Source of the DNA: Nitrosopumilus sp.
Lineage (GTDB): Archaea; Thermoproteota; Nitrososphaeria; Nitrososphaerales; Nitrosopumilaceae
Assembly: GCF_025699125.1 (NCBI RefSeq)
Contig: NZ_JAILWC010000001.1
Span: 724,204 to 788,203 of the forward strand
Direction: 5' to 3'
Length of the DNA: 64,000 bases
Part shown: positions 1-64,000 of the stretch, in pieces
Layout: the number at the start of each line of letters is the position of its first letter
Position numbering within the stretch: position 1 is the first letter of the stretch
Notes under the pieces: generated by a model
Told to the model about the DNA's origin: nothing
Databases searched by the model: none
Seen by the model: the letters and a program-made list of their open reading frames with translations, nothing else
Translations under genes and position numbers: made by a program

Positions 1-596
1 CTAATCTATGTCCCGTTCCAATTAAACTGACAAGAATGAAGACAACATATCAACACACAGGATTCTTGGACAAAGATGCAATAGATTCACTTGTAAAATA
101 CCTAGACCATAGAAAAAAGCAGACAGGAAACGAAATGAGCGAAGATCAAGCAATATTTCTTACAGAAAAAAAGCGACCAATCACAAAGGAATGGATGATG
201 ATTACAATGAAAAAACTGCGAAAAAATGCAGGTTTAGATGACAAACTATCAGGGTATAGATCCACAAGATACAGAATAAATTCTCACGAGTTTAGAGATT
301 TACTCAAATCAGTCCTTATGGATTGTGAAGTCCGTCCAGATGTATGTGAGCACCTAATCGGACACAAGCCAAAGGATTCATACGAAAAACAGGCAGAGTT
401 ATTTTCAAAAACACTACAAAAAGAGTATTCCAAAGCCAGTCGCAGAATTAACATATTTTCCAACTTTTCTAGTATGGCAAAGGGAGAAAGCAATGCAGAT
501 TTGATGGAGGAGAAAATAACAAAGTTGCAAGAAAATATGAAAAAAATGGAAAAAAAGATTTCCAGAACGAACAAACTTCGAAAAAAATCTAGGTAA
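1..596 (+). CDS. Tyrosine recombinase/integrase, C-terminal part (5' truncated by window)
   Basis: The frame is open to the left edge (codons from base 3 read N-L-C-P-V-P-I-K-L-T-R before the first ATG at 36), so the gene begins outside the window and the ATG at 36 is probably internal. The HEFRD stretch fits the H-x-x-R box of tyrosine recombinases and LIGHK the following G-H box. Tyrosines lie downstream in DSYEKQ and KEYSKA, but I cannot say which is the nucleophile. The tail is Lys-rich and probably helical. Such enzymes integrate or excise mobile DNA. The neighbouring regulators suggest an integrated element. The 3' end overlaps the convergent gene by 8 bases. Confidence 0.8.
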   Translation, partial: NLCPVPIKLTRMKTTYQHTGFLDKDAIDSLVKYLDHRKKQTGNEMSEDQAIFLTEKKRPITKEWMMITMKKLRKNAGLDDKLSGYRSTRYRINSHEFRDLLKSVLMDCEVRPDVCEHLIGHKPKDSYEKQAELFSKTLQKEYSKASRRINIFSNFSSMAKGESNADLMEEKITKLQENMKKMEKKISRTNKLRKKSR

Positions 597-1614
597 TCTC
601 AGAGTGTATCTCCTCTAGATACTCTGGCATGCTCAATGAATCGTTAATGTCTGCAATAAAACTTGTCATCACTTTTTGTATCTTCTTGTCTTTGTTAATC
701 ATCTCAAATAGTTTCTTTGTAGAACTATCTATTTTGTCTGAAAACTTTTTGTTGTTCTCATCATATTTTGCCATTTCCAAAATGTCATAGTCATTTCTTT
801 GTGGCTCATCTGTGAAAACCGAATAAATTCTGTTTCTAAATGTATAGTCATAGTGAAGTCTCAATAAATTAAGGTAGAACAGTGCTGCAAACTCATCAAT
901 AAAAAAAGAAATGTCTTCAGAGAACTGAAACTGAATGCTGTTTCTGTTGTATTTCTTTGTGATCTCTTTGTTGTACTTTGTCTTGTGTGCTATGGTTAGG
1001 AAATATTTTTTCAGATGCAGTTCTGATACATCCTCTATTATTGGAACATTCATTGTGAATCTGAAATGGTTTTGTGTGTTCTCGTCCCTTGATCTCCATG
1101 TACTCTCACTCTGTTCTATCTCTACTGAATTTAATGAATATTTTAAAACAATTAAAAGCAGTTTCCTGTCATATGCTGATAACAAACAGTGATCATTCCA
1201 GTGGATGCCGATTTTTGGGAAAAATTTCTTAAAATGCTCCATGTGTTTTGTGTCGATATTTGTTATCTTTTCTGATTCTATAAAATGAAAAAACCCAATT
1301 GGTGTTACTTGATAGAAACCAACTGTCTGCTTTTTCTGCTGTTCTTCTGATACAATCTTGATACAGTAGGATTCTGTGAGTTTTTTCTCATTATCCCTAA
1401 AGGTTCGCCTAGATACATATTCTGTCTCCTTGGGTTTTGCGTTTCGCTTAACATTGTGTTCTAAATCATATTTTGTGACGCCTATTTGCTTGCTTTCAAG
1501 ACGCTTTTCTATGTCAAGCATTCTTGATACTATTCGTATCTGAGTTTTAGATAGGGCAAACATGGGGGATTTCTCTTTTGCATGTACCATATTTTCTATA
1601 TAAATTCCGGTCAT
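589..1614 (-). CDS. Hypothetical protein, possible winged-helix regulator of an integrated element
   Basis: This is a 341-residue protein of no family I recognise. The N-terminal third (about residues 20-110, with FALSKTQIRIVSRMLDIEKR and VTPIGFFHF) looks like a helix-rich DNA-binding region resembling the wHTH proteins common in archaeal elements. The rest is mixed alpha/beta and Lys-rich. The start is uncertain: M1 at 1614, M9 at 1590 or M18 at 1563. The TATA-like box at 1597-1604 would favour the M18 start. It is convergent with the integrase and divergent from the small gene at 1622. Function unknown. Confidence 0.6.
   Translation of the reverse strand: MTGIYIENMVHAKEKSPMFALSKTQIRIVSRMLDIEKRLESKQIGVTKYDLEHNVKRNAKPKETEYVSRRTFRDNEKKLTESYCIKIVSEEQQKKQTVGFYQVTPIGFFHFIESEKITNIDTKHMEHFKKFFPKIGIHWNDHCLLSAYDRKLLLIVLKYSLNSVEIEQSESTWRSRDENTQNHFRFTMNVPIIEDVSELHLKKYFLTIAHKTKYNKEITKKYNRNSIQFQFSEDISFFIDEFAALFYLNLLRLHYDYTFRNRIYSVFTDEPQRNDYDILEMAKYDENNKKFSDKIDSSTKKLFEMINKDKKIQKVMTSFIADINDSLSMPEYLEEIHSEIT
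1597..1604. promoter_or_regulatory. TATA box, possibly serving both strands
   Basis: TATATAAA on the plus strand reads TTTATATA on the minus strand. It lies 18 nt before the GTG at 1622 and 33 nt before the minus-strand ATG at 1563, so one element could serve both divergent genes with little or no leader. Confidence 0.45.
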
Positions 1615-1621
1615 AATTTCG

Positions 1622-1801
1622 GTGTTGAGCCAAAAACAAGAACCAATAGTGCAATACGAGTGTGAATGTGAGTCTGAGAAAAGATTCAGAATAACCTTTG
1701 ATGGAGGAGATACTGGAGATTATTCTGTAGAGTATTGCCAGTCTTGTTTTGATAAGGATGACAAGCAGTTTATGATTTCAATGGAGGAATGTCATGGCTA
1801 G
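1622..1801 (+). CDS. Small Cys-rich (zinc-finger-like) protein, 59 residues
   Basis: An ORF opens with adjacent GTG and TTG codons at 1622/1625 just after a TATA box. It encodes an acidic peptide with a CEC pair near residues 14-16, the segment RFRITFDGGDTGDYSVEYC, then CQSC at 39-42 and a last Cys near the end, a likely zinc-binding arrangement. The stop overlaps the next start (ATGGCTAG), so the two genes are probably translationally coupled. I cannot name the family. Both the composition and the tight coupling argue that it is a real gene. Confidence 0.65.
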   Translation: MLSQKQEPIVQYECECESEKRFRITFDGGDTGDYSVEYCQSCFDKDDKQFMISMEECHG

Positions 1802-2681
1802 AAAAAATTCGGAAATTAATCCATTATTAGAGTTAGCATCAAAATATACTCATAGTAAAAAAATTTCATCTAGGGTTTTTACAGTTGTATATACATTGGC
1901 TAAAGAGATGAGATTTGGTAATGCTCACAAAGCTGATCATCTAAAAGATTTATTTGGTATGCCCAAACAAAATATGAATTATTACCTCAACAAATTAACT
2001 GAAGAAGGATTAGTGACTCAACAGGGTGCTGGATTTTACTCCATGACAGAGAACGGTAAAAGAATTTACGACCAGATCGAGAGAATTCGTGGAAAACAAC
2101 TAATTCGTATTGAAGATATGCGTGTGACATACGAAATTACACAAGGTGTAGGACATCTTATATCAAAACACAAATGGAAAGTAAATCCATTAAGAAATGG
2201 AAATACTGTAGGAATATGTAAAATTAATACTAGAACAGTTCGGTTAATCACAAACCGTGAACAAAGTATTGCCAGACTGGAAGTGATAATTACAAAAGTT
2301 TTAGATGTTCATATCAACGAAGCATACAGAAAAGCTGTAGATGAAGCAAACATTGTGGTGTGGGAATTAAGTCCTGAAGTAGAGGTCTCTGATGGAATAG
2401 TTACTAAACAACCTGAAATTGCAATACCCTGCCCAATTGCATCTGCACTTCTAGGCAATATAGGGGCAAGTCAGATAAGAACAAACAAAGGAATTATGAA
2501 CAGATCTAAAGGAAGAGGGGCAGATTTTGAAGTAACTGACATACAAAAAGCTCAAATGATTGTAGATATGCCTGAAATTCTTCATGATACACGAGAAGCT
2601 ATTTTGCGAGTTGAAGACACATTACGAATATTACGTGCAAGTTCATTTTGGAATATGGCTGCGGTACCGTTTTCTTTCTAA
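1794..2681 (+). CDS. Winged-helix transcriptional regulator-like protein
   Basis: This is a 295-residue protein. Residues 20-95 form a likely wHTH: a helix around VFTVVYTLAKEMR, a recognition region MPKQNMNYYLNKLTEEGLV, and a wing at GAGFYSMTENGKRIYD. The C-terminal two thirds are of unknown fold. It follows the small Cys-rich gene with an 8-base overlap. Together with the integrase it suggests a regulator carried by an integrated element. The direct target is unknown. Confidence 0.7.
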   Translation: MARKNSEINPLLELASKYTHSKKISSRVFTVVYTLAKEMRFGNAHKADHLKDLFGMPKQNMNYYLNKLTEEGLVTQQGAGFYSMTENGKRIYDQIERIRGKQLIRIEDMRVTYEITQGVGHLISKHKWKVNPLRNGNTVGICKINTRTVRLITNREQSIARLEVIITKVLDVHINEAYRKAVDEANIVVWELSPEVEVSDGIVTKQPEIAIPCPIASALLGNIGASQIRTNKGIMNRSKGRGADFEVTDIQKAQMIVDMPEILHDTREAILRVEDTLRILRASSFWNMAAVPFSF

Positions 2682-2741
2682 TCAAATAGAAAAAATCACT
2701 ATTTCACGACTAGTCATAAGACACAAAAAGTAATTTTGGAT

Positions 2742-2879
2742 TTATTTCTCATTATTTTTGGTATATCTTACACAATACTCAAATCCGTGACTCTTATTGG
2801 CAAATTTCCCAGTCTTTACTTGTGATTCTATCCACTTTAGAACCTCCAAATCGACTGAAATTGCAGTTTTGACTTTCGT
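2742..2879 (-). pseudogene. Ribbon-helix-helix regulator with ACG in place of the start codon
   Basis: The minus-strand frame from the ACG at 2879-2877 to the TAA at 2742 reads (T)KVKTAISVDLEVLKWIESQ..., a typical RHH N-terminus (short beta strand, then an amphipathic helix), and ends KNNEK; 45 codons. No ATG, GTG or TTG lies between the upstream in-frame TAA and this ACG, so the start appears lost by a single T-to-C change, or an unusual start is used. The three direct repeats at 2889-2935 lie immediately upstream on this strand, as expected of an RHH operator. Confidence 0.5.
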
Positions 2880-2888
2880 ATTACAAAG

Positions 2889-2935
2889 TATAACTGAGTA
2901 AAATTTAACTAGGGTATAACTGAGTTATACTGAGT
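2889..2935. promoter_or_regulatory. Three direct repeats, probable operator
   Basis: TATAACTGAGT occurs at 2889-2899 and 2915-2925, and TATACTGAGT at 2926-2935. The last two are 11 bp apart, close to one helical turn. They sit between the divergent RHH relic and the secreted-protein start at 2939, only 3 nt before that start. RHH dimers typically bind such short tandem sites, so this may be the operator of the relic regulator. The pairing is inferred. Confidence 0.5.
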
Positions 2936-2938
2936 TAT

Positions 2939-3739
2939 ATGCATAAACTTTTGATAATTCCTTTGCTTGCATTGGTTTTCACGCCTGCATTTGCCCAATA
3001 CATGGGTAATGTTGGTTCACAAGATGAAACAGACCAATATGCATTAGAAGCACTAGATATTCAAAAAAGAATTGCAGACACTGCATCCAAATATGAAATT
3101 CCATCATGGATAAAGGGAGTTGCAGGGTTTTGGGCAGAAGGAAAAATAGCGGATGCTGATTTTGTAGAAGGACTATCATTTTTGATTAATAGTGAAATAA
3201 TCAAAGTACCAATAATCCAAGAATTAGAAAACAGAATCATACAACTTGAAAATGAGAATAGGCAATTAAGAAATAGCGTAGAAAATGTTTCAACATCAAC
3301 CTCCACAGAATCCCAAAATAATCAGGAAAAACTAGATGAAATTGAAAAAACAAATTTAGAAAATGAATATTTGCCAAAAGAAAGAGAATGGATTGCATCA
3401 GGAGCATTTCGAATTGATCAAAGCCAGTATGCCATAGGTGAAAAGATCTTTCTAGTAATTGAGGGATTAAATGAAAATGAAAAAGGTCAGATTGCAGTTA
3501 TGAGACCACTAAATGCCACACATAACTCTGCATATTTGACCATCCCATTTGACGGATCAGTAAAACCTGCATTCAATTACTACATAGAGCCTCAAATTTC
3601 CAAAATTAAAGGAATATGTTCAGTTGATGACATGATAGGAAATTGGGTAATAGTTTTCAGAGGAACAGATTACCCAAATCTGAATTTTGAGATAACAAAA
3701 GATATTGTTTCAGGAACAAACATCGAACCTGTTTGTTAA
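2939..3739 (+). CDS. Secreted coiled-coil protein with thaumarchaeal WIKxxAxFWAEG motif
   Basis: The N-terminus has a signal peptide (hydrophobic LLIIPLLALVFTPAFA, cleavage before QYM). Residues 54-86 contain IPSWIKGVAGFWAEG followed by DADFVEGLSFLINSEIIKVP, a motif recurrent in secreted thaumarchaeal proteins and often next to other extracellular domains. Residues 90-140 form a Gln/Asn/Glu-rich coiled coil, followed by a beta-rich C-terminal domain with two Cys. It is probably extracellular. The function is unknown. The start lies at the end of the direct-repeat array. Confidence 0.75.
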   Translation: MHKLLIIPLLALVFTPAFAQYMGNVGSQDETDQYALEALDIQKRIADTASKYEIPSWIKGVAGFWAEGKIADADFVEGLSFLINSEIIKVPIIQELENRIIQLENENRQLRNSVENVSTSTSTESQNNQEKLDEIEKTNLENEYLPKEREWIASGAFRIDQSQYAIGEKIFLVIEGLNENEKGQIAVMRPLNATHNSAYLTIPFDGSVKPAFNYYIEPQISKIKGICSVDDMIGNWVIVFRGTDYPNLNFEITKDIVSGTNIEPVC

Positions 3740-3797
3740 ATTATTTTCTCAATATTGTAAGAGCAAAGTTTAATGCCTTTTAGGAATACATCCGTAA

Positions 3798-5336
3798 TCA
3801 AATTACTTTGATTGTTGCATATGTAGATACTATTACATCTGGAATTTGAGTTCCAAGTAAAATTTTGTATGTTCCTTGATGTGTATTTTTATCAACAGAA
3901 ACAGTTACAGGTATTTGCAATGCTTGATCTGAAACATTTGTTGATTCTGTTTTTGTACTAATTGTGATTAATTCAGAATTTGAATTTCCAGATAAAATCA
4001 AATTTATGCTCTGATTTGTCCGAGGTATCACTGTAACAAAGATTTCTTTTTGTTCTCCTTGCTTTATTGAAATAATATCGTTTTCTATCTCAAGTGAAAT
4101 TGGAATTGTAATGCTTGTATCTAATACTCCAATATTGTTTTCAACCCATTCTGTAAACCAAACTTGTTCACCCTTGAAAGTAAATCCAAAACTTTGAGAT
4201 AACCCACAGTCAATCAAATCCCCACAATCAGACCAACTGGGATTTTTTGATGGAATATCATATTCTGTTAGGGATTCAGAGTTTGGATTAAACACTGCCA
4301 ATCTGTTTCCTGTCTGTTGATTAAACCACATGTTTCCCTCTGAATCAAATGCATTCCAGTAAGGACGTGTAATCGGCGTTTTAATTAATCCTGAAGCATT
4401 TCCATAGGTCAAGACTGATGGTTTGGATGTGACAAATTCTACCACTTTTTTATCCTCTGGACTAAACTTGTAAAATGAATTTCCTGCTGTATCTGCAATC
4501 CAAATGTTTCCCATATGTCCAATAGAAACCCCATTTGGTGCTTGAATTGACTTTGGAAGTGAATACTGTTCAACTTCTTGCGTATCGGAGTTTGTTTTAA
4601 CAAGAATTATCTCTTTTTGATATTTCCATATGACAAACCACATGTTACCATCATCATCAACTACTGCCTGACTGGTAAAGAAACCATCGGGAATAGAAAT
4701 TGTAGAGTTTGAAAATTGACCTTCATCTAATTTTTGATGATCTAAAATAACAATCTGCCTTCCTGTAAAATCATTAATTATAAAATTATTATTATAATAT
4801 CCAATTTTTTGAGGAAAAGATTTTTTTGTTTTTCCTTGAATTTCAAACTTTGTGTACTTTTCTTCAGGAATACTAAACTTCCACAATGCTCCGTACTGTT
4901 CATCGGTAAACCAAATCTCATCATCTTCAGTATACGCAATTCCCCACATCATAGATGCGCCATCTAATGACCACATGTTGTTTGGATATTCTGTGAATTC
5001 TTCAGACTCGGGATCAAACATTGCAATATTTCCAGTGTTTGTTTCTGTAAACCAAACGTTTCCTTTAGAATCTGTAATTATAGAAAGCGGTTGAGTGCAA
5101 GGTGTGGGAATCTTAAATTCCTTGATGTAGTGATTTGTTTTAGCATCTGAGCTTCCACAATGTTGTTCTCTCTCGCTAATGGAATATTTGTCAGCAGGTG
5201 TTCCAGTTGTTGTTATTTTAGGCTCTTGAATCTCATTTTGTGTTTCTGCTGATTCATCAAGTAAGCTAATTGTAACTGCTAAACCTACTAAAAATGCCAT
5301 GCCTATGAAAAAGTATATGGGCTTTGATCTTTTCAC
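3798..5336 (-). CDS. Membrane-anchored beta-propeller protein, virginiamycin B lyase-like (Vgb/NHL)
   Basis: This is a 512-residue protein with an N-terminal membrane anchor (IYFFIGMAFLVGLAVTISLL) and then repeated blades of the type GNVWFTETNTGNIAMFDPES, EIWFTDEQYGALWKF and GNMWFNQQTGNRLAVFNPNS. The W-F-T/N-x-x-x-x-x-x-L/I-A-x-F-x-P blade motif is that of streptogramin lyase-like propellers. Residues from about 415 are a separate beta-sandwich-like domain. It probably faces the outside of the cell. Streptogramin lyase activity is not implied, since most archaeal members have unknown substrates. Confidence 0.8.
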   Translation of the reverse strand: MKRSKPIYFFIGMAFLVGLAVTISLLDESAETQNEIQEPKITTTGTPADKYSISEREQHCGSSDAKTNHYIKEFKIPTPCTQPLSIITDSKGNVWFTETNTGNIAMFDPESEEFTEYPNNMWSLDGASMMWGIAYTEDDEIWFTDEQYGALWKFSIPEEKYTKFEIQGKTKKSFPQKIGYYNNNFIINDFTGRQIVILDHQKLDEGQFSNSTISIPDGFFTSQAVVDDDGNMWFVIWKYQKEIILVKTNSDTQEVEQYSLPKSIQAPNGVSIGHMGNIWIADTAGNSFYKFSPEDKKVVEFVTSKPSVLTYGNASGLIKTPITRPYWNAFDSEGNMWFNQQTGNRLAVFNPNSESLTEYDIPSKNPSWSDCGDLIDCGLSQSFGFTFKGEQVWFTEWVENNIGVLDTSITIPISLEIENDIISIKQGEQKEIFVTVIPRTNQSINLILSGNSNSELITISTKTESTNVSDQALQIPVTVSVDKNTHQGTYKILLGTQIPDVIVSTYATIKVI

Positions 5337-5479
5337 ATATCAAACCAGATTCAATCAGTTATAATTGCTCAGAATGTTTTAGAGTTGTACCAATAAGTTA
5401 CATTGATAGAATTAGATCAAAATGATATATTTTTATGAATTTTTACATATTTATTAAAAACTATTTTTTTAGAACACAT

Positions 5480-6217
5480 ATGGCGTCTGAAATTAACCAT
5501 TGTGGTTATCTTGGTGACAAATATGCCAAACTAATACTAAAAGTTACATCTGCCCCAAAATCAGTATCTGAAATCAGCAATGAAACGGGCATTCCTATAG
5601 GTACAGTATACAGAAGATTGGAGATTCTTTCAAACGCCGGATTTTTGAAGGTCACAGGTTACGTTGAAAATGGAGTAAAGTGGAAAACTTACCATAACAG
5701 ACCTAGGCGATACAATGTAACAAATCCAAGAATTTCATTCCTTTTAGATATAATTAAAAAAAACCCCGCCATCTCATACAGGAATATTCAAAAGATTTCA
5801 GGCTATCCCTTTGGTACTTTATCAAATTCTCTTTCTAATTTGGAAAAAGACTCTAGAATAATTGTAAAACGCTCTACTAGACGTACGCATTACTTTCCTG
5901 CTCACATTTCCTCTGTTGAGTATCCTGTATTAATTAACCTGAGAAAAGAAACCGCAAAAAAAATTATAAAATTTCTTGCGGAAAACCAAAAGGGAACATA
6001 TTTGGACTTTAGAGAATGTACAAACAAAGCTCCCTCCACAATATCGATTACGCTGACTAATCTAGTTGAGGAGAAAATCATTAAAAGAATTTCAGGATTC
6101 AAACCTCATTTTGAGTTAGTAGATCCTATGTTTGTTCAAAATATTTTGAGGAAAATCTCACCAAGTAATATTGATAAAATGAAAGATAGATTTGCTGATA
6201 CTTTTTCTTATTTCTAA
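5480..6217 (+). CDS. Multi-winged-helix transcriptional regulator
   Basis: The ATG at 5480 (MASEINHCGYLG) is chosen over 5435 because a TATA-like TTATTAAA at about 5451-5458 sits 25 nt upstream and would give a leaderless message. The protein contains three consecutive wHTH-like units: SVSEISNETGIPIGTVYRRL, then ISYRNIQKISGYPFGTLSNSL, then LDFRECTNKAPSTISITLTNL. Each is followed by a basic wing. A DNA-binding regulator is the natural reading. Target unknown. Its stop overlaps that of the convergent membrane gene. Confidence 0.75.
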   Translation: MASEINHCGYLGDKYAKLILKVTSAPKSVSEISNETGIPIGTVYRRLEILSNAGFLKVTGYVENGVKWKTYHNRPRRYNVTNPRISFLLDIIKKNPAISYRNIQKISGYPFGTLSNSLSNLEKDSRIIVKRSTRRTHYFPAHISSVEYPVLINLRKETAKKIIKFLAENQKGTYLDFRECTNKAPSTISITLTNLVEEKIIKRISGFKPHFELVDPMFVQNILRKISPSNIDKMKDRFADTFSYF

Positions 6218-6597
6218 TCTGATCTAAAGATACCTACAATGAAAAAGGACAACATTGTAAGAATCAAACCATGTGTAACATATCCGTGTATGCCATAAGT
6301 GTTTTCAAAAAAGGGATAAATCAAATTAATCCACGATGTGCTCTCAGATATGGTAATTGCAACAAATGCGCCAAATACCATTAACAGCCTAGTATTTTTA
6401 AATTCATTATATGTGAGAAATCCTAAAACAGATAGGAACAAACCAAAAATCACACTAACTACATGAATTGCATAGTATCCTCTCTCTGAGGCTTCTATGG
6501 TGTCAAATCCTAATGAAATTGAAATTAAAATAACTCCCACTGTGATTGTTAGAAGAATGTTGGTTTTGTTTTTAATTGTAAGAGTTGGTTTTTGCAA
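6214..6597 (-). CDS. Small four-helix membrane protein
   Basis: A 127-residue protein with four hydrophobic segments (ILLTITVGVILISISLGF, YAIHVVSVIFGLFLSVLGFL, LLMVFGAFVAITISES and GLILTMLSFFIVGIF). There are no catalytic motifs and I do not recognise the family. Tail-to-tail overlap of 4 bases with the wHTH regulator. Confidence 0.65.
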   Translation of the reverse strand: MQKPTLTIKNKTNILLTITVGVILISISLGFDTIEASERGYYAIHVVSVIFGLFLSVLGFLTYNEFKNTRLLMVFGAFVAITISESTSWINLIYPFFENTYGIHGYVTHGLILTMLSFFIVGIFRSD

Positions 6598-6690
6598 TAA
6601 ATTCTTCTAAAATTATTTCATTTTAAATTCTTTGGAACAATGGTAAAACAACATCATCATTAATTAAAGTAAAAGGATGTTTTTTCATTG

Positions 6691-7731
6691 ATGATGTTTC
6701 TTGAGAGAATTCCTAGAGTTTTTTCAAGACAACTCATCATTGGGTTGTTTACAACAGTCATGTTTTTTGTCACTTTAGAACAATCTTATGCTGAAGAATT
6801 TACTGTCAGTATTCCATTTGGGGCATTTAACCCTGAACTAAATACGCCTGCAGAAGTCTGGTATGATCCTCCAGAAATTACAGTAAAAGTTGGCGATACA
6901 GTTACTTGGTATAATGATGATAGAGAAGGGCATACTGTAACAAGTGGGGAAGGTTCAGGAAGATTTGCGTGGATGAATTCCAAACAGTTAGGAGTCGCAG
7001 ATGGGCTTTTTGATAGCCAGAGATTCATGAAAGATGAATCATGGTCATATACTTTTAAAAAAGAAGGGTCGTTCAATTATTTTTGCGTGATTCATCCTTG
7101 GATGGAAGGAGTTGTTTTTGTTGAACCTCTGATACCTGATTATCCTCATGATGCCACAGGGAAAAAACTTGAAGAATTTCCCCTTTACAAAATAACTCCT
7201 GATCAGTCAGTTGAAATTAATTTCTCATGGGAACCAACTGTAATCAAAACAAATGAAAAAGTAAATTTCATTTATCGATTTTATGATGCTGTAAATGATC
7301 TTCCTTTAAGAAAAATGCAATATGATATTTCTATAATTCATAACGGTAAATTAGTTTATGAAGACAAAAATATTGTAGCAGGAGCTGGTGGAGATTATCG
7401 TCAATGGGTTTACGATGAAGCTGGTGTCACCATTGTGAAAATTCAAAACATCAAACCTTTTGGAACTGTAGCTGAAATGGGAATTTCTTTTTCAGAGGAT
7501 GACTCAGGACGATTAGCAGATTTTAGCACAATAGTTTATGAAAATTCTGAAAAAAAATTTTCTTCAAAGGACATAGTTCAACCTAAACAAACCTTCCAAT
7601 TTTACTATGAAATTGCAGTTGCGATAATTTCCGTGCCTGCAATTATGTTAGTAGTTATAATACTACATATGAAAAACAAAGGAACAAAATTCGCAGACAG
7701 TAAGGGAGAAAGGAAATCTAGTCCTATCTAA
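6691..7731 (+). CDS. Membrane-anchored cupredoxin (plastocyanin-like) protein
   Basis: A signal sequence is followed by a blue-copper domain. Counted from the ATG at 6691, His81 (EGHTV), Cys132, His135 and Met138 (FCVIHPWM) give the H...C-x2-H-x2-M type 1 copper set. The second half is an Ig-like beta domain, then one transmembrane helix (IAVAIISVPAIMLVVIIL) and a basic cytoplasmic tail. It probably acts outside the membrane in electron transfer or copper binding, as in ammonia oxidisers rich in cupredoxins. Two downstream genes follow closely (4 and 0 nt gaps), suggesting an operon. A TTG at 6688 precedes the ATG, but the TATA-like AATTAAAG near 6660 fits the ATG. Confidence 0.85.
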   Translation: MMFLERIPRVFSRQLIIGLFTTVMFFVTLEQSYAEEFTVSIPFGAFNPELNTPAEVWYDPPEITVKVGDTVTWYNDDREGHTVTSGEGSGRFAWMNSKQLGVADGLFDSQRFMKDESWSYTFKKEGSFNYFCVIHPWMEGVVFVEPLIPDYPHDATGKKLEEFPLYKITPDQSVEINFSWEPTVIKTNEKVNFIYRFYDAVNDLPLRKMQYDISIIHNGKLVYEDKNIVAGAGGDYRQWVYDEAGVTIVKIQNIKPFGTVAEMGISFSEDDSGRLADFSTIVYENSEKKFSSKDIVQPKQTFQFYYEIAVAIISVPAIMLVVIILHMKNKGTKFADSKGERKSSPI

Positions 7732-7735
7732 AATC

Positions 7736-8401
7736 ATGGAATTAAAAAAAGAACGACACATAGTTAGATTGGCACTAATTATTTCCATAATCTCTGGAGT
7801 ATCATATCTTGGTGTATTGTTTTTAGATTCTTCAAATTATTCAAATAATGCCGTTTTAGGCACCGAAATTGCGGTTTCGGGATTTGGTGAGATACGCCTA
7901 TTCAATCCCCAACAAACATCCTTATTCTCAACTGATATCTATCAGGATTCTCATCTTGGATTTCAAATATCAAAACCAAACAATGATTGGGATATTCATC
8001 CTGTAACTGATGAACTAAACTCGAATGAATCGATTTCATTACAAACAAAGGGATTCATAGATGGAGTTTATGTTGAAACAAATCACAATAAAGAATTCAT
8101 GTTAACTGTTTTTGATATCAAAAATGATGAGTTTTCATTACATGAATTCGTTGATCAACAAATATCTGAAATGGAATCTCAAGAAAATAACATAGTTTTG
8201 TTTGAGCAAGTTTCTCCCAATAATGATTGGGCATTGTTTGCAGTTGAATCCTCAGGAAACATTTCTTATGGGGAGCAACTATTGTTTCTAAAAGAGAATA
8301 GGCTATACATGCTACAGTATTCTGGGGATTCTCCACAATCAATGGACTCTGATTTAAAAAATGATTTAAAATTCATCATGGATTCATTTGAGGTAATCTA
8401 A
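7736..8401 (+). CDS. Membrane-anchored protein, possibly PsbP-like fold
   Basis: An N-terminal membrane anchor (LALIISIISGVSYLGVLFL) is followed by an extracellular domain. The pattern YQDSHLGFQISKPNNDW near residue 75 and the end DLKFIMDSFEVI resemble PsbP/Mog1-like lipobox-free domains found in archaeal surface proteins. This is a fold-level inference only. It lies between the cupredoxin gene and the large surface protein, and its stop is directly followed by the next ATG. Confidence 0.65.
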   Translation: MELKKERHIVRLALIISIISGVSYLGVLFLDSSNYSNNAVLGTEIAVSGFGEIRLFNPQQTSLFSTDIYQDSHLGFQISKPNNDWDIHPVTDELNSNESISLQTKGFIDGVYVETNHNKEFMLTVFDIKNDEFSLHEFVDQQISEMESQENNIVLFEQVSPNNDWALFAVESSGNISYGEQLLFLKENRLYMLQYSGDSPQSMDSDLKNDLKFIMDSFEVI

Positions 8402-10141
8402 ATGAGAGTTGTTGAATTTTCAATAATTTTCTTACTTGTAAGTTTAGGCTTTTCAACATTGGTATATGGGCATGGCTTAGGTGGGGAAACTCATCCACCA
8501 GTAAGTTTGGATGGACGTGACGTTACCTTATCAATAGATATCTCTCCATCAATATTTGACAAAGATGATCCTGAAAGATACATCACCATTAATCTAAGTG
8601 AGTCAAAAAATCAGGCAGTAGTAGAACATGTTACCTTTGCACTTGAGATGTCAAAGGATGGTGAGGAAATTTTTAGAAGAATATTTCATGATGATTTTGG
8701 AAATTTAATTATCAAAGTAATTAATGATGATTCTGATGAAATTAAGATTAAAGGTGATAAATCCCCCGCAATAGAAGCATGGATGAAGACGGCTACAGAA
8801 CCTGTAACCATGACTGGAAATATTTTCAATTCTGGTGGTCTTTACGAGTATAAGATAGAGATTCTAACTGCAGATTCTGATTTTAATTTTCTTGATAAAC
8901 GCCTTGAGTTAGTAGGTGCAGTTAGTCTTGCAGAGTATAATACCTACGAGGTATTTGATTCTGAGCAAGAAACCAATCAAGTGACTGTTATTTCTTATTT
9001 TGATACAATCGAGAATTTTGAATACGGTTCAGAGGAAATTACATTTTCTATGCCTTTTGACTGGAATCAAGACTTTGAGCAACTCAGTGTAGTGCATCAG
9101 GAAGTTAGGATTTCAGAAGGGCTTTCAGAATTTCTTCATACAAAGTATGAGGCAAGAGTAAATGGTGTGCCCCTTTTGGATACTTCAGTTACTATTGATG
9201 ACTATTCAGATGATGGAAGAACCATTCACATTGTATTGAATAGAGAAGAATTAAAACAGATCAGAGAACAGGCAATGGAACTTTCTAGCTCAGAGATGTT
9301 TTTTGAGATAGGTCAAAGTAAGGAATACGGCTTGCCTTTGGAAGCCGTTACTCCTGATCTAAGATACCGAGTAAACTTGTATTGGGAACCTGAGATTATT
9401 TACGCAGACGAAAACACTACTTTCTTTTTAAAATCTAATGAGTTATTCACTGACAAATCTGAAAAAAACATCCAATACAATTTAGAAATGCTACATAATG
9501 GTAATGTAATTTTCAAAGACCAAATATCAGGAACTGTAAATGCTCAAAAACCTGATGAATTTCAATTCAAATTTTCTCCTGAACACGTTGGAACCGTTAC
9601 ACTAAACATGTTTGATATTGAAGGAAACTCATTATCTGATGTCAGTTTTTTGGTAGTTGTTAAACCTCAGGATGTTGCAAAGTTTCCAATTAAATTAGAA
9701 AGTATTTCTGAATCAAACCCCTATAACAGCAAATATGCAGTAGATCTTACTTGGTTTCCAAACGTATTGGAATTAGGGGAATCTGAATTCATTATGACGT
9801 TTACAGAAAAAGATACTGGTAAACCCCTAAGAGATGTCACTTTTGATTTTGTACTGGTAAAAAATGGCACCGAGATACATCGCAAATCAGGCGTGGCAGT
9901 TGCGGGTGGAACCTTTGAGAATTTTGTATTTGTTGAAAAAGAAGCAGGAAATCTTACTCTGAGGATTGAAAAAATTGCAGGTACGGATGAGTACGTTGAG
10001 ATCCAAATTCATGTTACTCCTGAATTTCCATTAGAATTTTTGTTAGTGATTGGAATATCTATAATTTTTATAATTATGCTAACCAAAACAAAATTTCTCA
10101 AAACTCTTCAAATTCAAACGCAAGTTAGTCAAGGAATATGA
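8402..10141 (+). CDS. Large surface protein with C-terminal PEF-type sorting signal
   Basis: A 579-residue protein with an N-terminal signal peptide (to about VYGHG). Two or three beta-sandwich repeats follow (compare YRVNLYWEPEIIYADE with YAVDLTWFPNVLELGE, both like the second domain of the cupredoxin gene). It ends with TPEFPLEF, a transmembrane helix and a basic tail. This matches the layout of PEF-CTERM/PEFG-CTERM proteins, which archaeosortases are thought to process. Third gene of the cupredoxin operon. The shared domain suggests that the operon products assemble on the cell surface. Confidence 0.7.
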   Translation: MRVVEFSIIFLLVSLGFSTLVYGHGLGGETHPPVSLDGRDVTLSIDISPSIFDKDDPERYITINLSESKNQAVVEHVTFALEMSKDGEEIFRRIFHDDFGNLIIKVINDDSDEIKIKGDKSPAIEAWMKTATEPVTMTGNIFNSGGLYEYKIEILTADSDFNFLDKRLELVGAVSLAEYNTYEVFDSEQETNQVTVISYFDTIENFEYGSEEITFSMPFDWNQDFEQLSVVHQEVRISEGLSEFLHTKYEARVNGVPLLDTSVTIDDYSDDGRTIHIVLNREELKQIREQAMELSSSEMFFEIGQSKEYGLPLEAVTPDLRYRVNLYWEPEIIYADENTTFFLKSNELFTDKSEKNIQYNLEMLHNGNVIFKDQISGTVNAQKPDEFQFKFSPEHVGTVTLNMFDIEGNSLSDVSFLVVVKPQDVAKFPIKLESISESNPYNSKYAVDLTWFPNVLELGESEFIMTFTEKDTGKPLRDVTFDFVLVKNGTEIHRKSGVAVAGGTFENFVFVEKEAGNLTLRIEKIAGTDEYVEIQIHVTPEFPLEFLLVIGISIIFIIMLTKTKFLKTLQIQTQVSQGI

Positions 10142-10168
10142 GATTAAATGAGTTGGAGGTAATCAAAA

Positions 10169-10387
10169 ATGAATACGTGTAAAGGAGTATGCATAAAATA
10201 TAAAATTAAGAACTTCAATGGAAATACTAGATATAAAAACAACCAGAAACGTTGCCCTCAATGTAGTGTTTACCTAAATTGTTCTGATGTGAGGTGTCCT
10301 TGCTGTCGTTGTATTTTACGTATTACTCCAAGAGCTGGAAAATCACGTAAACTATTCCAAGAAAGGAAAAATCGCTCTAGATATTAG
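10169..10387 (+). CDS. Small Cys-rich zinc-binding protein (paralogue at 20703-20906)
   Basis: A 72-residue basic protein with C-x3-C near the N-terminus, an N-x-R-Y segment, then QKRCPQC and RCPCC pairs and a basic tail. The same layout (C-x3-C, G-x-R-Y, GQKRCxxC, RCPCC) occurs in the gene at 20703-20906, so the two are paralogues. The paired CxxC motifs indicate a structural zinc or similar metal site. Function unknown. It may bind nucleic acid given its charge. Confidence 0.75.
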   Translation: MNTCKGVCIKYKIKNFNGNTRYKNNQKRCPQCSVYLNCSDVRCPCCRCILRITPRAGKSRKLFQERKNRSRY

Positions 10388-10415
10388 TGAAATTATGTTT
10401 TGAGAGATAGATAGA

Positions 10416-11036
10416 ATGCCTGACGATGATGATTTACCAAAAGATCTAGCTCATATCACTCCTGCATACAAACGCGCTTTATGGATTGTAGTTTTGATCA
10501 ATGTAGGTTATGGAATTGCCGAGATGATTGGTGGATTCCTTGCAGATTCACAAGCACTCAAAGCAGATGCACTTGATTCTCTTGGTGATGGCTCTATCAC
10601 ATTCTTAGGCTTGCTTGCAATAGGATGGGGTCTTAAACTACGAGCTCGCTCAGCTCTATTACAAGGAATATTTCTTGGTGCAATGGGGATTGGCGTTCTT
10701 GGTTATACCATTTATCGTACACAAGTCTTGCATACCCCTGAAGCTGGGCTGATGGGAGTTTTTGGTATTGGTGCACTATTGATCAATGTTATTGCAGTTA
10801 TCATATTGCTTCCACATCGCAAAGGTGATGCTAACGTTCGTGCAGTATGGCTCTTTAGTCGCAATGATGCACTTGGTAATATTTTGGTGATAGTTGGTGC
10901 AGGTTTTGTGTTTTTGACAGGGACATCATACCCTGACCTTATAGTAGCTGGAATAATTGCAAGTCTCTTTTTGCAATCATCGTTCTCAATTATTAAAGAC
11001 GCGAGAAATGATCTAAAACAATCCAAATCTACGTGA
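10416..11036 (+). CDS. Cation diffusion facilitator (CDF) family transporter
   Basis: A 206-residue protein with five or six transmembrane helices. SQALKADALDSLGDG in the second helix carries the family's metal-binding D-x3-D pattern, and SRNDALGN in a later helix supplies the second acidic/Asn pair. Family members export Zn, Co, Fe or related divalent metals by proton exchange. The protein lacks the usual cytoplasmic C-terminal domain, as in short CDF forms. It sits beside a Met-rich secreted protein, suggesting a metal-handling region. Substrate not predictable here. Confidence 0.8.
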   Translation: MPDDDDLPKDLAHITPAYKRALWIVVLINVGYGIAEMIGGFLADSQALKADALDSLGDGSITFLGLLAIGWGLKLRARSALLQGIFLGAMGIGVLGYTIYRTQVLHTPEAGLMGVFGIGALLINVIAVIILLPHRKGDANVRAVWLFSRNDALGNILVIVGAGFVFLTGTSYPDLIVAGIIASLFLQSSFSIIKDARNDLKQSKST

Positions 11037-11061
11037 TCATAACTTGTTTGCAATCATCATC

Positions 11062-11083
11062 CATATGTGAGAATCATATGTGA
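11062..11083. promoter_or_regulatory. Tandem CATATGTGA repeats upstream of the Met-rich gene
   Basis: CATATGTGA occurs at 11062-11070 and 11075-11083, 13 bp apart, upstream of an A/T-rich TATA-like stretch (about 11097-11106) and the start at 11127. It is a candidate activator or repressor site. Confidence 0.35.
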
Positions 11084-11126
11084 AAAATGGTGTCTACTTT
11101 AAATTTAATAAAAACACTCAAAAAAT

Positions 11127-12425
11127 ATGAAAAATGCATTATTTTCTGCAATCTTAATTTTCACTATTGCTACAATTTCACTATCGTTACTTTCTGAGCA
11201 AGTTATGGCACAAACCATTATGACTCCTAGACAACAAATGATGATGGGAACAAATCCAAACCAAATCGTATGTACTGACGGTAAGGTTCTCATGATGAAA
11301 AACATGGGAATGCCTGCATGTGTTAGTCCTGACAGCTATCTGAGATTGGCTGATAGGGGCTGGGGTAGTTGGGATATGAACATGATGACAAAAGACCCAC
11401 AACAAATGCAACGTGTAATGAATAGCATGCTAAGTAATCAACAAACTGGAAAACTATGGTATGATGTAATGAAAAATGATCCTCAACATTTGCAGATGAT
11501 GACTGATCAAATAAAAACAACCATGATGAATCATCCTCAGATGATGAGTCCTATGATGAACACAATGATGGATAATCCAGAACTACGACAACAAATGATG
11601 GATATGATGGTACAACATCAACCAATGATGCAAGTAATGCGAGGAAACAACACTATGATGGATATGATGATGGGCAGTACAATGAATCACGGGATGATGG
11701 GAATGATGAATGATCCTGCTATGAGACAACAGATGATGGATATGATGATGAATCATCCTCAGATGATGTATGATATGATGAACAATGGAATGATGATGAA
11801 CATAATGAATGGCAAAATGATGACTGGTAACATGATGGGCGGTTCTATGATGGGAAACAACATGATGGGCGGTTCTATGATGGGAAACAACATGATGGGC
11901 GGTTCTATGATGGGAAACAACATGATGGGCGGTTCTATGATGGGAAACAACATGATGGGCGGTTCTATGATGGGAATGAATCATGGAATGATGTCAAATA
12001 TGAATAATGTGAGTGCTATGGGAACTGCAATGAATGATCCTGAACTAAGACAACAGATGATGTATGATATGATGAATCATCCACAGATGATGTATGATAT
12101 GATGAACAGTAATCAAATGATGAACAGGATGAATATGGGAACTATGATGAACAGTAATTGGACTGTGAACAATCCACAAATGATGAACAACATGATGGGT
12201 CAAATGATGAATGATCCTCAAATAATGCAGAACATGCATGATATGATGTTAAACAACCCTTGGCACATGCAAGGCATGATGGGAAACATGATGAATCCAA
12301 TGATGGATGTTATGATGGATGAACCAGAATTACGTCAACAAATGATGGATAACATGATGATGCACCCTCAGATGATGAATGAAATAATGAACAATCAACA
12401 GTTTATGCAGACTTTGAATCCATAA
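11127..12425 (+). CDS. Secreted methionine-rich protein, probable copper-binding
   Basis: A signal peptide ending in VMAQ is followed by GKVLMMKNMGMPACVSP and LRLADRGWG, a motif also present in secreted proteins of this window (P-x-C-V ... L-x-x-R-G). The rest is dominated by MM pairs: NDPxxMQQMM-like repeats and a block of five MMGGSMMGNN-type units at residues 236-285. Dense Met clusters are known to bind Cu(I) in periplasmic copper proteins. By analogy this is an extracellular copper buffer. The binding is inferred. Neighbours are a CDF transporter and an HxlR/cupredoxin operon. Confidence 0.7.
   Translation: MKNALFSAILIFTIATISLSLLSEQVMAQTIMTPRQQMMMGTNPNQIVCTDGKVLMMKNMGMPACVSPDSYLRLADRGWGSWDMNMMTKDPQQMQRVMNSMLSNQQTGKLWYDVMKNDPQHLQMMTDQIKTTMMNHPQMMSPMMNTMMDNPELRQQMMDMMVQHQPMMQVMRGNNTMMDMMMGSTMNHGMMGMMNDPAMRQQMMDMMMNHPQMMYDMMNNGMMMNIMNGKMMTGNMMGGSMMGNNMMGGSMMGNNMMGGSMMGNNMMGGSMMGNNMMGGSMMGMNHGMMSNMNNVSAMGTAMNDPELRQQMMYDMMNHPQMMYDMMNSNQMMNRMNMGTMMNSNWTVNNPQMMNNMMGQMMNDPQIMQNMHDMMLNNPWHMQGMMGNMMNPMMDVMMDEPELRQQMMDNMMMHPQMMNEIMNNQQFMQTLNP
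11832..11981 (+). repeat. Five tandem 30-bp coding repeats
   Basis: Units start at 11832, 11862, 11892, 11922 and 11952. The first four look identical, each encoding MMGGSMMGNN. The fifth ends in MN instead of NN. This indicates recent expansion within the Met-rich gene. Confidence 0.9.
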
Positions 12426-12454
12426 TTTTGAAATCTAATTCAATCTAGTTTTAC

Positions 12455-12829
12455 TTATACACCTAAATTCTTTGGTTTATGTTTACAAGAACATTCCTTG
12501 ATGGTAGCCCCTTTTCTTAATGCAGACCACCTAATAAGTGGAATTATAATGTCATACAATCCTTTACCATCTTTGGTTAGACTGTACTCTACTCGTGGGG
12601 GAGTTTCTCTGAAGGATTCTTTTGAAATTAATTTACTGTCTTGCAGACCTTCAAGTGTGTTGACTAATGATTTTGATGTAATTCCCAAAAGTTCATTTTT
12701 TAATTCATTGAATCTTATTGTTCTGTGATTCCCAATTTCATAAATTACAAGTAATGCCCATTTTTTTCCAATAATATCAATAGTTCCTTGTAGAGGACAA
12801 AATAATGCAACATTTGAGCGACGTTTCAT
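12455..12829 (-). CDS. HxlR-family transcriptional regulator
   Basis: The sequence FCPLQGTIDIIGKKWALLVIYEI is the HxlR/MarR-like hallmark, followed by RFNELKNELLGITSKSLVNTL (recognition helix) and the wing at TPPRVEYSLTKDG. The start is placed at 12829 (M4 of the longest frame) because the TATA box at 12856-12862 would put transcription start near 12833. The C-terminus carries CSCKH which, with Cys near residue 9, could sense metal or redox state. Divergent from the CPAC membrane gene at 12888, which it probably controls. Confidence 0.85.
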   Translation of the reverse strand: MKRRSNVALFCPLQGTIDIIGKKWALLVIYEIGNHRTIRFNELKNELLGITSKSLVNTLEGLQDSKLISKESFRETPPRVEYSLTKDGKGLYDIIIPLIRWSALRKGATIKECSCKHKPKNLGV

Positions 12830-12838
12830 TAGTATCAT

Positions 12839-12855
12839 GGTATATACTTTATACC
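12839..12855. promoter_or_regulatory. Palindromic operator GGTATATACTTTATACC
   Basis: A perfect 6-bp inverted repeat (GGTATA/TATACC, 5-bp centre) lies between the hxlR start and the shared TATA box. It is well placed for autorepression by the HxlR protein and for control of the divergent operon. Confidence 0.6.
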
Positions 12856-12862
12856 TTAAATA
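12856..12862. promoter_or_regulatory. Shared TATA box TTAAATA between divergent genes
   Basis: Its centre at 12859 is 29-30 nt from both the minus-strand ATG at 12829 and the plus-strand GTG at 12888, so a single element could direct both divergent transcripts. Confidence 0.45.
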
Positions 12863-12887
12863 GTTTCTAAATTATACTAATTCCATC

Positions 12888-13388
12888 GTGAATAAACTAA
12901 ACATGATTGCAATGATTCTAAAGCAACGCAAATATGCGATGATTGCACTTTTAGCTTCCACTGGATTTGGTCTAGTACATTACTTTTTGTCCATGTCAAT
13001 GCTTCAAACCCATTTTGACGTGATAGCCGAATCAATACCATTGTATCTTGCTACTTCCCTTTCACTATCAGCAGTAGTTGCGATATTAGCTGGTGTGAAT
13101 ATTTCATTACTTGTGTATAAGATCAAAGGAGTAAGAGGAATTAACCTAAAAAAATCGGGAGGTTCCACTGTTGCAGGAAGTGCTTTTGCAGTATTTACGC
13201 CGGGATGTCCTGCATGTACTACACCACTTATAGTAATTCTAGGAGCAGTGGGTGGTCTTGCAGTTTTTCCATTACAGGGATTAGAGTTGAAGATTATCTC
13301 AGTTGTAGCATTACTATTTTCAATATATTGGGTATCAAGGGGATTGCAACAACCAAGTTGTTGTAATATGAAGGAAAAAATACAATGA
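12888..13388 (+). CDS. Membrane protein with TPGCPACTTP motif
   Basis: A 166-residue protein with four hydrophobic helices. The third begins with a Cys pair (PGCPAC). The C-terminus has SCC. Its second half aligns by eye with the protein at 14899 (K-K-x-G-x-x-x-V-G-S ... C-x-x-C ... E-x-K-I), so the two are paralogues at either end of the same operon. Membrane Cys pairs suggest metal (Cu) or thiol chemistry, an inference from the cupredoxin neighbour. GTG start at 12888; an ATG at 12903 is an alternative. Confidence 0.7.
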   Translation: MNKLNMIAMILKQRKYAMIALLASTGFGLVHYFLSMSMLQTHFDVIAESIPLYLATSLSLSAVVAILAGVNISLLVYKIKGVRGINLKKSGGSTVAGSAFAVFTPGCPACTTPLIVILGAVGGLAVFPLQGLELKIISVVALLFSIYWVSRGLQQPSCCNMKEKIQ

Positions 13389-13792
13389 AATCACTTTTTT
13401 TTACAGTAGGTATTGGTGTAAGTTTACTTTTTGTAGGGTTTTTGGGAGGGTATGTCATATCCGAACAAAACTCCTTAATGAATATGATGAGCATGTCAAG
13501 TTTTGGAAATAATCTTAATTCAAAGTCAATTCATATGGGAATGAACATGTTTATGCCAAACCAATTACACATAGAATCCAATACAACAATCTCTTGGCAA
13601 ACCCATGACATGGGAACACATAATGTTTCAGGTATTTTTAAAACAGATTTGGGAAATGAAATTACCATACTAAGTGGAGACATAGGTCACATGCAAACAT
13701 GGAGTTATACATTTGAAGAATCAGGTGTTTTTGAATACACATGTGGTTATCACGAAAATGAAGGAATGAAAGGAGAAATCATAATTGTATAA
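13385..13792 (+). CDS. Membrane-anchored cupredoxin, small
   Basis: An N-terminal anchor (VGIGVSLLFVGFLGGYVI) is followed by a Met-rich linker (MNMMSMSS) and a blue-copper domain with His79 (GTHNV), Cys120, His123 and Met128 (YTCGYHENEGM) as likely type 1 ligands. It overlaps the upstream gene by ATGA, so the two are coupled. Probably an extracytoplasmic electron carrier or copper carrier working with the CPAC membrane protein. Confidence 0.85.
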   Translation: MKSLFFTVGIGVSLLFVGFLGGYVISEQNSLMNMMSMSSFGNNLNSKSIHMGMNMFMPNQLHIESNTTISWQTHDMGTHNVSGIFKTDLGNEITILSGDIGHMQTWSYTFEESGVFEYTCGYHENEGMKGEIIIV

Positions 13793-13834
13793 TTGCAATT
13801 TTTTAGATTTGATAATTAAACAAGTGATGAAAAG

Positions 13835-14803
13835 ATGAAAAAGCAAAAAACAAGTAAATCAAACAAAATACCTTTCATAATTGGTATTCTAGTCTCAATA
13901 TCTGCCGTTATTGGAATATTTTTTATTGGTTCATCACTTATTGCAGAACAATCAACAAACATGGAACATTCGATGATTCCTTCTGCCAAACTTGATTCCA
14001 AGATAGTTGATTGGCTCCACGTTCATGGTTTGGGATTAGATCCTGCGGATAATTCCATTTTGTATATTGCCACTCATGGCGATTTCTATCAAAGTATTAG
14101 CGGTGCTCCTCCTATCAAAGTAGACAAGGTAAGAGCTGATTACATGGCATTTAATGCGCCTTTGGTTTCTGGATATCCTCTTTATGCAAGTGGTCATCCC
14201 TCAACTGGGGGAAACACAGGACTAATCAAAAGTAATGACAGGGGAGTAACTTGGCAACATGTATCTAATGTGATAGAACCTCCCGTCGATTTTCATGCAA
14301 TGGCAGTAAGCAAACAAAATCCAGAAACAATCGTTGGTTTTGACAGTGGGGCAAGAGGATTATTCAAAACTATTAACGCTGGAAAAACTTGGGAAACACT
14401 AGAGTACCCAGAATATATTTCCGCACTGACAATTTCACCTTTAGATTCAGAACTAATATTTGCAGGTACTGGAAATGGTATTTTTAAATCCAATAATGGT
14501 GGAAAGACTTGGATTCATCTTGATATGTATCGCGGATTAAGCGTATTTGCATTAGCCTTTGATGATACGGGAAAATTGTTTGCATCAATTAAAACCGTTG
14601 GCATAGTTCAATCAGATGATTTAGGAGATACATGGGAAAATCTGATGTCTGTAGATCTTACAGTTACAAGCATTACTGCTGATTCACAAAATAATGGACT
14701 CTATGTTTCGGGATTTTCTTCGGATGGATATCAAGAAGTCTACAAAATTTCTTACGATGGAAGTTCTTATGATTTGATTGGAACTAACAAGGGGTTAAAA
14801 TAA
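13835..14803 (+). CDS. Membrane-anchored BNR/sialidase-type beta-propeller protein
   Basis: One N-terminal helix (IPFIIGILVSISAVIGIFFIG) anchors a propeller. Asp-box repeats are visible: SNDRGVTWQHVS, INAGKTWETL, SNNGGKTWIHL and SDDLGDTWENL (S/N-x-D/N-x-G-x-T-W). Such propellers occur in photosystem II assembly factor-like and F510_1955-type proteins. An enzymatic sialidase activity is not implied. Operon position between a cupredoxin and Cys-rich proteins suggests a role in metal-protein assembly on the outside of the cell (inference). Confidence 0.75.
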   Translation: MKKQKTSKSNKIPFIIGILVSISAVIGIFFIGSSLIAEQSTNMEHSMIPSAKLDSKIVDWLHVHGLGLDPADNSILYIATHGDFYQSISGAPPIKVDKVRADYMAFNAPLVSGYPLYASGHPSTGGNTGLIKSNDRGVTWQHVSNVIEPPVDFHAMAVSKQNPETIVGFDSGARGLFKTINAGKTWETLEYPEYISALTISPLDSELIFAGTGNGIFKSNNGGKTWIHLDMYRGLSVFALAFDDTGKLFASIKTVGIVQSDDLGDTWENLMSVDLTVTSITADSQNNGLYVSGFSSDGYQEVYKISYDGSSYDLIGTNKGLK

Positions 14804-14905
14804 TTGAATTCAAAAAAACAATTTTGTGGTTATTGTCCCAAAGACAAGTGCCTGCTAGATTGTAAAATTTGTAATTCTAAATTAGGTGAGGAGTGTAATT
14901 GTTAA
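14804..14905 (+). CDS. 33-residue Cys-rich peptide, candidate metal-binding protein
   Basis: TTG follows the previous stop with no gap. The frame reads FCGYCPKDKCLLDCKIC then ECNC, seven Cys in 33 residues. The stop overlaps the next start by 7 bases. The Cys spacing (C-x2-C-x4-C-x3-C-x2-C-x7-C-x-C) looks metallothionein- or zinc/iron-cluster-like. The exact fit between two coding genes, its composition and the metal context argue for a real gene. I know of no named family. Confidence 0.6.
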   Translation: MNSKKQFCGYCPKDKCLLDCKICNSKLGEECNC

Positions 14906-15435
14906 CAATGATTCTGCATAAACAAACTCTCAAGCTAGTTTATTCTAATATCTTATCATGGGTTATTTCTATCTCTTTATTTTCCACACTTTTTGTATTC
15001 ATGTTGTATGCTAGAGAATTCTTGTTCTTTGAGCCATTTTTTGTATTTCATCTTCCTGTAGATTGGATTCCCAGTTTTATTCTGATAGTCATAGTTTCAG
15101 GGCTTGTTGGACTAGTGACTAATTTAGCTGTTTTTCAAATGAGAGTTCTAAAAGCAAATTCTAAGAAAACTGGAACTGGAGTGGTTGGCTCTGTTATAGG
15201 TGTAAGTGCAGGCGTGTGTTCTAGTTGTGGACAAATAGGATTTGCAATAATCTCCACATTGGGGGTTGTAGGGTCTACGTCACTATCATTTCTAACTACA
15301 TATGAGATTCCAATTAGATTGCTTGCCATAGCAATACTTTCTGGCTCTTATTTTGTTATGATCAAGGGAATTTCTAGAGGATGTAAAGTTAATCTGAATG
15401 ATTCAAGCCATATTGCCAAAATACGTAAAGATTAG
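14899..15435 (+). CDS. Membrane protein with GVCSSCGQ motif, paralogue of the 12888 protein
   Basis: A 178-residue protein with four hydrophobic helices and a Cys pair (VCSSCG) entering the third, the same position as PGCPAC in the protein at 12888. A further Cys lies near the C-terminus (SRGCKVN). The TTG at 14899 overlaps the Cys-rich peptide gene; an ATG at 14908 is also possible. It is the last gene of the hxlR-divergent operon. Probable metal or thiol membrane function; substrate unknown. Confidence 0.65.
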   Translation: MLTMILHKQTLKLVYSNILSWVISISLFSTLFVFMLYAREFLFFEPFFVFHLPVDWIPSFILIVIVSGLVGLVTNLAVFQMRVLKANSKKTGTGVVGSVIGVSAGVCSSCGQIGFAIISTLGVVGSTSLSFLTTYEIPIRLLAIAILSGSYFVMIKGISRGCKVNLNDSSHIAKIRKD

Positions 15436-15642
15436 AATCATTCCTAAAATAGCCACCAATTAAAAGTCAATATTTCCTAATCTAAATTATAGTTCAAAGA
15501 TAAAACTAAGAAATCATAAATTTAACATACAAAAAATGATTTTTGAAATTAAGTTCAAGTGTGTTTAACAAACTTAGCTAAACTCTATCAAGATCACTTG
15601 TGTAGAAGCCTTTTTCAATGTAAAAAATTTCATTCATAATAT

Positions 15643-16722
15643 ATGAAATATTTCATAATTTTCTTGGTTTTGGCAAGCTTTGCAATACTCGTGCCACAAT
15701 CTTTTGCCGAGTGCACCTCATTACCGTGTGATGATGCCAATATCAAACTAGGTGAGCCAAACTATCGATTTGTTGATTTTTCATATGCAAATACAGTTGA
15801 AGACTCGATTAGATTCGTTTTGGAAAGAACTGGATACGGGAATTGTACTCCATATAATGCTGAGATAACTGACGAAGACGGCAATCTTGTATGGGGAGAA
15901 GCTACTTTTGCTCTATGTGATCCAATCACAAACCCTTCTTTGATTACGTCACAAATCAAAATCGGCTACAATGAAGATAATCCCATAATCATCAAAGAGT
16001 CTGGAACATATTTTATCAAAGTGCAAATTGATGACGGAAGCATAGAGCAAGAATTTATTGTAAGGCAAAATCATACTGGCATATCTCTTGATAAAACAGT
16101 TTACCCTGTTCCGTGGATGATAGAATCTCCACTAAAACAAGTCAAAGATGGAGTGCCAATCAATTTAATCAAATGTAATGAATCATTACAGCTTGAATGG
16201 AAACTAGATTTACAACCCATTTGTATTACAAGTGAAACAGCAGGAGAATTAATCAAAAGAGGAGTAATCAAACTTCGACTTGGAATGCCTGCTGAAAATA
16301 TAACCCAAGAAAGACTATGCGTATGGTATCCTGAAAATCCACTAATTCAGAGACACTGTGATTGGAAAACTAACATCCTGTTTACATTCAAAGATGAAGG
16401 ATTAGTTCCGGCATATGATGAAATACTACGTTTGTATGCAATGGAGAAAAGACAACTATTTCGAGATTTTCAATCTAATATTCAAGAAAAATATGGTTCT
16501 GAACATATGTGGGAATTATTGCCATCCCATTATAGAGGATATGATTATCATCGAGACGCTTTAGAGTTTGGAATACATCATGAAGTATTTGATGAAGAAT
16601 CGGCTCCAAAATACGTTGAATTTATCCGAAGTATTATTGGAGAAAATGTGAACCTTACTGTTAGACCTGCTTACCCTATAGTACCTCAATCTTTTCCTAC
16701 TGGAGAATTTTCTGAGGACTAG
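15643..16722 (+). CDS. Secreted protein leading MKTR operon 1
   Basis: A signal peptide (MKYFIIFLVLASFAILVPQSFA) is nearly the same as that of the gene leading operon 2 at 41572. A beta-rich region follows, then PLKQVKDGVPIN and the motif I-K-C-N-E-S-L ... P-I-C-I ... L-I-K-R-G, recurrent in secreted thaumarchaeal proteins. The C-terminal 150 residues (W-D/Y/H-rich) are of unknown fold. Three bases separate it from the next ATG. Likely extracellular; function unknown. Confidence 0.7.
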   Translation: MKYFIIFLVLASFAILVPQSFAECTSLPCDDANIKLGEPNYRFVDFSYANTVEDSIRFVLERTGYGNCTPYNAEITDEDGNLVWGEATFALCDPITNPSLITSQIKIGYNEDNPIIIKESGTYFIKVQIDDGSIEQEFIVRQNHTGISLDKTVYPVPWMIESPLKQVKDGVPINLIKCNESLQLEWKLDLQPICITSETAGELIKRGVIKLRLGMPAENITQERLCVWYPENPLIQRHCDWKTNILFTFKDEGLVPAYDEILRLYAMEKRQLFRDFQSNIQEKYGSEHMWELLPSHYRGYDYHRDALEFGIHHEVFDEESAPKYVEFIRSIIGENVNLTVRPAYPIVPQSFPTGEFSED

Positions 16723-16725
16723 AAG

Positions 16726-17232
16726 ATGAAAACTAGACTTTGGATAGTAATTTTAGCAATAATTACAATGATATTTTCTGTCACTTTTACATACATTTCA
16801 TATCAAATGAACGTATGTCAAATGGATCCTGCTTTTTTTCATAATCCAAGAATGAATGGTGTTTGGGATTGTCTAGAATACTTGGCAAATCCAGATCCTA
16901 GTTTACCTGATCTGAAGCCATCTATTGATTATGATGCTAGATTTGTAGATATTGCAATTTTAGAAATAATTTTGATTGCAGGTGGCACTTGTTGCATATT
17001 ATTTTTTACAACTAAGAGAATGAAAAAACCTCCTTTTTCTATATGTCTGATTATTGCAGGATTTAGTTTGTTGATGATCTTTACTTTCTTACTACCTGTA
17101 TTCATTGACAGTCGTTTGATACCTGTTCATAGCAACATTCCGATGGTTATCTTGTATGGCGGTTGGATTTTGTTGGGAGTTGGAATGTGGCAAATACTTT
17201 CACATAGATTTGCAATGGTGAAAAATAAATGA
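16726..17232 (+). CDS. MKTR-family membrane protein
   Basis: It begins MKTRLWIVILAIITMIFS, then has an extracellular loop C-Q-M-D ... HNPRMNGVWDCLEYL, followed by three more membrane helices. The H-x-P-R...W-x-C-L-x-Y-L loop also occurs in the proteins at 17765 and 54445, so they share an N-terminal module. Its stop overlaps the next start (ATGA). Confidence 0.7.
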   Translation: MKTRLWIVILAIITMIFSVTFTYISYQMNVCQMDPAFFHNPRMNGVWDCLEYLANPDPSLPDLKPSIDYDARFVDIAILEIILIAGGTCCILFFTTKRMKKPPFSICLIIAGFSLLMIFTFLLPVFIDSRLIPVHSNIPMVILYGGWILLGVGMWQILSHRFAMVKNK

Positions 17233-17768
17233 ACATCTTTCTATTGACTGCCATCATTTCTGCGGTATTGCTAATTTCAGTTCCAAATTCGTTTGCAAGT
17301 TGTATTGTCAATGAAGACTGGCTTGATGCTCCATGTCTTGACTCGCTGGTAAATGGGAGATACAATCAAGAGGAAGTAAACAAATGGAGTCAGTACTATT
17401 CCTACAAAGGCACTGAATTCATGGAACAAAAACGCTCTGAACTTGAAAAGGCAATCAATGAAAACACCCTGCAAGAATGGGCAGATGAATCAATTCAGAA
17501 CAGAAATGTTTACGAGTATTACTTTTTTTCTGGAAGGGCTCCAAACACTGGTGAATACCGCGGGCAGTTTGATGAGTTTATGATTCGTGAAAGTTCAACG
17601 ATTCATGATCCATACATTGATGATGAAAGATACCAATTAGCATCAAACAAAGTTGAACTTGGAGGTCTTGGTATTGATCCAGACTTTGATGTGTATGTTA
17701 TAGTTGCTGTAGTTTTGTCTGGAATTGGCATTGGAGTTGGTTTGCTGTTTTTTTGGAGAAGAAAATGA
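17229..17768 (+). CDS. Secreted protein with C-terminal membrane anchor
   Basis: A signal peptide (to SFAS) is followed by a Cys-containing region (SCIVNEDWLDAPCLDSLV), a helical E/Q-rich middle, and a C-terminal helix (VYVIVAVVLSGIGIGVGLLFF) ending WRRK. The last codons overlap the start of the next gene. No recognised domain. Third gene of operon 1. Confidence 0.65.
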   Translation: MNIFLLTAIISAVLLISVPNSFASCIVNEDWLDAPCLDSLVNGRYNQEEVNKWSQYYSYKGTEFMEQKRSELEKAINENTLQEWADESIQNRNVYEYYFFSGRAPNTGEYRGQFDEFMIRESSTIHDPYIDDERYQLASNKVELGGLGIDPDFDVYVIVAVVLSGIGIGVGLLFFWRRK

Positions 17769-18640
17769 AAAGTAGAGTATTGATAATTATTGGAATTGTT
17801 TTAGCATCTGTTGTACTGATAAGCTCAGTTTATGCTATTTCTGTTCAAAACAGGTGTGAATCTTTGCTTGGCTTTACACATTATCCACGCCCACCTACTC
17901 TGTGGAATTGCTTGGATTATTTGAGAATGGTTGACAATCCTCCGCCAAAATCAATACCTGAACCCGAGTTAGATTCCACTGTTCATGAAATCTGCGGATC
18001 TGGAACAACACTGCAAGATGGTATCTGTGTAGTTGAAGAATCCAAAAAAACATTGGATGGAACAGGTGCCTATGAATTAGATGAAGCGTTATGCATAGGC
18101 GGTAGAGGCTATATTAAAAATGACGAGTGTGAAAGAATTGGAAAATATGACATTCAAACAGGAATACCAATAGTTGAAAACAAAGTACAGTGTGACTTGC
18201 TAAATGGCACTTGGTATGCTGAACAAGACAAATGTGATTCTAAATATGCCCCTACAGAATATCGACTCCAATTTGGCAATTCATTTCTAGGGTATGACAT
18301 ACCACAAATTTGTACATATGACATAATGAAGCATTTGGCAAAATATTCAAATTTGTTAGATAAAAAATTTGTTGGAGAATATGGTATTGAGGACATAGGA
18401 TTACCAGATGGTGTAACTCAAGAGAAGTTAGATGAATGCGCTGATTTTATCTTTAAACAAAGAATAAAATTATTAGAAAATACAGATGTCAAGACTACGC
18501 TTGAAGAAGTTTTAGAAAGTTGTGCTAATGATTCTCCAAAAGAAAGAATGGAAAATATATTACGATACACAAATGAGACCCATGTTTTTTTGAACTTGGA
18601 GTGTGAATGGAAAAAAATTGGAAAATATTTGGGTGAGTAA
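17765..18640 (+). CDS. MKTR-family secreted protein with NETH-CEW C-terminus
   Basis: The start is taken as the ATG at 17765 overlapping the previous stop (ATGA), not the TTG at 17753. The N-terminal 63 residues (MKSRVLIIIGIVLASVVLIS ... HYPRP ... NPPPKS) match the protein at 54445 at 47 of 63 positions by my count. The remainder is unrelated to it: Cys-rich repeats around 80-160, then LESC ... YTNETHVFLNLECEW, an end shared with the protein at 40311. The mosaic is consistent with domain shuffling. Function unknown. Confidence 0.7.
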   Translation: MKSRVLIIIGIVLASVVLISSVYAISVQNRCESLLGFTHYPRPPTLWNCLDYLRMVDNPPPKSIPEPELDSTVHEICGSGTTLQDGICVVEESKKTLDGTGAYELDEALCIGGRGYIKNDECERIGKYDIQTGIPIVENKVQCDLLNGTWYAEQDKCDSKYAPTEYRLQFGNSFLGYDIPQICTYDIMKHLAKYSNLLDKKFVGEYGIEDIGLPDGVTQEKLDECADFIFKQRIKLLENTDVKTTLEEVLESCANDSPKERMENILRYTNETHVFLNLECEWKKIGKYLGE

Positions 18641-18643
18641 AAA

Positions 18644-19168
18644 ATGAAGACTAGAGTTTTGATAATATTTACATTGTGTATTTTTTCATTATTCTCATTT
18701 ATTCCTCATGATGCATATGCTTGTTCATGTGTTTCATATCCTGATTATTTGAGAATCTTGATGGAATCAAAGTCTGCATTTCAGGGAACTGTTACAAAAA
18801 TAATAGAAAATGGTAATTATGAAAAAATTTATTTTGATATAACCTTCCCACAAAAAGGAATTTCAAATGCTGATGAGCATGCCATTGAGCAATTAACATT
18901 GAGCAGTTGCTCAGTAAATTACAAAATTGGTGAAACCTATCAAGTTTTTACGCATAATAATAATGGAATATCTGGAACAACAGGCATTTGTGATACAAAA
19001 CAAATCACTGGATTTAGTGAATATTCACATGAAGATGAGAATGGTCAAATAGAGTATTACAGGGAAGATTACAACATTTTAACTCAATACAACCTTGGAA
19101 CCATAATTATTCCTGTAGCCATAGCGATAATAATTCCAAGTTTTGTTGTTTGGAGAAAAAGAAAATGA
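18644..19168 (+). CDS. MKTR-family protein with TIMP/netrin-like Cys start
   Basis: It starts MKTRVLIIFTLCIFSLFSF. The predicted mature N-terminus is CSCVSYPDY, the C-x-C start seen in tissue inhibitor of metalloproteinase/netrin (NTR)-like domains, with further Cys at SSCSVNYKIG and GICDT. A C-terminal helix ends VWRKRK. NTR-like is a pattern-level inference. The last codons overlap the next ATG. Confidence 0.65.
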   Translation: MKTRVLIIFTLCIFSLFSFIPHDAYACSCVSYPDYLRILMESKSAFQGTVTKIIENGNYEKIYFDITFPQKGISNADEHAIEQLTLSSCSVNYKIGETYQVFTHNNNGISGTTGICDTKQITGFSEYSHEDENGQIEYYREDYNILTQYNLGTIIIPVAIAIIIPSFVVWRKRK

Positions 19169-19461
19169 AGACTAGATACAAAATTCCTATTATTGTGATT
19201 GTAGGATTTCTTGTGTTTTGGATATTTACCCCAACCATTGCCCTACACTCTTGTAATGCACTTGAAATAGATTGGAAAACTAATTGGTTTTGTAATGTTA
19301 ATGGAGAACTGATTAATCAAACTTTTGTGTGGGATCCTAACCTTTCTAGTAATCCCACAATTCGACTAATTGATCAAATGACTCAACCAAAAACCTGTAC
19401 TGATGATAAAAATGATAAATCATTGCCATCATGTGATGAAGTTGGTCAAGGATTTCAATGA
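19165..19461 (+). CDS. Small MKTR-family secreted protein
   Basis: A 98-residue protein starting MKTRYKIPIIVIVGFLVFW at the ATGA overlap (the upstream TTG at 19150 is inside the previous gene). There is one N-terminal helix, then a short extracellular part with four Cys. No recognised domain. Confidence 0.6.
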   Translation: MKTRYKIPIIVIVGFLVFWIFTPTIALHSCNALEIDWKTNWFCNVNGELINQTFVWDPNLSSNPTIRLIDQMTQPKTCTDDKNDKSLPSCDEVGQGFQ

Positions 19462-20246
19462 ATACTAGACTTGTGATAATCGTTGGAATGGTGACTGTAT
19501 TTGCAGGAGTTGGCATTGCATATGGCATTAATCAGTATGATTACTATCAGGATCAAAAACAATATGAAGAATGGAGAGATATTAGAGAGTCCATACTGTC
19601 TGAAATAAGAGAAAGTAAAAACCGTAATCAAACAATACAAACTACAGATATTGGTTCGATGTCTGATGAAGAACGATGTGCATGGACTTTCGATAATTCC
19701 ATGAATGAGTTTGTAAGGGAACAAGAAAAGTACAACGATTCACGTGACACAGTATCAAAACCATTATCAGAAGACCAAATAGTATCAACTTCAATACAGT
19801 TCGCTAAATGGCGTGGCGATGGATGTGCATTTTCAATTCCAGAATGGGCGCATTTATCAATCTATGAGAACTGGGTTTGGGAAAATATTGCACCGACATT
19901 CAAAATTAAGGGATTACATTCCCGTATGGTAGTTAATGAACCGATATTCATAACGATTGAGAAAATTGGCTATCATATGTGTGATTCATGGGATGCACGG
20001 ATAGTTGATTTTAAAGACAATGCCACAATATGGAAGAAGACATATCATTCAGGATGTGTTATTGCAGACCATACAACACCGAAACTATTCCAATTTACAA
20101 TATCCAATGAAATCCACCCTGTAGTAATTTCTACTCTTGGTAACTATACATTTCAGATAGAAATTGGTCACATATTTTTGAAAAAGGATTTTACCGTAAT
20201 CGAATATTTTGAAGACATAGTAATGTATGAAGAATGGGACAAATGA
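19458..20246 (+). CDS. MKTR-family secreted protein, last gene of operon 1
   Basis: It starts MNTRLVIIVGMVTVFAGVG, overlapping the previous stop. A helical E/R/Q-rich region leads to a beta-sandwich-like domain (LHSRMVVNEPIFITIEKIGY, then TFQIEIGHIFLKKDFTV), resembling the extracellular domain of other archaeal surface proteins. Function unknown. Confidence 0.65.
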   Translation: MNTRLVIIVGMVTVFAGVGIAYGINQYDYYQDQKQYEEWRDIRESILSEIRESKNRNQTIQTTDIGSMSDEERCAWTFDNSMNEFVREQEKYNDSRDTVSKPLSEDQIVSTSIQFAKWRGDGCAFSIPEWAHLSIYENWVWENIAPTFKIKGLHSRMVVNEPIFITIEKIGYHMCDSWDARIVDFKDNATIWKKTYHSGCVIADHTTPKLFQFTISNEIHPVVISTLGNYTFQIEIGHIFLKKDFTVIEYFEDIVMYEEWDK

Positions 20247-20587
20247 CGAAAATACAAAACATCAGAAGAGTTATTCAAATCTTTAATTATCAATAGTTCT
20301 TAGAAAGTATGATGAGTGACGAATTTACTAGTCACTTTGCGGATACAAAATTAAACTTATGTTAATTAGAACTAAAAAGTCAAACTATGAAAAAAATAGT
20401 GTGTTTTTTCAACCCTAACCAGTGGTTCTGATGAACACATTGACAAAATGTTAGATTTCATTTAAAAAAACTCAACGGACAATAACAAGGTAGCCTACAA
20501 TTAAATCAAAAATCCAAAAGATTTCACAAATTACAATATTAATTGATTATTTGATTTGAAATTTTTAATAATTTCTAAAATTATTGT
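20247..20587. other. Intergenic region without a convincing gene
   Basis: 341 bases between operon 1 and the small minus-strand genes. It holds an imperfect hairpin (AGTGAC at 20315-20320, GTCACT at 20331-20336) that could act in termination. A short frame from about 20387 stops after 14 codons. Nothing else stands out. Confidence 0.4.
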
Positions 20588-20698
20588 TCATTTCTTTTTC
20601 AACCAATCCCATTCAGGTCTTTCATCAGTATCATCATCCATAAGAAGACTAAAGGTTTTTGAGAATATGGAGTGAGAACAATTCAAAAAAGAATACAT
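20588..20698 (-). CDS. Possible 36-residue small protein
   Basis: The ATG at 20698 lies 4 nt after the stop of the zinc-protein gene. The frame ends SLLMDDDTDERPEWDWLKKK, a protein-like charged tail. It would be the second gene of a two-gene unit. No homologue known to me. The longer frame to 20851 is a shadow of the zinc-protein gene. Confidence 0.35.
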   Translation of the reverse strand: MYSFLNCSHSIFSKTFSLLMDDDTDERPEWDWLKKK

Positions 20699-20702
20699 GA
20701 AA

Positions 20703-20906
20703 TCACCTATTTTCAAAATTTTTATTTTTATGTCTACTTCTAGGCTTTGATCGCAATCGAGTTTTGCAACAAGGGCATCGACTTTCTTCAATGTAAAAGT
20801 AATGAGCACATAATGAACATCGCTTTTGACCTGCTGAATAACGCATGCCATTTTTAACAGGAACTGTTTTCAGTCGTTCACATAGTCCAATACAGGTTTG
20901 GGCCAT
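20703..20906 (-). CDS. Small Cys-rich zinc-binding protein (paralogue of 10169-10387)
   Basis: 67 residues: C-x3-C (CIGLC), then G-M-R-Y, GQKRCSLC, SRCPCC and a basic tail (KPRSRHKNKN). Same layout as the protein at 10169. Four Cys pairs suggest one or two zinc sites. The gene has its own promoter inside the inverted repeat at 20921-20964. Function unknown. Confidence 0.75.
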   Translation of the reverse strand: MAQTCIGLCERLKTVPVKNGMRYSAGQKRCSLCAHYFYIEESRCPCCKTRLRSKPRSRHKNKNFENR

Positions 20907-20920
20907 AATTTAGAAGCAAA

Positions 20921-20964
20921 TGACAAACCAGAAAAAATAAAGTGATGAGGAATCCGGTTTGTCA
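20921..20964. promoter_or_regulatory. 9-bp inverted repeat flanking the zinc-protein promoter
   Basis: TGACAAACC (20921-20929) and GGTTTGTCA (20956-20964) are exact inverted copies, bracketing the A/T-rich GAAAAAATAAAG at 20931-20942 that could be the TATA element of the minus-strand gene. A probable repressor site. Confidence 0.5.
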
Positions 20965-21102
20965 GTTATACTTGTTTTATCGCCTCTTTTTGATTCATAG
21001 TGACATTGTATATTTGGAATAGATATAGTGGTAGCAACACAATGTAGTACAATGTATACTGTAAATTCAAATAGAATTTTTTCAGATAAGCATTAAGAAA
21101 AA

Positions 21103-21537
21103 TTGTTCAATAACATCACAGTTGCCATAATCACGCCCACACATACAAAGAAACCTTTTGATACAGGACTTGTTTTAGCAAAAAAATTCAATAGTAATTT
21201 AACAATAATAGAATGTCTTTATAAAATTCCTCCCAAGTTTTATTTTTTTGAAACAAAATCAGATAAAAAAATTACAGAAGGACAAATTCGTAATCTTAAA
21301 CAGGAATTAAACAATTGGAAAGGAATTGCAGAAAAAGAAGGGCTTAAAATAAATACAAAATTTGCTCTTACTGATTCAATAGCACATTGGATTATTGATC
21401 ATGTCAAAGAAAATAAAGTTAATTTGTTAGTAGTTGGATATCCAAAACTTTCTATGATAGAAGAGAATCATTATGATGATATTATAAACATGATTCACCA
21501 CAAAGCACATTGTAATATCCTTACCACAAAAAATTAA
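21103..21537 (+). CDS. Universal stress protein (UspA) family
   Basis: A 144-residue alpha/beta protein with the UspA outline: ITVAIITPTHTKKPFDTGLVLAKKF at the start, VNLLVVGYPK at the expected fourth strand, and a final strand HCNILTTK. The usual ATP-binding G-x2-G-x9-G-S is not conserved (VGYPKLSMIEENHYDD), so it may not bind ATP in the standard way. TTG start. Convergent with the RHH gene. Confidence 0.75.
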   Translation: MFNNITVAIITPTHTKKPFDTGLVLAKKFNSNLTIIECLYKIPPKFYFFETKSDKKITEGQIRNLKQELNNWKGIAEKEGLKINTKFALTDSIAHWIIDHVKENKVNLLVVGYPKLSMIEENHYDDIINMIHHKAHCNILTTKN

Positions 21538-21541
21538 ATAT

Positions 21542-22072
21542 CTACATAACAGGAAAAACAAGAGTTATTGTTGTTTTAGTTAATTTTACTTCTAATTTCT
21601 TCCCCAAAATATCATAAAATAATTCAGTAGCTAAAGTTTTTACGTACAATGACCAATTTTCCCCCAAATCGTGTTGGATTTTAAAGATGACAGTATTATT
21701 TTTCTTTTCTATGTCATGTTGCATCCAAGCAACGTGAAGCCATGTACGAAGAATCTCTATAAAATCTTCAACAGTATATTCACCCTTCATAAAATTGAGT
21801 ATATCTGAAAAAGTATCTTTTTCTATTACCTCTGCCAAATGAATAATTTCTTTTTCAGTTAGTTTTTCAACGGCATATTTTACAAAAGGTTTTGTCATGG
21901 GCAACAATCCAACTTTTCTTTCATATTTTTCCCAGAGAATGTGATTACTCAAAATCTTTGAAACTAAAGCATTAAAGTTGATTTTTTCAAATTCTGCTTC
22001 TTGTTTTAATTCTTTAATTAAAGAAGAAAGTAATCTGAGAGACACAGTTTTTGTTTTATCTTCCAACCCCAT
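21542..22072 (-). CDS. RHH-like DNA-binding protein with C-terminal domain
   Basis: The N-terminal 50 residues (KTVSLRLLSSLIKELKQEAEF ... NALVSKIL) fit a ribbon-helix-helix fold. The remaining 120 residues contain WLHVAWMQHDIEKK and a C-terminal KLTKTTITLVFPV strand, a domain of unknown function. Possibly a regulator of the neighbouring stress genes. Target unknown. Confidence 0.65.
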   Translation of the reverse strand: MGLEDKTKTVSLRLLSSLIKELKQEAEFEKINFNALVSKILSNHILWEKYERKVGLLPMTKPFVKYAVEKLTEKEIIHLAEVIEKDTFSDILNFMKGEYTVEDFIEILRTWLHVAWMQHDIEKKNNTVIFKIQHDLGENWSLYVKTLATELFYDILGKKLEVKLTKTTITLVFPVM

Positions 22073-22322
22073 TTTCTTTCTAATAATAATAAGAATTTAG
22101 CTGGAATAAAAAAGATAGCAACCTTTACATCTGTTTTTCTTTGTTTCAGGTTCAATTTCATAAAGATTTGAATTGTTTTTGACAATGTAATAGCAAATGC
22201 TGTTGGACTATTTTTTACACTTATTGTTCCTACATGCATTTCAATAATTTGTCATGTGTCTAAATTAAAAAATTTGCTTCTAGATTTTTTAGTTTAATTA
22301 CTAGTTTTATTTATCTAAAAAA

Positions 22323-22850
22323 ATGCCTCAGACAGAAGCAAGAAAAACTCTAAAAGACGCGCCAGTAATGTGGAGAAGAATAAATTCAATAGGAATTATT
22401 TTGGATTGCAATTCAACATATGCTGCAAATTTAGGATATGCAAAATCAGAGATTTTAGGTAGGTCAATCTTTGAACACGTAGTGAAAGACTCATGGGAAG
22501 CAATGAATGAATCACTGAAGTCATGGTTTGAGACAGGAAAAGTCACAGATAGGAAAATTACCTTCAAAAGACAAGATGGAAGTACATTTCCAGGATTACT
22601 TCAGGCAACAAGCATATATGATGAAAACAATAATCTGCTCGGCAGTAATACGGTAATTTTTGATCTCACTCAAATGAATAGTGAAAAGATAAAAGAATAT
22701 GAAGAATTTTTTAAAGATGCAAAAAACAGACTAGATGAAATTAAAGAGAAAGAGTATGATCAATTAGATGAGAATTCAAAATCAGAGTATGATGGACTCA
22801 AAAAAATGTTTGAAATGTTATTAGAAGTGAATCTTGCAGAATTAAAATAA
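22323..22850 (+). CDS. PAS-domain protein
   Basis: Residues 15-115 form a PAS domain: IILDCNSTYAANLGYAKSEILGRSIFEHV and the later KRQDGSTFPGLLQATSIYDE are typical. A charged coiled coil follows (residues 120-175). There is no kinase or effector domain, so it is a stand-alone sensor that probably acts by protein interaction. Ligand not predictable. Confidence 0.85.
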   Translation: MPQTEARKTLKDAPVMWRRINSIGIILDCNSTYAANLGYAKSEILGRSIFEHVVKDSWEAMNESLKSWFETGKVTDRKITFKRQDGSTFPGLLQATSIYDENNNLLGSNTVIFDLTQMNSEKIKEYEEFFKDAKNRLDEIKEKEYDQLDENSKSEYDGLKKMFEMLLEVNLAELK

Positions 22851-22851
22851 A

Positions 22852-24768
22852 TCATTTAGGCTTGTTATTTATTGAATTTTGAATTTCGTCAAATGCATTT
22901 TGTACCTCGGTAACTGCTGCACCATCCTCCAAAGTACTCACATCGCCAATTTTTTCATTCTTTGCAATTGCTTTTAGTAATCTGCGCATTATTTTGCCAC
23001 TACGTGTTTTTGGAAGTTTTGAAACAAAATAGATTTGTTTTGGTGTAGCGATTGCTCCAATATCATTTCTTATTTTATCAGAGATTTCTTTTTCCAATAT
23101 TTTTGAATCAACAATGCCTTGTTTTAAAACAACAAATGCGACTATTACCTCGCCCTTCACATCATCAGGAATTCCACATACGGCAGACTCGGCAACATCA
23201 TGATGAGATACAATGCAGCTCTCAAGCTCTGCAGTTCCAATTCTATGTCCTGCAATTTTTAAAACGTCATCTGCACGACCTAGTAACCACATATATCCAT
23301 CCTCATCTTTTAACGCATAATCGCCAGGATAGTAACAGTTTTCATATTTTGACCAATACACGGTTTTGTATTTTTCATCATCGCCCCATAGTGTTAATAG
23401 CATTCCAGGCCATGGATTTTTGATAACAAGATAACCTTTAGTGTTAGTGGATACACTATTTCCATTTTCATCAACTACATCAATATCCACGCCAGGAATT
23501 GGAAGTGTACCAGAGCCCGGTTTCAGTGGAATTGTCTCCAAACCAGGTAAAGGAGAGATGAGCATGCCACCAGTTTCAGTTTGCCACCAAGTATCAATAA
23601 TTGGACATTTTTCTTTTCCTATAGTTTTGAAATACCACCTCCACACTTCAGGATTTATTGGTTCACCTACTGTTCCTAGTAATCTTAATGATGAAAGATC
23701 AAAAGAGTTTGGAATTTCATCCCCAAATTTCATAAACATTCTCAGAGCTGTGGGAGTGGTGTAGAAAATGGTGGCATGGTATTTTTGTAAGATGTCCCAC
23801 ATTCTAGTCGCATCAGGAAAATCAGGTGCGCCTTCATACATTATTTGAGTTGCACCATGTAAAAATGGAGCATATACAACATAACTGTGACCTGTGACCC
23901 AACCAATATCAGCAGTACAAAAGAAGACATCAGAATCTTTAATGTCAAATGCCCACTTGAAAGTAGAATACAAGTGTGTGAGGTATCCTCCTGTTCCATG
24001 TAGTACACCTTTGGGTTTTCCAGTTGTGCCAGAAGTATACAAAATGTAAAGCGGGTGTGCACTATCTAATTTTTCTGCATTACATGACTCCAGAGCATTA
24101 TTCATCAAATCACTCCAAAATTTGTCTTTTGATGTAATAGAGATTTTATTTTTTGTCCTTTCTAGAACCACAACGTGTTTGACAAAATCAAAATCTTTGA
24201 TTGCCTCATCAACTACTTTCTTTAGCGGGATAATTTTTCCTCGTCTATATCCGCCATCTGCGGTAATAACTACTTTTGAGTGTGAATCAACAATTCTATC
24301 CTTGATTGATTCTGCACTAAATCCTGAGAAAATTACTGTGTGTACAGCACCAATCCTAGCACATGCAAACATCGCAATAGGTAATTCAGGAACCATTGGA
24401 AGATAGATAGTTACACGATCTCCTTTTTTTACACCAAGGGATTTTAGAACATTTGAAAACTTTTGAACTTGTGTGAACATTTCACCATAAGTGACGACTC
24501 TAGATTCATCATTTTCGCCCTCCCACAAAATAGCAGGTTTGTCGGATTTAGTTTTTTGATGAATGTCCAGAGCATTATATGAAGCGTTAATTGTGCCTCC
24601 AACAAACCATTTTGCAAAAGGAGGATTCCATTCCAGAGTCTTGCTCCAAGGAGCAAACCATGTGAGATTTTTTGCCTGGTCATCCCAGAATGACACAAAA
24701 TCAGAACTAGCCTTTTTTCTTAAATCAGTGTCATGATTTCCAAGACCAATATCATATGTTTTATTCAA
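22852..24768 (-). CDS. acs: Acetyl-CoA synthetase (AMP-forming)
   Basis: A full-length 638-residue member of the acyl-adenylate family. YTSGTTGKPKG at 244-254 is the P-loop-like AMP motif, and TWWQTETGG is the A5-type acetate-enzyme motif. The C-terminal domain includes PKTRSGKIMRRLLKAI, whose Lys (KI) is the residue modified in bacterial Acs. It makes acetyl-CoA from acetate, ATP and CoA, probably for acetate re-use. A propionyl- or 3-hydroxypropionyl-specific variant cannot be excluded by eye. Confidence 0.9.
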   Translation of the reverse strand: MNKTYDIGLGNHDTDLRKKASSDFVSFWDDQAKNLTWFAPWSKTLEWNPPFAKWFVGGTINASYNALDIHQKTKSDKPAILWEGENDESRVVTYGEMFTQVQKFSNVLKSLGVKKGDRVTIYLPMVPELPIAMFACARIGAVHTVIFSGFSAESIKDRIVDSHSKVVITADGGYRRGKIIPLKKVVDEAIKDFDFVKHVVVLERTKNKISITSKDKFWSDLMNNALESCNAEKLDSAHPLYILYTSGTTGKPKGVLHGTGGYLTHLYSTFKWAFDIKDSDVFFCTADIGWVTGHSYVVYAPFLHGATQIMYEGAPDFPDATRMWDILQKYHATIFYTTPTALRMFMKFGDEIPNSFDLSSLRLLGTVGEPINPEVWRWYFKTIGKEKCPIIDTWWQTETGGMLISPLPGLETIPLKPGSGTLPIPGVDIDVVDENGNSVSTNTKGYLVIKNPWPGMLLTLWGDDEKYKTVYWSKYENCYYPGDYALKDEDGYMWLLGRADDVLKIAGHRIGTAELESCIVSHHDVAESAVCGIPDDVKGEVIVAFVVLKQGIVDSKILEKEISDKIRNDIGAIATPKQIYFVSKLPKTRSGKIMRRLLKAIAKNEKIGDVSTLEDGAAVTEVQNAFDEIQNSINNKPK

Positions 24769-24822
24769 TAAAAAGTGTATGAACTTAGATCTTTCTAAAT
24801 GTTAAAAAAATAATTAAAAAAA

Positions 24823-25722
24823 TTATTGTGCTTCCATTCTAGCAAGCCAATCGTTATCATTGTCGTCTTTTGGAGTTTCTGGTGTCACCTGTTGGGGTGG
24901 TTCTGGAAATGCAAATGTTGTTTCAGAGTCAGTTGGTGGTTCTGGTATTGGTAGAACGCCTGCCTCTATTGGTTCTGAATGATTTGCAAATTTTTCTGAA
25001 TGTGTTACTATTGGTTCAGTTGGTGCTTCTGGAAGTATTGACTGAACTACTTGTTGTGGTTCAGATGTCTCCAGATATGAAACGGCAGATTCTTGGATGT
25101 CTGGTGTTGAAGGGGAAGTTATCTCTTGCACTTCCAATTCAAGGTCAGTAATTCTACTCTTTACATTTGCGATTTCAGCTGTTTCATGAGATACATGTTC
25201 AATTATTTCAGTTGTACATGCTTTCACTGTCTCAAATGTTGCATCAGAGATTTCATTACTCTTGAATTGTACTTTTGCATCAAAGGATAACATTTTTGCA
25301 GACTTCATTTGTTCGTCTAACTCTGTCAATCTTGCCTCAAGTTTAGCTTTGATTTCATGTTCTGTTTCATCTAATGATGCCAGTTTTGACTTGTATTTTT
25401 CGTGAATAATTTCTGCATCCACTTTCATGTCATCATTTTCAGAAACAATATCAATCAACGCCTTTAGACGACGTATTGTTAGTTGTTTTTCACGAATGAG
25501 TCTTTGAGAATCTAGTCTCCATTTTGGAATAAAAATAACAACATCGCCTTGCACTACAAGTTGCTCATATTGGATTTGCTGTAATCCCTGAGAACCGCAG
25601 TCAATGCCAACGGATTGAATACTTCCGTCAATGTCAGTTATTGTTCCAACGACTTTACCCATGAATGTACCGTACATGTCTTTGACTTTTTTACCGATAA
25701 TTTCGATATCGTCGTGGGTCAT
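24823..25722 (-). CDS. cdvA: CdvA cell division protein
   Basis: Residues 1-75 are a PRC-barrel domain (EIIGKKVKDMYGTFMGKVVG), residues 80-200 a long coiled coil, followed by a Pro/Glu-rich linker and a short conserved end (DNDWLARMEAQ). This is the CdvA layout of Thermoproteota and Nitrososphaerota: CdvA forms filaments at mid-cell and recruits CdvB (ESCRT-III-like) through its C-terminal part. No cdvB or cdvC is adjacent, as expected for thaumarchaea. Divergent from the gene at 25855. Confidence 0.85.
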   Translation of the reverse strand: MTHDDIEIIGKKVKDMYGTFMGKVVGTITDIDGSIQSVGIDCGSQGLQQIQYEQLVVQGDVVIFIPKWRLDSQRLIREKQLTIRRLKALIDIVSENDDMKVDAEIIHEKYKSKLASLDETEHEIKAKLEARLTELDEQMKSAKMLSFDAKVQFKSNEISDATFETVKACTTEIIEHVSHETAEIANVKSRITDLELEVQEITSPSTPDIQESAVSYLETSEPQQVVQSILPEAPTEPIVTHSEKFANHSEPIEAGVLPIPEPPTDSETTFAFPEPPQQVTPETPKDDNDNDWLARMEAQ

Positions 25723-25854
25723 GTGTGGTTGTCAAGAGATTTGTATAACCGACAAAGTGTAAGGAATGTTTTTGGTTTTGGTAAGATTAAATTCACTAAC
25801 TTTCGGAACCAAAATCTTAGCAATTTTAAAATTTAGAGAGAAAATAACAACCTC

Positions 25855-26148
25855 ATGATTCAAAGAGAAGAACTTGAACAAATTTTGAATTTTGTCGCAA
25901 ACAGATGGATTGAAACCACAAAAGATCCAAACAATAAAGCTTTGGAAAATCTACCAAACGATTTTTGGATGAATTCAATTGGTGGAAAAACAGCAAAAAA
26001 AGGATTCTGGGTAACAACATTGATGTATACCGAAAATGAAGATGATGCCGCATCTTTCAAAGAAGTGTTGTTAAGATGGCAAGCAAAAGGCCAAGACAAG
26101 AATAGAGACAAAGGTCCCGATCTGATTCAAATTGGAAAAAAGAAATAG
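25855..26148 (+). CDS. Small conserved-type hypothetical protein
   Basis: A 97-residue helical protein (REELEQILNFVANRWIETT) with K-rich end. No recognised motif. Codon use and Lys/Glu composition are like the neighbours. It lies 11 nt before the ThyX-like gene region, probably transcribed separately as a TATA-like sequence (TATTAATAAT) follows. Confidence 0.6.
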   Translation: MIQREELEQILNFVANRWIETTKDPNNKALENLPNDFWMNSIGGKTAKKGFWVTTLMYTENEDDAASFKEVLLRWQAKGQDKNRDKGPDLIQIGKKK

Positions 26149-26180
26149 ACTATTAATAATTGATTTTTCAGATATGTGTG

Positions 26181-27797
26181 TTGTCAGAATTTTCAACCAG
26201 TGAAAAAAAGATTTTAGTAGATCACTTTTCAAATACAGAAGGAAATGTCTTTGCAATAATAACACCGCGACAAGTAGATCGTGGAGCTTTGATGTCAAGA
26301 TACAGCAGAACTGACAAAAGTATGAGAAGAATATTTCTTGATGAGTTTTTAAAAAATAAAAACAGAGGGGAGGAATTTTACAATCGAGTTCTTTTAGAAT
26401 ACGGCGATGATTCTGTTGCAGAATTGGGAGAAGCACAGATTGCAATTGAAGGATTGACAAATATCGCAGTAAAAAAAATAGAAGACAGAAGAATAGGATT
26501 ATCATATTTAGAAAAATCATCAAGATATGTAGCATGGAATAAAAAAGAAAAAGGAAAATACAGATTTTATAGAGATCCTGAAATTACAAAATCAAAATTT
26601 GCAGATATGTATGAAGAAGCATGTAATTTTTCTTTTGATGTTTATTCAAAAAATATAGAACCAATGATAAAATATATCAGAGAGAAATACCCCATTGAAA
26701 AATACAGTTTCAAAGACTCAGCAGATGGAAAAGAAAAATTATTTCCCAAGTTGAAAAATGAATCAGATATAAGATCAGCACATATGATTTACAGAGGTTC
26801 AACCAAAGCTAAAGCATTAGATATTCTCAGAGGATTGTTACCGGCATCAACTTTGACCAATGTTGGAATCACAGGAAATGGACGCGCTTTTGAATATCTT
26901 CTTACAGTTTTAGGCTCATCTGAATTAAAAGAAGAGCAAGATCTAGCATCAAAAATCAAAAAAGAACTAGATACGACCATAAAATCATTTGTTAGACGAG
27001 CAGATGACAAATACGGAAAAGCAGTCCAAAAATATCTCAAAGACGTCAAAAACAAATCCAAAGCAATTGCTAAAACAAAAATTAAATCAAATCCAACATT
27101 AGGAACAAGAACGAAACTTGTAGATTATGAATCAGAGAAAAATGCAATAGATAAAATCATTACAGGCATAATTTATGAGCAATCTCCAAGTACATCATAT
27201 CAAAATATATCTCAGCAGGTAAAGAAAATTTCTAAACAAAATAAAATCAAAATTATTGAGGAATTCACAAAACTTAGAAAAAATAGGCGACATAGGCCAT
27301 CACGAGCATTTGAAACAGTTTACTATACTTTTGATTTGTGTAACAATTTTGGAATGTTTAGGGATTTTCACAGACACAGAACACTGACTTTAGAGAGACA
27401 GTTACTTACAACAGATCATGGTTACAGTATTCCAAATGAGATCAAAATTCTTGGAATTGAAAAAGATTTTAGAGACTGTATGAAGAAAACAAAAGAAACC
27501 TTTGATAAAATCAGAACAAAATATCCAGAACAAGGACAATATGTGGTAAACTTTGCATATAATTATCCGTATTTTATGAAATTCAACCTTAGAGAAGCAT
27601 GTCACTTAATCGAACTAAGAACAGTTCCACAAGGTCATATAGATTACAGACGCGTAGCACAACAAATGTTTCATGAGATTAATAAAGTACATCCAAGCTT
27701 AAGTAAAATCATGAAATTTGTAGATTTGAAAGAATATGATTTAGAAAGATTTGAATCAGAAAAAAGAACGGAAGAAAAACGAAAACAAATGAAATAA
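26181..27797 (+). CDS. Tandem ThyX-like protein (flavin-dependent thymidylate synthase family)
   Basis: The TTG at 26181 is preferred because a TATA-like element (about 26151-26160) lies 25 nt upstream. The protein (538 residues) is about twice normal ThyX length. The first half has [14 protein letters not shown], matching the ThyX signature R-H-R-x-x-S-x-N-E-x-S-x-R-Y with RHR and Asn changed, and [20 protein letters not shown]. The second half has [22 protein letters not shown], which keeps RHR but not the Ser/Glu/Ser. Probable flavoenzyme acting on nucleotides; activity cannot be assumed. Confidence 0.75.
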
Positions 27798-27836
27798 TAG
27801 AACAATATTCTAATATAGAAAAAAATAAGATAATTC

Positions 27837-28232
27837 ATGACAAAAAAAGTTACTGAAAATCCTGAAGAATGGAAAGAAAAATTAACGCCGGAACAGTATG
27901 AAATTTGTATCAATCACGGCACAGAGCCCCCATTTTCTGGAAAATATAATAATTCCAAGATTGAGGGATATTTCAGATGTGTTTGTTGTGGGGAAGATCT
28001 TTTTTCCTCAGATGCAAAGTTTGATTCAGGTTCAGGATGGCCTAGTTTTTGGAAACCAGTGTCAGAAGAGAAGATAGAGTATGTTTCAGATACAGATTAT
28101 GGAATGATTAGAACGGAGGTAAATTGTAAAAATTGTGGTTCTCATCTAGGTCATGTTTTTGATGATGGTCCAAAGCCTACAAACCAAAGATATTGTATTA
28201 ATTCAGTTTCATTAAAACACGAAAAAGATTAA
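27837..28232 (+). CDS. msrB: Peptide-methionine (R)-S-oxide reductase
   Basis: 131 residues, the usual MsrB size. Zinc ligands are C48-x2-C51 and C97-x2-C100. RYCINS places catalytic Cys at 120. The conserved SGSGWPSFW is present. It repairs oxidised methionine in proteins, relevant in an aerobic ammonia oxidiser. TATA-like AATATAG lies upstream. Confidence 0.92.
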   Translation: MTKKVTENPEEWKEKLTPEQYEICINHGTEPPFSGKYNNSKIEGYFRCVCCGEDLFSSDAKFDSGSGWPSFWKPVSEEKIEYVSDTDYGMIRTEVNCKNCGSHLGHVFDDGPKPTNQRYCINSVSLKHEKD

Positions 28233-28309
28233 ATCAATAAGGGATTCGCTACGAAGATGTATTTTTTGAACAAACAACGTATTATGAGTATAACATATTA
28301 TGAAATATT

Positions 28310-28399
28310 ATGAAAGATCTAAAATGTGAACATCATTGGACATCAAATGGATCATATTTCTGCATCCATTGCGGTGCAGACATTAGCAAAAGAACATAG
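28310..28399 (+). CDS. Possible 29-residue zinc-finger peptide
   Basis: Reads M-K-D-L-K-C-E-H-H-W then YFCIHCGADISKRT. The C-x-H-H and C-x2-C give a plausible zinc ligand set, and A/T-rich TATA-like sequence lies upstream. Too short for certainty. Confidence 0.4.
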   Translation: MKDLKCEHHWTSNGSYFCIHCGADISKRT

Positions 28400-28545
28400 A
28401 AATCAATCAAACAAAATTCTAAAAACAATGATTATCAATACGCATCATTTTGGCCATAAATTTGATTAAAAAGAACAAGAAATAGACTAAGAATATTTAT
28501 GAAAGCAATCAGTCAATCCACACTATGATACTAATTCATTATAAC

Positions 28546-28638
28546 ATGAAACATTTGGAATCGTATACAACTATTGATAATGATTCCAGTAATAAGGAGA
28601 ACTTCAAATATACAACAAAAAGGAAGGAAATGATTTGA
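28546..28638 (+). CDS. Possible 30-residue leader ORF before homoserine dehydrogenase
   Basis: From the ATG at 28546 the frame ends in TGA at 28636-28638, overlapping the TTG start of homoserine dehydrogenase (TTGA). The peptide holds ESYTTID and YTTKRK, i.e. four Thr in 30 residues. The exact coupling suggests translational linkage to the next gene. Confidence 0.35.
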   Translation: MKHLESYTTIDNDSSNKENFKYTTKRKEMI

Positions 28639-29645
28639 GAATAATCTTATGTGGATTCGGTGTTGTGGGACAAAGTTTACTGAAATTATTTGAATCAAGA
28701 TCTGAAGACCTTTATGCGAAATATGGATTAAAACCAAGAGTCGTAGGAGTTTTCGACAGTAAAGGAAGCGCAGTTGATTCATCAGGATTAGAATTCAACA
28801 AACTAATGGACGTAAAGAAAAAATTTGGGACAGTGAAAAATTATTCTGATAAAAAAAATTCAATGTCAGGTATAGAAATGTTAAAAAATATTGAGGCGGA
28901 TGTTCTAATTGAGACTACCGCTAGTAATTATAAAGACGCAGAGCCTGGAATGACTCACATTATTACTGCTATGAAAAAAAGAATGCATGTAATTTCAGTC
29001 AACAAAGGACCGCTTGCACTAGCTTTTCCATCTTTGTTGGAACTTGCAGCATACAATCAAGTAATGTTCAAATTTAGTGGAACAGTTGGAGGCGGAACAC
29101 CAATTTTAGATTACGCTAAAAAAAGCCTCAGAGGAGAAAGAATTACTTCTTTTGCAGGAATCTTAAACGGAACAACAAATTATATTTTAACAAATATGGC
29201 CACGGGTATGTCATTTGAGGAAGCACTAAAAGATGCAAAAAATAAGGGGTATGTAGAAGCTGATGAATCTTTGGATTTGGATGGTTTGGATGCTGCTGCC
29301 AAATTAGTAATTCTTGCAAACTGGATAATGGGAATGAAAGTAACATTACCAGACATCAATTGCACAGGTATACGAAATGTTACAACTGAGGATATTAAAA
29401 AAGCAGAAAAAAATAACTGCTCTGTCAAACTCATCGCATCTTGCAACAAAGAACTTGTTGTAGGTCCTAAAGAGATATCAAATGATGATCCGCTTTGTGT
29501 CAATGGAACACTAAATGCAATTGCTTTTACATCAGAGCACTCAGGCACACAAACAATTATTGGCAGAGGTGCAGGAGGCATGGAAACTGCCAGCTCCATT
29601 TTAAGAGATTTGTTAGACATCAGACAAGAGATTGCAAGAACTTGA
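28635..29645 (+). CDS. hom: Homoserine dehydrogenase
   Basis: A 336-residue protein with N-terminal Rossmann motif (ILCGFGVVGQSL), VISVNKGPLAL and the family segment GGTPILDYAKKSL ... GILNGTTNYILTNM, followed by YVEADESLDLDGLDAAAKL. It lacks a C-terminal ACT domain. It reduces aspartate semialdehyde to homoserine for Thr, Met and Ile synthesis. TTG start with GGAAGG nearby upstream. The next gene starts inside its stop codon. Confidence 0.93.
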   Translation: MRIILCGFGVVGQSLLKLFESRSEDLYAKYGLKPRVVGVFDSKGSAVDSSGLEFNKLMDVKKKFGTVKNYSDKKNSMSGIEMLKNIEADVLIETTASNYKDAEPGMTHIITAMKKRMHVISVNKGPLALAFPSLLELAAYNQVMFKFSGTVGGGTPILDYAKKSLRGERITSFAGILNGTTNYILTNMATGMSFEEALKDAKNKGYVEADESLDLDGLDAAAKLVILANWIMGMKVTLPDINCTGIRNVTTEDIKKAEKNNCSVKLIASCNKELVVGPKEISNDDPLCVNGTLNAIAFTSEHSGTQTIIGRGAGGMETASSILRDLLDIRQEIART

Positions 29646-30118
29646 AATCAAATCTAATTTCAAAAAGTGAGACGTCGACATTACTTAAAACAGTCTCAGA
29701 AAAATGGGGGATTGAGTTTCCCAAAATAAAAAATCTCAAAGTCCATCAAATTTTAGATGACGCACAAATAATCACAGGCGAAGGGATTAAAATATTGAAG
29801 ATCAATGAAGACTACATTCCATTTTTATCAGAAACTAAAATGTTAGAAAAATTTCCAAATGTTACGGTAGATATGGGAGCTATAAAATTTATGTGTAAAG
29901 GTGCAAACGTAATGAGACCAGGAATTAAAAAATATACAGAGTTTGAAAAAGATCAACTGATTTGCATTGTAGAAGAATCTCAACATAAATTTTTAGCGGT
30001 TGGAAAAGCACTGGTGTCTAGTTCTGAGTTGGAGAATATGAAAAAAGGTGAAGTAATTAAAAACATCCATTATATTTCAGATAAGTTTTGGGAAACTGGA
30101 AAAATAATTTACGATTAA
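29642..30118 (+). CDS. MCT-1/Tma20-like PUA-domain protein
   Basis: The TTG at 29642 overlaps the hom stop. 158 residues with an N-terminal alpha/beta pre-PUA part and a PUA domain from about residue 75. FPNVTVDMGAIKFMCKGANV is very close to the MCT-1 signature (V-D-x-G-A-I-K ... G-A-N-V-M-x-P-G). Eukaryotic MCT-1 with DENR acts in translation reinitiation and ribosome recycling. The archaeal form likely binds RNA or the small ribosomal subunit. Confidence 0.8.
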   Translation: MKSNLISKSETSTLLKTVSEKWGIEFPKIKNLKVHQILDDAQIITGEGIKILKINEDYIPFLSETKMLEKFPNVTVDMGAIKFMCKGANVMRPGIKKYTEFEKDQLICIVEESQHKFLAVGKALVSSSELENMKKGEVIKNIHYISDKFWETGKIIYD

Positions 30119-30585
30119 ATGAAACATTTAATTTTCTGAACAAATTCTTGTAATTTTTCAATGTGTGTTCCTTCCCAATAGATTTGATCACACCCACCAC
30201 ATTTCCAAAATTTATCATGATAGTCTAAAACTCGTTTTGGGATTTTGTTTTGAATTTCAGATTTTTTAATTTGAAAAGTTTGAAAATTACATTTAGTACA
30301 TCTTGCTAAATCACCTGAAATTTTATTAATTTCCAAATTTGTTTTTTTTAAAATTTCTTTAAATTGTTCAATTTCGTCCTCTGTAGTGATGCCGATAAAT
30401 TGGATACCTTTCTTTTTTGCACGTCTGATTAGACATCCATCTTTGGATATTATTGTTCTATTCTCATTTTTAGCTTTTTCTAATAGTTCATGATCCTCAA
30501 TGTCAGAAAAGTATTCAGTATCATATCCAAATAGTCTTAATTTTCTAGCAATATTACCAAGCATTGCATCAACAAAAAACAACAT
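30115..30585 (-). CDS. Mut7-C RNase-domain (PIN-like) protein with zinc ribbon
   Basis: FVDAMLGNIARKLRLFGYDTEY and TIISKDGCLIRRAKKK are the acidic-site motifs of the Mut7-C (DUF82) PIN-like fold. C-T-K-C at about 97-100 and C-G-G-C near 133 form a zinc ribbon. Likely ribonuclease; substrate unknown. It overlaps the MCT-1-like gene by 4 bases tail to tail. Confidence 0.85.
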   Translation of the reverse strand: MLFFVDAMLGNIARKLRLFGYDTEYFSDIEDHELLEKAKNENRTIISKDGCLIRRAKKKGIQFIGITTEDEIEQFKEILKKTNLEINKISGDLARCTKCNFQTFQIKKSEIQNKIPKRVLDYHDKFWKCGGCDQIYWEGTHIEKLQEFVQKIKCFI

Positions 30586-30611
30586 GTATCAATTTTATCA
30601 AAAATTCAGAA

Positions 30612-31208
30612 TTATTTGATTTGCTCTGTAAATTCTTCTGTACCGTCTTTAGTGATTACAAGTACATCTATTCCATCACCGCTTGCAGAATCTCTCAAAG
30701 CTGCTGAACGTATTGCCCTTTTTGCCAAATCTATTGCCTCATCCTTACTCATGTTTGGCTTGAATTGTGGGTCTAACACACCTAACGCCATTTCTGCCCC
30801 AGTTCCAACTGCAGCATATTCGTCAGGAAGAACTGAACCTAATGGATCAAGAGTGTACATAATTGGTTTATCAACAACGCCACCAACAATTACTTGAGTC
30901 AGTAATGGAAAGTATCTTCGCTCATACATCATATTTGACATCATTTTTGCAACAGTGTTAGGAGGAACGTCTCTTTTGAGCTCCATTTTTCTAATTTTAG
31001 CAAGAGCTGAGATTTGTAATGCTAAAATTTGCATATCAGCTACAAGACCAGCACATGCTGCACCTACTTTGTTAGTAATAGGAAATGTCTTTTTTGTAGA
31101 TTTACTTACAAGAAAGTTACCAAAGGCTATTCTTTTCTCACTGGCAAAAACCACACCGCCATCAAAAGTAATTCCAACAGCAGTTGCCCCGGGCATATAC
31201 ATTGACAT
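30612..31208 (-). CDS. psmB: Proteasome beta subunit, probably non-catalytic
   Basis: A 198-residue Ntn-hydrolase-fold beta subunit: GATAVGITFDGGVVFASEKR, GNFLVSKSTKKTFPI and the GSG-like SASGDGIDVLVI end. Active beta subunits start T-T-T-V-G after a Gly. Here G-A-T-A-V-G aligns Ala with catalytic Thr1, and Asp17 is Glu, while Lys33 is kept. The short propeptide (MSMYMPG) fits. Like the inactive beta subunits of Thermoproteota, it may assemble with a second active subunit encoded elsewhere. Confidence 0.9.
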   Translation of the reverse strand: MSMYMPGATAVGITFDGGVVFASEKRIAFGNFLVSKSTKKTFPITNKVGAACAGLVADMQILALQISALAKIRKMELKRDVPPNTVAKMMSNMMYERRYFPLLTQVIVGGVVDKPIMYTLDPLGSVLPDEYAAVGTGAEMALGVLDPQFKPNMSKDEAIDLAKRAIRSAALRDSASGDGIDVLVITKDGTEEFTEQIK

Positions 31209-31303
31209 AATCCAAATAATTTTGCCGCATAATAAAGGGCTTTCTACATTTTGCGCGCAGATTATGGGTAAAACAATTATACGGAAAATTTGAGAGTGAA
31301 ATA

Positions 31304-31720
31304 TTGACTACAGCAGAAATTAGAGAGAAGATCCTAAATGATGTTGTCTTTATGGGTTTAAGATCTGCCATAGGTGTGATCTTTATTCTTCATGGAATGT
31401 CAAAATTTAATCCAGGATTTGCCAATAATTTACCTAATATGGGGTTTCCAATAGAAATGCAAATCCCATTAGCATTAGCTGAATTGGTTCCAGGTATTTT
31501 GATAATTGTTGGAGTGTTAAGTAGATTATCCGCATCACTGATTTCCATCATTATGTTAGGAGCAATTTTCATGGTTAAAGGTGCAAAAAGTGTTACTGGT
31601 CAAGGAGGGGTTGAATTAGATTTAATTTTACTAGCATCAGTATTAGTCATTATGATAATAGGTCCAGGAAGAATTTCGATTGCACAAGCAATCAAAAAAT
31701 TACCCAGGTGTCTTCATTAA
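31304..31720 (+). CDS. DoxX-family membrane protein
   Basis: 138 residues with four membrane helices and the DoxX pattern: LRSAIGVIFILHGMSKF, LALAELVPGILIIVGVL and the polar loop VTGQGGVELDLILL. DoxX proteins are associated with quinone or thiosulfate redox complexes, but most members are uncharacterised. TTG start. Convergent with the peptidase gene (4-base overlap). Confidence 0.85.
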   Translation: MTTAEIREKILNDVVFMGLRSAIGVIFILHGMSKFNPGFANNLPNMGFPIEMQIPLALAELVPGILIIVGVLSRLSASLISIIMLGAIFMVKGAKSVTGQGGVELDLILLASVLVIMIIGPGRISIAQAIKKLPRCLH

Positions 31721-33078
31721 GTCTTTCCAAAGTTTTGCATAATCAAACAAACGCATTTTGTAGTTTTCTTTAACAAATCAATTCTAGCAAATTCATTTGG
31801 AGAATGAATTCTTGAAAACATGTATGTACTTCCAATGGAGATGCAAGGCACGTTTAAAATTTCTACAAAAGGATGCATCGGACCAGTTCCAGCGTTCGAA
31901 ACATTCAAGATAGATTTTCCAAATATTTTGTCAGCTGCATCTTTTACATGAGATACAAACGGATTTGAAGAATCAGTCCTAGCAGCTGCTTCACCATGAA
32001 AAATTTTGATTTTAACATCAGAGAATCCTTTAGATTTTAGATGATTTTTTAATCTCATTACTTGTTTTTTCGGGTCCATTTTAGGTACCAATCTAAAATC
32101 AATTTTGACTAATGCACTACCAGGAAGAACAGTTTTGGCACCATCGCCAGTATATCCAGAGACAAATCCAGCAATATTGCAAGTGGCACCTGCGACTAAG
32201 GCTTTTTTTGCATCAAGTCCTTTTTTACCACCCAAAAAAGATCGTATTCCAAATTCTTTTTTGAAAAAGTCTTCATCAAACGGCTCGTCATTTATAATCT
32301 TCAAATCCTTTTTTGAAAGTGCTGAAACATCTTTGTACCAATCTTTAATGAGGATGTTTCCATTAGAATCACGCAATGTTTGTACTGCTTCAATCAATCT
32401 CCATGCAGGGTTTTTTATCAAAACCGCCAAGCTGGAATGAGCATCTCGTATAGATTCAGAAACAGACAGTTCAACGAACAACAATCCCTTCATACCCAGA
32501 CCAATTATGGGTGTATTTTTTGCATCAATGTATCCAAATTCCCAAATAACACCATCACTAGAAAATTTCTTTCGATATTTTTTTAAATACTCTTCAATAT
32601 GAGCGCTACCAGTTTCCTCTTCTCCCTCTATCACAAATTTTATGTTGCATGGAACATCCCCTGTTGTTCTCAGATAAGCCTCAACTGCTTTTATTCTGGT
32701 AATTAATTCGCCCTTATCATCAGTAGCACCTCTTCCAAATATTTTGTTTCCTTTTCTTGTTCCACTGAATGGAGGATCATCCCATAAATCAAATGGTTCA
32801 GCTGGTTGCACATCATAATGATTGTAAAACATCAAAGTTTTCTTTGGGTTTTGTATGGATTTTACCTCGCCATAAACAATTGGAGCAACATTTTTTTTCA
32901 ATCGTAATATTTCAGAAGATATTCCAGATTTTTTTAATATCCTTTGAACAAGTTTTGCACATTCTTCAATCCCTTCATTTTTTGCAGATACACTAGGCTG
33001 TCGGATCAAAGTTTGAAGATCTGAAATCATGTTTTCCATGTGAGAATCTACATGTTGAAGTGTTTTCATGTTAGTCAC
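31717..33078 (-). CDS. M20-family metallopeptidase (dipeptidase/ArgE/DapE type)
   Basis: 453 residues. NHYDVQPAE and GRGATDDKGE supply the first His and bridging Asp of the di-zinc site, and IEGEEETGSAHIEEY the catalytic Glu pair. C-terminal HSPNEF gives the last His. Probable cytosolic carboxypeptidase or dipeptidase; exact substrate unknown. Its start overlaps the nnrD stop by 4 bases, an operon pairing. Confidence 0.88.
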   Translation of the reverse strand: MTNMKTLQHVDSHMENMISDLQTLIRQPSVSAKNEGIEECAKLVQRILKKSGISSEILRLKKNVAPIVYGEVKSIQNPKKTLMFYNHYDVQPAEPFDLWDDPPFSGTRKGNKIFGRGATDDKGELITRIKAVEAYLRTTGDVPCNIKFVIEGEEETGSAHIEEYLKKYRKKFSSDGVIWEFGYIDAKNTPIIGLGMKGLLFVELSVSESIRDAHSSLAVLIKNPAWRLIEAVQTLRDSNGNILIKDWYKDVSALSKKDLKIINDEPFDEDFFKKEFGIRSFLGGKKGLDAKKALVAGATCNIAGFVSGYTGDGAKTVLPGSALVKIDFRLVPKMDPKKQVMRLKNHLKSKGFSDVKIKIFHGEAAARTDSSNPFVSHVKDAADKIFGKSILNVSNAGTGPMHPFVEILNVPCISIGSTYMFSRIHSPNEFARIDLLKKTTKCVCLIMQNFGKT

Positions 33079-33938
33079 ACAATTTTATCAAACGGTTTCA
33101 TTGCAGAAGGAATTGCATCCAGCAGATCCATTGAAGTCATGTGTAATCCTATTTTTTTTTGAACTGCTTTTCCGGCCAATCCATTGATGAATGTAGCTGC
33201 TGCAGCAGATTCCAAAGAATTTCTATTCTTAGATAACAATCCTGCAACTAATCCTGAAAGCACATCACCCGTTCCCCCAACAGTCATTGCAGGAATTTTT
33301 TTCTCATATAGGTAAGTAGTGAAACCATTTGAGATGACATCAGTGGCGCCCTTTAGTAAAACTGTAATTCCATGTTCTTTAGCTTTTTTCTCTACAAGTT
33401 TGATTCGTTCGTTTTTTGAATTAGATGGTGATTCTCCAAACAGTCTTTTAAATTCACCAGCATGAGGTGTAACTACAACATTTTTGTTTGCAAGTAAAGG
33501 CAAAATATCAGGGATCAGAGCACTTGCATCCAAGGATAAACGTACATCTCTATCTAAAAGAGATTTGACAAGATGTAACAGGGCATTTTTTTCTTGTATC
33601 GCAAGACCCATTCCAATTGTTGCAGAATCTAAATTTCTAGGTAAAGATCCTAAAAGCTTGTTTACAGCGCCTCTAGTTAATTTTTGATCAACTAATGGAA
33701 TGACAATAAGATTTGGCGAGATAGCACGTGTTGAAGTTACATTGATGTTTGGAACAGATGTGTAAACCAAATCAGTTCCACACCTAAGAGCAGCAATTGA
33801 AGATAAGATAGGAGCGCCATGATAGATGTAACTGCCGCCGATTACAAGAACTACGCCATTATCACCTTTTCGTGATTTAGAGTTTCTCGCAGGAATAAAT
33901 TTTTTAATAATTGTGATGTTTAGATTTTTTGTAACCAT
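33075..33938 (-). CDS. nnrD: ADP-dependent NAD(P)H-hydrate dehydratase
   Basis: 287 residues, the C-terminal YjeF/carbohydrate kinase-like domain alone. GDNGVVLVIGG, VVTPHAGEFKRLFG and TVGGTGDVLSGLVAG are characteristic. It repairs hydrated NAD(P)H using ADP. The epimerase NnrE is not next to it here. Confidence 0.9.
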   Translation of the reverse strand: MVTKNLNITIIKKFIPARNSKSRKGDNGVVLVIGGSYIYHGAPILSSIAALRCGTDLVYTSVPNINVTSTRAISPNLIVIPLVDQKLTRGAVNKLLGSLPRNLDSATIGMGLAIQEKNALLHLVKSLLDRDVRLSLDASALIPDILPLLANKNVVVTPHAGEFKRLFGESPSNSKNERIKLVEKKAKEHGITVLLKGATDVISNGFTTYLYEKKIPAMTVGGTGDVLSGLVAGLLSKNRNSLESAAAATFINGLAGKAVQKKIGLHMTSMDLLDAIPSAMKPFDKIV

Positions 33939-33995
33939 AACAACATACCCTAAAAAATAGACGAATAAATCTTATTTCAAAGTTTTATGAATTGG

Positions 33996-34880
33996 TCAGA
34001 GTGATTTTTTAGTGGATTTCTTTGTGCGTTTTGTTGTTTTCTTTGGAGTTTTTGACGGAATTTTATCAGCAGGAGGTTTCTCAACGGATTTTCTCAATTG
34101 GCGGTCAAAAAATGCTTTTCTAGCAAAACACAGGTATGTGGTATGACCAATTCCTTGAAATGAATGTCTGGTTTTTCCTTCTCTTGCTTCAATGGTTCGG
34201 ATAATATGTTCAGTAGATTCTATATCAGTAAATTCATTTTCAACTAAAGCAGTGGTTAATTTTTCTAATTGATTCATCGTAGGACAAATTGCAAAGATGC
34301 TACCACTGCCTTTTAACATCTGTCTTACCTTAGGTATAACAATCCAAGGATCACCTAAATCAATTAACGCCACATCCATATCAGATAATGGTAAGGTTTT
34401 AGCAGTTTTCAGATCCAAATTTTGTTGCGTAACATATTTTGATACTCCAGCTTTTTTGATATTTTTTTCTGCAATTTTCATGAAATTTTCATCAACATCA
34501 AAAGTGTAAACATGTCCACGAGGCTTTACAATGTTTGCCACAAAAGAAGTGAGCGAGCCACTTCCAGTTCCAATCTCCAAAATCTTTTGGCCATCTCCGA
34601 TTCCAGCTCTTGCAACAATATAGCCAAGATCTTTTGGATAAACAATCTGTGTACCGTGCTGAATTTTCATTACATAATCATACATGGTTGGCTCTAAAAG
34701 ATAGACATACTTGTCTTTGTTTGTAGTTAATCTAGAGCCATATTCTTTACCAATTGCGTCAGAATGTTTGATTACACCAATATGAGTGTGAAACGATTCT
34801 TTTTTTGAAATTTTTGCTAACCATTTTTTAGAATTATTATAAAAAAACAAAACAGGTGAATTTTGTTTTATTTTGGCCAT
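33996..34880 (-). CDS. trmI: tRNA (adenine-N1)-methyltransferase TrmI
   Basis: 294 residues. The N-terminal domain is followed by a SAM-binding core with LEIGTGSGSLTSFVA and VYTFDVDENF. RTIEAREGKTRHSF is typical of archaeal TrmI (m1A57/58). The C-terminal 30 residues are Lys/Thr/Pro-rich (KTTKRTKKSTKKSL), an extension that may bind RNA. Confidence 0.88.
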   Translation of the reverse strand: MAKIKQNSPVLFFYNNSKKWLAKISKKESFHTHIGVIKHSDAIGKEYGSRLTTNKDKYVYLLEPTMYDYVMKIQHGTQIVYPKDLGYIVARAGIGDGQKILEIGTGSGSLTSFVANIVKPRGHVYTFDVDENFMKIAEKNIKKAGVSKYVTQQNLDLKTAKTLPLSDMDVALIDLGDPWIVIPKVRQMLKGSGSIFAICPTMNQLEKLTTALVENEFTDIESTEHIIRTIEAREGKTRHSFQGIGHTTYLCFARKAFFDRQLRKSVEKPPADKIPSKTPKKTTKRTKKSTKKSL

Positions 34881-34984
34881 GTTTTTTTCCTAAAAATTTT
34901 AGATAAGAATCTACTGATCCCACAAACTAGAAGCAAGTAAACGTTTAGAAAATTAACCTAAAAGTAATTTTTTTTGGTCCCGGG

Positions 34985-35117
34985 TTTTTAACAAAAACGT
35001 GGTTCTAATAGAGTCATTGAGTCAGAGACATCTTGCGGTGTTAGCTGGGGGCCCAATGCTCACATAAACTAGTTAATACAATTACAAAGTCTCCAAAGTA
35101 AAGGAGACTGTTTTTTT
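34985..35117 (+). ncRNA. Candidate small RNA upstream of a strong terminator
   Basis: No coding frame of note between trmI and 35198. The region contains locally G/C-rich sequence (GCTGGGGGCCCAATGC around 35044) unlike the surrounding A/T-rich DNA. It ends in a hairpin with a T-run (35088-35117). An RNA of about 100 nt is plausible. It does not match any RNA I recognise, and the 5' end is undefined. Confidence 0.4.
35088..35117 (+). terminator. Hairpin terminator with T-run
   Basis: AGTCTCC (35088-35094), 8-nt loop, GGAGACT (35103-35109), then G and seven T. It resembles an intrinsic terminator. Confidence 0.7.
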
Positions 35118-35197
35118 CTCTGGAACATAGTGGAATTGAAAAATAATCCAAGTTGCTACAAATAGTATTTTAATACCAATATAGACATCAAAGTGAA

Positions 35198-35548
35198 TTG
35201 ACAGAATTAAAGGTTCAAGGTTCAGGAGGATACATCATTGCAGATTTAACAGAAGAGCAAGCAAAAAAAGCAGATTTAGGGGTAGGAAAGTTGTTTTTGG
35301 CACCAATTGGAAAACTTGAGACCGAAAAAATGTTCAAACATTATTGTAATAATTGTGAAACAGAGTTTGAAAATCCACCTACAATTCACCTTGAAGAGAA
35401 CACCAATGAGGAAGTAGCAGACAATCTAATACTTGTTGAAAGAGGGCAATATACTTGTGAAAAATGCAGTTCATCGATTGGAGAATACAGAGTATTCAAA
35501 AAGAAGGATGAATCGGCAGATATTGGTAAAGCTAACCCATCACAGTGA
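35198..35548 (+). CDS. Zinc-ribbon protein, hypothetical
   Basis: 116 residues from TTG. An N-terminal beta-rich part (GSGGYIIADLTEEQAKKA) is followed by C-N-N-C (residues 49-52) and C-E-K-C (89-92) forming a zinc ribbon. No named family recognised. May act with the small CxxC protein that follows. Confidence 0.7.
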   Translation: MTELKVQGSGGYIIADLTEEQAKKADLGVGKLFLAPIGKLETEKMFKHYCNNCETEFENPPTIHLEENTNEEVADNLILVERGQYTCEKCSSSIGEYRVFKKKDESADIGKANPSQ

Positions 35549-35612
35549 TTCAAAAAACATAATTTACATCACACATAGTATTCAATAAATAAAGCGATTT
35601 TTTACAAAGAGC

Positions 35613-35750
35613 ATGTCAAACATGAAATGTGTATCATGTGGAATTAGTTTCTTTTCCCCAATGGATTCGGACAAATGTTCCAGATGTGCAGGTAAAGAAT
35701 CTCAAGGACATGGAGGTCATGATTCCTGTGGTTGTGGACACAGCCATTAA
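35613..35750 (+). CDS. 45-residue zinc-binding peptide with Gly/His/Cys tail
   Basis: Reads M-S-N-M-K-C-V-S-C-G ... K-C-S-R-C-A-G (two C-x2-C pairs, zinc-finger-like) and ends GHGGHDSCGCGHSH. The His/Cys tail is a likely second metal site, perhaps for nickel, zinc or copper. The pattern is too ordered to be chance. It is too short for usual gene callers. Confidence 0.65.
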   Translation: MSNMKCVSCGISFFSPMDSDKCSRCAGKESQGHGGHDSCGCGHSH

Positions 35751-35798
35751 TTCTTTTTTTTATAACATAATATATCATACAAATGAGAGTTCAAACAC

Positions 35799-36311
35799 AT
35801 GGCAAAGACATCTGAGGAAATGAAAAGACAGGTGGAGGAATTTATCAAAATAACTAATATCAAATATGAAGATCAGACAGAAAAAGTCAGAGAAAAAAGC
35901 AAGGTAGTAGAATGGCAATTCCACATCGGAGCAAACGTCATTGTTAGCAAAAATGTAAACAGAGATGACAGAATTCAAGTCAATGTTAACATGAGATTCC
36001 CTCCAGAAGATGCAAAATTACTAGTATTGAAAAATCCATCATTTTCAAAAGCAATTATGGAGATTAGTGAAATTTGCACAACTTGTGGAGTAGGACATCA
36101 ATGGATGAAAGATAAAGAGGACATCATAGGATTGGCAATTTTTTCACATGTTGATGAACAGGCATTAGACAGAGTTTCTTTTCATAATACATGGGATAAT
36201 GTTGCAAGGGTGTCAGGGCATGCCCAAAAGATATTGCGCGCAAATTTTAGTGGATTTCCAACACCCAATAGTGCATCGGATGAAACAATAGACAAGTCAA
36301 TGTATGGATAA
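35799..36311 (+). CDS. DUF2299-like protein
   Basis: 170 residues. An acidic helical N-terminus is followed by a beta-rich domain (EWQFHIGANVIVSKN, RIQVNVNMRFPPEDAKLL) typical of archaeal DUF2299-type proteins. CTTCG at 101-105 adds a Cys pair. Function unknown. Confidence 0.65.
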   Translation: MAKTSEEMKRQVEEFIKITNIKYEDQTEKVREKSKVVEWQFHIGANVIVSKNVNRDDRIQVNVNMRFPPEDAKLLVLKNPSFSKAIMEISEICTTCGVGHQWMKDKEDIIGLAIFSHVDEQALDRVSFHNTWDNVARVSGHAQKILRANFSGFPTPNSASDETIDKSMYG

Positions 36312-36324
36312 ATTTGAAAAAAGA

Positions 36325-36606
36325 TCAGATATTTTCACATTTTGGGCATTTGAATCCATTAGTGTTATCACCGCAAGATTCACAGTTAAGGTTTATTTTG
36401 AAATAGTCATATTTTGAAGTCTTGAAATATTTTCCAATTAATACTGTAAATAGAATTATTCCAAATCCCATTCCAATCCATGATAAATCCATCAGAATAG
36501 AGTTGATTTGAATTAAAATAAGTGTCAAGGTTATCAAAATAGACAAACAGGGAATCAAAAAAATAAAGTTTGGACAAATTTTGATTTTACAAAAATGACA
36601 ATGCAA
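36325..36606 (-). CDS. Small membrane protein with zinc ribbon end
   Basis: 93 residues. Two hydrophobic helices (IFLIPCLSILITLTLIL and GMGFGIILFTVLIG) are followed by C-E-S-C and C-P-K-C. The N-terminus also has C-H-F-C. The start is uncertain (TTG at 36606; first bases overlap the divergent gene by 12 bases). Confidence 0.55.
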   Translation of the reverse strand: MHCHFCKIKICPNFIFLIPCLSILITLTLILIQINSILMDLSWIGMGFGIILFTVLIGKYFKTSKYDYFKINLNCESCGDNTNGFKCPKCENI

Positions 36607-37305
36607 CTAAAAATCAAATTAATTAAAAAAGTCATCAAATTGGAATTCCACATATTCGCCAACAATAAAATAGTTCAGAGGAAAAGAGAATTTATGAAAG
36701 AAATATCCATATCATCGCTATTAAAAAATATGAAGCAAGAGAATAATTACGAGGATGATTTATGGAAAACATGTTTAGATGAAAAAGGAAGAAGATACAG
36801 AAGAAAAGATATCAGTAATTCATTAAAAAAATTAGCAGGGTTGGGATTTATTAAAAAAATTAGAATATCAGGAACAGATACATACTATAACAAAATGCCC
36901 TATCCAAATTCTGATGATTATGTTGGATTTGTCAATAATATTATGTTTAGCAATGAATCTAAAATTAAAGAATCATTAAAAAAATTAGAAAGCAAAAAAA
37001 TATTTGTAGACATATCCAAAGACCTTAATTCTTACAAATTAGCAAATCAGAGTAAAGCAAATTATGAAAAGTTATTAGAAGCATTTTCAAACTTAACTGA
37101 ACTTGCATCAGCAATACAACTAGTAAAAGATACAAGTACGGATGAGGGTCTAAAAAAGAAATTGAAGATATGTCATTTGGAAATTATGGAGACATTGAAT
37201 GAAACTAGTGAAAAAATCATAAGAGATCGGAAATCAAATGAAATGATAGTATTACAAAGACGTTTTTCAGGCAGGATCCCGAATCCAGGATTTCTCAAAC
37301 TTTGA
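36601..37305 (+). CDS. Possible wHTH-type regulator, hypothetical
   Basis: The ATG at 36601 is the second Met of a frame starting at 36595; either could be used. An A/T-rich TATA-like element is near 36560-36570. The N-terminal part (RREFMKEISISSLLKNMK ... RRKDISNSLKKLAGLGFIKKI) resembles a wHTH. The rest is helical and charged. No family recognised. Confidence 0.55.
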   Translation: MQLKIKLIKKVIKLEFHIFANNKIVQRKREFMKEISISSLLKNMKQENNYEDDLWKTCLDEKGRRYRRKDISNSLKKLAGLGFIKKIRISGTDTYYNKMPYPNSDDYVGFVNNIMFSNESKIKESLKKLESKKIFVDISKDLNSYKLANQSKANYEKLLEAFSNLTELASAIQLVKDTSTDEGLKKKLKICHLEIMETLNETSEKIIRDRKSNEMIVLQRRFSGRIPNPGFLKL

Positions 37306-37413
37306 AATTTTGCGAGAGGGAGGTTTTTGGTTCATCAAGTCAAAAAACATCACTTCAGATAGATCAAAAACAAGAAAATACAAATTTTTATACTAGTTTT
37401 ATTTTGCAGCATT

Positions 37414-37497
37414 ATGAAATGTCAATGTACCAGTGACTCATTGTGTATGTTCCACTATTCTGTAAAAAACCCAGATTCTATAAAACCAAAAAATTGA
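37414..37497 (+). CDS. Possible 27-residue Cys-rich peptide
   Basis: Reads M-K-C-Q-C-T-S-D-S-L-C-M-F-H and then a Lys/Pro tail. A TATA-like TTTATACT at 37387-37394 is about 24 nt upstream, giving a leaderless start. Only weak evidence because it is so short. Confidence 0.4.
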   Translation: MKCQCTSDSLCMFHYSVKNPDSIKPKN

Positions 37498-37874
37498 ATG
37501 CTTAGATTTGACATGCTGAGAATTCTCTTTTTATTACTTTAAACTAGAAACTATATTCTGGCTGGTGGACATATCCATATCGTAGCCCAATACGCTCATA
37601 TTAATTGTAAATTAAATTATCTCTAAGATTATTTACCCATCACAATAAAATAGGTGATCTTTAGGTACCAATCCCGTCTTTTGAATATATCAATACTGTT
37701 TGTATGACAAAGGCAACCGCTGAAAGAAAAGGCATTTGAAATATGATAAATGCTAAAAATATAATCTGCCTTGCAGATGCAAATTACTCAAAATTGTCAT
37801 TTATTGTTATTGTTTGTCATAAACTACAAACAATTCATTATATCATAATTTTTTCTAAAATAATTCAATTAGCA
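37498..37874. other. Intergenic region before the response regulator
   Basis: 377 bases. It holds a strong inverted repeat (37809-37834) and a TATA box (37838-37845) for the next gene. No other coding frame of weight is seen. The frame running from 37743 to 37875 is hydrophobic and probably only upstream extension. Confidence 0.5.
37809..37834. promoter_or_regulatory. Inverted repeat upstream of response regulator promoter
   Basis: ATTGTTTGT (37809-37817) and ACAAACAAT (37826-37834) are exact inverted copies, 8 nt apart, immediately upstream of TTATATCA (37838-37845), a likely TATA box. It suggests transcription-factor control. Confidence 0.55.
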
Positions 37875-38462
37875 ATGGAACCATTACGTTATTGTAAAAT
37901 TCTCATAGTTGATGATTCAGCTGCATTTAGAGAGAAAATAAGATATGTTCTCACTGATGCTGAAATAGGCTATTATTACTATGAAGCAGTAGACGGGAGA
38001 GAAGCAGTTTCACAGTATATCACCAACAAACCGGATGTTGTAATCATGGATCTTATGATGCCAAATGTTGATGGGTTATCAGCCATCAAAGCAATCAAAA
38101 AATATGATCCAGATGCAAAAATCATAGTTACATCAACAAAAGAGAACAAAGAATTGGTTCAAGACTCAATCAAAGGAGGAGTAAAAGACTACATCATAAA
38201 ACCATTTCAGCCAGGAGCTGTAGTCATGGCAGTTTCAAAAGCATTAGTTGTAACTAAAGAATACAAAGAGAAAAAAGCAAAACCAGTGACATTTATCGAC
38301 AAGCCTTTATTGTATAAAGGAGTTTATCATGGACATGTTGTCAATGTTAACAAATATGGCGAATATGAGTTAAGTGCCAATCAAGATCCATTAACAAAAA
38401 AGCTTTTGCAAAAAGCACAGGATATCAAAGATATGGGAAAGCATTACGAATTAGTATTATAA
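37875..38462 (+). CDS. CheY-like response regulator
   Basis: ATG 37875 starts MEPLRYCKILIVDDSAAF, preferred over the longer frame from 37743. The receiver domain is complete: DD near the N-terminus, MDLMMPNVDG (phosphoacceptor Asp), STK, and IIKPF (Lys). After residue 130 comes a short C-terminal domain of unknown type rather than a DNA-binding domain. Partner kinase not encoded nearby. Confidence 0.85.
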   Translation: MEPLRYCKILIVDDSAAFREKIRYVLTDAEIGYYYYEAVDGREAVSQYITNKPDVVIMDLMMPNVDGLSAIKAIKKYDPDAKIIVTSTKENKELVQDSIKGGVKDYIIKPFQPGAVVMAVSKALVVTKEYKEKKAKPVTFIDKPLLYKGVYHGHVVNVNKYGEYELSANQDPLTKKLLQKAQDIKDMGKHYELVL

Positions 38463-38569
38463 CATGAAAATCCAGCCTTAGATTCATTCATTGATTGTTC
38501 TGTGTCAGTTAATTCAGACATTAAAGTAAGGTTTATTGAGATAAAACAATTCTCATAATAGTGATTGGT

Positions 38570-38665
38570 TTGCACGCCAAGAAGTGATTTCCGAGCTGGT
38601 GGCTTAGGTTACCAGTCGTAAATTCTTCCGCTAGCAACTTCGGTTGCTAGTGACATTAATTCATT
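38570..38665 (+). ncRNA. Candidate structured RNA with two stem-loops
   Basis: Contains a first stem from GAAG (38581) through CTGGT ... ACCAG to CTTC (about 38628), about 16 paired bases with small internal loops, and a second perfect 8-bp stem CTAGCAAC-TTCG-GTTGCTAG (38631-38650) closed by a cUUCGg tetraloop. The flanks TTGCACGCCAA and GACATTA recur at 41719-41774. The UUCG loop orients it on the plus strand. It sits between converging genes. No known family recognised. Confidence 0.6.
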
Positions 38666-38863
38666 ATTCAACAAATTAGAATAATCATTACATCTATTGA
38701 GAGTGTCAAACTAAAACTTCAACACCATAATGGAGTTAGAGAATTAAACCAATCTACAAATTCCACTTTAAGAAAAATCAATCAAAATTATTTTGAATTA
38801 AATAGTTAGGGTTTGCGAGCTTATTTATTTCAGCGATCCGATCAAAACCATCAATTCAAAAGA

Positions 38864-39064
38864 CTATTGAAATTGTGCAGGATGGCTTAACTTAAAACAA
38901 CCCACTAGTAATTCAGGAGAATCTGAAAAGTAACCAAACATGTCTTTTATCTTACAATCAAGTGGAATGTAAGAATATCCTGCAACATTATTTGTTACAA
39001 AAAATAAAGTAGTAACAGAGATTATTACTGTAATAATACAAAAAAGAAAAAGCCTAGTCTTCAT
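38864..39064 (-). CDS. Small MKTR-family protein, last gene of operon 2
   Basis: The start at 39064 overlaps the upstream stop (ATGA). 66 residues: MKTRLFLFCIITVIISVTTL, one membrane helix, then a short extracellular part with two Cys (PLDC, LVGC). Reduced to its N-terminal module, it may be a truncated relative of longer MKTR proteins. Confidence 0.55.
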   Translation of the reverse strand: MKTRLFLFCIITVIISVTTLFFVTNNVAGYSYIPLDCKIKDMFGYFSDSPELLVGCFKLSHPAQFQ

Positions 39065-39729
39065 TTCTTTACTTTCCATATCAACATAACAGGTACTACA
39101 ACATACATCCCAACAATCAGTACAATAGTAGACAACCCATACAAAATAACATCAAGTTCTGAACCTTCTGCAAAAGTCATGATAGATAATGTCGTAACCA
39201 TAGGAGTGATGAACAGTTTAACAGATTCTTTGAATATAGGACTATCATCTTCCCATTGTGCAATAGTCGGAGAAAACAAGTAATAGATTGAGTTAAAGCC
39301 ACTCATGAATATTTTCCCAGATTCTGTGTTTAGCAAAATGTTATCTCTAATTTCACGTAACATTTGTACCTGAGGTGCCAACTCTGAACCATATGATGCA
39401 GTAGCTATCAAGCAATCACCATGAGTTGTTTGCAATTTTAAAACATGGCAAGAACCATCTACAAATGCTGTTCCTTTACCACATACAGGTATTTCTAACC
39501 ATGTGCAAGTTTCAGATGAAAGAAAATGAGTTGAATTGTTATGGAATAAATCATCTTTTAGAATTGGTTTATCCTGTAATGTACAATATCTTTCCAATTG
39601 TTCTCTAGATTCATCTGATTCGGGATGCAAAGTTGTATCAACTAGAAACTGAGTAGCTAAAACAGTCGTGAGTGAAGAGAAAGACAGAATCACAGCAAAT
39701 GCAACAATTATCAAAAGTCTAGTTTTCAT
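39061..39729 (-). CDS. MKTR-family protein with CFI-box (CLIATASYGSE) domain
   Basis: It starts MKTRLLIIVAFAVILSFSSL. An extracellular Cys-containing part follows, then CLIATASYGSELAPQ and REIRDNILLNTESGKIF, the CFI-box-type domain found at the ends of archaeal surface proteins, and membrane helices ending WKVKK. The last codons overlap the next MKTR start. Confidence 0.7.
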   Translation of the reverse strand: MKTRLLIIVAFAVILSFSSLTTVLATQFLVDTTLHPESDESREQLERYCTLQDKPILKDDLFHNNSTHFLSSETCTWLEIPVCGKGTAFVDGSCHVLKLQTTHGDCLIATASYGSELAPQVQMLREIRDNILLNTESGKIFMSGFNSIYYLFSPTIAQWEDDSPIFKESVKLFITPMVTTLSIMTFAEGSELDVILYGLSTIVLIVGMYVVVPVMLIWKVKK

Positions 39730-39732
39730 TTT

Positions 39733-40311
39733 CTAATCAACCACAAAATATCCAATTCTTTTCCATTCGCATTCCAAGTTCAAAAGAGCATGAGTCTCAT
39801 TTGTATATCGCAAGATGTTTTCCGTTCTTTCTTTGTGGGAGTCATTATTGCAACTATCTAGTACTTTTTGGAGAGAAGAATTTGGACTACAATCCAATAG
39901 TTTGTCTATTAGAATATCTGATTCCTTGACATTTACAAATTCAGGATTCCAAATTTTTTGATATTCCTCACAAGGCATTTTATGCAACTCATTGATAGGA
40001 TAGTGCTTAACATTACCACTAGAATCATCTATTGCAAACCCGTCTATTGAGTCTGGATTGTAATTTACGTCATGATCAGACTTGTCAATTTTAGAATCTT
40101 CATTTGTGTCTGTAATTGTATCTACAGAACGACAATTTTGTGGAGGTTGCCATAACCACTCATCACAAACAACCGTCTGTCCTTCCATTGGAGGGATGTA
40201 CGACATTTCGTTAGTGCCCCATGTTCTGTAATTAATTGTAGGATATACAACTGCTGTAAGTAAAAATACGGTGATAGATATTCCAACTATTATCAATATT
40301 CTAGTTTTCAT
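39733..40311 (-). CDS. MKTR-family secreted protein with NETH-CEW end
   Basis: It starts MKTRILIIVGISITVFLL. The body is Asn/Asp-rich. The end has CNNDSHKERTENILRYTNET and then LNLECEW, nearly the same as the end of the protein at 17765 (CANDSPKERMENILRYTNET). The N-terminus differs from that protein, so shared C-terminal modules sit on different starts. Function unknown. Confidence 0.65.
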   Translation of the reverse strand: MKTRILIIVGISITVFLLTAVVYPTINYRTWGTNEMSYIPPMEGQTVVCDEWLWQPPQNCRSVDTITDTNEDSKIDKSDHDVNYNPDSIDGFAIDDSSGNVKHYPINELHKMPCEEYQKIWNPEFVNVKESDILIDKLLDCSPNSSLQKVLDSCNNDSHKERTENILRYTNETHALLNLECEWKRIGYFVVD

Positions 40312-40317
40312 TTCACA

Positions 40318-40797
40318 TTAATTCCCAAATCCCGTCCACAGCCATATTGCGGTGCCTCCAATCAGAACTGCAATAAAATAGATGTATGGGATTCGTCGCC
40401 ATAATGGAATTCCTTTTGAAAATATTGTTGTGATTGGTATTGATACCATTGATAGAATCCAGAAACTCAAGATCAGGATAGATTCATCTCCAGATGTTGG
40501 AAATTGACCAGATATTACTGAAACCCAAGGAAGCCATATGCCCACTCCAGCTATGATAAATGGAATTATAAATGAAAAATTGCTAAAACCAGTAACAAAT
40601 GAAGTATCTAAATGGATTCTGTCTCGAGTAACCATATCATTCTTGGTGGTTCCGTTTTCAAACACAGTTACTATATCAACAGGCATTGTTTCTGATGTCT
40701 GGGTTGCAATAACGATACCCAATACAACTATTGAAAATACTGTAAAAAAATATCCAATTAAAATTGAGAGCAATATCTTTTCATTTTTTTGAATCAT
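40318..40797 (-). CDS. Four-helix membrane protein of operon 2
   Basis: 159 residues with four hydrophobic helices and a short extracellular loop. It overlaps the lead gene of the operon by 17 bases. No motif recognised. Confidence 0.6.
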   Translation of the reverse strand: MIQKNEKILLSILIGYFFTVFSIVVLGIVIATQTSETMPVDIVTVFENGTTKNDMVTRDRIHLDTSFVTGFSNFSFIIPFIIAGVGIWLPWVSVISGQFPTSGDESILILSFWILSMVSIPITTIFSKGIPLWRRIPYIYFIAVLIGGTAIWLWTGFGN

Positions 40798-41572
40798 TTT
40801 CTAACTCCACCCAAGCACAATCAATACTGTCAATATGATGGGTTTCATTTTGCCATTGGATAATAGGGTTAATGCATGGGCCTCCTGATTCCTGACAACC
40901 ACAAAGATCTAAGACTTTTTGCAACATGGGGTTATCGTTTTTTGTCCATCCCCTATCAACCAGATTCTGTTTTGTTGGTTCCGTTACACATGCAGGAGAG
41001 CCATCATACTTTTGGATTAGAACTAAGTCATCATTACATTGTATGTTTTCAGAATCCATTCCAACATGACTTTGTTTTAACGGAGGATAAATTTTAGGAG
41101 AACTATTTGGAATTTTATCAAACTGGTATATGCCAGTATCAAATCTTGGAGTAGAAGAAATTAATTCAACTTCATCAGACGATATTGTCGCATAAAATCT
41201 CCATGATACAATCTCATTGTCTTTGAATATTCGGTATGGTTGCTCCACACCATTTATCAGCACCAACACAGAGTCAGGGGTTTTTACATAATCTGTTGCA
41301 AGTAGATCTGAAAATGTTTGCTCATTCATGGTTATGGTATAAGTGTCAATAAAATCCTCAGAGGCAGACGTTGAAAAAATCAAAGATCTATCTTCATGGT
41401 CATATGCCATGTCAGTAAAGTAATTGGTGTTTGATTGAGCTAGAACAGAGTATTGTTTTGAATCTACAGTCAATGGAATATGGTAAAAATCAGCGCCCCC
41501 CTGATATTGAGCAAATGCAACTGAAGGAATCAAAAACCCAATCAGAACAAGAAAAATCACAAAATACTTCAT
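40781..41572 (-). CDS. Secreted protein leading MKTR operon 2
   Basis: A signal peptide (MKYFVIFLVLIGFLIPSVAFA) very like that at 15643. It has PLKQSHVG, IQCNDDLVLIQKYDGSPACV ... LVDRGW, and a NETH ... IDCAW end as in the MKTR proteins. Same role in its operon as the 15643 gene has in operon 1. Extracellular, function unknown. Confidence 0.7.
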   Translation of the reverse strand: MKYFVIFLVLIGFLIPSVAFAQYQGGADFYHIPLTVDSKQYSVLAQSNTNYFTDMAYDHEDRSLIFSTSASEDFIDTYTITMNEQTFSDLLATDYVKTPDSVLVLINGVEQPYRIFKDNEIVSWRFYATISSDEVELISSTPRFDTGIYQFDKIPNSSPKIYPPLKQSHVGMDSENIQCNDDLVLIQKYDGSPACVTEPTKQNLVDRGWTKNDNPMLQKVLDLCGCQESGGPCINPIIQWQNETHHIDSIDCAWVELENDSKK

Positions 41573-41718
41573 ACCGTATGAAATTTTATATCATCATTGA
41601 AAAGTTCTTCGAATCTTTTGTTAACTAAAATGGTTCTTATTGGGTCACAAACCAACACTGATTTTACAAAACTTACTCCCAATACCATAAACCACTAGCT
41701 CGTTGATCGTATGCTAAA

Positions 41719-41774
41719 TTGCACGCCAACAAACCTAGAGTGGCAACATTGTTGTTGCTCTAGGACATTACATT
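41719..41774 (+). repeat. Hairpin element related to 38570-38665
   Basis: Shares TTGCACGCCAA (41719-41729) and GACATTA with the structured RNA at 38570, plus a hairpin (CCTAGAG 41734-41740 ... CTCTAGG 41758-41764, with CAACA/TGTTG inside). It lacks the first long stem of that element. The end includes the stop codon of argS, so it also serves as its 3' hairpin. The two copies flank MKTR operon 2. Confidence 0.5.
41734..41764 (-). terminator. Hairpin directly after argS
   Basis: Twelve paired bases with a 3-nt bulge start 4 nt past the argS stop on the minus strand and are followed by TTT. It may terminate or stabilise argS mRNA. Confidence 0.45.
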
Positions 41775-43654
41775 CTGTCAGGTGCAGTTATTCCCAAAAG
41801 ATCAAGAGCCTTTTCCAGAGTAAGTTTAAACGAATTCACAAGACATAAACGAGAATTTTCTAATTTTTCATCACCTAATTCCAAAACCTTACAATGCTCA
41901 TAAAAAGAATTGAATGTGACAGCCAAATCATGACAATATCTTGCAATAACTTTGGGAGACAAATTATTTGCAGCATCACGAACTTGTAAATTAAATAGAC
42001 CAATATTTTTAATCAAATCAATTTCGGACTTGTCTTTGAGTAAAGAAAAATCAACATCAATTGTAGGAGTTCTATTGGATTTCTCCAAAATTCTTGATGC
42101 CCTGGCGTGAGTATATTGTATGTATGGAGCAGTATCACCTTCCAAGCTAAGAGATTTTGTCAAATCAAATGTTATGATTTTATCCAAATCTTGTTTAATC
42201 ATTTCATAACGTAAAGTGGCAACTGAAACATGATGAGCAATTTTTTCAATTTCAGATTTAGCCATTTCAGGATGTCGCTTTTGAGTTTCCTCAGTTGTTT
42301 TGTCTTTTAATAATTCATAAACAGAATCTGCGTTTACATACAATCCTTTTCTGCCGGACATCTGAGCTTGCTTTCCTTCAGTGTCCAAGCCAAGAGTCTT
42401 TGCAGTATCAGAACTTAGAGTCACGGATTCATAGCCAAGATGAACATATGCATCTGGTACTGACTTGAATTTTCCCATCAAAGATGTAATAATTTTTTGC
42501 AGTCTTGCCTGACGAGAATCAATTACAGTTACTACTTTTTCACCTGAAAAGTTTTGAGAGATGAGATTGCTTTTATTCAAAGTGGTTTGCCAAAGATCTC
42601 TAGAATTAGGCTGTGGTTTTTCATATTTTTCATAGTTAAATGGATCCTCTAACAACCCCAATTTCCAAGCAGCATAGGGAATATCTTTGGCAATGTAGGT
42701 TGCAGTGCCATTACTTCTCACAATCACCTTATCATCTTCTTTGTCCTCTCCTCGAATTACCCAACAACCAGCATTCTTTCCATTATTTTCAAATTCGATC
42801 AAAGACATATCCTTGAGTTTTTCAAAAATTTCACTCCACAATCCAGAACGGATTATCTGAGATTCAAAATTAAGGCAGTCATAATAAACACCCAAATTCC
42901 AGCAAGTTTCCAGTTGACCTGCCAAAACTTTCCGAGTGATTTTATCTGCAAATTTTGCAGTTTCAGAATTTCCATCTTCTAGTTCTTTGAGAACATTTTT
43001 TCTTATTTCTTCAAGACTAGGATCTTCTTCATATTTCTCAGTTGTTTTGACATAAACGTCATCACCACAATAATGATCAAACTTTTTTTCAGATGGGGGT
43101 TGTTCAGCAAAACCAAAGTGTTTGAAACCAACTATGATATCTGCAACTTGAAGACCAGAGTCATCGATATAATTTAGAACATTGACTCTGTAATTTGCTT
43201 TTTTTAAAATTCTAGATACACAATCACCAATTATGATATTTCTTATATGTCCAATATGAAGAGCTTTGTTGGGATTAACACTAGTATGTTCTACTACAAT
43301 AGCAGAATTCTTTCCAATATCTACATCACCAAATTCATCAAGATACGACTCAGATAAGATTAATTGATTTAATTTATCCCAATCTGCAAAGAAATTCAAA
43401 TAACCAGAGGGATGTGCCTGAGATTTTAAAACTAATGTATTGACACAATTTTTAAATTTCCCAGATAATAAATCAGCAATTTCCACAGGGGTTTTTTTGA
43501 GATGCTTGGCAAGCAAAAATGAAACGTTTGAACTTACATCGCCATATCCTGGTTTTGCAGGTTCTACTGCAAATTTTACATCAGATATTGAAAGTTCTGC
43601 AAGTATCTTCTTGAGATTGTTTTCAATTTCATCGATGATTGATTTGAATGTCAT
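41768..43654 (-). CDS. argS: Arginyl-tRNA synthetase
   Basis: 628 residues. HIGH at 133-136 follows SVNPNKAL. The class I second motif is a variant (QMSGRKGLYV). The C-terminal DALR-like domain includes HARASRIL. Charges tRNA-Arg. It shares its promoter side with the phosphoglycolate phosphatase gene, two bases apart on the same strand. Confidence 0.95.
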   Translation of the reverse strand: MTFKSIIDEIENNLKKILAELSISDVKFAVEPAKPGYGDVSSNVSFLLAKHLKKTPVEIADLLSGKFKNCVNTLVLKSQAHPSGYLNFFADWDKLNQLILSESYLDEFGDVDIGKNSAIVVEHTSVNPNKALHIGHIRNIIIGDCVSRILKKANYRVNVLNYIDDSGLQVADIIVGFKHFGFAEQPPSEKKFDHYCGDDVYVKTTEKYEEDPSLEEIRKNVLKELEDGNSETAKFADKITRKVLAGQLETCWNLGVYYDCLNFESQIIRSGLWSEIFEKLKDMSLIEFENNGKNAGCWVIRGEDKEDDKVIVRSNGTATYIAKDIPYAAWKLGLLEDPFNYEKYEKPQPNSRDLWQTTLNKSNLISQNFSGEKVVTVIDSRQARLQKIITSLMGKFKSVPDAYVHLGYESVTLSSDTAKTLGLDTEGKQAQMSGRKGLYVNADSVYELLKDKTTEETQKRHPEMAKSEIEKIAHHVSVATLRYEMIKQDLDKIITFDLTKSLSLEGDTAPYIQYTHARASRILEKSNRTPTIDVDFSLLKDKSEIDLIKNIGLFNLQVRDAANNLSPKVIARYCHDLAVTFNSFYEHCKVLELGDEKLENSRLCLVNSFKLTLEKALDLLGITAPDRM

Positions 43655-43655
43655 A

Positions 43656-44351
43656 TCATATATCAGATAGTCTAGGTGCTAATTTATCTAATGCCTCAAT
43701 CACCCCATCACCAGCATTAGCAGACACAGTCATTGTAGCCTCAGATTTAACAATTTCAGAAGCATTTCCAAGCGCAACACTTGTTTTTGCCAATCTAAAC
43801 AAAGGAACATCTGTTGCACTATCACCAATTGCTATCACATCATCTCTTAGAATTGAAAATTTCTCCATGATTTTGGAAAATCCTGTCCCCTTGTCAATCC
43901 CAGGCGAATTGATATGAAATGCGTACTGACTATCAGAAAGTTCTACAGCAATATTGTTTTCAAAGAGTAACTTTCTAGCAAGATCTAAATCAAATGTTCG
44001 TTCCAAAACAACTTCAGTCATTCTAGGAAAGACCAGTTTTTCTTTAACATTATCAATATTGTTTTTCATCACATTTAACGCAGTTTTACATTCTTCAATA
44101 TTGCCTAACAAAATATGATCGTTTGAATCAAGTGTAATGCAACCACCATTTTCCCCAACAGCAATTTTTGTTGTTCCACCAAACACTGATAGCAGATATC
44201 CTTCAACAGATGATCTTCCAGTTACAAAAATCACATTATGTCCCATATTGGTTAATCGTCTTAATGCATCAAGTGCGTCCAAATGAATCCTACCCCCACC
44301 ATTCTCAGTTATGGTGCCATCTATATCTACGGCAAATGTTCTTGTTTTCAC
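43656..44351 (-). CDS. Phosphoglycolate phosphatase (archaeal HAD type)
   Basis: 231 residues. AVDIDGTITENGG is HAD motif I, VTGRSS motif II, and IGDSATDVPLF motif IV, with a C2-type cap between. Size and pattern match the archaeal TA0175-type enzyme. Dephosphorylates 2-phosphoglycolate. The MKTR start here is a coincidence and unrelated to the secreted family. Confidence 0.88.
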   Translation of the reverse strand: MKTRTFAVDIDGTITENGGGRIHLDALDALRRLTNMGHNVIFVTGRSSVEGYLLSVFGGTTKIAVGENGGCITLDSNDHILLGNIEECKTALNVMKNNIDNVKEKLVFPRMTEVVLERTFDLDLARKLLFENNIAVELSDSQYAFHINSPGIDKGTGFSKIMEKFSILRDDVIAIGDSATDVPLFRLAKTSVALGNASEIVKSEATMTVSANAGDGVIEALDKLAPRLSDI

Positions 44352-44457
44352 AAAAATGGTTTTTCGAACCGAATAATATTTGCTACGTAAGAAGAAGATA
44401 TTAAAACTTAGATCAAAATCAAAGACAGCTTATTAGTACTGAAATGAAAATGAAAAT

Positions 44458-44670
44458 ATGGTTAAGAAAGGAGCAATAGAAGAAATTTTCAGCAAAGCAT
44501 TATTTGCAGACGAACCTAAAGAATATAGAATTTCTTATAGAGATTTTCAAAGGATAAAAGAAACATCATTACCAGAATTTTTAGTGCAGTCAAATAATTT
44601 TCAGACCATTCCAATTAGTAGAATTAAGAGCATAAAGAAGAGTAATACGATTTTATTTGAAAAGAATTAA
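44458..44670 (+). CDS. DUF504 / MJ1316 RNA-binding domain protein
   Basis: 70 residues. YRDFQRIKETSLPEFL and the IPISRIKSIKK strand match the MJ1316 (DUF504) domain, thought to recognise RNA cyclic-phosphate ends or act in RNA repair. TTG start of the DRG gene follows after 16 nt, suggesting cotranscription. Confidence 0.75.
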   Translation: MVKKGAIEEIFSKALFADEPKEYRISYRDFQRIKETSLPEFLVQSNNFQTIPISRIKSIKKSNTILFEKN

Positions 44671-44686
44671 TGAAAGATGAATAGTA

Positions 44687-45790
44687 TTGGGAATTCCTGA
44701 GAAAATTAAAGCCATTCAAGATGAAATGGCAAAAACGCAGATTAACAAAGCTACTGAACATCATATTGGTCTTCTAAAAGCCAAGATTGCAAAGCTGAAA
44801 AGAGAGCAAGAAGCAGACATTACCAAAAAATCAGGAATGAAACAGGATGGGTTTGATGTTAGAAGAAGCGGAGATGCAACAGTAGTGTTCATTGGATTAC
44901 CAAGTGTTGGGAAATCAACACTTCTAAACAAAATGACTGGAGCAAAATCTGCAGTTGGTGCTTTTCAGTTTACAACATTAACAGTTGTTCCAGGCATGAT
45001 GGAATACAGAGGTGCAAAAATCCAAGTACTAGACCTTCCAGGTATTATCAAAGGTGCATCTACAGGAAAAGGACTAGGAAAAAGAATTTTATCTGTTGCA
45101 AGAACAGCTGATTTAGTATTACTTGTATTAGATGTGTTTCAGCCATTTCATGAAGATGTGTTAATTAACGAATTGGGAAACATAGGAATTAGATTAAATC
45201 AATTACCTCCAAACATCACAATAGAAAAAGCATCAATGGGAGGAATTGCAATTGCCCAACAAGTAAAATTAACAAAAATTACAGAAAAACATCTCAAAGA
45301 TATTTTACATCTTTATGGGATTGTTAGTGCACGAGTTGTTGTAAGAGAAGATCTAACATCTGAACAATTGGCTGATCATATTGCCGGAAATATTAGTTAT
45401 TCAAAAGCGCTTACAATTTTGAATAAAATTGATTTAGTAGACAAAGAGTTCCTAAAAGATTTGAAAACAAAAATAAAATCAGACGTTATTGAGGTATCAG
45501 CAAACTCAGATATCAATGTAGATTTACTAAAAGAAAAGATCTATGAAAAACTAAAATTCATTAGAATTTACATGAGGCCAAAGGGAGGAGAGACAGATTT
45601 CAAAGAACCACTTATTGCTAGAGAAGGAGATACTGTTGAAGATATTTGCAACAAGTTACATCGTAGATTAAAAAGAGAATTTAGATATGGTCTAGTATGG
45701 GGCAAAAGTGTCAAGTTTGGAGGACAGAGAGTAGGTTTGAATCATATTTTGTTGGATGAAGATGTACTGACAATAATTAAAAGACGTTAG
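44687..45790 (+). CDS. DRG-family GTPase (OBG-HflX-like)
   Basis: 367 residues. GLPSVGKST (70-78) is G1, DLPG the G3 motif, NKIDLV the G4 motif, with an HTH-like insert and a C-terminal TGS domain (EGDTVEDICNKLHRRL ... KFGGQRVGLNH). DRG GTPases bind ribosomes. TTG start. Confidence 0.93.
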   Translation: MGIPEKIKAIQDEMAKTQINKATEHHIGLLKAKIAKLKREQEADITKKSGMKQDGFDVRRSGDATVVFIGLPSVGKSTLLNKMTGAKSAVGAFQFTTLTVVPGMMEYRGAKIQVLDLPGIIKGASTGKGLGKRILSVARTADLVLLVLDVFQPFHEDVLINELGNIGIRLNQLPPNITIEKASMGGIAIAQQVKLTKITEKHLKDILHLYGIVSARVVVREDLTSEQLADHIAGNISYSKALTILNKIDLVDKEFLKDLKTKIKSDVIEVSANSDINVDLLKEKIYEKLKFIRIYMRPKGGETDFKEPLIAREGDTVEDICNKLHRRLKREFRYGLVWGKSVKFGGQRVGLNHILLDEDVLTIIKRR

Positions 45791-46083
45791 TGGGATTTAA
45801 AAAAACAAAAATGGATCAGGATAAAAATTAAAAATAATTTGAATTGCACATCAAAACAATTAAAAAATAATTTCTTTATCCAAATTTGTTATATTCAAGC
45901 GTAATATGAAGAATATTTTGAGTAAAACAAGAAAGAGAAGAACATAATACATGATTCAAAATATTGTTGTAAATTTAACGATCAATCAAATATTGAAGAA
46001 AAAATTACTTGACAAATTGTAATCAAATTGTGTAAATTTCTTTAGTTTAACCACTGAAAAACAATGAAAAACTCGATTCAGCA

Positions 46084-46386
46084 ATGGCTACAAAAAGAAA
46101 AGCTGCAACTAAACGTAGATCAACTAAAACATCTACAAAAGCAGCTCCTAAAAGAAAAGCAGCAGCAAAACGTAAAGCAGCTCCTAAGAGAAAAACTGCA
46201 GCAAAGAAAGCAGCTCCTAAAAGAAAAGCAGCAGCAAAACGTAAAGCAGCTCCTAAGAGAAAAACTGCAGCAAAGAAAGCAGCTCCTAAAAGAAAAGCAG
46301 CAGCAAAACGTAAAGCAGCTCCTAAGAGAAAAACTGCAGCAAAGAAAGCAGCTCCTAAAAGAAAAGCAGCAGCAAAGAGACGATAA
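46084..46386 (+). CDS. Lys/Ala-rich histone H1-like basic protein made of 69-bp repeats
   Basis: 100 residues, almost wholly K, R, A, P, T. The unit KAAPKRKAAAKRKAAPKRKT plus A-A-K (23 residues) occurs three times, then a partial copy. Such AK-rich tails resemble bacterial HC1/AlgP-type and eukaryotic H1 tails and would bind DNA non-specifically. A parallel +1 frame (46064-46417) is also open because the 69-bp unit keeps all frames, but it is taken as a shadow. Confidence 0.75.
   Translation: MATKRKAATKRRSTKTSTKAAPKRKAAAKRKAAPKRKTAAKKAAPKRKAAAKRKAAPKRKTAAKKAAPKRKAAAKRKAAPKRKTAAKKAAPKRKAAAKRR
46141..46383 (+). repeat. 69-bp tandem coding repeats
   Basis: Copies start at 46141, 46210, 46279 and 46348 (partial). 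The three full units look the same by eye, indicating recent expansion. Confidence 0.85.
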
Positions 46387-46401
46387 AATCGTCAATAAAC
46401 T

Positions 46402-46440
46402 AACAATCGTCATCTAGACGACGAATTGTTTTCCCTTTTT
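46402..46440 (+). terminator. Hairpin terminator of the basic-protein gene
   Basis: AACAATCGTC (46402-46411) pairs with GACG and ATTGTT (46417-46430, bulged), followed by a T-rich run to 46440. Confidence 0.45.
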
Positions 46441-46584
46441 CTAAATTTATTAGTGAAAACTATGGTGTTAGATTTTTTAAAACAATTTACAAAAAATGAA
46501 TTTTTGTCAATCAAAAAATTTGAAAATTATTTAAAATTCAAAAAGGAGAAAGATTTCAAAATAATTTAAAATGTGAAAAAAGGA

Positions 46585-48216
46585 TCAATAAAGATAACTC
46601 ATTAATTTTATTTGCTCTTCAGTTGTGATGACATTTTTGTTTGTCAAAATTTCTAACAAATCTTTGAACAGTGCTTTTTGTTCAGACGACATTCCACCTG
46701 ATGGACCTTTTTCTCCTGGCGGACCTGGTGGACCACGTGGACCTGCAGGACCTACGGGACCCTGACCTCCTACTGGGCCCTGTTCACCAATAGGACCAAT
46801 TGGACCTGTTGGACCACGTTCACCTTGTGGACCCTGAATTCCTTGTGGACCTTGGGGACCTTTTTCTCCAGAGGGGCCTGTTGTTCCTCTTTCTCCTTGT
46901 GAACCTTGTGGACCTTGGGGACCTTTTTCTCCAGTAGGACCCATAGGGCCTGTTGAACCTTTTTCTCCAATTGGTCCTACAGCACCTTTTTCTCCTTTTT
47001 CACCTTGTGGACCTGGAACTCCTGTAAGCCCCTTAGCACCAGCAGGACCTTGTGGACCTTGGGGACCTTTTTCTCCAATTGGTCCTTCAATACCTCTGGT
47101 ACCTTTTTCTCCAATTGGTCCAGGTGGACCCATAGGGCCTTTGTCGCCAAGAGGACCAGTTGGACCTGTTAATCCTTTATCACCATGAGGTCCAGGTGGA
47201 CCCATAGGGCCTTTGTCGCCAAGAGGACCAGATGGACCTTTTTCTCCAATTGGTCCAGAGGGACCCTGAAGGCCTTTTTCTCCTTGAACACCAGATAAGC
47301 CAGTAGGACCTTTGTCACCGGGTGGACCTGTTGGACCTGTTAATCCTTTATCACCAGTTGGACCTTGTTGACCCTTGTCTCCTTTTTCTCCAGGAGGTCC
47401 TCTTAATCCAGAAAGGCCTTTGTCACCGGGTGGACCTGTTGGACCTGTTTCACCTTTGTCGCCAAGAGGACCTTTTAATCCAGTAGGACCTTTGTCGCCA
47501 AGAGGACCAGTAGAACCTTTTTCTCCTTTGTCACCAGGAGGACCAACAATTCCTTTATCACCCTTGTCTCCTTTGTCGCCAGTAGAACCTTTGTCACCAG
47601 TCATTCCTTTATCGCCAGAAAGCCCCTTATCGCCTTGTGATCCTTTGTCACCAGTAGAACCTTTGTCACCCGGAGGACCTTGTGGACCATCTGGTCCTTT
47701 ATTACCAACAGGTCCTGGCGGGCCAGGTGGGCCCATAGGGCCTTTGTCACCCGGAGGACCTTGTGGACCATCTGGTCCTTTGTCACCAGACGAACTTGAA
47801 GATCTAGAAGATCTTACAGTTGTTTTTGGAGTTTCTATTTTTTGATTTTGAATATATTCAGGTTTAATTTCAGAATGTGTTTGAGTTGCAGGTTTTTTCA
47901 ATGGAACGTCAAACACAGAATGTAATGAAGAAAATAGATCAGTCACAACTATCCAAATAGTATCAAGGGTTTCAATTGAAGATGGTAATGGATTATCAGA
48001 TGATCCAATTTTCTCAGAAAACATGCCATCTTTTACTCTAAGATGAAAATTTCCTCTCCACAAAGAAGAGAATTGTTTAGTTCGTATTGCGTCATCAGAA
48101 GGTTTACTATCAGTGATCGAAATTTGGACTTCATAGACACCTGATTGCTTAAAGGGAGCCTTCCCTTGAATTTCTATTCGGGGTCGAGATGACACATTCG
48201 TTTGTGTATATTTCAA
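46585..48216 (-). CDS. Collagen-like protein
   Basis: 543 residues. Residues 1-140 are a beta-rich N-terminal domain without a signal peptide. Residues 144 to about 507 are G-x-y triplets (roughly 120), dominated by GDKG, GPQGPPG, GPTG and GEKG. The last 35 residues are helical ([16 protein letters not shown]) and could trimerise. The P-at-x and K/D pattern suits a triple helix stabilised by salt bridges. Unusual in archaea. May be expanded by recombination. Confidence 0.88.
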
Positions 48217-48316
48217 GTATTTCTGTATTTAGATGCTTGAATCCACACATACACAAAAACAGGATTAGGCTCAATTAAGGATGGTATTTATCTAGATAAA
48301 ATGCCAATTTGAGCTA

Positions 48317-49459
48317 GTGAAGAAACCTTTCGGGAGAAAATCAAAGGAAATAGACGGATCCAAAGTAAAAAAGGAGAAAGTGGAAGAGACAAGCCTAGTT
48401 GATTCAGACTACAATCGTAAGAAATTATTCAAAAAAGGAATCAATTTGATGGCAGATGAAAAATTAGAAGATGCCATAGTAGTATTTGAGCAAGCATTAC
48501 GAATTGAACCAAACAATATCGAGACGTTGATGAAATTGGGGTATGCAAGATTCCATCTAGAAGACTATGGAGAAGCACTGAAAATATATGATAAAATCCT
48601 CGATGTGGATGTTACAAATCCAGAAGCTTGGAATCTAAAAGGATTAGTTCATTATGAACAGAAAAATTTTTCAAAAGCACTAGATTCAGTTGATAAAGCA
48701 ATTGAGACGGATCCAACATATGCAATGGCTTGGTATAACAAAGCCTGTTTCTTATCATTGCTAAATCAAGTACCAGAATCCTTAGAAGCTTTGAAACGTT
48801 CAATTGAAATTGATGTAAAGAATGCAAGGAGATCAATTAGAGACAAAGATTTCTCCAATGTTAGAATTGAAGAAGGATTCAAAAGAATTCAAGAAGTTGT
48901 AGTTTTAGAATCGGTCAGACAAGGATATCATACATTAGGTTCAATTGTGTGGACAACATTTCTAGACAAAGTAGATGCAGAAACGGCATTAAGAAAATTA
49001 TTAGAAAAAGGATTAATTGTAAAGAATGAAAAACGTGACGGTCTTAGTAAAATTCCAATTTATGATCTTGCACCAAACGTTGCAGAAAAATTGGGAAAAG
49101 AAAAGAAAGGATTGTTTGGGATTACAAGAAAAACATTACCAAAACCAGTGAAGAATTTGAAAGAATTAAGTCAAGCAATTCAATCAGTTAGAGAATCAAT
49201 AGAAGAAGAAGATTTAGAGAAGACAATTGAAATTTTTGATACATTCATAGATCCTGCAAAATCAGGGGAGCAGATGATAGAGAATTTCTTTGATGAGCAT
49301 AGAGAAATCAGATTATGGAAGATTAGACTAAAAGATAGAGGTGAAGAATATCTAATTGAAAATAAAGAAAAGATGTTAGTTTTATTTGGAAACATTGAAG
49401 CGACAATTACTAAAAAACTCAGAAATGAAATTAGCTATTCAGCAGACAAATCCCAATAA
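48317..49459 (+). CDS. TPR-repeat protein
   Basis: 380 residues, GTG start. Residues 30-165 hold about four tetratricopeptide repeats (ALRIEPNNIETLMKLGYARF, PEAWNLKGLVHYEQKNFSKA, YAMAWYNKACFLSLLNQVPE). The C-terminal half includes a wHTH-like region (RKLLEKGLIVKNEKRDGLSK) and is otherwise helical. A scaffold for protein interaction; partner unknown. Its 3' end overlaps the sulfurtransferase gene by 25 bases. Confidence 0.85.
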   Translation: MKKPFGRKSKEIDGSKVKKEKVEETSLVDSDYNRKKLFKKGINLMADEKLEDAIVVFEQALRIEPNNIETLMKLGYARFHLEDYGEALKIYDKILDVDVTNPEAWNLKGLVHYEQKNFSKALDSVDKAIETDPTYAMAWYNKACFLSLLNQVPESLEALKRSIEIDVKNARRSIRDKDFSNVRIEEGFKRIQEVVVLESVRQGYHTLGSIVWTTFLDKVDAETALRKLLEKGLIVKNEKRDGLSKIPIYDLAPNVAEKLGKEKKGLFGITRKTLPKPVKNLKELSQAIQSVRESIEEEDLEKTIEIFDTFIDPAKSGEQMIENFFDEHREIRLWKIRLKDRGEEYLIENKEKMLVLFGNIEATITKKLRNEISYSADKSQ

Positions 49460-50241
49460 CTTGCATCTTCTTGTTTTTCAGTAGGTTTCTGAAGACTTTT
49501 CCATTCCTTAAATGAGCGAACGTATAGTTTTGCATTAGCAAGTCCTGCAGATTTTAAGGCATAATACGCTAGCCCAGAAAGAGTACCAACACTCCCACAA
49601 TAAGTGATGATTTCAGAATCGCCGGTTATTCCACGATTATCCAGTAGTCTTTTCATGTCATCTTTTGAGCGTAAAATTTTATCATTACTAGCAAGAGTTC
49701 TGTACGGAAGGCTAATGGCACCAGGAATATGCTGTTCGAGAAAATTCAGTCTCTCTCTATTATCAATTAGGATCACATCATCTCGTGTTTTTACACTTTC
49801 CAGATAATCAGAAGTTGCCAAAATTTCAGGTCGCAAATGCATAGAATGCTCCTTATTTTGAATTTCAGGAGTTTGTGAATCATTTTCCAAACCAAGTGAT
49901 TTCCAATGACTATAGGTGGTTTCAAGCAAGGTAACATCAGAATGTCCAAGATATTCCAATGTCCATGCAACACGAGATGCTAATGCACCGAATGTGTCAT
50001 CATAGACCACAACTGGAGTTTCATCATCAATACCCATAGAGCTTACAAGTTTTAAAACACGTTCAGGACTATCATCGGATAAAAGATTTGACAGTGGTAA
50101 GTTTACAGATGTTGGAATATGATCTTGTTTGTAATCACCTTCTCGTCTAACATCGATGACTCGAACACTTTTGTCTCTTATTTCAGAACGTAAAGAATCA
50201 ACATCAGTAATGATTTTACTTGATTCTGTCAAGCAGCACAT
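49435..50241 (-). CDS. Thiosulfate/3-mercaptopyruvate sulfurtransferase (two rhodanese domains)
   Basis: 268 residues. Domain 1 (20-120) lacks the catalytic Cys (VYDDTFG). Domain 2 has IITYCGSVG with catalytic Cys215. Layout matches SseA-like enzymes. The start overlaps the 3' end of the nitrite/sulfite reductase gene by 13 bases, so the two sulfur/nitrogen genes are an operon. Confidence 0.85.
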   Translation of the reverse strand: MCCLTESSKIITDVDSLRSEIRDKSVRVIDVRREGDYKQDHIPTSVNLPLSNLLSDDSPERVLKLVSSMGIDDETPVVVYDDTFGALASRVAWTLEYLGHSDVTLLETTYSHWKSLGLENDSQTPEIQNKEHSMHLRPEILATSDYLESVKTRDDVILIDNRERLNFLEQHIPGAISLPYRTLASNDKILRSKDDMKRLLDNRGITGDSEIITYCGSVGTLSGLAYYALKSAGLANAKLYVRSFKEWKSLQKPTEKQEDASYWDLSAE

Positions 50242-52037
50242 TCACCTTTTCCAGTTTTTGTATGATAGCTAGTATCACTACCATAATCAAGATAGAAATC
50301 AGGATCATCGTCTTTCGTAGGAGGAATGATTAATGGTTCCAAAACTTTTTTGATGTCGTTTATGGATTTTATATCAGAATCCTCATTGCCATTTACAACT
50401 CTATGAATCCACGATTTTAAAGTGTCATCAGGTTTTTTCTTTTCTTTGAAGAGTTCAATTATTTTCAAAATGATAGGAATTACTCGTTTTGCAGGAATTC
50501 TGAGACATATTTCACCAAGCATAGTGTCACCATCTGAACGACCGCCTAATGACATCTGGTAATTCGGATACATGTCTTTTCCAACACGTGCTCCCCCTCC
50601 AAAGAAACCAATGGTTGCAATTCCATGTTGGCCACATGAATTTGGACAACCACTTATCTTAATAGAAGAATCATTTAGATCATCATCTTCATCTAACCTC
50701 AATTCTAGGAATTTTCTTTGGATTTCTTTTGCAAGTCTATGAGAGTTTGTTAATGCCAAATTACAGGAAGTGGTTCCAGAACAGCCTATAGGAGCAGTCA
50801 TGGTCAATGCGCCAGATTTTGCCAATCCCACTTCAAGTAGTTTAGAGTACAATCGGGGCAAATCATCCTCTAGTACATAGCGCAATGCAACATTTTGCAC
50901 AAATCCACAACGAGCCTTACCCTCAGACGAAAAGTCACGAATAAGATCACCTAATGCACGTAATTGATTTGCAGTAATATCACCAGCTTCAAGGGTGATA
51001 AACACGGAACGATAATCAGACTGTTTTTGTTTTACAGTATTTGTTTTAAGCCATCGTGCATAACCATCAGGAATTGTTCCGCCACTTTCATCGGAAATTC
51101 TGATCGGTCTTTTTATTTCATCAGGAGTAATGTCAACATCAAGTTGTGTTACAATTGATTGTGTAGCCCTTACAATTGCTCTTTCTTTGAATACAAGATT
51201 TTGGAATTTCTCCCAACCCATATCATTTACAAGATATCTCATTCTGTTTCTTGCAAGATTTTTTCTATCACCTAATCTATCAAATATCCTCATTACTGCA
51301 ATTGAAGTGTAAAGTAAATCTTCGTCGGAAGTAAATTCTTCTAATTGATGTCCAACATAAGATTTATTGCCCAATCCACCACCAAGGAAAATTTTGAAAC
51401 CTCGTTGAGAAGTTCCATCAATCTCTCTAATTTGTGGAATAAGACCGACATCAACCATTCTTACCATTCCATGTTTCTCACAACAGGTAAAATTGAATTT
51501 GAATTTACGGGGAAGATTTTGGGCCATGGGATTTCTTAAAAAGAACCGCGCAGTTGCAAGTGCATACGGTGTTGAATCAAATTCTTCATCAGGACAAACA
51601 CCAGATAATGGGCTACACATTACATTGCGTACTGAATTTCCACATGCCTCTCTAGAAGTCAGACCTACTTCGGCAAGACCTCTAAAGATTTCAGATACAT
51701 CTTCAAGTATTACCCAATGTAATTGAATATTTTCTCTAGTAGAGAAATGCGCACTGCCAATGGAATATTGTTCACTGAGTTGAGATATTTTTTCAAATTG
51801 GTGTGGATAAATTTCTCCAGCAGGAAGTTTGATTCTAACCATTGCATAGTCACTGGTCATTCTGGTTCCATATGCACCATGTTGAAGCCTAAATCTTCTA
51901 AAACTATCTTCATCATATTTTCCTTGACGGAACAGTTTTACAGTTTTAGCAAAATTATCAGCTTCTTCGATTCTAGCCCAATTGATTTTAGGCTTTACAG
52001 AATCAGCGGGAGTTTGTTTAAGATCAGGTGTTGTCAA
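50229..52037 (-). CDS. Nitrite/sulfite reductase, siroheme and 4Fe-4S type
   Basis: 602 residues with two ferredoxin-like half domains. C419-x5-C425 (GCSGTTSCN) and C464-x3-C468 (GCPNSCG) bind the coupled 4Fe-4S and siroheme. Assimilatory nitrite reductases (NirA) and sulfite reductases share this pattern; substrate cannot be told by eye. In an ammonia oxidiser either is plausible. Reductant would be ferredoxin. Confidence 0.9.
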   Translation of the reverse strand: MTTPDLKQTPADSVKPKINWARIEEADNFAKTVKLFRQGKYDEDSFRRFRLQHGAYGTRMTSDYAMVRIKLPAGEIYPHQFEKISQLSEQYSIGSAHFSTRENIQLHWVILEDVSEIFRGLAEVGLTSREACGNSVRNVMCSPLSGVCPDEEFDSTPYALATARFFLRNPMAQNLPRKFKFNFTCCEKHGMVRMVDVGLIPQIREIDGTSQRGFKIFLGGGLGNKSYVGHQLEEFTSDEDLLYTSIAVMRIFDRLGDRKNLARNRMRYLVNDMGWEKFQNLVFKERAIVRATQSIVTQLDVDITPDEIKRPIRISDESGGTIPDGYARWLKTNTVKQKQSDYRSVFITLEAGDITANQLRALGDLIRDFSSEGKARCGFVQNVALRYVLEDDLPRLYSKLLEVGLAKSGALTMTAPIGCSGTTSCNLALTNSHRLAKEIQRKFLELRLDEDDDLNDSSIKISGCPNSCGQHGIATIGFFGGGARVGKDMYPNYQMSLGGRSDGDTMLGEICLRIPAKRVIPIILKIIELFKEKKKPDDTLKSWIHRVVNGNEDSDIKSINDIKKVLEPLIIPPTKDDDPDFYLDYGSDTSYHTKTGKGECAA

Positions 52038-52216
52038 TCAAAGAAATTCCTTTTAGTTTGGTTATAAATTTTTGATATAGGGATGTTTTAGGAGAGAAAT
52101 TTTTAGGAAGATACAGAATTTTCCGGCTTTGAAGACATTCAAATTAATTTGATTAGTTTTACCTAATTTCTAAAAATGTGGGAAAGTATTAATTGTTAAG
52201 AAAATGAAACCACGAT

Positions 52217-53035
52217 ATGCAAGAAGCAACAGTTGCAGAACAATCAAATAAAATTTTTACAGATGTACGTGAGGTTGAAATCACACGTGCAATAGCAAAT
52301 GAATTTCATGACGTGTTAATTGACAGAGCAGATTCAGATGTAATAATTATCGGAGCTGGTCCAGCAGGATTAACAGCAAGCAGAGAACTTTCAAACATGG
52401 GCTTCAAAGTTCTCGTAATTGAGCAAAATAACTATCTAGGAGGAGGTTATTGGTTAGGAGGTTACATGATGAATCCAGTAACAGTCAGAGAACCAGCACA
52501 AAAGTTTTGGGATGAATTAGGAATACCATACAAAAAAGTTGCAGATGGATTATACTTAACCCCCGGGCCACATGCAGTATCAAAATTAATTGCTGCAGCA
52601 TGTGATGCAGGCGTAAAATTCCTTCAACTCACAAAGTTTGATGATTTAGTATTGAAAAATGGCAGAGTAACAGGAATTGTTGTGAATTGGATGCCAGTTT
52701 CAGCATTACCACGAAATATCACTTGTGTAGATCCAGTTGCATTAGAAGCAAAAATAATCATCGATGCATCAGGACATGATTCAGTTGCAGTAAAAAGACT
52801 AGTAGATAGAGGACTGGCAAAATGGAAGGGAATGGAGCCAATGCATGTCAACGATGGAGAAGAGCACGTAGTTCACAAAACTGGAGAAGTTTATCCAGGA
52901 TTAGTTGCAGCTGGCATGTCAGTCACAGAAACACATGGACTAGCAAGAATGGGACCAACGTTTGGTTCGATGCTATACTCTGGAAAGAAAGCAGCTGAAA
53001 TTACAGCAGCAAAAATCAAAGAACTTGAAAGATAG
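52217..53035 (+). CDS. thi4: Thiamine thiazole synthase Thi4
   Basis: 272 residues. IIGAGPAGLTASREL is the dinucleotide-binding motif, followed by NYLGGGYWLGG and GHDSVAVKRL. Cys170 (ITCVDPVALEAK) matches the position of the sacrificial Cys of yeast and plant Thi4, where methanococcal enzymes have His and use sulfide. Makes the thiazole of thiamine. A TATA-like ATTAAT lies about 25 nt before the ATG. I see no TPP riboswitch upstream. Confidence 0.9.
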   Translation: MQEATVAEQSNKIFTDVREVEITRAIANEFHDVLIDRADSDVIIIGAGPAGLTASRELSNMGFKVLVIEQNNYLGGGYWLGGYMMNPVTVREPAQKFWDELGIPYKKVADGLYLTPGPHAVSKLIAAACDAGVKFLQLTKFDDLVLKNGRVTGIVVNWMPVSALPRNITCVDPVALEAKIIIDASGHDSVAVKRLVDRGLAKWKGMEPMHVNDGEEHVVHKTGEVYPGLVAAGMSVTETHGLARMGPTFGSMLYSGKKAAEITAAKIKELER

Positions 53036-53077
53036 CAGTTAGTTTTCTAAAGGTTTAGGCTTATAATGTTAAGATTA

Positions 53078-53110
53078 CTAATCAAGCATTATCAAAAGTC
53101 TAGTTTTCAT
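53078..53110 (-). pseudogene. Remnant 5' end of an MKTR gene
   Basis: Reads M-K-T-R-L-L-I-M-L-D-stop, the first seven codons the same as the start of the gene at 39729 (MKTRLLI), then off frame. It follows the stop of the gene at 53118 by 7 bases, where a next cassette would start. It is too short to be a functional protein. Confidence 0.6.
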
Positions 53111-53117
53111 TTTCTTC

Positions 53118-53309
53118 TCAAAATGCATTTGTAAAACTCCTAAACCAGTCAACCCATCGTGGTTCTAGTTTGCATATTGATGTACAAACATAATTCTCAG
53201 GTGCGTCTGGTGGAATGATACATGGTTTGCATGTCATGTCTGCCATAGACCATATGGCAAATGAAACTATTGTGCCAATTAATGCAAAAATAATGTGGCG
53301 GTATTTCAA
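53118..53309 (-). CDS. Small secreted protein of MKTR locus 3
   Basis: 63 residues. An N-terminal helix (HIIFALIGTIVSFAIW) is followed by a short extracellular region with four Cys (CKPC, VCTSIC). It overlaps the upstream gene by 4 bases. Confidence 0.55.
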   Translation of the reverse strand: MKYRHIIFALIGTIVSFAIWSMADMTCKPCIIPPDAPENYVCTSICKLEPRWVDWFRSFTNAF

Positions 53310-54445
53310 TTTCCCTCAACTTTGCATCCCGTCTCTCCGGGAAGACAATAAACTTGGAACTTGAATAGAATTGTTTTTGCAGAAATATCATCAGTCACAT
53401 CAACGTATGCAAGAAGTGTTTTGATATCATCAAAGATTTTTGGAATCTCCCAAGAGAATACAAACCTTCCAGAGTCATCAGTTCTTCCCGTAAAGTCTCG
53501 AATTATATTCTCACCATAATCTTCTATTGTAATTCTTACAAGTGCATCTGAGACAGCATACCCATCTCGTGTTACATTAACTACAATATCATGTGTTGTT
53601 CCACGCCTTACTTGTTGTTGTCCTGTAACTTCAACTTGTATACCAGAAGGGGCAGTTGGTTCAAGTTCAGATTCTGGTTCAGGGATTGGTTCTGGTTCTC
53701 CTGAAACATAATCAGAATCAGGAGTATACGTAACATGAGGCACATCAAGATTCATCGATTCTATAATTGGAAGTAAAGCATCAGTGGTGCCGTTCCACCA
53801 AACATCCACTTTCATTCTATCCTCTCGGAATATCTTTACAGACGACAAGGTCTGAGCATCATAGTCGATTCCTTCTGCATATGTTCCATTCAGATCATAG
53901 ATCTTCTTGTTTTCCAGTCTTGGAATGTCTTCAAGATAATACGTCATGTTGAAGTTTTTGCCCATAGAGTGATGTATTATTACCAAGGCTCCATATTGCG
54001 CATAATAGTTATCTGCAACATATGGTGAGATGTCCATTTTGAAATCTTCAGGAAGATAGGTTATGGTTGCACGAGTTTTTTGTTTGTCAATTTTGATAGT
54101 ATCTAATGCATAACCTTGAGGCAAATATGACGGGATACTCAATTCAAAGTCCACAGTTGACTCTGCATTCTGAATTGATTTGACATATGTATCCGTAATC
54201 TTATGACCTGTGTCTTCTGGAATAGGAACCTGTTGGGGTTCAGGTATTACAGTGGAAGATTTTGGTGGAGGATTTTCAATCATGCTCAAATAATGTAAAC
54301 AAGTCCACAGAGTAAGTGGACGCGGATAATGCCTATCGCCAAGCATAGTTTCACATTTATTTTGAACAGAAATAACATAAAATGAGCTTATTAACACAAC
54401 AGATGCCAAAACAATTCCAATAATGATTAAAGCTCTAGTGTTCAT
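53306..54445 (-). CDS. MKTR-family surface protein with Ig-like domain
   Basis: It starts MNTRALIIIGIVLASVVLIS and shares 63 N-terminal residues with 17765 (47 identical by my count). Beyond NPPPKS it is unrelated: a beta-rich domain (residues 85-245), a Pro/Glu linker, and a bacterial Ig-like/cohesin-type end (VTRDGYAVSDALVRITI ... FTGRTDDSGRFVF). Extracellular; function unknown. Confidence 0.75.
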   Translation of the reverse strand: MNTRALIIIGIVLASVVLISSFYVISVQNKCETMLGDRHYPRPLTLWTCLHYLSMIENPPPKSSTVIPEPQQVPIPEDTGHKITDTYVKSIQNAESTVDFELSIPSYLPQGYALDTIKIDKQKTRATITYLPEDFKMDISPYVADNYYAQYGALVIIHHSMGKNFNMTYYLEDIPRLENKKIYDLNGTYAEGIDYDAQTLSSVKIFREDRMKVDVWWNGTTDALLPIIESMNLDVPHVTYTPDSDYVSGEPEPIPEPESELEPTAPSGIQVEVTGQQQVRRGTTHDIVVNVTRDGYAVSDALVRITIEDYGENIIRDFTGRTDDSGRFVFSWEIPKIFDDIKTLLAYVDVTDDISAKTILFKFQVYCLPGETGCKVEGN

Positions 54446-54448
54446 TTT

Positions 54449-54700
54449 CTATTCTACACAAATGTATTCTATTTTTTCACCGCAGTATGGACAGTAATTC
54501 ATTGGGAAAAACGCAATGTTTCCATCTACGCTGATATCCTTGAAATGGAATTTTGCCCATTTGATATTCCAAAGTTGGAAATGCTTGTCATGTTCTCTGA
54601 GTTGCTTGCAGCACCACCAAGTTCTGTGAGTATCAACTCGAAATTCTGTAAATTTTTCACATGTAGGATCATCAAAGTGTTTGGTGTAGAATACTTTCAA
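54449..54700 (-). CDS. Small Cys/His-containing protein, hypothetical
   Basis: 83 residues. CEKF, WWCC, CPYCGE and a terminal Cys form a possible zinc-ribbon (YCPYCGEKIEYICVE). First gene of locus 3, three bases before the MKTR start. Family unknown. Confidence 0.6.
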   Translation of the reverse strand: MKVFYTKHFDDPTCEKFTEFRVDTHRTWWCCKQLREHDKHFQLWNIKWAKFHFKDISVDGNIAFFPMNYCPYCGEKIEYICVE

Positions 54701-54786
54701 TTAATCAAACTAAAATTATGATATTCATAAGTAATTCGAATCATTTGCAGATACAAAATCTAAATTTTTGCTAGTCGGGCCAAAAT

Positions 54787-54810
54787 CTGACCATGAAGCA
54801 CTATGGTCAG
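54787..54810. promoter_or_regulatory. 8-bp inverted repeat upstream of the Fic gene
   Basis: CTGACCAT (54787-54794) and ATGGTCAG (54803-54810) are exact inverted copies with an 8-nt spacer, 30 bp before the second inverted repeat. Possible binding site or terminator remnant. Confidence 0.4.
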
Positions 54811-54840
54811 TTAATATCTCCTTCATAAATCATGACTAAT

Positions 54841-54892
54841 TACCCACTGTTTTTTCATAAAATTAACAATATTTATTAAATTACAGTGGGTA
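54841..54892. promoter_or_regulatory. 10-bp inverted repeat spanning the Fic promoter and start
   Basis: TACCCACTGT (54841-54850) and ACAGTGGGTA (54883-54892) are exact inverted copies. They enclose the A/T-rich promoter (ATATTTATTAAA about 54869-54880), and the right arm covers the GTG start at 54886. This suggests autoregulation. Confidence 0.6.
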
Positions 54893-55773
54893 CTAAAACT
54901 GTGGTCTCTGTTATTTCAAGGGAGAAAAATGGGAAAAAATACTATTCCCTAAAACACACCACTGGGAACAGGCAAAAAGAAAAGTATCTTGGATTGAGAG
55001 TTCCAAAAAACATTGAAGAGATAAAAAAAGAATTTCTGCTGGAATTTTATCATGAGCAATGGGATACACAAATAGGGACAATAGCAAAAAACTACCAAAA
55101 AGAGGTAAAAAACAAACCCCCATCAATAAAGCAAAAAGACTTTGAGAGTTTTGGAATATCATTTACATACAACACACAGAGAATGGAGGGTTCAAGTCTA
55201 ACTGAGGCAGATACCAGGGACTTGCTGATACATGGAGTAACACCTACCAAAAAATCCCAGATTGACAGCATAGAGACTAAAAAGCACTACGATCTGTTCA
55301 TGAAACTTGTAACATCAAAGAACACAAAGATTACAAAGAAGACGGTGATGGATTGGCACAAAGAAATTTTTGGTCAGACAAAAATTGGCGAGGCAGGCAA
55401 TCTCAGAACGTATCGTGTCGGCGTAATTACAAATGACAAGATAGAGTTTGCTCCAGTACAAAAGATTCCAGAAAGAATGGATTCGTTTTTCAAATGGCTA
55501 AACAAAAACAAAACAACAAACTTTGTAGAACTTGCAGCACTTGCTCATTATTACTTTGTAACCATCCATCCATTTGGAGATGGGAACGGAAGGATATCCA
55601 GGCTGATTATGAACTACATCCTGTTTGTCCATGGATGTCCGTTTATGCAGATCAAAAACAACGACAGACGCACATATTTTAAGGCATTAGAGAAATCTCA
55701 GATTAAAAGAGATGAAATTCATTTTCTAAAGTGGTTTATGAGATATTACATTAAATCAAACAGGAATTTATGA
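54886..55773 (+). CDS. Fic-domain protein (class II, with inhibitory helix)
   Basis: 295 residues. Residues 228-236 are HPFGDGNGR followed by ISR, the complete catalytic Fic motif (H...D/E-G-N-G-R). The inhibitory motif T97-x3-E101-G102 (TQRMEG) lies N-terminal, as in class II Fic proteins, so the enzyme is probably self-inhibited until modified. Fic enzymes transfer AMP or other nucleotides to target hydroxyls. The N-terminal 50 residues are beta-rich and may be a targeting part. GTG start is inferred from the inverted repeat context. Confidence 0.9.
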   Translation: MGTKTVVSVISREKNGKKYYSLKHTTGNRQKEKYLGLRVPKNIEEIKKEFLLEFYHEQWDTQIGTIAKNYQKEVKNKPPSIKQKDFESFGISFTYNTQRMEGSSLTEADTRDLLIHGVTPTKKSQIDSIETKKHYDLFMKLVTSKNTKITKKTVMDWHKEIFGQTKIGEAGNLRTYRVGVITNDKIEFAPVQKIPERMDSFFKWLNKNKTTNFVELAALAHYYFVTIHPFGDGNGRISRLIMNYILFVHGCPFMQIKNNDRRTYFKALEKSQIKRDEIHFLKWFMRYYIKSNRNL

Positions 55774-55837
55774 TGTTTATCCTATCACAATATCATATTT
55801 TAATAATTAAAATAACGGCTCTCAGACTAGGATATTG

Positions 55838-55930
55838 TTGGAATTTGAATGCAAGATATGCGGAGTCATATTGACCAGCGAGGGGTTTCTAAGAAGGCAC
55901 TACAAAGTGGTGCACAAGGAAACTCTGTGA
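55838..55930 (+). CDS. 30-residue C2H2 zinc finger
   Basis: Reads L-E-F-E-C-K-I-C-G-V-I-L-T-S-E-G-F-L-R-R-H-Y-K-V-V-H then KETL. C-x2-C-x12-H-x4-H is a complete classical C2H2 finger. TTG at 55835 or 55838. A TATA-like region is near 55800-55812. It is a lone finger after the Fic gene, too short for usual gene callers. Confidence 0.6.
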   Translation: MEFECKICGVILTSEGFLRRHYKVVHKETL

Positions 55931-56174
55931 AATGGCGTAAGGGTTTTCAGGCATACCTAGCTGGAATATTCATGAGATTGTGTCTATATGATGAGATAGA
56001 AAGGCCAAGTGCATGCGGGATATATGCCAAATCTCAACAGATTTGAGATAAATTAATCCTGAATTAAATGCTGTATGTGCGAACCTATCAAGATTCAATC
56101 TATGATGAATTCAACTGATCTCTGCTAACTAGAAGTCATATTATTCAAATCGGTATTTGAAATAAAAAAAGGAA
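55931..56174. other. Intergenic region, nothing recognised
   Basis: No coding frame beyond chance. The frame 55849-56046 overlaps the zinc finger in another register and has no supporting signals. Confidence 0.4.
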
Positions 56175-57461
56175 TTATTGGAATGGGTCAATAAATGGAC
56201 AGTTTACAATGTGATCACTATCCATTGGACGCGCAATACCAATATTGATTAAGCCAGATTCCTTGTACGCATTCAAATCATCAATGGTCTCCAACACTTG
56301 TGCTTCACTTGGATTCGTCCAACCTGTCATGAAGATTCTCCACATTGGAGAATAGTTTGCATCACCAGGGGCTCCGGCTGCAATTCCTGGCTGAAATCCT
56401 AGTGGGCCAGTGCCAGCTATGCCATCTTTGAATTGAAACAAGTCTACTGCTGCTGAATTTGCAATCAAGCTTGCTGAGGTTGGTGCACTAACAACACCCA
56501 TCATATCTGCAGGTCCACTAGGTGTTGCATCTGTTACAATGTAATAGATCGTTCGACCATCTGGGCCCCAACCACGATGAGCAATGAAAGTCACATTCAT
56601 CTCTTCTGTATCGATATCAAGAACTTGTCCGCCACCGTAAGGTGTTTCATCAGTCAAAGTTTTGTCTTCTTTGACTAGCATTTGACCCTCAGGCCAAACA
56701 ATTTGTGGCATGTTCAAAATAACATCAACTTCCGTCAATATCACTTCATCATTATCTGCAGCTTCCATAATCATTTCTTCAGAATCAAGTACTCTTGGTG
56801 TCACACCTTCATTCCACATTACATGAACATGTGAGGTCAATGCACTATACACATCTGCTTGTGCAGGTGTACTTGTGAAAACTTCACCTTGAAATCCATG
56901 TACACCATCGCCATTAATGCCGTTAGTGAACATGTATGTTTTTGAAAGTGCTGCATCAGGAGCGTTCTTTAACAAAGGTGCAAGTTCTACTTGCCAACCT
57001 TGATTCTTTGTAATGATGTCTGCATGTGTAGGATCACTAGAATCAGTGATGATGAAATAAACTTCTCCGCTGTTATAGTATCCCTGATGCATTGGAATTG
57101 TTGCTGGAACATTTGCTCTTGATAATCTAAGTACAGAACCCAAGTCCATCTCAGTTATTTTTTCTTCAGAGTCCATCATGGTTTCTTTCTCCATCATGGT
57201 TTCTTTCTCCATCATGGTTTCTTTCTCTTCTTTAACTGGAGCTACTGTATCTTTGCCTTTTTCTGCCTCCCACGCGGTTTTACCACCAGGATATTCAGAA
57301 CATAGTTGTAATCCACAAATATTTGTGCTAGAACCATACTTTGAAGTTCCAACACCTGAACCTTTGAGAGCTTCAGCATCTGTGAAAAATTCAGTTGCCA
57401 TACCTGCTGTAAACAGGGGGATGATTGCAAGAATTGCAATGTATCTTAGATTCTTGTTCAT
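56175..57461 (-). CDS. Secreted protein with two copies of a VYFIITD-type domain
   Basis: 428 residues with a signal peptide (to about MATEFF). The EKETMM block (residues 79-96) is made by 18-bp repeats. Two related regions follow: GEVYFIITDSSDPTHADIIT and RTIYYIVTDATPSGPADMMG, each followed by a helix and a GF/QP motif. Probably binds a ligand or metal outside the cell; family without function known to me. Confidence 0.7.
   Translation of the reverse strand: MNKNLRYIAILAIIPLFTAGMATEFFTDAEALKGSGVGTSKYGSSTNICGLQLCSEYPGGKTAWEAEKGKDTVAPVKEEKETMMEKETMMEKETMMDSEEKITEMDLGSVLRLSRANVPATIPMHQGYYNSGEVYFIITDSSDPTHADIITKNQGWQVELAPLLKNAPDAALSKTYMFTNGINGDGVHGFQGEVFTSTPAQADVYSALTSHVHVMWNEGVTPRVLDSEEMIMEAADNDEVILTEVDVILNMPQIVWPEGQMLVKEDKTLTDETPYGGGQVLDIDTEEMNVTFIAHRGWGPDGRTIYYIVTDATPSGPADMMGVVSAPTSASLIANSAAVDLFQFKDGIAGTGPLGFQPGIAAGAPGDANYSPMWRIFMTGWTNPSEAQVLETIDDLNAYKESGLINIGIARPMDSDHIVNCPFIDPFQ
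57174..57227 (-). repeat. Three 18-bp coding repeats
   Basis: Three tandem copies of an 18-bp unit, each coding K-E-T-M-M-E, in the linker of the secreted protein. Confidence 0.85.
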
Positions 57462-57493
57462 ACGAAGCAGATTGAATTTTTATTTAAAAGAAT

Positions 57494-58369
57494 TTGTCCA
57501 AATCAGAAACTTCATTTTACTTGGGAAGAGTAAAAAATTTGAGCCTTAATTCTTCAAAAAAATTAGACGTTAGAAAGATAAGTCATAAAAACATAATTTT
57601 TTTATTGAAAATTTCCAAAATTATTCTATACGACGAACCAACAGTTTTAGAAATTCAATTAGAAAAACTAGAAAAATTTCTTGAAGATGCATTTCCAATA
57701 CAAATAGAAATCAGAGACAACTTTTTCAGAAATTTAAATGATGAGACATACAAAAAAATTGCCAGTACAAGAATTTTTGACATAAAAAAACCATTTCAAA
57801 AACACAATGTGTCTATGGAGGACATTTTAATTGAAAAAGAAAACATAGACACGTCTGAAAAAGAAGAAATGGCATTATATGACGGAATCGAGCTTTACAA
57901 AGTCATTTCAGAACAAATTCCAAAAGAAGAAAACAACATGGATGTTCTGAACATTATTTTTACAAACAAACTAACAGGCACATTTGATGAAAATGACTTT
58001 AGGTATCATGCCAGAGCATTGATTGGTTCTAACCCAACAATTATTTCAACTACAGGAATAATAGAAGCACCTGCAAAGCCAAAACAATATTATCTTGATT
58101 TAATGACAAATTTTTCAAACGAAGAGATTGACACAATCAAGAAAAAATACGAGGGAGAGTTTTTAGAGTATCACGATTCACGAATATCAGAAGCTATTGA
58201 AGGATATCTTCTACAAGCCATCATATATTATGAAACGGGTGAAGCATTTTGTACAGATAAAGAGTGCAGGTTGTATAATGCACATTGGCAAAAAGAATTA
58301 ATTTCGACTCAATTAAAAAATAAAAAATTTTGTGATAAACATAAAGAAATGCTAAAGAAATTAACTTAA
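57494..58369 (+). CDS. Hypothetical protein with Cys/His C-terminal motif
   Basis: 291 residues. The start is uncertain: TTG at 57494, 57521 or 57539, since the TATA-like TTTTTATTTAAA near 57480 would place transcription near 57509. Residues 20-120 look alpha/beta. The end has CTDKECRLYNAHWQKE and CDKHKEML, a likely zinc site. I recall DUF6775-type archaeal proteins with proposed metallopeptidase relation, but cannot confirm it. Confidence 0.55.
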   Translation: MSKSETSFYLGRVKNLSLNSSKKLDVRKISHKNIIFLLKISKIILYDEPTVLEIQLEKLEKFLEDAFPIQIEIRDNFFRNLNDETYKKIASTRIFDIKKPFQKHNVSMEDILIEKENIDTSEKEEMALYDGIELYKVISEQIPKEENNMDVLNIIFTNKLTGTFDENDFRYHARALIGSNPTIISTTGIIEAPAKPKQYYLDLMTNFSNEEIDTIKKKYEGEFLEYHDSRISEAIEGYLLQAIIYYETGEAFCTDKECRLYNAHWQKELISTQLKNKKFCDKHKEMLKKLT

Positions 58370-59269
58370 AACAGAATTTATTTGATTTTGAATCTTTTTA
58401 GAAGAGTTAACCAGTTGTTCGGTTTCAGATTCATCTAGTTCGATTTTTTCTATTTCAAAAAGTCCATACCCATTTATTCGTACAGGCACTCCTATTGCAA
58501 CATTGCTTTGCCCATATTCGCCATCAAGAACAACAGAGGCAGGAAAAGAGAATTCTTTTTTATTGATGATAGCCTCAATAACATCAAAAGTGTTTTTTGC
58601 AATTCCAAATTGGGATCTGCTTTTGAACTTTCTTAGTTCTAGCCAATAATTTTTGACTTTACTGGAAATCACAGATTTTTCCTCATCATCTAGCATTGAA
58701 GACAACGATTTACCATCAACTCTAACTTTGGAGAATATTGGAACCATGAAATTTCCGTGTTCGCCTAGAACTAAAGCACCCATAATCGAAGAGTGAGGAA
58801 CAGACAATTTTTCTGAAATCAAGTATCGAAATCTACTAGAATCAAGACTTGAAGCAATGCCTAGTACTTTGAATCTTGAGAATCCAGATTCTTTTTGAAA
58901 AAAATATGTCAACACATCAAGAGGATTTGAAATCACCAGAACAACTGCAGATGTACAATATCTTTTAGTTTTTTCCGCGATGTCTTTAATCATGTTTATT
59001 TGTGAAATCATATTCTCTGATCTGTCTTTTGAATAAATCCCTGTGCTTGCAGCAATTACAACAATATCAGAATCAGTTAATTTAGAAAAATCATCGGTTC
59101 CATGAATAGAGAATTTAGAAGTTTGCGGGACGGCATTTACAATATCCAAAGATTCTCCAATGGCTTTGTCTTTGTTACGATTGATTAGTAAAACATCATC
59201 AAGCGCATTAGATGCACAAAGAAACGCAATCGATGAACCGACACGACCGCTTCCAATAATTGAAATCAA
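58361..59269 (-). CDS. Malate/lactate dehydrogenase-family protein
   Basis: 302 residues. GSGRVGSS begins the Rossmann fold. GEHGNFMVPIF contains catalytic His171 and LDSSRFR the conserved Asp and Arg. The mobile loop reads STGIYSKDRSEN, without the Arg that selects malate in MDH, and strand 2 ends in I-N-R-N where NAD enzymes have Asp. Substrate and cofactor may differ from a standard NAD-malate dehydrogenase. Overlaps the 57494 gene by 9 bases. Confidence 0.75.
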   Translation of the reverse strand: MISIIGSGRVGSSIAFLCASNALDDVLLINRNKDKAIGESLDIVNAVPQTSKFSIHGTDDFSKLTDSDIVVIAASTGIYSKDRSENMISQINMIKDIAEKTKRYCTSAVVLVISNPLDVLTYFFQKESGFSRFKVLGIASSLDSSRFRYLISEKLSVPHSSIMGALVLGEHGNFMVPIFSKVRVDGKSLSSMLDDEEKSVISSKVKNYWLELRKFKSRSQFGIAKNTFDVIEAIINKKEFSFPASVVLDGEYGQSNVAIGVPVRINGYGLFEIEKIELDESETEQLVNSSKKIQNQINSVLS

Positions 59270-59285
59270 GACAAGTACAACCGGA

Positions 59286-59717
59286 TTATTTTACAATCAA
59301 AACAGGACAACGGGTTTTCTGAGACACACCATTTGCCACACTTCCTAAGAGAACTTTATCAAAACCAGTCCTACCATGAGATCCAATAACAATTAGATCG
59401 TGTTTTCGTGTTTTTGCAAAAGTCACAATGTCATTAACCACAGATTTTGAAGTAATAATTACAGATTTAACAACAACGTTATTTTTTGCAGCAAATGATT
59501 CTAGTTTTTCAATATATTTTTTGGTAACCTTACTTTGTTTTTTAATTAATTCTTTATCTGCTCTTGAATCATAATATTTGTGATGCCAGGCATCTCCTTC
59601 AAGGCAGGTCAACAAAGTTACTTTGGATTGATATTTTTTTGCTACATCCAATGCCATTTTAAAGGCTCTAGTGGATTGATCTGATAGATCAAAGGGTACA
59701 AGAATATTTTGAAACAT
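59286..59717 (-). CDS. Universal stress protein (UspA)
   Basis: The start at 59717 (MFQNILVPFDLSDQS) is preferred to 59765. The motif GSHGRTGFDKVLLGSVANGV fits G-x2-G-x9-G-S, so ATP binding is likely. Coupled to the HPF-like gene by overlap. Confidence 0.88.
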   Translation of the reverse strand: MFQNILVPFDLSDQSTRAFKMALDVAKKYQSKVTLLTCLEGDAWHHKYYDSRADKELIKKQSKVTKKYIEKLESFAAKNNVVVKSVIITSKSVVNDIVTFAKTRKHDLIVIGSHGRTGFDKVLLGSVANGVSQKTRCPVLIVK

Positions 59718-59718
59718 G

Positions 59719-60063
59719 TTAGAAGTCTTCCTTTTTACGAATGCTTTCTCTTTGTCGATTATCATTATGTTTTGATAATTCGCCTTCCAATTTTCTGCTT
59801 AAATCGTCAGCAATTTTCAGAATATCCCATCCAGAAGCAGTGTAAATGAGAGTCTTGTTAGAAGTCTTTACAGATGCAGTAGCATCATAATGAGTTCTTG
59901 AGCCTTCAGGATTTTGATATTCTACAGTAATTTTTGCTTCAATAATATGAGACAGCACCTGCTGGACTTTTTCCAGAGCAGCGCCAAATTTAGATGAAAG
60001 AACTTCATTCGCAGGTTCATCTTTAGATAAACCAACAACATACAAGGGAACGCGGTCAACCAT
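59719..60063 (-). CDS. Hibernation promoting factor-like protein
   Basis: 114 residues. TVEYQNPEGSRTHYDATASV followed by IYTASGWDILKIADDLSRK and KLEGELSKHNDN resembles HPF/RaiA-type domains, which bind idle ribosomes. By context with UspA it may serve stress dormancy. The assignment is by pattern only. Confidence 0.6.
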   Translation of the reverse strand: MVDRVPLYVVGLSKDEPANEVLSSKFGAALEKVQQVLSHIIEAKITVEYQNPEGSRTHYDATASVKTSNKTLIYTASGWDILKIADDLSRKLEGELSKHNDNRQRESIRKKEDF

Positions 60064-60172
60064 ATACGTATCTTGAAAGATGGAAGTAAATATCTTTCTC
60101 AGTAATTACCAAATATGATATTCAATGATGATTGTATTAAGATTAATTAAGAAATAAAAAAACAGAGCCATA

Positions 60173-61027
60173 TTGGATGTAAAAAATATAAAATTATCAG
60201 AGTTAATCACCAGACCAATCACAGTTAATCCTAACTCCACATTATTAAAAACCAGAGAGAGTCTATTAAAAAACAAAGTGAAAAGAGTAGTTATCGTAGA
60301 TAAGAAAAGACCGGTTGGAGTTATAACTGAAAAAGACATTGCAAAAAAAATTTATGAGTTGGGTTCAAAACCAATCAAATCTGTTAAAGCAAAAGATTTC
60401 ATTCCTAAGAAATTATTTACATTAACAAGAGATAATTCGGTTCAGGAATGTGCAAAGTTGATGAAAAAACACAGAATCAGTCTTGTAATAATTACTAACA
60501 AAGACAACACATTAGGAGGAATTGCGACAGAGACAGATCTTGTAAAAGCATTCCTTACAAAAGAATCAACTTCATTCAAAGTTTCAAAAATAATGAAAAA
60601 AGAACTAATTACTGCAGCACCAAGTGATCCTATATTACATGTAGAAAGTCTGCTGTTAAAATATGGAATATCCAGAGTTATTATTAAAAGAAACCAAATT
60701 CCAGTAGGGATTATTACATTTAGAGATTTTGTACCTGCAAAAATACCACAATGGATAGCAGAATCAGCTGATCCTAAAGAAGTTCAAGAATACAAATTCA
60801 AAAAAGGGTTGGAAGAAATTCATTCAAATCAAATGAGTTATCTTTTTCCATTTCATGCTACAGACATTATGACGGTCAAACCAATTACAATCGACATGGA
60901 TGAGGATATTAAAACTGCAATCACCCTAATGGTCAAACACAATATTAGCGGATTGCCAGTAGTTAAAAAATCAAAACTGGTTGGAATAGTTACAAAATCA
61001 GACGTAGTTGCAGCATTAGCCGAATAA
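60173..61027 (+). CDS. Four-CBS-domain protein
   Basis: 284 residues, TTG start. Four CBS motifs are seen: RPITVNPNSTLLKTRES, KKLFTLTRDNSVQECAKL, KKELITAAPSDPILHVE and KPITIDMDEDIKTAITLM, each followed by V-G-I-I/V-T. CBS pairs bind adenosyl ligands. No effector domain; stress-related by context. Confidence 0.85.
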   Translation: MDVKNIKLSELITRPITVNPNSTLLKTRESLLKNKVKRVVIVDKKRPVGVITEKDIAKKIYELGSKPIKSVKAKDFIPKKLFTLTRDNSVQECAKLMKKHRISLVIITNKDNTLGGIATETDLVKAFLTKESTSFKVSKIMKKELITAAPSDPILHVESLLLKYGISRVIIKRNQIPVGIITFRDFVPAKIPQWIAESADPKEVQEYKFKKGLEEIHSNQMSYLFPFHATDIMTVKPITIDMDEDIKTAITLMVKHNISGLPVVKKSKLVGIVTKSDVVAALAE

Positions 61028-61029
61028 TT

Positions 61030-61461
61030 TCACTTTACAATTAACACAGGCTTTTTAGATTTGTGTAAAACGTAATTTGATACACTTCCTAGAAAAAGTT
61101 CCTTGGTAGAACTTCTCCCACGAGCCCCAATCACAACTAAATCAATTCCATTTTTCTTGTTATTTGCAAATTTTGCAATATCATAACCCGGATCACCTGC
61201 GATGGCCTTTCCAGTTAATTGTATTCCTTTTTTTGCAGCCCTTACTTTTGCTTCATCAAGTGTTTTTTTTATTTCGGACATTGAATTAAAATCCAAGAAA
61301 CCAAGTGGATGAATAGCATAGATTCCAGGTACGGATTTTATTGACAATGCAGTGATGATTCCATGAGATTGTCTTGCAATATGAATAGCCATATCTAATC
61401 CACGAATGGAGTTTTTTGAACCATCAAGAGGAACTAGAATCTTTTTAGTTTTGACTGCCAT
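61030..61461 (-). CDS. Universal stress protein (UspA)
   Basis: 143 residues. GARGRSSTKELFLGSVSNYVL is the ATP-binding loop. A second UspA 1.3 kb from the first; they flank the CBS gene, converging on it. Similar to the 59286 protein. Confidence 0.88.
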   Translation of the reverse strand: MAVKTKKILVPLDGSKNSIRGLDMAIHIARQSHGIITALSIKSVPGIYAIHPLGFLDFNSMSEIKKTLDEAKVRAAKKGIQLTGKAIAGDPGYDIAKFANNKKNGIDLVVIGARGRSSTKELFLGSVSNYVLHKSKKPVLIVK

Positions 61462-61572
61462 ATTCGATCACATGTTACTTTGAATTTATAACTCTATAAT
61501 GATTTTCTTGACTGATTTTCAATCATGATAATTTAGAATTTATATCATATAATTGAAAAATCACGTAAACAT

Positions 61573-62007
61573 ATGGGCAGTACATTTGTGAATCAATTTA
61601 TGAATAAAAATGTGCTAACTGCAGACAAGTCAACATCATTACAAGAGGCAGCACAAAACATGACCAAGTTGAATGTAGGATGTGTCATTGTCACTGAAAA
61701 TTCCAAACCAATCGGGATAATCACTGAACGGGATTTTGTCACCAAAGTCGCTGCAGAAGGAAGACCACTATTTACAGAGATCTCGGAGGTGATGTCATCA
61801 CCACTAATCACAATAGATCCAGGAGAAACAGTTTGGGAAGCTTCTGAAATGATGAAAGAAAAATTAATTCATAAACTTCCAGTTAAAGAAAGTGACAAAA
61901 TAGTAGGAATAATCACAACAACAGACATTGTAAAAATTTCTAGTGTCGGATCAGACTCAGAGATGCGCAGAATTTGTGATCAGATTCTCTTAAGAATGAG
62001 AGATTGA
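61573..62007 (+). CDS. Two-CBS-domain protein
   Basis: 144 residues. NVLTADKSTSLQEAAQNM and SPLITIDPGETVWEASEMM are two CBS units, each ending in G-I-I-T. It likely senses adenosyl nucleotides. Followed by thioredoxin reductase on the same strand. Confidence 0.88.
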   Translation: MGSTFVNQFMNKNVLTADKSTSLQEAAQNMTKLNVGCVIVTENSKPIGIITERDFVTKVAAEGRPLFTEISEVMSSPLITIDPGETVWEASEMMKEKLIHKLPVKESDKIVGIITTTDIVKISSVGSDSEMRRICDQILLRMRD

Positions 62008-62043
62008 GAATCAAAAAAGATATTCACTTAAATTATTGAAATA

Positions 62044-63063
62044 GTGTCATCAAACATCATGATGGCAGCAGATGCGGGTGCAACAGTTCTAGAAACAAAT
62101 GATAGCGATCCAATGAAGCCAGATAAAACAAAAACAAAGTTTGATGTGATTATTATAGGTGCAGGACCTTCTGGATACACAGCAGGAATTTATTGCTCCA
62201 GAGCAGGTTATGACACATTAATTTTATCAGGAATACTTCCAGGAGGTCAATTAGTAAACACGACAGAAGTTGAAAATTATCCCGGATTTGAAAATGGAAT
62301 AATGGGACCAGATTTGATGATAGATATGAGAAAGCAAACTCAAAGGATGGGCACTACAATTATTGATGATGAGGCAGTAGATGTTGATTTCAGAAGAAAA
62401 CCATTCAAAGTTTTAACTGCATCCGAAGAGTATGAAGGGCGTGCAGTAATTATTGCAACTGGTGCAAATCCAAGAAAAATGGGATTGGAAGGCGAACAAA
62501 AATTTGCAGGTAAAGGGGTATCGTATTGTGCCACATGTGACGGACCATTCTTTAGAAATCAAGAGATAGTCGTAGTAGGAGGAGGTGATTCTGCAATTGA
62601 AGAAGCTACGTTTCTTACAAAATTCGGATCAACTATCCACATCGTACATAGACGAGGCGAATTACGTGCAAGCAAAGTAATGCAAGAACGTGCAATGAAT
62701 AATGAAAAAATAAAATTTCATTGGGATTCAGTTGTGACAGATATCAAAGGAGATCAAAAAATGCAGCAGGTGATTTTAAAAAATCTAAAAACAAATGAAG
62801 AAACAGCAATTGATGCTGGAGGTCTTTTTGTTGCAATTGGTCATGAACCCAATACAAAATTATTCAAAGACCAAATTGATTTAGACAAGGAAGGGTATGT
62901 TGTTTTAAAAAATAAAACCCATACAAATGTTGAAGGTGTTTTTGCAGCAGGGGATGTACATGATAGAAATTATAGGCAGGCAATAACGGCTGCAGGATTT
63001 GGATGTATGGCAGCAATTGATGTAGATAAATATCTCACAGAAAGCGCAGATAAGAAAGAATGA
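62044..63063 (+). CDS. trxB: Thioredoxin reductase
   Basis: 339 residues, GTG start (an ATG at 62059 is possible). IIGAGPSGYTAGIY binds FAD, CATCDGPFF holds the redox pair C162/C165, and VVGGGDSAIEEA binds NADPH. Recycles thioredoxin. The N-terminus has an extra 30 residues. The next gene starts in the stop codon (ATGA). Confidence 0.93.
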   Translation: MSSNIMMAADAGATVLETNDSDPMKPDKTKTKFDVIIIGAGPSGYTAGIYCSRAGYDTLILSGILPGGQLVNTTEVENYPGFENGIMGPDLMIDMRKQTQRMGTTIIDDEAVDVDFRRKPFKVLTASEEYEGRAVIIATGANPRKMGLEGEQKFAGKGVSYCATCDGPFFRNQEIVVVGGGDSAIEEATFLTKFGSTIHIVHRRGELRASKVMQERAMNNEKIKFHWDSVVTDIKGDQKMQQVILKNLKTNEETAIDAGGLFVAIGHEPNTKLFKDQIDLDKEGYVVLKNKTHTNVEGVFAAGDVHDRNYRQAITAAGFGCMAAIDVDKYLTESADKKE

Positions 63064-63275
63064 AAAATGCAGAATGTAAAAAGTGTTTAAATAAATTTCA
63101 ACAAAAAGATATCTATACAATTCAACAATTTCAATATAGAAAGATTCCAACTTACAAGTGGTCACTAAATTTTTTCAAAAAATTAGAAATTAATGAATGG
63201 GATTCTTTTTGTGAAAAATGCATAACAGAATATTCTGAAAAATCTAAAGAGGAATGGGATAAATTAAAAGCATAA
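63060..63275 (+). CDS. Small zinc-binding protein coupled to trxB
   Basis: 71 residues. C-K-K-C at 6-9 and C-E-K-C near 51-54 form a likely zinc site. Overlaps trxB by 4 bases. Function unknown, possibly linked to redox control by its position. Confidence 0.65.
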   Translation: MKNAECKKCLNKFQQKDIYTIQQFQYRKIPTYKWSLNFFKKLEINEWDSFCEKCITEYSEKSKEEWDKLKA

Positions 63276-63300
63276 ACTGTTTTGAGAAGGAGATAGTGTA

Positions 63301-63774
63301 ATGAGTGAAAATTTAGAGAACGTTAAAAAATCAATCAAAGAACATAGCGAAAAACTAGCAAAATTAGGAACAGAATTAGCTGAAATCAAGTTTAGTTACA
63401 AGGTTGAAGAAAAACCATCCAAAGAATATTGGGAGAAAAGAATGAAGGAATACAAAAAATATAATGAAAAATGTTTAGAATATTACAATCAAGTTCACTC
63501 GATGATGAATTTAATCAATAAAGAAGAATCACAGATGTTTCTATTACATATAAGCAAATTCAGGCAGCTAGGATTAGAATTATTAGAAATTATGCAGAAA
63601 ATCAAAGATAATCCATCAATTACCGATCCTAAAGATAAGCAGAAGAGTCAATGGAGCAAAGATATCAAAAATAAAATATCTGAACAGAGCAACAAGTGTC
63701 TCAATCATGAAAAAGAGATGAATGGATCATTTAGAAATTTTTATCAAAATGAATTAAAGAAAATTTTGGAATAA
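63301..63774 (+). CDS. Helical coiled-coil protein, hypothetical
   Basis: 157 residues, strongly helical and Lys/Glu-rich with heptad-like spacing. No recognised domain. Follows the small zinc protein by 25 nt. Confidence 0.6.
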   Translation: MSENLENVKKSIKEHSEKLAKLGTELAEIKFSYKVEEKPSKEYWEKRMKEYKKYNEKCLEYYNQVHSMMNLINKEESQMFLLHISKFRQLGLELLEIMQKIKDNPSITDPKDKQKSQWSKDIKNKISEQSNKCLNHEKEMNGSFRNFYQNELKKILE

Positions 63775-63777
63775 AAT

Positions 63778-64000
63778 CTAATAGGCCAAGACAGACATAT
63801 GTTGTGCTTTATTCAGAGCATTTTCAAATTCTTCTTCAGACATGACATTTTGGGATGCATAAACACTTTTGAATTTTCTTCCATCATCTGCAAAAATTCC
63901 CACCACACATGCATCGTCTTTAATAGGATATTTTTTCATACACGCATAGACTGCAGCAGAGGAAGGGCTAATCAAGAGTCGATCTTTTTCGAACACCTCT
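63778..64000 (-). CDS. PLP-dependent enzyme of the cysteine synthase/threonine synthase family, C-terminal end (continues beyond window)
   Basis: The frame is open through the right edge on the minus strand (codons before the GTG at 63996 read through). The segment LLISPSSAAVYACMKKY matches the S/T-P-S-S-A near the C-terminus of fold-type II PLP enzymes such as cysteine synthase. The rest of the gene lies outside the window. Confidence 0.65.
   Translation of the reverse strand, partial: EVFEKDRLLISPSSAAVYACMKKYPIKDDACVVGIFADDGRKFKSVYASQNVMSEEEFENALNKAQHMSVLAY

Follow-up and report, generated by a model that had tools for sequence, protein, structure and literature searches.

Why do genes with unrelated products begin with nearly the same bases? 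In a 64,000-nt stretch of a Nitrosopumilus genome, hereafter the window, a sequence-only reading had singled out three loci whose gene starts nearly coincide and encode M(K/N)(T/S)R, and had proposed that 3' parts are exchanged at this common 5' sequence, much as in a gene-cassette array. All three loci are real (Table 1). The motif ATGAANASTAGA occurs nine times in the window, against a mean of 0.18 and a maximum of 2 in dinucleotide shuffles, and a longer form, ATGAARACTAGA..TTGATAAT, occurs four times against 0 expected. The starts are not confined to these loci, however, since a further array of 40 kb in the same genome (C1:342.8-383 kb) holds about 17 more, and loci 1 and 2 each open with a second shared start, MKYFxIFLVL, preceded by a conserved block. 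Motif arrays are also present in related Nitrosopumilus genomes; the pattern was seen in 34 of 250 genomes of the family (control matches, 0), including the single-contig genomes G094, G052, G013, G054, G062, and G064. The ATGA overlaps between neighbouring genes were confirmed at 17229, 17765 (WRRK-stop), 19165 (WRKRK-stop), and 19458. The downstream parts, taken to be unrelated, are mostly but not wholly so, as the ~65 N-terminal residues of the product of 17765 match the product of 54445, and its last ~40 residues match the product of 40311. What had been read as a second gene start in locus 3 is dead, running from 53110 into MKTRLLIMLD-stop.

The similarity of these starts extends to synonymous positions. 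Among 134 non-redundant starts, the codon ACT reaches 91% compared with 37% in gene bodies (p 1e-33) and TTG reaches 90% compared with 23% (p 2e-44), while ATA gave p 4e-27. Fixation extends to codon 7 and usage returns to background from codon 8; therefore, the shared element is the DNA itself, and the common 5' sequence of the cassette genes is shared DNA, beyond shared protein. Between unrelated junctions, the identical run has a median of 15 bp, and the motif stays the same from species to species instead of varying by genome. Because MKTR junctions are no more alike within a genome than between genomes, no within-genome homogenisation (concerted evolution) is seen. The head blocks, unlike the MKTR junctions, are closer within genomes than between them. 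A search for viral carriers found the 23-mer absent from IMG/VR contigs.

The junction, TAGAAAATGAAAACTAGA, combines a stop in every frame (TAG at -6, TGA at +1, and TAG at +8) with the next gene's start codon, the first helix residues and, often, a purine-rich SD-like stretch, so that an incoming gene would be started and its left neighbour ended in any frame. Upstream genes end at one of these stops in 119 of 187 cases. Many finish in ..K-stop (ATGA) or ..N-E-N-stop, the residues being encoded by the start of the next cassette, and the NEN-stop class forms an 11-nt overlap beside the 4-nt ATGA overlaps.

Table 1. Features of the three loci in the window (gene names give the first residues).
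Feature	Position	Strand	Motif start	Basis or remark
Locus 1, promoter-like block upstream of head gene (..AGAAGCCTTTTTCAATG..ATTTCAT..)	15590..15642	+		Common to other MKYF heads in this and related genomes
Locus 1, head gene MKYFIIFLVLASF, 359 aa, WING-49 domain	15643..16722	+		ORF; NF058652 E 1.7e-13
Junction TAGAAGATGAAAACTAGA, head-gene stop and first-cassette start	16720..16737	+		Sequence, motif
Cassette MKTRLWIVI, 168 aa	16726..17232	+	16726	ORF, motif
Gene MNIFLLTAII, 179 aa	17229..17768	+		ATGA overlap at start; end FFWRRK-stop within next junction
Junction AAGAAAATGAAAAGTAGA	17759..17776	+		Sequence, motif
Cassette MKSRVLIII, 291 aa; N part like 54445, C part like 40311	17765..18640	+	17765	ORF; body match to 54445
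Junction TAAAAAATGAAGACTAGA	18638..18655	+		Sequence, motif
Cassette MKTRVLIIF, 174 aa, end VVWRKRK	18644..19168	+	18644	ORF
Junction AAGAAAATGAAGACTAGA	19159..19176	+		Sequence, motif
Cassette MKTRYKIPI, 98 aa	19165..19461	+	19165	ORF
Junction ATTTCAATGAATACTAGA	19452..19469	+		Sequence, motif
Cassette MNTRLVIIV, 262 aa, last in locus 1	19458..20246	+	19458	ORF
Locus 2, promoter-like block of head gene	41573..41625	-		Like other MKYF heads
Locus 2, head gene MKYFVIFLVLIGF, 263 aa, WING-49 domain	40781..41572	-		NF058652 E 3.5e-19
Gene MIQKNEKILLS, 159 aa	40318..40797	-		Non-motif start; overlaps locus 2 head gene
Cassette MKTRILIIV, 192 aa	39733..40311	-	40311	Motif 40300-40311
Cassette MKTRLLIIV, 222 aa, CFI-box-CTERM	39061..39729	-	39729	Motif 39718-39729; NF041770 E 1.9e-20
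Cassette MKTRLFLFC (ATGAAGACTAGG)	38864..39064	-	39064	Orthologous body in G081 (251620)
Left direct repeat of locus 2 insertion, TTGCACGCCAA	38570..38580	.		
Right direct repeat of locus 2 insertion, TTGCACGCCAA	41719..41729	.		
Locus 3, left gene MKVFYTKHFDD, 83 aa	54449..54700	-		Retained in G094, there followed by another cassette
Cassette MNTRALIII, 379 aa	53306..54445	-	54445	Motif 54434-54445; right side of breakpoint relative to G094
63-aa ORF	53118..53309	-		ATGA overlap with cassette before
Dead cassette start ATGAAAACTAGACTTTTGATAATGCTTGAT-stop	53081..53110	-	53110 (dead)	Alignment

Comparison with related genomes places the changes of gene content at this sequence. Across 15 genomes, 263 DNA-homology blocks end at the motif, against 29 expected. 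HSP ends at the motif numbered 80 in the first five genomes (6.2 expected), 34 in added regions (5 expected), and 55 in G062, G064, and G081 (8 expected). Gene order, whose conservation among relatives would have counted against the proposed exchange, is not conserved. Of the junction pairs from different species that have homology in a flank, 109 retain one side and 2 retain both, whereas for ordinary gene junctions from these arrays the figures are 15 one-sided and 19 two-sided of 34; a score of 35 was used (20 gave many chance matches in the controls), the counts are mutually dependent, and the regions compared were picked for motif content. When junctions of sister species were compared base by base, orthologous bodies switched their neighbour on one side, at the motif. 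The 77-aa gene CPFCGEKIEYISVE, for example, precedes a different cassette in each of six species, the switch lying at ATGAAAACTAGA, and the body of the cassette at 18644..19168 has an ortholog in G013 (1531277), where another gene lies to its left. Seven single cassettes of 195-836 bp, each bounded by a motif at either end, are present in two species but flanked left and right by new genes. In these alignments, the point at which gene content changes, both within species and between them, coincides exactly with the motif, and the cassette unit extends from each motif to the following one. With homology switching at the motif and units moved intact, the DNA comparison supports the proposed cassette-like exchange of 3' parts.

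Loci 2 and 3 can be compared directly with the sister species G094. An empty site with a single copy of TTGCACGCCAA lies there in place of the locus 2 insertion, and the breakpoint between backbone and array in locus 3 falls at the dead start. The 3' side of argS was considered as a general hotspot and rejected, as no motif was found within 6 kb downstream in the ~65 relatives with enough flank; the presence of locus 2 there is therefore private so far.

Recognisable cargo includes serpin, TIMP-like, MG2 (alpha-2-macroglobulin-like), cupredoxin, and PQQ propeller domains, and most cassette proteins have no family. The cassette proteins are N-terminally anchored and probably exported, and the N-terminal hydrophobic helices, together with these domains, suggest that they may sit on the cell surface. 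PADLOC defence models gave no match for the window proteins tested.

One way to account for such breakpoints is a dedicated site-specific recombinase that moves cassettes and uses the start motif as its recognition site, comparable to integron integrases or mycoplasma Xer1, which we regard as possible but unlikely. Its appeal lies in the confinement of breakpoints to ~12-16 bp, in a motif that is uniform across species rather than genome-specific, and in the tyrosine recombinases that several genomes carry within ~20 kb of an array (for example, G052:514670, G062:1442382, G064:631337, and G000:724224). These candidates, however, belong to different, unrelated families, and a common array-linked tyrosine recombinase was rejected on that ground; the G013 and G031 arrays have no recombinase nearby, serine recombinases number 0 in 14 genomes, and the junction has neither inverted repeat nor hairpin, folding less than control DNA. 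Considered as anchors, tRNA genes (ARAGORN) number 0 in the window and 0 in the G000 array, with three in two other scanned loci.

It is improbable that the motif merely reflects convergence on a favoured translation start and signal-anchor, with genes rearranged at random. Starts that are A-rich, fold weakly, and carry an SD-like stretch do favour expression, and some one-sided matches also fall at other gene starts in the arrays, but synonymous codons 3-7 are fixed despite normal usage at leader codons 9-25, and breakpoints occur at 50 of 92 motif sites (54%) compared with 20 of 303 other gene starts (7%), the ends peaking at +10..+19 and -10..-1. Origin from a single ancestral family by tandem duplication and rapid divergence, with the 5' end alone retained, fares worse still and is very improbable: some bodies are related and have common C-terminal modules (one 66-member single-linkage cluster), yet the cargo folds named above are unrelated and orthologous bodies change their one-side neighbours exactly at the motif. 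Assembly chimeras at repeats are scarcely credible even though several of the assemblies are fragmented and probably derive from metagenomes, as repeats of 12-25 bp are far under assembly word or read length and the same pattern appears in complete single-contig genomes.

Several known systems resemble these arrays in part. As in integrons, including archaeal integrons (PMC9668308), single-gene cassettes stand in tandem and co-oriented, their content and order vary between relatives, and the unit spans junction to junction. Unlike in integrons, where an attC with a folded bottom strand lies between cassettes, the RYYYAAC/GTTRRRY core pair was found in 0 of 220 junctions, and the site is at the start codon rather than after the gene. 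Tyrosine recombinases do lie by some arrays; they are not one family, and at the level of a general recombinase search none was identified as IntI. The vpma/vsp/vsa families of Mycoplasma with Xer1/Mbr/HvsR (PMC2268961) are likewise surface-gene families in which recombination at a common 5' region swaps gene bodies. There, DNA inversion brings one gene to a single promoter, and in vpma the sites lie in the 5' UTR (-1 to -72) with the recombinase adjacent (PMC2268961). Here, by contrast, no dedicated recombinase was found beside the arrays, all cassettes run in one operon direction, and content differs between species; the co-directional cassette overlaps argue against inversion that would express single genes in turn. 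Among archaea, the VARTIG modules of Thermococcales (PMC8416519) are also exported-protein islands with extensive cross-species shuffling, and their authors report no counterpart outside Thermococcales (PMC8416519). Their variation, however, lies in a hypervariable Ig domain at the C terminus of one large protein, and their sites were not located, whereas the junction here is placed to within ~15 bp at gene starts; in place of a large Ig-domain arCOG07710 head with a hypervariable C terminus, both window heads carry WING-49, and no Ig-type Pfam family was found among 102 cassette proteins. Polymorphic toxin cassettes (PMC3482391) also join a constant 5' part to exchangeable 3' parts, but here whole genes swap and the constant part is ~7-8 codons. 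Lastly, gene pairs with ATGA overlaps and termination-reinitiation (PMC6728339) have similar 4-nt stop/start overlaps coupling translation; here, the overlap sequence is common to unrelated genes, is itself the recombination junction, and includes the additional 11-nt class. In the literature searched, we found no earlier description of unrelated exported-protein genes that have the same start and swap exactly there.

The loci are thus likely operon-like arrays of mobile single-gene cassettes whose translation start, (TAG)AAAATGAAAACTAGA, itself serves as the exchange junction. Exchange would occur by recombination between 12-25 bp identities, either RadA-type or microhomology-mediated, with other strains, other species, or the same genome as donors. 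Selection would maintain the motif, as junctions would survive only where expression is preserved, and each array would be led by an MKYF head that brings its own promoter-like block. Counting against this explanation, a median identity of 15 bp is short for standard homologous recombination, MKTR junctions show no homogenisation within genomes, and no exchange enzyme was found among the recombinase candidates near arrays. Because the junction unites the end of the left gene in any frame, the start of the right gene, and the anchor of the product, it would explain how foreign genes could be plugged into an operon and immediately expressed.

Recombination sites were not located in earlier work on archaeal hypervariable islands, and the junction may offer a base-level handle on how exported proteins diversify in abundant marine ammonia-oxidising archaea. 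More tentatively, Nitrosopumilaceae might possess a dedicated recombination system that recognises the start motif and assembles exported-protein operons from a cross-species gene pool; if so, it would resemble an integron whose recombination site also served, within one sequence, as all-frame stops, ribosome-binding site, start codon, and membrane anchor. The products may serve, as a repertoire that keeps changing, in contacts with other cells, proteases, or viruses, and the serpin, TIMP-like, and alpha-2-macroglobulin-like cargo hints at defence against extracellular proteases.

The sequence-only reading had described a gene start common to the window's three arrays (loci 1 to 3), M(K/N)(T/S)R followed by a hydrophobic stretch, and we found this motif to be real and far above chance. 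ATGAANASTAGA has 9 matches in the 64 kb against 0.18 expected, and the longer pattern ATGAANACNAGANNNNTNATNAT has 13 in the whole genome (reversed control, 0), all within the window or a single 40-kb array at C1:342.8-383 kb. The named relatives of its argS assign the organism to Nitrosopumilus. ATGAAAACTAGANNNNTGATAAT is present in 34 of 250 family genomes (control in 0) and 4 of 22 genera; it is absent from all 31 genomes of genus g14, which have recovered sizes of 0.7-1.2 Mb. The start is held in common at the DNA level, not at the protein level alone. Among 134 non-redundant starts, defined at the protein level, ACT encodes Thr-3 in 91% (37% in gene bodies), CTT encodes Leu-5 in 62% (22%), TTG encodes Leu-6 in 90% (23%), and ATA encodes Ile-7 in 78% (27%), with usage near background from codon 8 on. 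The junction position profile is conserved from about -13 to +22 and contains no inverted repeat.

Comparison of the arrays of 15 genomes upheld the further proposal that this common 5' DNA is an exchange point for downstream parts, with homology switching at the motif. Some of these genomes are fragmented and probably metagenome-assembled, and single-contig genomes show the same pattern. Within regions chosen for holding the motif, 80 ends of homologous blocks fell at motif sites in the first five genomes versus 6.2 by circular shifting; added regions gave 34 versus 5, and three further genomes 55 versus 8. In the first five genomes, block ends peak at +10 to +19 for left-side homology and at -10 to -1 for right-side homology, and a breakpoint was found at 50/92 motif sites versus 20/303 of the remaining gene starts of these spans. 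Cross-species junction pairs, which are not independent of one another, are homologous on the left side only (63), the right side only (46), or both (5), three of the last being a motif-like stretch within a single gene (MKTREQ), which leaves two; among ordinary co-directional junctions of the same arrays, used as a control, 19 of 34 pairs kept both sides. A 77-aa gene ending in CPFCGEKIEYISVE is followed by six different genes in six species, all starting ATGAAAAC[T/C]AG[A/G], of which the one in G000, the genome of the window, is short and probably broken. Seven motif-to-motif units, two of them listed in the table, are each shared by two species in which the neighbours to either side are unrelated. 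The comparative evidence shows the motif behaving as an exchange junction.

Coordinates of array features in G000 (C1, its contig; L015 and L016, sequence stretches) and related genomes
Feature	Location	Details
Moved unit	G052 522321-522746; G081 240202-240627	425 bp in both; unrelated neighbours
Moved unit	G000 368747-369129; G094 1099145-1098763	382 bp in both; unrelated neighbours
Tyrosine recombinase	G000:C1:724224	505 aa; opens island at window 1-22175
Insertion	G094 1035923-1049705	13.8 kb; at window 25781-25799; short repeats at joint
Fic/DOC-family protein	window 54886-55773	PF02661, E 2.7e-21; adjoins locus 3
Motif, then GTTCAAACC.. in place of gene	L015 12950-13030; G013 1532276, 879561; G081 268880	
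Repeat, two copies	G000 C1:345100-345900 and C1:379040-379790 (in L016 and L015)	~750 bp; 96% identity
Cys-rich, Arg-rich family, examples	window 20706-20906 (-), 10175-10366 (+); G052 515559; G081 269941; G094 1296103	

TAGAAAATGAAAACTAGA holds a stop in every frame (TAG at -6, TGA at +1 in the ATGA overlap, and TAG at +8), and therefore any left gene is ended and any right gene started at the junction. Among the 187 sites preceded by an open frame, the upstream gene's stop lies at +1 in 53, at +8 in 39, and at -6 in 27, and 27 of the 39 genes in the +8 class have a NEN tail, which is encoded by AATGAAAAC in the start of the gene that follows. The WRKRK and NEN tails recur because left genes terminate within the junction sequence, and the ACT-AGA codons are fixed because a TAG stop is held within them. 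Translation coupling by ATGA overlaps is known in archaea (PMC6728339).

Long stretches of the window are collinear with the sister species G094, whose argS is 95% identical. G094 lacks locus 2 and has a single TTGCACGCCAA copy where the window has the 3.1-kb locus between two copies. At locus 3, left gene 54449-54700 is kept and then followed by a different cassette, and the dead start at 53110 separates conserved backbone on its downstream side from an upstream side that differs throughout. The product of motif start 17765 resembles a fusion between the N part of 54445 and the C part of 40311, and mosaicism therefore occurs inside genes too. G094 lacks the island containing locus 1 at its collinear position. 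The insertion in G094, probably an integrated element, holds a gene with a start resembling the 505-aa integrase family. The Fic/DOC-family gene has an orthologue kept in G094, and the array between differs.

Loci 1 and 2 are headed by another constant start, MK(Y)FxIFLVLIG, which is preceded by a conserved block, AACATCAGAAGCACTTTTCAATGA..ATTTCATACGGT in most species and a different version in G013; we read this unit as a promoter with the first gene behind it. The motif lies directly before the head upstream block in one instance, G000 349161. The start of the body AYASFTDSILVQVD.. is of the internal type in G000, whereas in G094 it is of the head type and comes with the promoter block. Some arrays carry a tail element, ATGAAAACTAGRGTTCAAACC.., after the last gene. 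The GTTCAAACC.. sites, some with a possible hairpin, look like an array-tail element. Both ~750-bp repeat copies directly precede a cassette gene of the big G000 array.

Identity between unrelated junctions has a median of 15 bp, which fits either very-short-identity recombination or a putative site-specific enzyme, and both stay candidates for the exchange. A search for serine recombinases found none in 14 genomes, attC cores and hairpins are absent at the junctions, and the tyrosine recombinases that lie near arrays come from several different families. Junctions of one genome resemble each other no more than those of different genomes do, which argues for a species-shared pool or selection on the sequence, not within-genome gene conversion. 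A family of small Cys-rich (CxxC..CPCC), Arg-rich proteins has 16 matches in array regions of several species, usually a few kb or less from motif sites, and is a candidate DNA-binding factor.

The majority of 102 cassette proteins are without a family. Matches include serpins (two members, best E 1e-115), alpha-2-macroglobulin MG2, TIMP-like, cupredoxin/amicyanin, and PQQ propeller, and 17 proteins have WING-49. Four match cupredoxin/amicyanin and one weakly matches ammonia monooxygenase subunit B (AmoB; 2e-7) (alignment A1), making copper proteins in the cassette pool possible. Because the N-terminal hydrophobic stretch is present in all 102 by construction of the set, we only infer that cassette proteins are exported. 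The three types of protease inhibitor hint at protection against extracellular proteases without demonstrating it.
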